A stretch of 12,007 bases of DNA, taken from contig JAGWRQ010000054.1 in assembly GCA_028869615.1 (NCBI GenBank), positions 1 to 12,007 on the forward strand, given 5' to 3'. Position numbers and translations under genes: made by a program. The notes under the pieces were generated by a model. The model ran no database searches and was not told where the DNA came from. It was given only the letters and a program-made list of their open reading frames with translations. Positions 1-12,007 of this stretch are shown one piece after another. This DNA comes from Candidatus Methylomirabilota bacterium. GTDB taxonomy: Bacteria; Methylomirabilota; Methylomirabilia; Methylomirabilales; Methylomirabilaceae. Each line of letters opens with the position of its first letter. Position 1 is the stretch's first letter.

Positions 1-346
1 TGTGCTCGCTGTATTTTTCAATCGCTTCGAATGTATTGATTGTTCTGTTGGTGTTGTCATCATAACGTATGACGGCTGTTACTAATGACATGGCGATGAA
101 CTGTTCTTTGGCTATTTTTTGTTCCAGCAGATAGTGAAACTGCAGCAAGTCCTCGATTCGTACAATGAAATCATTGTCGAATGTCTTACTCAAGGTTTCT
201 CTGGCACCAAGAAACCCAAAAAGAAACTCCGCAAACTTCCCTTTTTTCAATATCAGCGTTACATCGCTATCCCCGTCTTGCCGTAATGTTGCTATCTCTG
301 GATCGGTAGCCTCCCCTTTAGGCGTTATACCGCTTTGTTGCGTCAT
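1..346 (-). CDS. Unrecognised protein, 5' part only (runs off left edge)
   Basis: Reading leftwards from an ATG at 346-344, the frame stays open to the window edge for 115 codons. An AGGAGG Shine-Dalgarno sequence lies just upstream (352-357), which supports both the start and the gene. The protein begins MTQQSGITPKGEATDPEIAT; a charged N-terminal tail of about 30 residues is followed by a region with hydrophobic/charged periodicity (around LILKKGKFAEFLFGF and then FIVRIEDLLQFHYLLEQKIA) that looks alpha-helical. There is no signal peptide and no motif I recognise. Base composition is clearly more AT-rich than the rest of the window, and codon use differs from the ubiD and thi genes, so this may be horizontally acquired. 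It would be read after the doubtful ORF at 356-691 if that is real. I cannot assign a function. Confidence 0.65.
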   Translation of the reverse strand, partial: MTQQSGITPKGEATDPEIATLRQDGDSDVTLILKKGKFAEFLFGFLGARETLSKTFDNDFIVRIEDLLQFHYLLEQKIAKEQFIAMSLVTAVIRYDDNTNRTINTFEAIEKYSEH

Positions 347-355
347 GAGTTCCTC

Positions 356-691
356 CTAGTTAGAACTACCTAATCCGGCGCAAGGCTGATCAGATTGCAA
401 TATAATCTGGCTCGCATCATGCCGGAAGAGCCGCCGTAACCTGTTCGCCACCGGGTCCAGAGAATAGGCGGACGTCTTCTGAAAACAGTATGGCCCTTCA
501 GGACTCATGATACCCCAAGGGGCCATAGCGGTCTTCACCTTCGGCGTGATGCCGGTTCCGGCTAGGAGCAGGTTTCCACCATTCGCCATGTCTGCATCCT
601 CAGCTTTAGCATAAAGGGATCGAACCGAGTAGCCGACTTGTAGCATTCGGCTTGCATGGGCGTCAATGGAAAAATGAGTTATACGTAACAA
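356..691 (-). CDS. Doubtful small ORF, 111 codons, TTG start
   Basis: This open frame begins with TTG at 691, with GAGGAGGAAG about 8-10 nt upstream, and ends with TAG overlapping the SD region of the next minus-strand gene. That spacing is operon-like. Against it, the composition is not like a folded protein: it has short stretches rich in Gly, Ala, Pro and Arg, no domain I recognise, and an unusual start codon. It may instead be a transcribed leader, a non-coding RNA region or the remnant of a mobile element. No function is proposed. Confidence 0.25.
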   Translation of the reverse strand: MLRITHFSIDAHASRMLQVGYSVRSLYAKAEDADMANGGNLLLAGTGITPKVKTAMAPWGIMSPEGPYCFQKTSAYSLDPVANRLRRLFRHDASQIILQSDQPCAGLGSSN

Positions 692-712
692 CGCGGCTCT
701 TCCTCCTCATGA

Positions 713-739
713 CTGAAGCCAAGGATTCTCCCGCTTCAG
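713..739. repeat. Short inverted repeat (7-bp arms)
   Basis: CTGAAGC at 713-719 and GCTTCAG at 733-739 are perfect complements separated by 13 nt. The hairpin lies between the leftward genes and the promoter of the AAA ATPase gene. No T-run follows on either strand, so a terminator role is not supported. It could simply be chance. Confidence 0.3.
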
Positions 740-770
740 GGATAGGTGGAACGCATTGGAAAAAAAGAGC

Positions 771-799
771 TTGTCTGCGAATAGCAAATTATCTATACT
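771..799 (+). promoter_or_regulatory. Sigma70-type promoter for the AAA ATPase gene
   Basis: TTGTCT (771-776) and TATACT (794-799) are separated by exactly 17 nt, close to the sigma70 consensus. Transcription would start near 806, leaving a leader of about 17-27 nt before the GTG (824) or ATG (833) start. This is a sequence match only. Confidence 0.6.
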
Positions 800-832
800 G
801 CGATAGGGAAAATTTCACAATCAGTGGAACCG

Positions 833-2266
833 ATGGATATTCTTTCACTCATAGGCCCATATAACCCGTGGATTGAGCTGGGCGAGAAGGGGCTGAAGGG
901 GGTTCCGGACTTCACGCGCCCAGTCTTTCACGATTTAGTCAGAGATCTCGAGACGCTCCCCCAAATTCTCTCCATTACGGGGCCCCGCCGGGTCGGCAAA
1001 AGCACATTACTCCGCCAGATCATTCGATACTACTTGCAGCGGAATTACCCGCCAGAGCTCTTGGTCTATTACTCTCTGGACGATCCAGCGCTCTTTCGCC
1101 CCAGCATCGACCGCGACCGCTTCATGGAGGCGCTCATGCTGGCGTTGAAACGCCGGGCTGAACATAAACCCGCGTTGCTCTTCCTGGATGAGATTCAGCG
1201 TCTGGAACGGTGGGAACTGTATCTCAAGAAATACTTTGATCTCCACTACCCGGTCAAGATGGTGGTCTCAGGTTCTGCCTCATCTCCGATCTTCAAGAAG
1301 AGCCGGGAGAGCCTGCTGGGGCGAGTGAAAGATTATCACCTGCTGCCCTTCTCATTTCGAGAGTTTCTTCTGTTTCGTCTCCGCGAGCACACCGACCTTA
1401 TTGCCGAACTCAGGCGAGTCTATGACGACGGTGTCGCAACAATGGGAATGATCGCCGGGGATCCGAAACATCTTGATCTCCAGCGTGTGACTGTCCATGG
1501 ACTCAGCAGCCCACTGTGGCAACAGGCTCAGGCCGCCTTTGAGGACTACCTCCGCGAAGGCGGGTTTCCTGAGGTCTGGGAACTGGAAACCTGGGAGCAG
1601 AAAACCGATTACCTCTACGACAACCAAGTCAAAAAGGTCATTTATGAAGCTTTGCTGCTTGCCGCTGAATTTCGAAAGCCGGAGCAATTGAAGCGATTCT
1701 ACATCTCCCTTTTGGAACAACCCGGCCGGGAGGTCAATCTGAGCAAGATTGCAGAAGACACGGGCATCCTCCCAGCCCAGGTCGAAAGGTACCTTCCGCT
1801 CCTTGAAATGACTGACCTCGTCACCCACGTGCAGAAGTTTCGAAAAAGCGCCTTGCGAGTTCGGCGGGGAAGCGTCAAGTTCTATTTAGTCGATCTTGCG
1901 CTGCGGAATGCTGTGCTTCGACTCCAGGATGCAACGATCTCCGATCCTGCAACCCTGGGGTTATATGCCGAAAACCTGGCGCTCAACGCGCTTCGGAAGT
2001 GGAGAGGCACAGTGGCCATCGACTACTACCGAGAGGGTCATGACGAGGTTGACTTTGTTGTCCACATCGGATCCAGGAAGTATCTCCCATTCGAGGTCAA
2101 GTATCGGGATACCATTCTGGAAAAGGATCTCCGATCGATCCGCAGGTTCGTTCGGAAATTTCACACGTCTCCAGGAATTGTCATTACCAAGCGGCCTGAG
2201 GACTTCGGCCGGAGGGAAGACCTTTTCTTCATTCCCCTTCTTCAGTTCCTACTTATGTTCGACTAA
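833..2266 (+). CDS. AAA ATPase of the AAA_14/DUF4143 type
   Basis: This is a P-loop ATPase of about 477 residues. Counting from ATG 833: Walker A GPRRVGKST at ~50-58, Walker B LLFLDE at ~115-120, and a sensor-like VVSGSASS at ~144-151. After the ATPase core come a helical part and a winged-helix-like segment (NLSKIAEDTGILPAQVERYL, ~302-321). The C-terminal DUF4143 region carries the nuclease-fold-like residues D407 (in HDEVDFVV) and E421-V-K423 (in FEVKYRD), the pattern of a PD-(D/E)XK-type fold. Length and order fit the widespread DUF4143 ATPase family. Its cellular role is largely unknown, and members are common in accessory DNA. The start could also be GTG 824, in frame 9 nt upstream; neither start has a good SD. 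The gene is monocistronic, with a promoter just upstream, and converges on the minus-strand tlpA-fragment region. Confidence 0.9.
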   Translation: MDILSLIGPYNPWIELGEKGLKGVPDFTRPVFHDLVRDLETLPQILSITGPRRVGKSTLLRQIIRYYLQRNYPPELLVYYSLDDPALFRPSIDRDRFMEALMLALKRRAEHKPALLFLDEIQRLERWELYLKKYFDLHYPVKMVVSGSASSPIFKKSRESLLGRVKDYHLLPFSFREFLLFRLREHTDLIAELRRVYDDGVATMGMIAGDPKHLDLQRVTVHGLSSPLWQQAQAAFEDYLREGGFPEVWELETWEQKTDYLYDNQVKKVIYEALLLAAEFRKPEQLKRFYISLLEQPGREVNLSKIAEDTGILPAQVERYLPLLEMTDLVTHVQKFRKSALRVRRGSVKFYLVDLALRNAVLRLQDATISDPATLGLYAENLALNALRKWRGTVAIDYYREGHDEVDFVVHIGSRKYLPFEVKYRDTILEKDLRSIRRFVRKFHTSPGIVITKRPEDFGRREDLFFIPLLQFLLMFD

Positions 2267-2339
2267 CGTAGCCGAAGCAAAGAGAGATCGAAACACCTGG
2301 CAGATTTTAGACGGGCTGGGTGCGGGGACTCTTTATCGC

Positions 2340-2591
2340 CTATTGCTTTCCTTGCTGATTGAGGAGAGCATCGATAGATTTATGAAACTCCTCCTCTGTC
2401 ATTGCCCCGTTCGAGCGTCCATATAAGTTTCGATCCCTATTGATCAGGAAGATGGTCGGTGTGCCTTAGATTTTATACAGTCTGCCGATCTCACCGACGC
2501 TGTCACGTCCTACGGGGTACGGGACCTTGTACGTTTCTACAAACCTCCGCGCGTCAGCTTCGTTATCCCAGGAGACGTTTACGCCCAGCAT
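2340..2591 (-). pseudogene. Broken partial copy of the TlpA-like thioredoxin gene
   Basis: Read on the minus strand, this block aligns without any gap to the C-terminal 83 codons plus stop of the thioredoxin-like gene at 3152-3655: 65 of 83 residues are identical (MLGVNVSWDNEADAR and so on). One codon has become TAA, where the intact gene has Glu of IEGTP, just before the cis-Pro loop. The N-terminal half, including signal peptide and active site, is absent: homology stops close to 2592. Many of the 18 differences are conservative (K/R, D/E, V/I, F/Y), so the copy probably diverged under selection before it was broken. Both copies end with a stop at the equivalent position. I see no start or SD that would express the remnant. 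Confidence 0.85.
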
Positions 2592-2600
2592 CGCGCGGCG

Positions 2601-2673
2601 CCCTCCTGTCCCTACGATACGTTGCGGAGGACAGCAGCACAAAAGAGGAGATGCCAGTCGAGGGACAGGAGGG
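2601..2673. repeat. 13-bp perfect inverted repeat enclosing 47 bp
   Basis: CCCTCCTGTCCCT (2601-2613) and AGGGACAGGAGGG (2661-2673) are perfect complements. The element starts about 10 bp from the point where homology between the two tlpA copies breaks off, and lies between the tlpA fragment and the secreted-protein gene. It has no T-run, and the loop is long for a terminator. It could be a small inverted-repeat element (MITE-like) or a recombination scar. No target-site duplication is obvious. Confidence 0.6.
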
Positions 2674-2734
2674 TCGCGGGGCGACCATGATCCGGAGAGC
2701 TCAGCCGCCCCCCGCTTCCCTCGGAGTCCCGCAG

Positions 2735-3127
2735 CTAGTACGCTCGGCTCCGCCTGGGGGCCGTCAGTGGCGTGGTCGGCGCCACCGCGCCATTCACCGT
2801 CACCTTGGCGCTGGCCTCAGGTCCGACCTCTTGGTGGCGTGTATTCGCACCGACGATCCTGACGATGTGCGGCCCGTTTGGCAGGCCCGTGAGTTCCATC
2901 GACGTCCCAAACGGCGGCCCCGGGTTAACCCCGTCCAGGTAGAGATGAATGTGGTTGACATCCCCCGCTGGCTTGAACTCCCACTGGATCACCATGCGGG
3001 AACCGATGGCTTCCCCATCCTTCGGCGACACGAGCTTGACCGTGGCCTGCTGCGCCCAGCCGACAGAGAGCCCCGCGACGAACACCACCGCGAATCCCGT
3101 CATCATCGACGTCATCGACTTTCCCAT
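2735..3127 (-). CDS. Small secreted beta-sandwich-like (Ig-like) protein
   Basis: This encodes 130 residues. ATG 3127 is chosen because AAGGAG lies 7 nt upstream; the open frame extends to 3151 but without an SD. The N-terminus is a Sec signal peptide: Lys near the start, hydrophobic TGFAVVFVAGLSVG, and a likely cleavage after GWA before QQATVKL. The mature part of ~100 residues alternates hydrophobic and polar residues (VKLVSPKDGEAIGSRMVIQW, NHIHLYLDG, PHIVRIVGANT), as in small Ig-like or Fn3-like beta sandwiches; the tail is low-complexity and basic. The NHIH motif could bind a metal, but that is speculation. It begins 24 nt after the thioredoxin-like gene and is probably co-transcribed with it, suggesting a shared envelope role. 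Exact family not recognised. Confidence 0.75.
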   Translation of the reverse strand: MGKSMTSMMTGFAVVFVAGLSVGWAQQATVKLVSPKDGEAIGSRMVIQWEFKPAGDVNHIHLYLDGVNPGPPFGTSMELTGLPNGPHIVRIVGANTRHQEVGPEASAKVTVNGAVAPTTPLTAPRRSRAY

Positions 3128-3151
3128 GCGATATCTCCTTCCCCGGATCAC

Positions 3152-3655
3152 CTATGGCTTTCCTTTCTGATCGAGGAGGCCATCGATGGATCTGTGAAAC
3201 TCCTCCTCTGTCATTGCCCCGACCGAGCGTCCAAATAGGCTCCCGTCTCTATTGACCAGGAAGGTGGTCGGCGTGCCTTCGATTTGATAACGCCTGCCGA
3301 TGTCACCGGTGCTGTCGCGTCCTACGGGGTAAGGGACCTTGTACGTCTCCACAAACTTCCGCGCGTCGGCTTCGTTATCCCAGGCGACGTTCACGCCCAG
3401 CATCACGAGGCCCTTGCCCTTGTACTGCTGGTAGATTTTGGCCAGAACGGGAGACTCCCGTTGACAGTGCGGTCATTTGGAGTGGAAGAAATTGATCAGG
3501 ACCGGCTTGCCGCGAAAGTCCTTCAGCGCGATGGACTTTCCATCCAGGAGTTGCAGTGTAAAGTCCGGAACTGGCGCAGCCATGGCCGTCCTGGCGACAA
3601 GTAGTGTACCGATCAGAAAGACAATGAACCGTGCTCGTCGCAAAAGAATCCTCAT
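3152..3655 (-). CDS. Exported TlpA/ResA-like thiol-disulfide oxidoreductase, probable selenoprotein (UxxC)
   Basis: Read through its one in-frame TGA (3475-3473), this is a complete 167-residue protein. ATG 3655 has GGAGG 8 nt upstream. Residues 1-26 form a signal peptide (MRILLRRAR, hydrophobic FIVFLIGTLLVA, cleavage after AMA), so the enzyme acts outside the cytoplasm. The TlpA-type thioredoxin fold follows: PVPDFTLQLLDGKSIALKDF, then GKPVLINFFHSK (49-60), then the active site at 61-64 as TGA-Pro-His-Cys where CPHC is expected, then QRESPVLAKIYQQY, VMLGVNVAWDNE and the cis-Pro loop IEGTPTTFLVNRDG. The frame is conserved on both sides of the TGA, with no other disruption. A hairpin of bacterial SECIS type starts 10 nt after the TGA. 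Inference: TGA is read as selenocysteine, giving a UxxC redox centre. The alternative is a nonsense mutation at the catalytic cysteine. SelA, SelB, SelC and SelD are not in this window. The secreted protein downstream is probably in the same operon. Confidence 0.8.
3446..3462 (-). promoter_or_regulatory. Candidate bacterial SECIS hairpin
   Basis: On the minus strand AACGGGA-GTC-TCCCGTT forms a perfect 7-bp stem with a 3-nt loop starting with G, inside the coding sequence. Seventeen nt separate the TGA from the loop. Known bacterial SECIS elements lie just 3' of the UGA, with a small apical loop carrying a G in its first two positions and a UGA-loop spacing of roughly 16-37 nt. A possible lower helix pairs UGACC with GGCCA around an internal loop, with one mismatch. 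Confidence 0.7.
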
Positions 3656-3674
3656 ATCTGATGCCTCCGTAGTA

Positions 3675-3724
3675 AGCGTTCAGCGATCAGCCGTCAGCAG
3701 GCTGAAAGTTGACCGCTGACAGCT
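3675..3724. repeat. Intergenic TCAGC-type palindromic repeat, block 1
   Basis: AGCGTTCAGCGATCAGC (3675-3691) is repeated exactly at 5193-5209, and TGACCGCTGACAGCT (3710-3724) recurs with one change at 5271-5285. The unit consists of short TCAGC/GCTGA words in both orientations and can fold. It lies just downstream of ubiD and upstream of the thioredoxin-like gene. It resembles REP-type dispersed intergenic repeats. Confidence 0.7.
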
Positions 3725-3729
3725 TCTCA

Positions 3730-5175
3730 TTAACCCAACCCATACTCTTTCCAGCGTCGGTCCACGAGGGCCTTGGTTTCGCGATCCATGACCTGTTCCT
3801 CCGGCCACTCGCGCGTGAATCCCTCCTCTTTCCATTTGCGCGTTCCGTCGATCCCCATCTTTGAGCCATACCGCGGCAGTCGACTGGCGTGATCCAGAGT
3901 TTCGACCGGGCCCATGACAAACTCGATATCGCGCTCCGGGTCGATGTGATTCAGGACCTTCCAGACCACTTCGGCCGGATCGCGGACGTTGACATCCTTG
4001 TCCACGACGACGATCACCTTTGAGAACATGGCCTGACCCAGGCCCCAGATCGCGTGCATGATCTTGCGCGCGTGGCCCGGGTAGGCTTTGTCGATACTGA
4101 CGATGACGAGGTTGTGAAAGACCCCGGCGAACGGCATATGGAAGTCCACGATCTCGGGCAACTGTTTTCTGAGGAGGGGTCGGGACAGCCGTTCCACGGC
4201 AGTCCCCATGTGGCAGTCCTCCATAGGCGGGCGGCCGACAATAGTGGTCTGGTAGATCGGATCCCGGCGATGGGTGATGGCCGTCAGGTGAAAGACGGGG
4301 TAATAGTCAGGGAGGGAGTAAAAGCCGGTATGGTCGCCAAACGGCCCCTCCAGGCGCAACTCATCCGGTTCGACGTATCCTTCCAGCACGATCTCGGCGT
4401 TGGCGGGGACCTCCAGATCGACGGTCTCGCACTGGGTAAGCTCGACGGACTGCTTCCGCAGGAAGCCGGCAACGAGCATCTCGTCGATCCCTTCGGGCGC
4501 CGGTATGACCGCCGATAGGGTGGTGGCCGGATCCGGCCCAAGGGCCACGGCGACCTCGGTGCGACGTCCCAGCCGCCGGTTCTTCTCGTAGTGTCTGGCC
4601 CCGCCGTGATGGATGTGCCAGTGCATCCCGGCTGTCCGTTCGTCGAAGATCTGCATTCGATACATGCCGCAATTGCGCGTGCCCGTCTCCGGGTCTTTGG
4701 TGAAGACTAACGGGAGCGTCACGAACCGGCCGCCGTCCAGCGGCCAGCACTTGATGGCCGGCAACAGGTCGAACGAGGGCTCTTTCGTGATGCGTACCTC
4801 CTTGCACGGGCCATCCTTCACTCGCTTGGGCAGGTAGCTCGCCATCTCCGTCAGCTTAGGCAACATCCGGAGCTTCTCGAGCCATCCCTCCGGGCTCTTG
4901 ATCTCGAGGAGGCTTTCCAGTTCCCCAGCCAGTTCGTCCAGCGAGGTGCGCTGCAATGCCACGCAGAGATGCGCCTCTGAGCCGAAGGCGTTGATCAGGA
5001 GCGGCATCGACGAACCCTTGATCTGCTCGAAGAGCAGCGTCGGTCCGAGCCGCTTGCTGACTCGATCAGTGATCTCGGTGATCTCGAGAATCGGATCGAC
5101 CTGGGTCTTGATCCGCTTCAGCAGTCCCTGCTGCTCCAGCGCCGCGATAAAGGCCCGCAGGTCCTCGTATGCCAT
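3730..5175 (-). CDS. ubiD: UbiD-family decarboxylase (prenylated-FMN dependent)
   Basis: This encodes 481 residues, close to the ~490-500 of E. coli UbiD. The start ATG 5175 has GGAG about 5 nt upstream. UbiD enzymes use prenylated FMN, made by UbiX, to remove the ring carboxylate of polyprenyl-hydroxybenzoate in ubiquinone synthesis; relatives act in menaquinone synthesis or on aromatic acids. Visible family features: N168 in RNCGMYRMQ with R173, the metal/cofactor region WHIHHGGARHY (186-196), and the acidic pair E276 and D281 in LEGPFGDHTGFY, spaced as the catalytic Glu and Glu/Asp of the family. The PPMEDCHMGTA segment follows. No ubiX or other quinone gene is present, so the substrate cannot be decided from context; ubiquinone and futalosine-type menaquinone synthesis are both possible. 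The gene stands alone between two repeat blocks. Confidence 0.92.
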   Translation of the reverse strand: MAYEDLRAFIAALEQQGLLKRIKTQVDPILEITEITDRVSKRLGPTLLFEQIKGSSMPLLINAFGSEAHLCVALQRTSLDELAGELESLLEIKSPEGWLEKLRMLPKLTEMASYLPKRVKDGPCKEVRITKEPSFDLLPAIKCWPLDGGRFVTLPLVFTKDPETGTRNCGMYRMQIFDERTAGMHWHIHHGGARHYEKNRRLGRRTEVAVALGPDPATTLSAVIPAPEGIDEMLVAGFLRKQSVELTQCETVDLEVPANAEIVLEGYVEPDELRLEGPFGDHTGFYSLPDYYPVFHLTAITHRRDPIYQTTIVGRPPMEDCHMGTAVERLSRPLLRKQLPEIVDFHMPFAGVFHNLVIVSIDKAYPGHARKIMHAIWGLGQAMFSKVIVVVDKDVNVRDPAEVVWKVLNHIDPERDIEFVMGPVETLDHASRLPRYGSKMGIDGTRKWKEEGFTREWPEEQVMDRETKALVDRRWKEYGLG

Positions 5176-5192
5176 AGTGACTCCAAGCGATT

Positions 5193-5300
5193 AGCGTTCA
5201 GCGATCAGCTAGAATCCGGAAAGAATTAGGCCCCAAATGCCCACAGAAAGACGGTTGATGCAGCTCTGGCTGACCGCTGAGAGCTGACGGCTGATAGCTG
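5193..5300. repeat. Intergenic TCAGC-type palindromic repeat, block 2
   Basis: This starts with the same 17-mer as block 1 (AGCGTTCAGCGATCAGC, 5193-5209) and ends with a cluster of GCTGA/TCAGC words (TGACCGCTGAGAGCTGACGG and the following CTGATAGCTG, 5271-5300), with a unique spacer between. It lies in the 5' leader of ubiD, downstream of the predicted promoter, so it would be transcribed. Confidence 0.7.
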
Positions 5301-5317
5301 CACTATTGAACGCTGCC

Positions 5318-5347
5318 ACTATAGCGGAGGGGAGACGAAGTCGGCAA
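5318..5347 (-). promoter_or_regulatory. Predicted promoter for ubiD
   Basis: On the minus strand TTGCCG (5347-5342) and TATAGT (5323-5318) are 18 nt apart. Transcription would start near 5311, giving a leader of ~136 nt that contains repeat block 2. The -10 context CGCTATAGT is the same as in the promoter proposed for smpB. Confidence 0.5.
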
Positions 5348-5447
5348 GCAAAAATAGGTCAGCAGAGATCAGTTCAGACATTCACGGAGGAGCTATTCTC
5401 TGATATGGTATGGTACGGGTATCCTCTGTCCCGGTTGGGTGGGAGCG

Positions 5448-5476
5448 TTGACAAGTCATCATACGTGGGGTAAGGT
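5448..5476 (+). promoter_or_regulatory. Predicted promoter for the NUDIX-thi cluster
   Basis: A perfect TTGACA -35 (5448-5453) is followed after 17 nt by TAAGGT (5471-5476), a weak -10. The start would be near 5483, only ~17 nt before the GTG start. I see no TPP riboswitch in the 324-nt gap between ubiD and this cluster. Confidence 0.5.
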
Positions 5477-5499
5477 CAATAGCAAGCGGGCATGCAACG

Positions 5500-5958
5500 G
5501 TGGGCACTGAGCGGACCTACCCGGATCACCCCGTTCTTGCGGTCGGGGCGGTGGTGGTGAGGGATGGAAAGGTGCTGCTGGTCTTACGGAGCAGGGAGCC
5601 GGGACGCGGCCTCTGGAGTCTACCCGGCGGCGTCGTTCACCCTGGCGAAACGCTCAAGGCGGCAGTTGTTCGGGAGCTTCGCGAGGAGTGCGGGATCGAG
5701 GTGGCCGTCGCGGAGACTGCCGAGGTGGTGGAGCGGTTGATCCAGGACGCCGAGGGTCGCATGCAGTATCACTATGTCATTCTCGACTATCAGGCGAAGT
5801 GGCTGCAGGGTGAACTCGCTCCCTCGGACGAAGTGGGGGAGGCACGTTGGGTGGATCCTGGCAGTTTGTATCGCTACCGCCTGACCCATGGCACGGCGGA
5901 CGTGATTCACCGCTTACTCGCTCGGCGAAGCGGCGAGGTTCAAGATCTTGGAGCGTAG
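5500..5958 (+). CDS. NUDIX hydrolase
   Basis: This encodes 152 residues with a complete NUDIX box: G44, E50, R58-E59-L60, E62-E63, G65-I66 (GGVVHPGETLKAAVVRELRE then ECGI), the metal-binding signature for hydrolysing nucleoside diphosphates linked to another group. The N-terminal strand AVGAVVVRDGKVLLVLRSREP and LWSLPGG are typical of the fold. The substrate cannot be told; ADP-ribose, oxidised nucleotides or a thiamine-related diphosphate are all possible. The start is GTG 5500; an ATG at 5492 is out of frame, and the SD is weak. It is the first gene of the cluster: its stop lies 16 nt before the preferred thiS start, so a link to thiamine metabolism is suggested by position only. Confidence 0.88.
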   Translation: MGTERTYPDHPVLAVGAVVVRDGKVLLVLRSREPGRGLWSLPGGVVHPGETLKAAVVRELREECGIEVAVAETAEVVERLIQDAEGRMQYHYVILDYQAKWLQGELAPSDEVGEARWVDPGSLYRYRLTHGTADVIHRLLARRSGEVQDLGA

Positions 5959-5974
5959 CAAAGGACCACTCGAC

Positions 5975-6181
5975 GTGGAACTCACCGTCAACGGAAAGAA
6001 GCTGGAAGTGACGGATAGCGCGACGATCATCGCGCTTCTGGACAAGTTAGAGATCAACCCCCTTAGGGTCGCCGTCCAACTCAATCAGTCGATCATTAAG
6101 CGTGAGCTGTACGAGCGCACTACGCTGAAAGCAGGGGACACGCTGGAGATTATTACCTTTATGGCCGGAGGGTCTTCATGA
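5975..6181 (+). CDS. thiS: ThiS, sulfur-carrier protein for thiazole synthesis
   Basis: This ubiquitin-fold protein carries sulfur as a C-terminal thiocarboxylate to ThiG. With GTG 5975 it is 68 residues, the usual ThiS size, begins with the family-like [11 protein letters not shown] and has AAAGGA 9 nt upstream. The longer frame from TTG 5948 overlaps the NUDIX gene and adds 9 atypical residues. Family features: [15 protein letters not shown] and [13 protein letters not shown]. Oddity: the Gly-Gly is followed by Ser-Ser before the stop, whereas ThiS normally ends at the glycines that ThiF adenylylates. The stop overlaps the ATG of thiG (ATGA), so the two are translationally coupled. Confidence 0.9.
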
Positions 6182-6987
6182 GGAGCGGGGCGGCGTTGGA
6201 GCATAATGTGATGGAGAGCGACGACGTCCTTACATTTGGCGGCAGGAAGTTTCGGTCACGGCTCATCGTCGGGACGGGTAAGTTCCCGGACTATCGAACG
6301 ATGCAGCGGGCTCACGAGGCCTCGGGTGCCGAGATGGTGACGGTGGCAGTCCGAAGGGTGAACCTGGATCGCACTCAGGAGTCGCTCCTGGACTACATCG
6401 ACACCAAGAGGTACGCGCTCCTGCCCAACACCGCCGGCTGCTACACGGCAGAGGAGGCGATCAGGACCGCGATGCTGGCCCGAGAGGTCGGTCTCTCGAA
6501 CATGGTCAAATTGGAGGTGATCGGCGATCAGCGGACCCTCTTCCCGGACAATGAGGAGCTGCTGAAGGCCACCAAGGTGTTGGTCAAGGAGGGTTTCGTG
6601 GTCTTGCCCTACACCAACGACGATCCGGTCATGGCGAAGAAGCTGGAGGATGCCGGCGCAGCCGTCGTGATGCCGCTTGCCGCCCCGATCGGTTCCGGCC
6701 TTGGGATACGAAACCCGCATAATATCAGGATTATCCTCGAGGCGGCGCGGGTTCCGATCATTGTTGACGCGGGGGTGGGTACGGCTTCGGATGCCTCGAT
6801 CGCCATGGAGCTTGGGTGCGATGGCGTCCTGATGAATACGGCGATTGCGTGCGCCAAAGATCCCGTCGCGATGGCGACAGCCATGCGGCACGCAATGATC
6901 GCCGGGCGATTGGCGTACCTGGCTGGGCGCATACCGAAGAAGCTCTACGCCAGCGCCTCGAGTTCGCTCGAAGGCATGATCGAGTAG
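6178..6987 (+). CDS. thiG: ThiG, thiazole synthase
   Basis: This encodes 269 residues. ThiG condenses 1-deoxy-xylulose 5-phosphate, dehydroglycine and the ThiS thiocarboxylate into the thiazole phosphate. Seen: [19 protein letters not shown], the Schiff-base lysine K111 and E113 in [42 protein letters not shown] and the phosphate-binding [19 protein letters not shown]. The start ATG 6178 overlaps the thiS stop and has GGAGGG 5 nt upstream. An internal ATG at 6211 would give a protein nearer the usual ~256 residues but has a weaker SD. The next gene follows after 4 nt. Neither thiO nor thiH, the dehydroglycine source, is in the window. Confidence 0.96.
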
Positions 6988-6991
6988 GGCA

Positions 6992-7687
6992 GTGCAACAT
7001 GCGAAATCTGATGAGTCGTTAGTTTGTCCTCGTACCTCGCACCCGTCTTCATGGGGTCTGTATGTCGTGACCGACCGCTCCCTGACGAAAGGGCGGCCCC
7101 TTGAGGTAGTGGTTGACGCCGCGCTTGCCGGTGGGGCGAAAACTGTTCAGCTTCGTGAGAAGGATCTCTCGACGCGGGAGCTCTATCAACTGATTGAGCG
7201 ACTCCTTCCCATTGTGCACGGGCGAGGCGCCTGCTTGCTTGTCAATGATCGAGTCGATCTGACGTTGGCCCTGCCGATCGACGGTGTCCATCTTTCCAGA
7301 ACGAGCCTGCCGCCTGCCGAGACGCGGGCCCTACTGGGACCCACGCGTCTGATCGGCGTCTCCTGCCACTCGCTCGAAGAGGCGATCGAGGCTGAGAGAG
7401 GTGAGGCCGACTTCATCACATTCGGTCCGCTGTTTCCAACGCCGTCCAAGGCGGCATATGGACCGCCCGTTGGCCTGGCGCAGCTCAGGGAGGTGAGACG
7501 GCAGGTCCAACTACCGATCTTCGGCATTGGAGGGATTACGGTTTTCAATGCCGCTTCCGTGATGGCGGCCGGCGCCGACGGGGCGGCCGTCATCTCCGCC
7601 GTCATGGCGGCGGACGATCCAGCCGATGCCGTTTCGAACCTGCTGCATGTCGCCCGCTCTGTCGCCAGGGGTGCAGCAGAGCGCTAG
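6992..7687 (+). CDS. ThiE/TenI-family protein (thiamine phosphate synthase or thiazole tautomerase)
   Basis: This TIM-barrel protein of 231 residues starts with GTG 6992, 4 nt after thiG; the first ~20 residues look non-conserved. Family features: WGLYVVTDRS, QLREKDLS (Q53, R55, K57), LLVNDRVDL (N85, D86), IDGVHLS, GVSCHSLEEA, FGPLFPTPSK and GIGGI. ThiE joins HMP-PP to thiazole phosphate; TenI aromatises the ThiG product. In ThiE a magnesium-binding Asp normally follows GVHLGQ; here the matching residue is S105 (LSRTSLP), and GVSCHSLEEA is reminiscent of TenI. Position directly after thiG suits either. I lean slightly to a TenI-like role, but automatic annotation would call it thiE. Confidence 0.88.
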   Translation: MQHAKSDESLVCPRTSHPSSWGLYVVTDRSLTKGRPLEVVVDAALAGGAKTVQLREKDLSTRELYQLIERLLPIVHGRGACLLVNDRVDLTLALPIDGVHLSRTSLPPAETRALLGPTRLIGVSCHSLEEAIEAERGEADFITFGPLFPTPSKAAYGPPVGLAQLREVRRQVQLPIFGIGGITVFNAASVMAAGADGAAVISAVMAADDPADAVSNLLHVARSVARGAAER

Positions 7688-7696
7688 GTCCTGTCC

Positions 7697-8221
7697 ATGT
7701 GGATTGTGATTGATGGCTATAATCTGATCCGTCGCTCCCCTCGGCTTCAGCCTATTGATCGCCGGGATATGGAAGAGGGCCGGGAAGCGCTCCTTATCAC
7801 ATTAGCCGCCTACCGACGCCTGAAGGGTCATCGAATCACTGTAGTGTTCGACGGATGGGAACGGGGCGGACTCCGCGAACAGGTGAGCCTGACCGCCGGC
7901 CTACAGGTGGTCTTCTCGCGCCGCGGGGAGCGGGCCGATCAGGCCATCCTGCGATTCGTTGAGAAAGCCCCCTCGGGGGCGGTCGTAGTCACCTCAGATC
8001 GGGCGTTGGCGGATGAGGTCGCGCGGACCGGCGCCTTGGTCCTCTCCGCCGAAGAGTTTCATGAACGCCTAGATCGCGCGCTGCGAGAAGGGGGTAAGGG
8101 CGAGTTTGAAGAAGATGACGAATCGGCCTCCGAATCCCCAAGGCCTCGAAGACCAAAGGGCCCTGCCCGACGACCGTCGAAACAAGCCAAGCACCGAATC
8201 ACCACCCTCAAGCGCTTGTGA
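7697..8221 (+). CDS. NYN-domain endoribonuclease of the YacP/Rae1 family
   Basis: This encodes 174 residues. The PIN-like NYN fold is seen in WIVIDGYNLIRRS (D6, N9), VVFDGWERGG (D52), FSRRGERADQAI (D81) and VVTSDRALADEV (D101), the acidic residues expected for a metal-dependent nuclease. B. subtilis Rae1 (YacP) cuts mRNA at the ribosomal A site; the same role here is inferred from family only. The C-terminal ~45 residues are an acidic stretch (EFEEDDESASES), then a basic tail (RPRRPKGPARRPSKQAK), probably disordered and RNA- or ribosome-binding. It starts 9 nt after the ThiE-like gene, likely as the last gene of that cluster; its SD is weak. Confidence 0.85.
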   Translation: MWIVIDGYNLIRRSPRLQPIDRRDMEEGREALLITLAAYRRLKGHRITVVFDGWERGGLREQVSLTAGLQVVFSRRGERADQAILRFVEKAPSGAVVVTSDRALADEVARTGALVLSAEEFHERLDRALREGGKGEFEEDDESASESPRPRRPKGPARRPSKQAKHRITTLKRL

Positions 8222-8225
8222 GGAA

Positions 8226-8266
8226 GGGTTCCGGGTTCCAGGTGCGCGTGTCACAACCCGGAACCC
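8226..8266. terminator. 12-bp hairpin after the NYN gene
   Basis: GGGTTCCGGGTT (8226-8237) and AACCCGGAACCC (8255-8266) pair perfectly around a 17-nt loop, starting 5 nt after the stop codon. No T-run follows. It may end transcription weakly or stabilise the 3' end, or be a dispersed repeat. Confidence 0.45.
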
Positions 8267-8280
8267 GAACCGTTCATAAA

Positions 8281-8315
8281 GACAAAGAGGAGAGTATGGT
8301 CCTCTCCTCTTTGTC
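8281..8315. terminator. 14-bp hairpin between convergent genes
   Basis: GACAAAGAGGAGAG (8281-8294) and CTCTCCTCTTTGTC (8302-8315) pair perfectly around a 7-nt loop. On the minus strand the stem ends in ...TTTGTC followed by TTTATG, a short T-rich tail, so it best serves as terminator for the HU gene. It may work in both directions. Confidence 0.7.
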
Positions 8316-8369
8316 GTGTACTGTGACGCCTGGCGGAATGATCGATGGATCAGGCCGCCAAACCCTTGC

Positions 8370-8642
8370 TTACCTGACGGCGTCTTTCAAGGCTTTTCCA
8401 GCCCTGAACCGCGGGGTCTTAGACGCCTTGATCTTGATGATATCACCCGTTTGAGGATTTCGCCCGTTCCGGGCCGCTCGTCTGGCTACCGAGAACGTCC
8501 CGAAGCCGACCAGGGTGACCTTCTTCCCTTTCTTGAGAGATTCCCGCACCCCTGCTGTAACGCTGGTCAGGGCCGATTCTGCCGCCTTCTTCGTGATGCA
8601 TGCATCCTTGGCAATCTTGTCCACCAGTTCCGCCTTGGTCAT
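8370..8642 (-). CDS. hup: HU-family DNA-binding protein
   Basis: This encodes exactly 90 residues, the typical HU length. Start ATG 8642 has AAAGGAGG just upstream; the open frame extends to 8693 but without need. It begins [20 protein letters not shown] and shows the HU signatures [19 protein letters not shown] and the DNA-minor-groove arm [20 protein letters not shown] with the Pro of RNPQTG, ending in [10 protein letters not shown]. It is a dimeric nucleoid protein that bends DNA. HU and the related IHF share this fold; the sequence fits HU. The gene stands alone on the minus strand. Confidence 0.96.
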
Positions 8643-8715
8643 GCCCCCTCCTTTCTCAATAAGCCCATTAAGAATGAGTAGACCACCATCCACCCCTGCC
8701 GATCCGCCTTGGAAG

Positions 8716-8745
8716 CTCTTACCAGACTCTCCTATGATCTGTCAA
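8716..8745 (-). promoter_or_regulatory. Possible promoter for the HU gene
   Basis: On the minus strand a perfect TTGACA (8745-8740) is followed after 18 nt by TAAGAG (8721-8716), a weak -10. It lies ~75 nt upstream of the HU start. Confidence 0.35.
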
Positions 8746-8867
8746 GGGAAAAAAGACCTCGGCAATTTAACGTAGTACAAAACAATCCAGGCGTATGTTC
8801 CCCAACTCCCGAATTGGTGAGGAATCGATCGAGCTTGGACTGCGCATCCCAGGACTTGGAATTCTAC

Positions 8868-8897
8868 TTGTCGCACACTGTTGGGCTACGCTATAGT
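8868..8897 (+). promoter_or_regulatory. Predicted promoter for smpB
   Basis: TTGTCG (8868-8873) and TATAGT (8892-8897) are 18 nt apart. The -10 ends only 7 nt before the ATG at 8905, so transcription would begin at or next to the start codon. Confidence 0.5.
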
Positions 8898-8904
8898 CGG
8901 CCCA

Positions 8905-9378
8905 ATGGCACGGGCGCAGGAAAAAAGAATCCTCTGCTCCAATCGGCGGGCGAGGTATGAGTATCAGATCGAAGAGGTCATTGAGGCCGGGATAGCTCTT
9001 ACCGGGACCGAAGTGAAGTCATTGCGGGAGGGCCAGGCTGACCTGAAAGACAGCTATGCCGCGATCGAGAACGGGGAGGCGTATCTGTGGGGCTGCTATA
9101 TCAGTCCGTATGCCGCCGGGAACCGCTTCAATCCGGACCCAAATCGGACGCGGAAACTTCTGTTGCACCGCGAGGAGATCATGAGATTGATGGGGAAGGT
9201 CCAGGAGAAGGGCCTCACCGTGATCCCGCTGAGTATCTATGTGGCCGGACGGAAGATCAAGGTAGAACTGGCGCTGGCCCGGGGGAAAAAGCTGTACGAT
9301 AAGCGGGAAACCCTGAAGCGACGCGCGATGACGAAAGAGATGACCCAACTCGTCCGCGGCCGCGCGGACCGGGGGTAG
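8905..9378 (+). CDS. smpB: SmpB, tmRNA-binding protein
   Basis: This encodes 157 residues, the usual SmpB length. It binds tmRNA and brings it to stalled ribosomes. Seen: NRRARYEYQIEEVIEAGIAL, LTGTEVKSLREGQADLKDSY, LWGCYISPY, LLHREEI, KGLTVIPLSIY, KIKVELALARGKKLYDKRET and the C-terminal basic tail LKRRAMTKEM that inserts in the mRNA channel. ATG 8905 gives the family-typical MARAQEKRILCSNRRARYEY; TTG 8881 adds 8 residues and would overlap the predicted promoter. No SD precedes the ATG. The ssrA promoter lies immediately after the stop, so the two partners are adjacent but separately transcribed. Confidence 0.97.
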   Translation: MARAQEKRILCSNRRARYEYQIEEVIEAGIALTGTEVKSLREGQADLKDSYAAIENGEAYLWGCYISPYAAGNRFNPDPNRTRKLLLHREEIMRLMGKVQEKGLTVIPLSIYVAGRKIKVELALARGKKLYDKRETLKRRAMTKEMTQLVRGRADRG

Positions 9379-9381
9379 CGG

Positions 9382-9410
9382 TTGACTTTTTCAGGCGGAT
9401 GACATACAGT
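9382..9410 (+). promoter_or_regulatory. Promoter for ssrA (tmRNA)
   Basis: TTGACT (9382-9387) and TACAGT (9405-9410) are exactly 17 nt apart. Transcription would start near 9417, giving a ~47-nt 5' leader to be removed by RNase P. Confidence 0.6.
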
Positions 9411-9463
9411 AGAAGTGGTCTTGTACCTCTCAACCCAACCTGATGTGGTGCCGGCTTTACTGC

Positions 9464-9813
9464 GGGGGCGCTCTGGTTTCGACGGGGACAAGGGGGTAAG
9501 GGCTGCGTGCCGAGGACCCATCGCCTCGTAAAAAGGTGGGGATACAAGCAACTGCCAACCACGAATTGGCACTGGCTGCCTAAGGGTGGCCACGTCCACC
9601 CCGCTTCGCTCGTTGGGCGGGATCTGGGCGCCGACTAAACGGGCTGGCTTGCCTCCCTCGCTCTAGGGAGGCGGGTAAGATCGCATGAGCTAGCCGCTCC
9701 GGGACCCCGCCTGTGGGGGCCCAGAGAGGCGAATGTTCATACGCAGGCTACGCACGTAGATGCACTTTCCGACATGTTCTCGGACGCGGGTTCGATTCCC
9801 GCCGCCTCCACCA
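9464..9813 (+). ncRNA. ssrA: tmRNA (transfer-messenger RNA)
   Basis: This is a one-piece tmRNA of 350 nt. The 5' end GGGGGCG pairs with CGCCTCC at 9803-9809 (one G-U), forming the tRNA-like acceptor stem, followed by A and an encoded CCA (9811-9813). The 5' motif CTCTGGTTTCGACGGGG and the T-arm GCGGGTTCGATTCCCGC are characteristic. The tag reading frame resumes at GCA 9548 and ends with TAA at 9583, encoding ATANHELALAA, a degradation tag ending in the Leu-Ala-Ala type recognised by ClpXP. The segment 9584-9770 contains the GC-rich pseudoknot region. Its partner smpB is immediately upstream. Confidence 0.97.
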
Positions 9814-9828
9814 ATATCATCCATGTGA

Positions 9829-9862
9829 ACCGCCCTCCGGGCTCTCCAGCTCAGAGGGCGGT
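9829..9862 (+). terminator. Hairpin downstream of tmRNA
   Basis: ACCGCCCTC (9829-9837) and GAGGGCGGT (9854-9862) form a perfect 9-bp stem 16 nt after the tmRNA CCA. Only TTGCAT follows, not a T-run. Position suggests a terminator for ssrA. Confidence 0.55.
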
Positions 9863-10124
9863 TGCATAAACGCCAGGACGTTAATGGCGCTCCGCTTCAG
9901 CCTTTTCTCAATCCACTCATGAACAGTGGCCTGAGAAACCGTGGTCCACTTTGGGCGCCTTGCCTCCATTTTTCCGTTGACAGGCTTGAGAGATCTGATG
10001 TAGAGTAACATGCCGTGTCAATTTGTGGCTTATTGTTAACCTGCTCGGAAGCACACGGTGAAGAAGGCGAGGCATGGAGGAGACAATTCATGGTTCAAGC
10101 GGTTCGCTAGCTACTAAGGAGCCC
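9863..10124. other. Intergenic region without a supported gene
   Basis: No convincing gene is present. A minus-strand frame (9817-10011) overlaps the tmRNA terminator hairpin, lacks an SD and has no recognisable domain. The stretch holds the predicted promoter of the radical SAM gene and a short leader with two possible start codons. The tmRNA 3' end is a common integration site, but I see no copy of it here that would mark an attachment site. Confidence 0.5.
9977..10006 (+). promoter_or_regulatory. Predicted promoter for the radical SAM gene
   Basis: A perfect TTGACA (9977-9982) is followed after 18 nt by TAGAGT (10001-10006). Transcription would start near 10013, leaving a leader of roughly 60-110 nt, depending on the true start codon. 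Confidence 0.5.
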
Positions 10125-12007
10125 ATGCCCGATTGTTCTGAATTACCGCAGTCCCCGCTCCTCTCCCAACCTCACAAGCACAGGACCCTTCGAGTCGTCC
10201 TTATCAAGCCCTCGCAATACGACGATGATGGATACGTGATCCGCTTCTGGAAGGGCGTGCTGCCCAGCAATACCCTCAGTGTGCTCCGGGGCTTGACCGA
10301 AGATGTCGATAAGCGCGGTATCCTGGGAGACATCGCTATTCAGCTCGATACTTTTGACGAGGTGGCGGAAAAGGTCCCTGTCAAGCAGATCGTCAAATGG
10401 AGCCGCCAACTTGACACCAAGCTGGTAGTGTGTCTGGTAGCGGTCCAAACCCCCCAGTTCCCAAGGGCGCTCGATCTGGGTAAGCAGTTCCGCGCGCATG
10501 GGATTGACGTCATCATCGGAGGATTCCATACCAGTGGAACTATCAATATCCTCGGCGATCAAGAACCGGACATTCAAGAACTTTATCGAGAATCGATCGT
10601 AGTCGTATCCGGTGAGGTCGAAGGACATTGGGGAGGGATACTGGCCGATGCTCTCAACGGACAATTGAAACCCCTCTACTCCTTTGCCGAGGACCTCAAG
10701 AACCTGGTCGACATCGAAAAGGCCCCTCTCCCTGTGACCAGTCCTAAAACGATGAAGCATTTTGCCAGGCCCAACTTCGGGACCGTGGAAACCTCTCGAG
10801 GCTGTCCATTTTCATGCTCCTTCTGCACCATCATCAACGTGCAGGGTCGAATGATGCGAGAGCGCTCCCCGGAAGCGATCGCCGAACTCATCCGGAGAAA
10901 TTACTTGGAACGCGGCATCAACTTCTACTTCCTCACGGACGACAATTTTGCTCGCAAGAAGTTGTGGCGCGAGACCTTTGAAGCGATCATCCGGCTGCGC
11001 GAGGAAGGGATCACTATCTCCTTCATGATGCAGGTGGACTTGGCCCGCAAACCAAAGGAGTTCGTGCGTCTCGCTGCGGAGGCCGGCTGCAGCCAGGTGT
11101 TCGTCGGCATGGAGAGTGTGAACCCTGACAACCTCAAGTCCCAGGGCAAGGGGCAGAATAAGGTCGAGGAGTATGTGAGCACGATCCGCGAGTGGCACGA
11201 TGCCGGCGTGGTCGTCCACGCAGCCTATATCATCGGCCTGCCCTTCGATACGAAGGAGCAGGTGGCCCGCGACATCCAGTACCTCACAGAGGTCATCCAG
11301 CCGGACCAGGCCTCCTTCTTCATGCTGACCCCGCTACCGGGCTCCGAAGATCATCGGGAGATGAAGGCGCGCGGGGAATGGATGGACCCAGATCTCAACA
11401 AGCGGGATTCGTTCCACGCCACGACTGCACACCCTCATATGACCGCTGAGGAGTGGACAGCCGCGTATCAAGACGCCTGGAAATCGTTTTATAGCAAAGA
11501 CAATATGGCAAACATCCTGGCGCGATGGCGGCATAATCCTTGGATATACTGGAATCTCATCAATGTGTACCTGTGGTACAAGAATGCTGCCCTGATCGAG
11601 AAGCAGCATCCGATGGTTGCGGGCTTTTTCCGCCTGAAGGACCGGCTTACACGGAGACCGGGATGTTCGATCGATCCGGCGCCGGTCCATCTCTGGAAAC
11701 GCACGAAAGAGGTGTGCCGTTTGTTCGTGGCATGGGCCCGCTTCCTGAAAGAGATGGAAGAGATATGGCTCCAGACCCGTCCGAGGAGTGAAAGAGAAAA
11801 ACGGTTTTTCGACGAGGTTCAGCGGATCCAAGGCGAGATCTGGCAGACCTTGAAGATCGCGGAGTGGCAAAAGGCGTATAGCGATGCCAAGACGGCGTTG
11901 CCCGCCAAGGCCCGGGCCCTACTCGATCCCTTTGAGGAGCTTCCCTCCAAGATGTTGCTCAGTCGCAACGACTTGAATACATTCCTGAAGAAATGGGGAG
12001 ACCTCCA
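10125..12007 (+). CDS. Radical SAM protein with B12-binding-like N-terminus (runs off right edge)
   Basis: The frame is open to the window end: 627 codons visible, C-terminus missing. After a short tail, LRVVLIKPSQYDDDGYVIR begins a Rossmann-like domain (to ~200: KLVVCLVAV, IDVIIGGFH, VVVSGEVEG) as in cobalamin-binding radical SAM proteins, but without the DxHxxG motif of base-off B12 binding. The radical SAM core follows, with C227, C231 and C234 in RGCPFSCSFC for the [4Fe-4S] cluster, then FYFLTDDNFARKK, FVGMESVNP, AAYIIGLPF and FFMLTPLPGSEDH. The C-terminal ~170 visible residues are rich in Trp, Arg and Lys, helical, and not recognised. The family modifies unreactive carbons, often by methylation; the substrate is unknown. 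ATG 10125 has AAGGAG, but only 3 nt away; in-frame ATG 10074 (AAGG 6 nt upstream) is an alternative. Confidence 0.88.
   Translation, partial: MPDCSELPQSPLLSQPHKHRTLRVVLIKPSQYDDDGYVIRFWKGVLPSNTLSVLRGLTEDVDKRGILGDIAIQLDTFDEVAEKVPVKQIVKWSRQLDTKLVVCLVAVQTPQFPRALDLGKQFRAHGIDVIIGGFHTSGTINILGDQEPDIQELYRESIVVVSGEVEGHWGGILADALNGQLKPLYSFAEDLKNLVDIEKAPLPVTSPKTMKHFARPNFGTVETSRGCPFSCSFCTIINVQGRMMRERSPEAIAELIRRNYLERGINFYFLTDDNFARKKLWRETFEAIIRLREEGITISFMMQVDLARKPKEFVRLAAEAGCSQVFVGMESVNPDNLKSQGKGQNKVEEYVSTIREWHDAGVVVHAAYIIGLPFDTKEQVARDIQYLTEVIQPDQASFFMLTPLPGSEDHREMKARGEWMDPDLNKRDSFHATTAHPHMTAEEWTAAYQDAWKSFYSKDNMANILARWRHNPWIYWNLINVYLWYKNAALIEKQHPMVAGFFRLKDRLTRRPGCSIDPAPVHLWKRTKEVCRLFVAWARFLKEMEEIWLQTRPRSEREKRFFDEVQRIQGEIWQTLKIAEWQKAYSDAKTALPAKARALLDPFEELPSKMLLSRNDLNTFLKKWGDL

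Follow-up and report, generated by a model that had tools for sequence, protein, structure and literature searches.

Introduction

By sequence profile, the best match among solved structures to the gene examined here is of the ResA/StoA type of Bacillus. Bacillus ResA carries the motif CEPC, whereas the protein encoded at this locus would have selenocysteine (Sec) in the place of the first Cys, within the motif U-P-H-C. The family NF041054 also comprises a Sec-containing ResA-like protein, but its motif is UGC and not UxxC as in the present case. DsbE/CcmG and TlpA, which act in the maturation of cytochrome c or oxidase, belong to the same superfamily, but no gene for cytochrome maturation was present among the ten neighbours tested.

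UxxC thioredoxin-like selenoproteins were already listed in the Sargasso Sea and GOS surveys (PMC1088965, PMC2398784, according to the accessible parts of both papers). In the accessible part of a 2026 review (PMC13188914), the UxxC thiol-disulfide isomerase-like, Trx-like 1 and Prx-like families are listed with Sec replacing the first Cys of CxxC (Table 1), as predicted here, and a Methylomirabilota MAG is cited for its 63 predicted selenoprotein genes. Compared with the catalogued UxxC families as they are described in that part of the review, the gene stands out by its U-P-H-C motif and by an exact TGA-plus-hairpin pattern that was confined to one order among 95 genomes. A literature search, with thin coverage of subscription journals, returned no description of this gene.

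The gene is located in a stretch of 12,007 nucleotides, which was analysed as a whole and is referred to as the window. The host assembly is a MAG of 2.06 Mb in 278 contigs, with 99.79% completeness and 7.85% contamination, and belongs to the Methylomirabilota, a phylum that includes the methane oxidisers dependent on nitrite.

Results

A thioredoxin-like frame interrupted by a single TGA

The original prediction described an intact reading frame in which a TGA replaces the first Cys of a CPHC active site, without giving its strand. The frame is on the minus strand (Table 1), and between its ATG and its TAG the only interruption is the TGA at codon 61. When this codon is read as U, the product is MRILLRRARFIVFLIGTLLVARTAMAA...FFHSK-U-PHCQRESPVLA...GTPTTF..., whose start, MRILLRRARFIVFLIGTLLVARTAMAA, resembles a signal peptide as judged by eye. 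With U entered as C, the Pfam domains PF00578 AhpC-TSA (94.1 bits, cut-off 26) and PF08534 Redoxin (86.6 bits, cut-off 26.6) both extend across the TGA, so that the frame is thioredoxin-like on either side of it, as had been proposed, and the protein scores above the Pfam gathering thresholds of the AhpC-TSA/Redoxin (thioredoxin-like) superfamily. In an alignment of 31 sequences, 23 of them Sec-type and with U entered as C, position 61, C64, E67, P69 and P129 (in GTPTT) were invariant. The signal peptide (by eye), the good Shine-Dalgarno sequence and the cis-Pro loop (as expected for the fold) of the original prediction agree with the features in Table 1, and the predicted division of the gene by automatic annotation was reproduced with translation table 11, which gives two ORFs of 60 and 84 aa. 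Scans for promoters and terminators gave results at chance level only.

Table 1. Coordinates of the Sec gene, its parts and other features (positions in the window unless a genome or stretch is named)
Feature	Position	Strand	Details
Sec-containing ResA/TlpA-like thioredoxin gene (predicted)	3152..3655	minus	167 codons + TAG; TGA-as-U translation, Pfam, orthologues
Predicted Sec codon TGA, residue 61, position one of U-P-H-C	3473..3475	minus	
Cys64 of U-P-H-C, putative resolving Cys	3464..3466	minus	invariant in 31-sequence alignment; role as in family
Pro129, expected cis-Pro of thioredoxin fold	3269..3271	minus	invariant in 31 sequences; cis geometry as in family
Signal-peptide-like N-terminus, about residues 1-26	3578..3655	minus	translation read by eye
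Shine-Dalgarno-like GGAGG	3664..3668	minus	8 nt ahead of ATG (3655)
Bacterial-type SECIS hairpin, AACGGGA-GTC-TCCCGTT	3446..3462	minus	loop GTC, 17 nt from TGA
UbiD-family decarboxylase gene, directly upstream of Sec gene	3730..5175	minus	Pfam UbiD, 285.8 bits
Downstream gene, 138 aa	2735..3151	minus	secretion-signal-like start by eye
Decayed 3'-half duplicate of Sec gene, behind 138-aa gene	2346..2735	minus	in-frame TAA
AAA_14/DUF4143 ATPase gene, 480 aa	824-2266		Pfam
tmRNA gene	9464-9813		tag ANHELALAA
98-nt tRNA, own genome	L001:1501-1598 = G000:C9:2638-2735		
98-nt tRNA, congeners	G007:C49:3626-3723; G008:C3:50105-50202; G014:C18:9326-9423		

Relationship to ResA and probable function

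Among solved structures, those of ResA are the nearest by sequence profile (4nmu, 154.6 bits), and DsbE-type, TlpA-type and other thioredoxin-family structures rank below them. The best NCBIfam match is ResA as well (NF002854), although its 107.6 bits are below the cut-off of 170; scores below cut-off were also obtained with TIGR00385 (DsbE; 64.0 bits, cut-off 123.15) and with the ResA-like WAxxUGC selenoprotein model NF041054 (42.9 bits, cut-off 300), the motif here being UPHC. In addition, the genome contains a gene for a CcdA-like membrane protein (33.5 bits, cut-off 27.1). Because ResA is nearest by profile and ranks first in NCBIfam, and because a CcdA-like gene is present, we favour a role in reduction, and the protein is probably an extracytoplasmic thiol-disulfide reductase, its place, substrate and direction being judged from sequence. 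A Sec protein acting in oxidation, like DsbA, or in the reduction of peroxides, rather than of disulfides, is a possible but doubtful alternative. It would agree with the best Pfam matches, which are to the peroxiredoxin-type families AhpC-TSA and Redoxin, and with the Pro-His pair between the two redox residues, which is the dipeptide of DsbA and fits an oxidase too, but the ResA matches and the CcdA-like gene speak against it.

Selenium machinery and tRNA-Sec

The original prediction had named selA, selB, selC and selD as the genes to be sought, and a complete absence of the first three as evidence against it. In the host genome, selA (599.2 bits), selB (380.9 bits) and a piece of selD truncated by the end of its contig (259.8 bits) score above their cut-offs, while the sole candidate for selC is a 98-nt variant, the 91-nt form of the congeners not being found. 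The selD piece itself reads SHGAG-U-ACK at an in-frame TGA, and one TGA was present in the best selD match of 20 out of 21 genomes. As the assembly has 7.85% contamination, another member of the MAG could be the source of the selenium genes, yet selA was found in all 14 other congeners; among the control genomes, one of 14 exceeded the selA cut-off.

The 98-nt variant is the only tRNA-Sec match of the host genome over the Rfam cut-off of 47 (56.4 bits), a value that five of 14 control genomes pass too. It is a class-II tRNA with an apparent 7/5 acceptor/T fold and the loop CUUCAAA, in which the anticodon UCA is read from the Rfam alignment; ARAGORN assigns it no type and a two-base anticodon. 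Since ARAGORN does not type it and control genomes exceed the same cut-off, this match carries little weight by itself. The 98-nt tRNA occurs in four of the 15 genus genomes, with 95-98% identity, and in none of 16 others, and in the three contexts read it is near a gene that we take to be formaldehyde-activating-enzyme-like.

DNA comparison detected no copy of the congeners' 91-nt tRNA-Sec in this assembly. It is present in ten of the 12 other congeners examined, two of which (G007 and G008) have the 98-nt form as well, and the TGA gene is kept in nine of the ten, all but G010. We ascribe the missing 91-nt tRNA-Sec to incomplete assembly and consider it less likely that the 98-nt tRNA takes over its function. 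In view of the control genomes and of the ARAGORN result, it is unlikely that the 98-nt UCA tRNA delivers Sec in this species in place of the 91-nt tRNA-Sec; if it did, the selenium code would run here on an unusual tRNA.

It is very improbable that the UGA is read by a system other than that for Sec, for instance by a suppressor in which the 98-nt UCA tRNA carries another amino acid. This idea draws on the fact that the only UCA tRNA found here is the 98-nt one, with its apparent 7/5 fold and no type from ARAGORN, but this tRNA was not seen in 11 of the 15 genus genomes, and the 91-nt tRNA-Sec accompanies the TGA gene in nine congeners. Moreover, the hairpin behind the UGA, described below, matches the SelB-type SECIS model, and the classical Sec motif is present in selD of this genome. 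Within the order, TGA terminates many members of this gene family, so that UGA also serves as a stop.

Conservation of the TGA among relatives

A search of 60 genomes, including that of the host, yielded orthologues with 70-88% identity and TGA as the lone in-frame stop in 13 of 14 congeners, and a codon-by-codon check placed the TGA at U61 in all 13. G010, which is 83% complete, was the sole congener of the 14 in which the gene was not found. Among the matches listed, the gene also occurs in three further families of the order, with 41-55% identity, and of the 32 rows that span the site at 43% identity or more, 31 show TGA; the only other row (G028:C155, 44% identity) has Cys. Distant proteins of 25-40% identity (L020, L056-L075) were left out of these counts, and neither a second occurrence of the window gene (L019) nor genomes already counted (L051-L055) were counted anew. 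An in-frame UGA is found at the position of a redox Cys and is conserved as UGA or Cys, as expected of a bacterial selenoprotein gene.

Of 95 genomes searched in the phylum, 29 contain the exact pattern of TGA and hairpin, and every one of these is among the 35 of the window's order; a reversed-pattern control gave 0 matches. In 26 of the 29 pattern-bearing genomes, selA was over the cut-off; the remaining three (G021, G032 and G033) are 64-76% complete. Wherever both values could be computed, dN was much lower than dS, ahead of the TGA as well as behind it. The original argument that a chance nonsense mutation would be unlikely to strike this codon agrees with the presence of TGA there in every one of the 13 congeners that bear the gene, which places its position beyond chance, and the alignment of homologues proposed at that time revealed the TGA at the same codon in relatives, without scattered stops or frameshifts.

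Two sets of sequences were used for the study of the hairpin. The first consists of 34 sequences, namely the window gene (L018), the TGA-bearing matches of L022-L049 (L036 twice) and the copies L091, L092, L095 and L097; as it was picked for TGA, the presence of TGA in 34 of 34 is no test. The second set, of 44 sequences, adds ten more distant Sec genes (L101-L110) among the matches listed. These were drawn from 11 rows below 41-43% identity with one TGA, again among the matches listed, ten of which have the TGA at the active site (in L109 one alignment column off); in the eleventh, L100, the TGA simply terminates the frame and the site is occupied by Cys.

The ten distant genes are thioredoxin-like Sec genes with motifs that include UPFC, UGYC, UPTC and UPKC, and they have a hairpin of the same kind with partly different stems. 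Some members of the phylum have several Sec thioredoxin-like genes per genome. Among the distant, uncounted proteins, two acidobacterial peroxiredoxin-like frames (L064:3001-3366 and L068:3001-3366) have a TGA elsewhere than at U61, in TPG-U-T, possibly for Sec at the peroxidatic site. A Gemmataceae frame (L075:3001-3165) has its TGA in GSFT-U-GPYR, aligned to U61; it belongs to another kind of protein, presumably a deiodinase-like selenoprotein, and was not counted either.

A SECIS-type hairpin behind the TGA

The DNA behind the TGA can form a hairpin of the bacterial SECIS type that the original prediction did not mention and that is conserved at silent sites and covarying. In the window its stem has 7 bp (6 bp in the window's own minimum-energy fold), and the 48 nt from the UGA fold at -12.5 kcal/mol, small adjacent stems counted in. 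The loop starts with GG or GU at 17 nt from the UGA, and the bacterial SECIS model has a spacing of 16-37 nt in the accessible part of the review (PMC13188914). As a single sequence the window hairpin is unremarkable, with a z of -1.42 and 20 of 200 shuffles equally stable.

In the 34 Sec-type sequences, five pairs of the stem are invariant, one is AU, GU or GC and the outermost is broken in four, and the loop is GGC in 24 sequences and GTC in 10. Within the genus (14 sequences), codons +4 to +10 differ only where the encoded residue does. The six-codon window from +5 to +10 ranks first of 110 for silent conservation, in the 14-sequence and the 34-sequence sets alike, and dS was 0 over codons +4 to +10 in all 12 congeners compared, while it ranged from 0.29 to 2.46 over codons +11 to +99.

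Covariation was assessed with five measures and 500 shuffles on the 44-sequence set, which contains 33 distinct sequences. In the 44 Sec-type genes, 97.4% of the stem cells were paired versus 85.5% in the shuffles, none of which was as high (0/500), and double-changed cells numbered 27 versus 6.6 (sd 3.0) in the shuffles, again with 0/500 as high (33 distinct sequences). When the stem was slid by 1-3 columns, only 41.6-55.8% of the cells were paired in the same 33 sequences. Two measures were not beyond the shuffles: four stem pairs were changed on both sides (20/500 shuffles as high) and there were seven further types of stem pairs (145/500 as high).

In two homologues with Cys the hairpin is missing. 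The codon at the site is TGC in L099 (44.5% identity), whose sequence does not form it, and L050 (36%) has Cys at the site and a different 48-nt fold (-22.3 kcal/mol); in the DNA examined, the hairpin therefore goes with the TGA. A further homologue, P0005 (47%), has Cys at the site, as read from the protein sequence alone.

Neighbouring genes and a decayed copy

The UbiD gene was found beside the Sec gene in 12 of 14 genus loci, window included. Of the two loci without a visible UbiD, one is at a contig edge and the other is a stretch cut at the gene, for which L052 shows UbiD. Outside the genus this neighbour was absent (0/5 loci), so UbiD says little about function. The downstream partner gene of the original prediction does exist and encodes a protein of 138 aa with no Pfam or NCBIfam match, but it is not a constant partner, being present in only five of the 14 genus loci, window included, against 12 for the upstream UbiD gene. 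Pfam searches with ten chosen neighbours in relatives revealed neither a cytochrome-maturation gene nor a function, and no conserved neighbour in the genus loci or in the five loci outside names a substrate. The AAA_14/DUF4143 gene had one weak match of 24% as its only counterpart in the locus stretches of relatives. In a phage collection, all 16 matching records (five of them among the matches listed) were below 60% identity, and there is hence no sign in it of a phage-borne gene.

The decayed duplicate behind the 138-aa gene shares 85% DNA identity with the intact Sec gene over 254 nt, and its 5' half, with the active site, is unrecognisable. It is nearest to the genus orthologues, with up to 81% protein identity (L023), and further from the second Sec copies of G006 (61%) and G001 (58%). 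This copy is separate and has no bearing on the intact gene.

The existence of this TAA-bearing duplicate next door demonstrates that copies of the gene decay here, and could suggest that the gene itself is a pseudogene in which a nonsense mutation made the TGA a real stop. Such a reading is scarcely tenable, as 13 congeners and members of three further families in the order share the TGA at this codon, the sequence behind it is under purifying selection and the SECIS hairpin is conserved and covarying. An error of sequencing or assembly that hides a Cys codon, conceivable in a MAG of 278 contigs with 7.85% contamination, has a negligible probability, for the same codon is found in other assemblies, including the single-contig genome G005. 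Both readings were rejected on the evidence of the orthologues.

Discussion

Since close relatives keep both the TGA codon and the RNA signal, we regard the gene as that of a real selenoprotein, and UGA61 of this predicted exported ResA/TlpA-like thioredoxin is very probably decoded as selenocysteine, a view based on comparison of sequences. In the mechanism that we propose, SelB with Sec-tRNA would bind the hairpin located 17 nt downstream of the UGA, with insertion of Sec instead of termination. Judging from its N-terminus, the mature protein would be located outside the cytoplasm, where, by analogy with the family, Sec61 would attack and Cys64 would resolve the mixed selenide-sulfide. Its probable task would be to reduce or reshuffle disulfides of exported proteins, for example c-type cytochromes or copper proteins, and its recharging may depend on a membrane protein of the CcdA/DsbD type, one of which is encoded in the genome.

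The gene is a fresh example of the already catalogued UxxC thioredoxin-like selenoproteins. As these are catalogued and a Methylomirabilota selenoproteome of 63 genes has been reported, it represents a known type and not a new class. The original prediction held that exported proteins of this kind are rarely noticed. For UxxC selenoproteins as such this is contradicted by the catalogue, but for the present gene it has some basis in the databases, where six of the 24 protein matches (P0002-P0004 and P0006-P0008) have a length of only 94-96 aa; both of those that were read start behind the TGA. As at least some of the deposited copies are thus fragments lacking the active site, the enzyme can escape proteome searches.

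In a phylum with a very large reported selenoproteome (PMC13188914, accessible part), the hairpin provides a ready search pattern for more Sec genes. Altogether, our results indicate that one order of the Methylomirabilota has retained Sec as an active-site residue in an exported enzyme acting on disulfides, together with an RNA signal that is conserved at silent sites.
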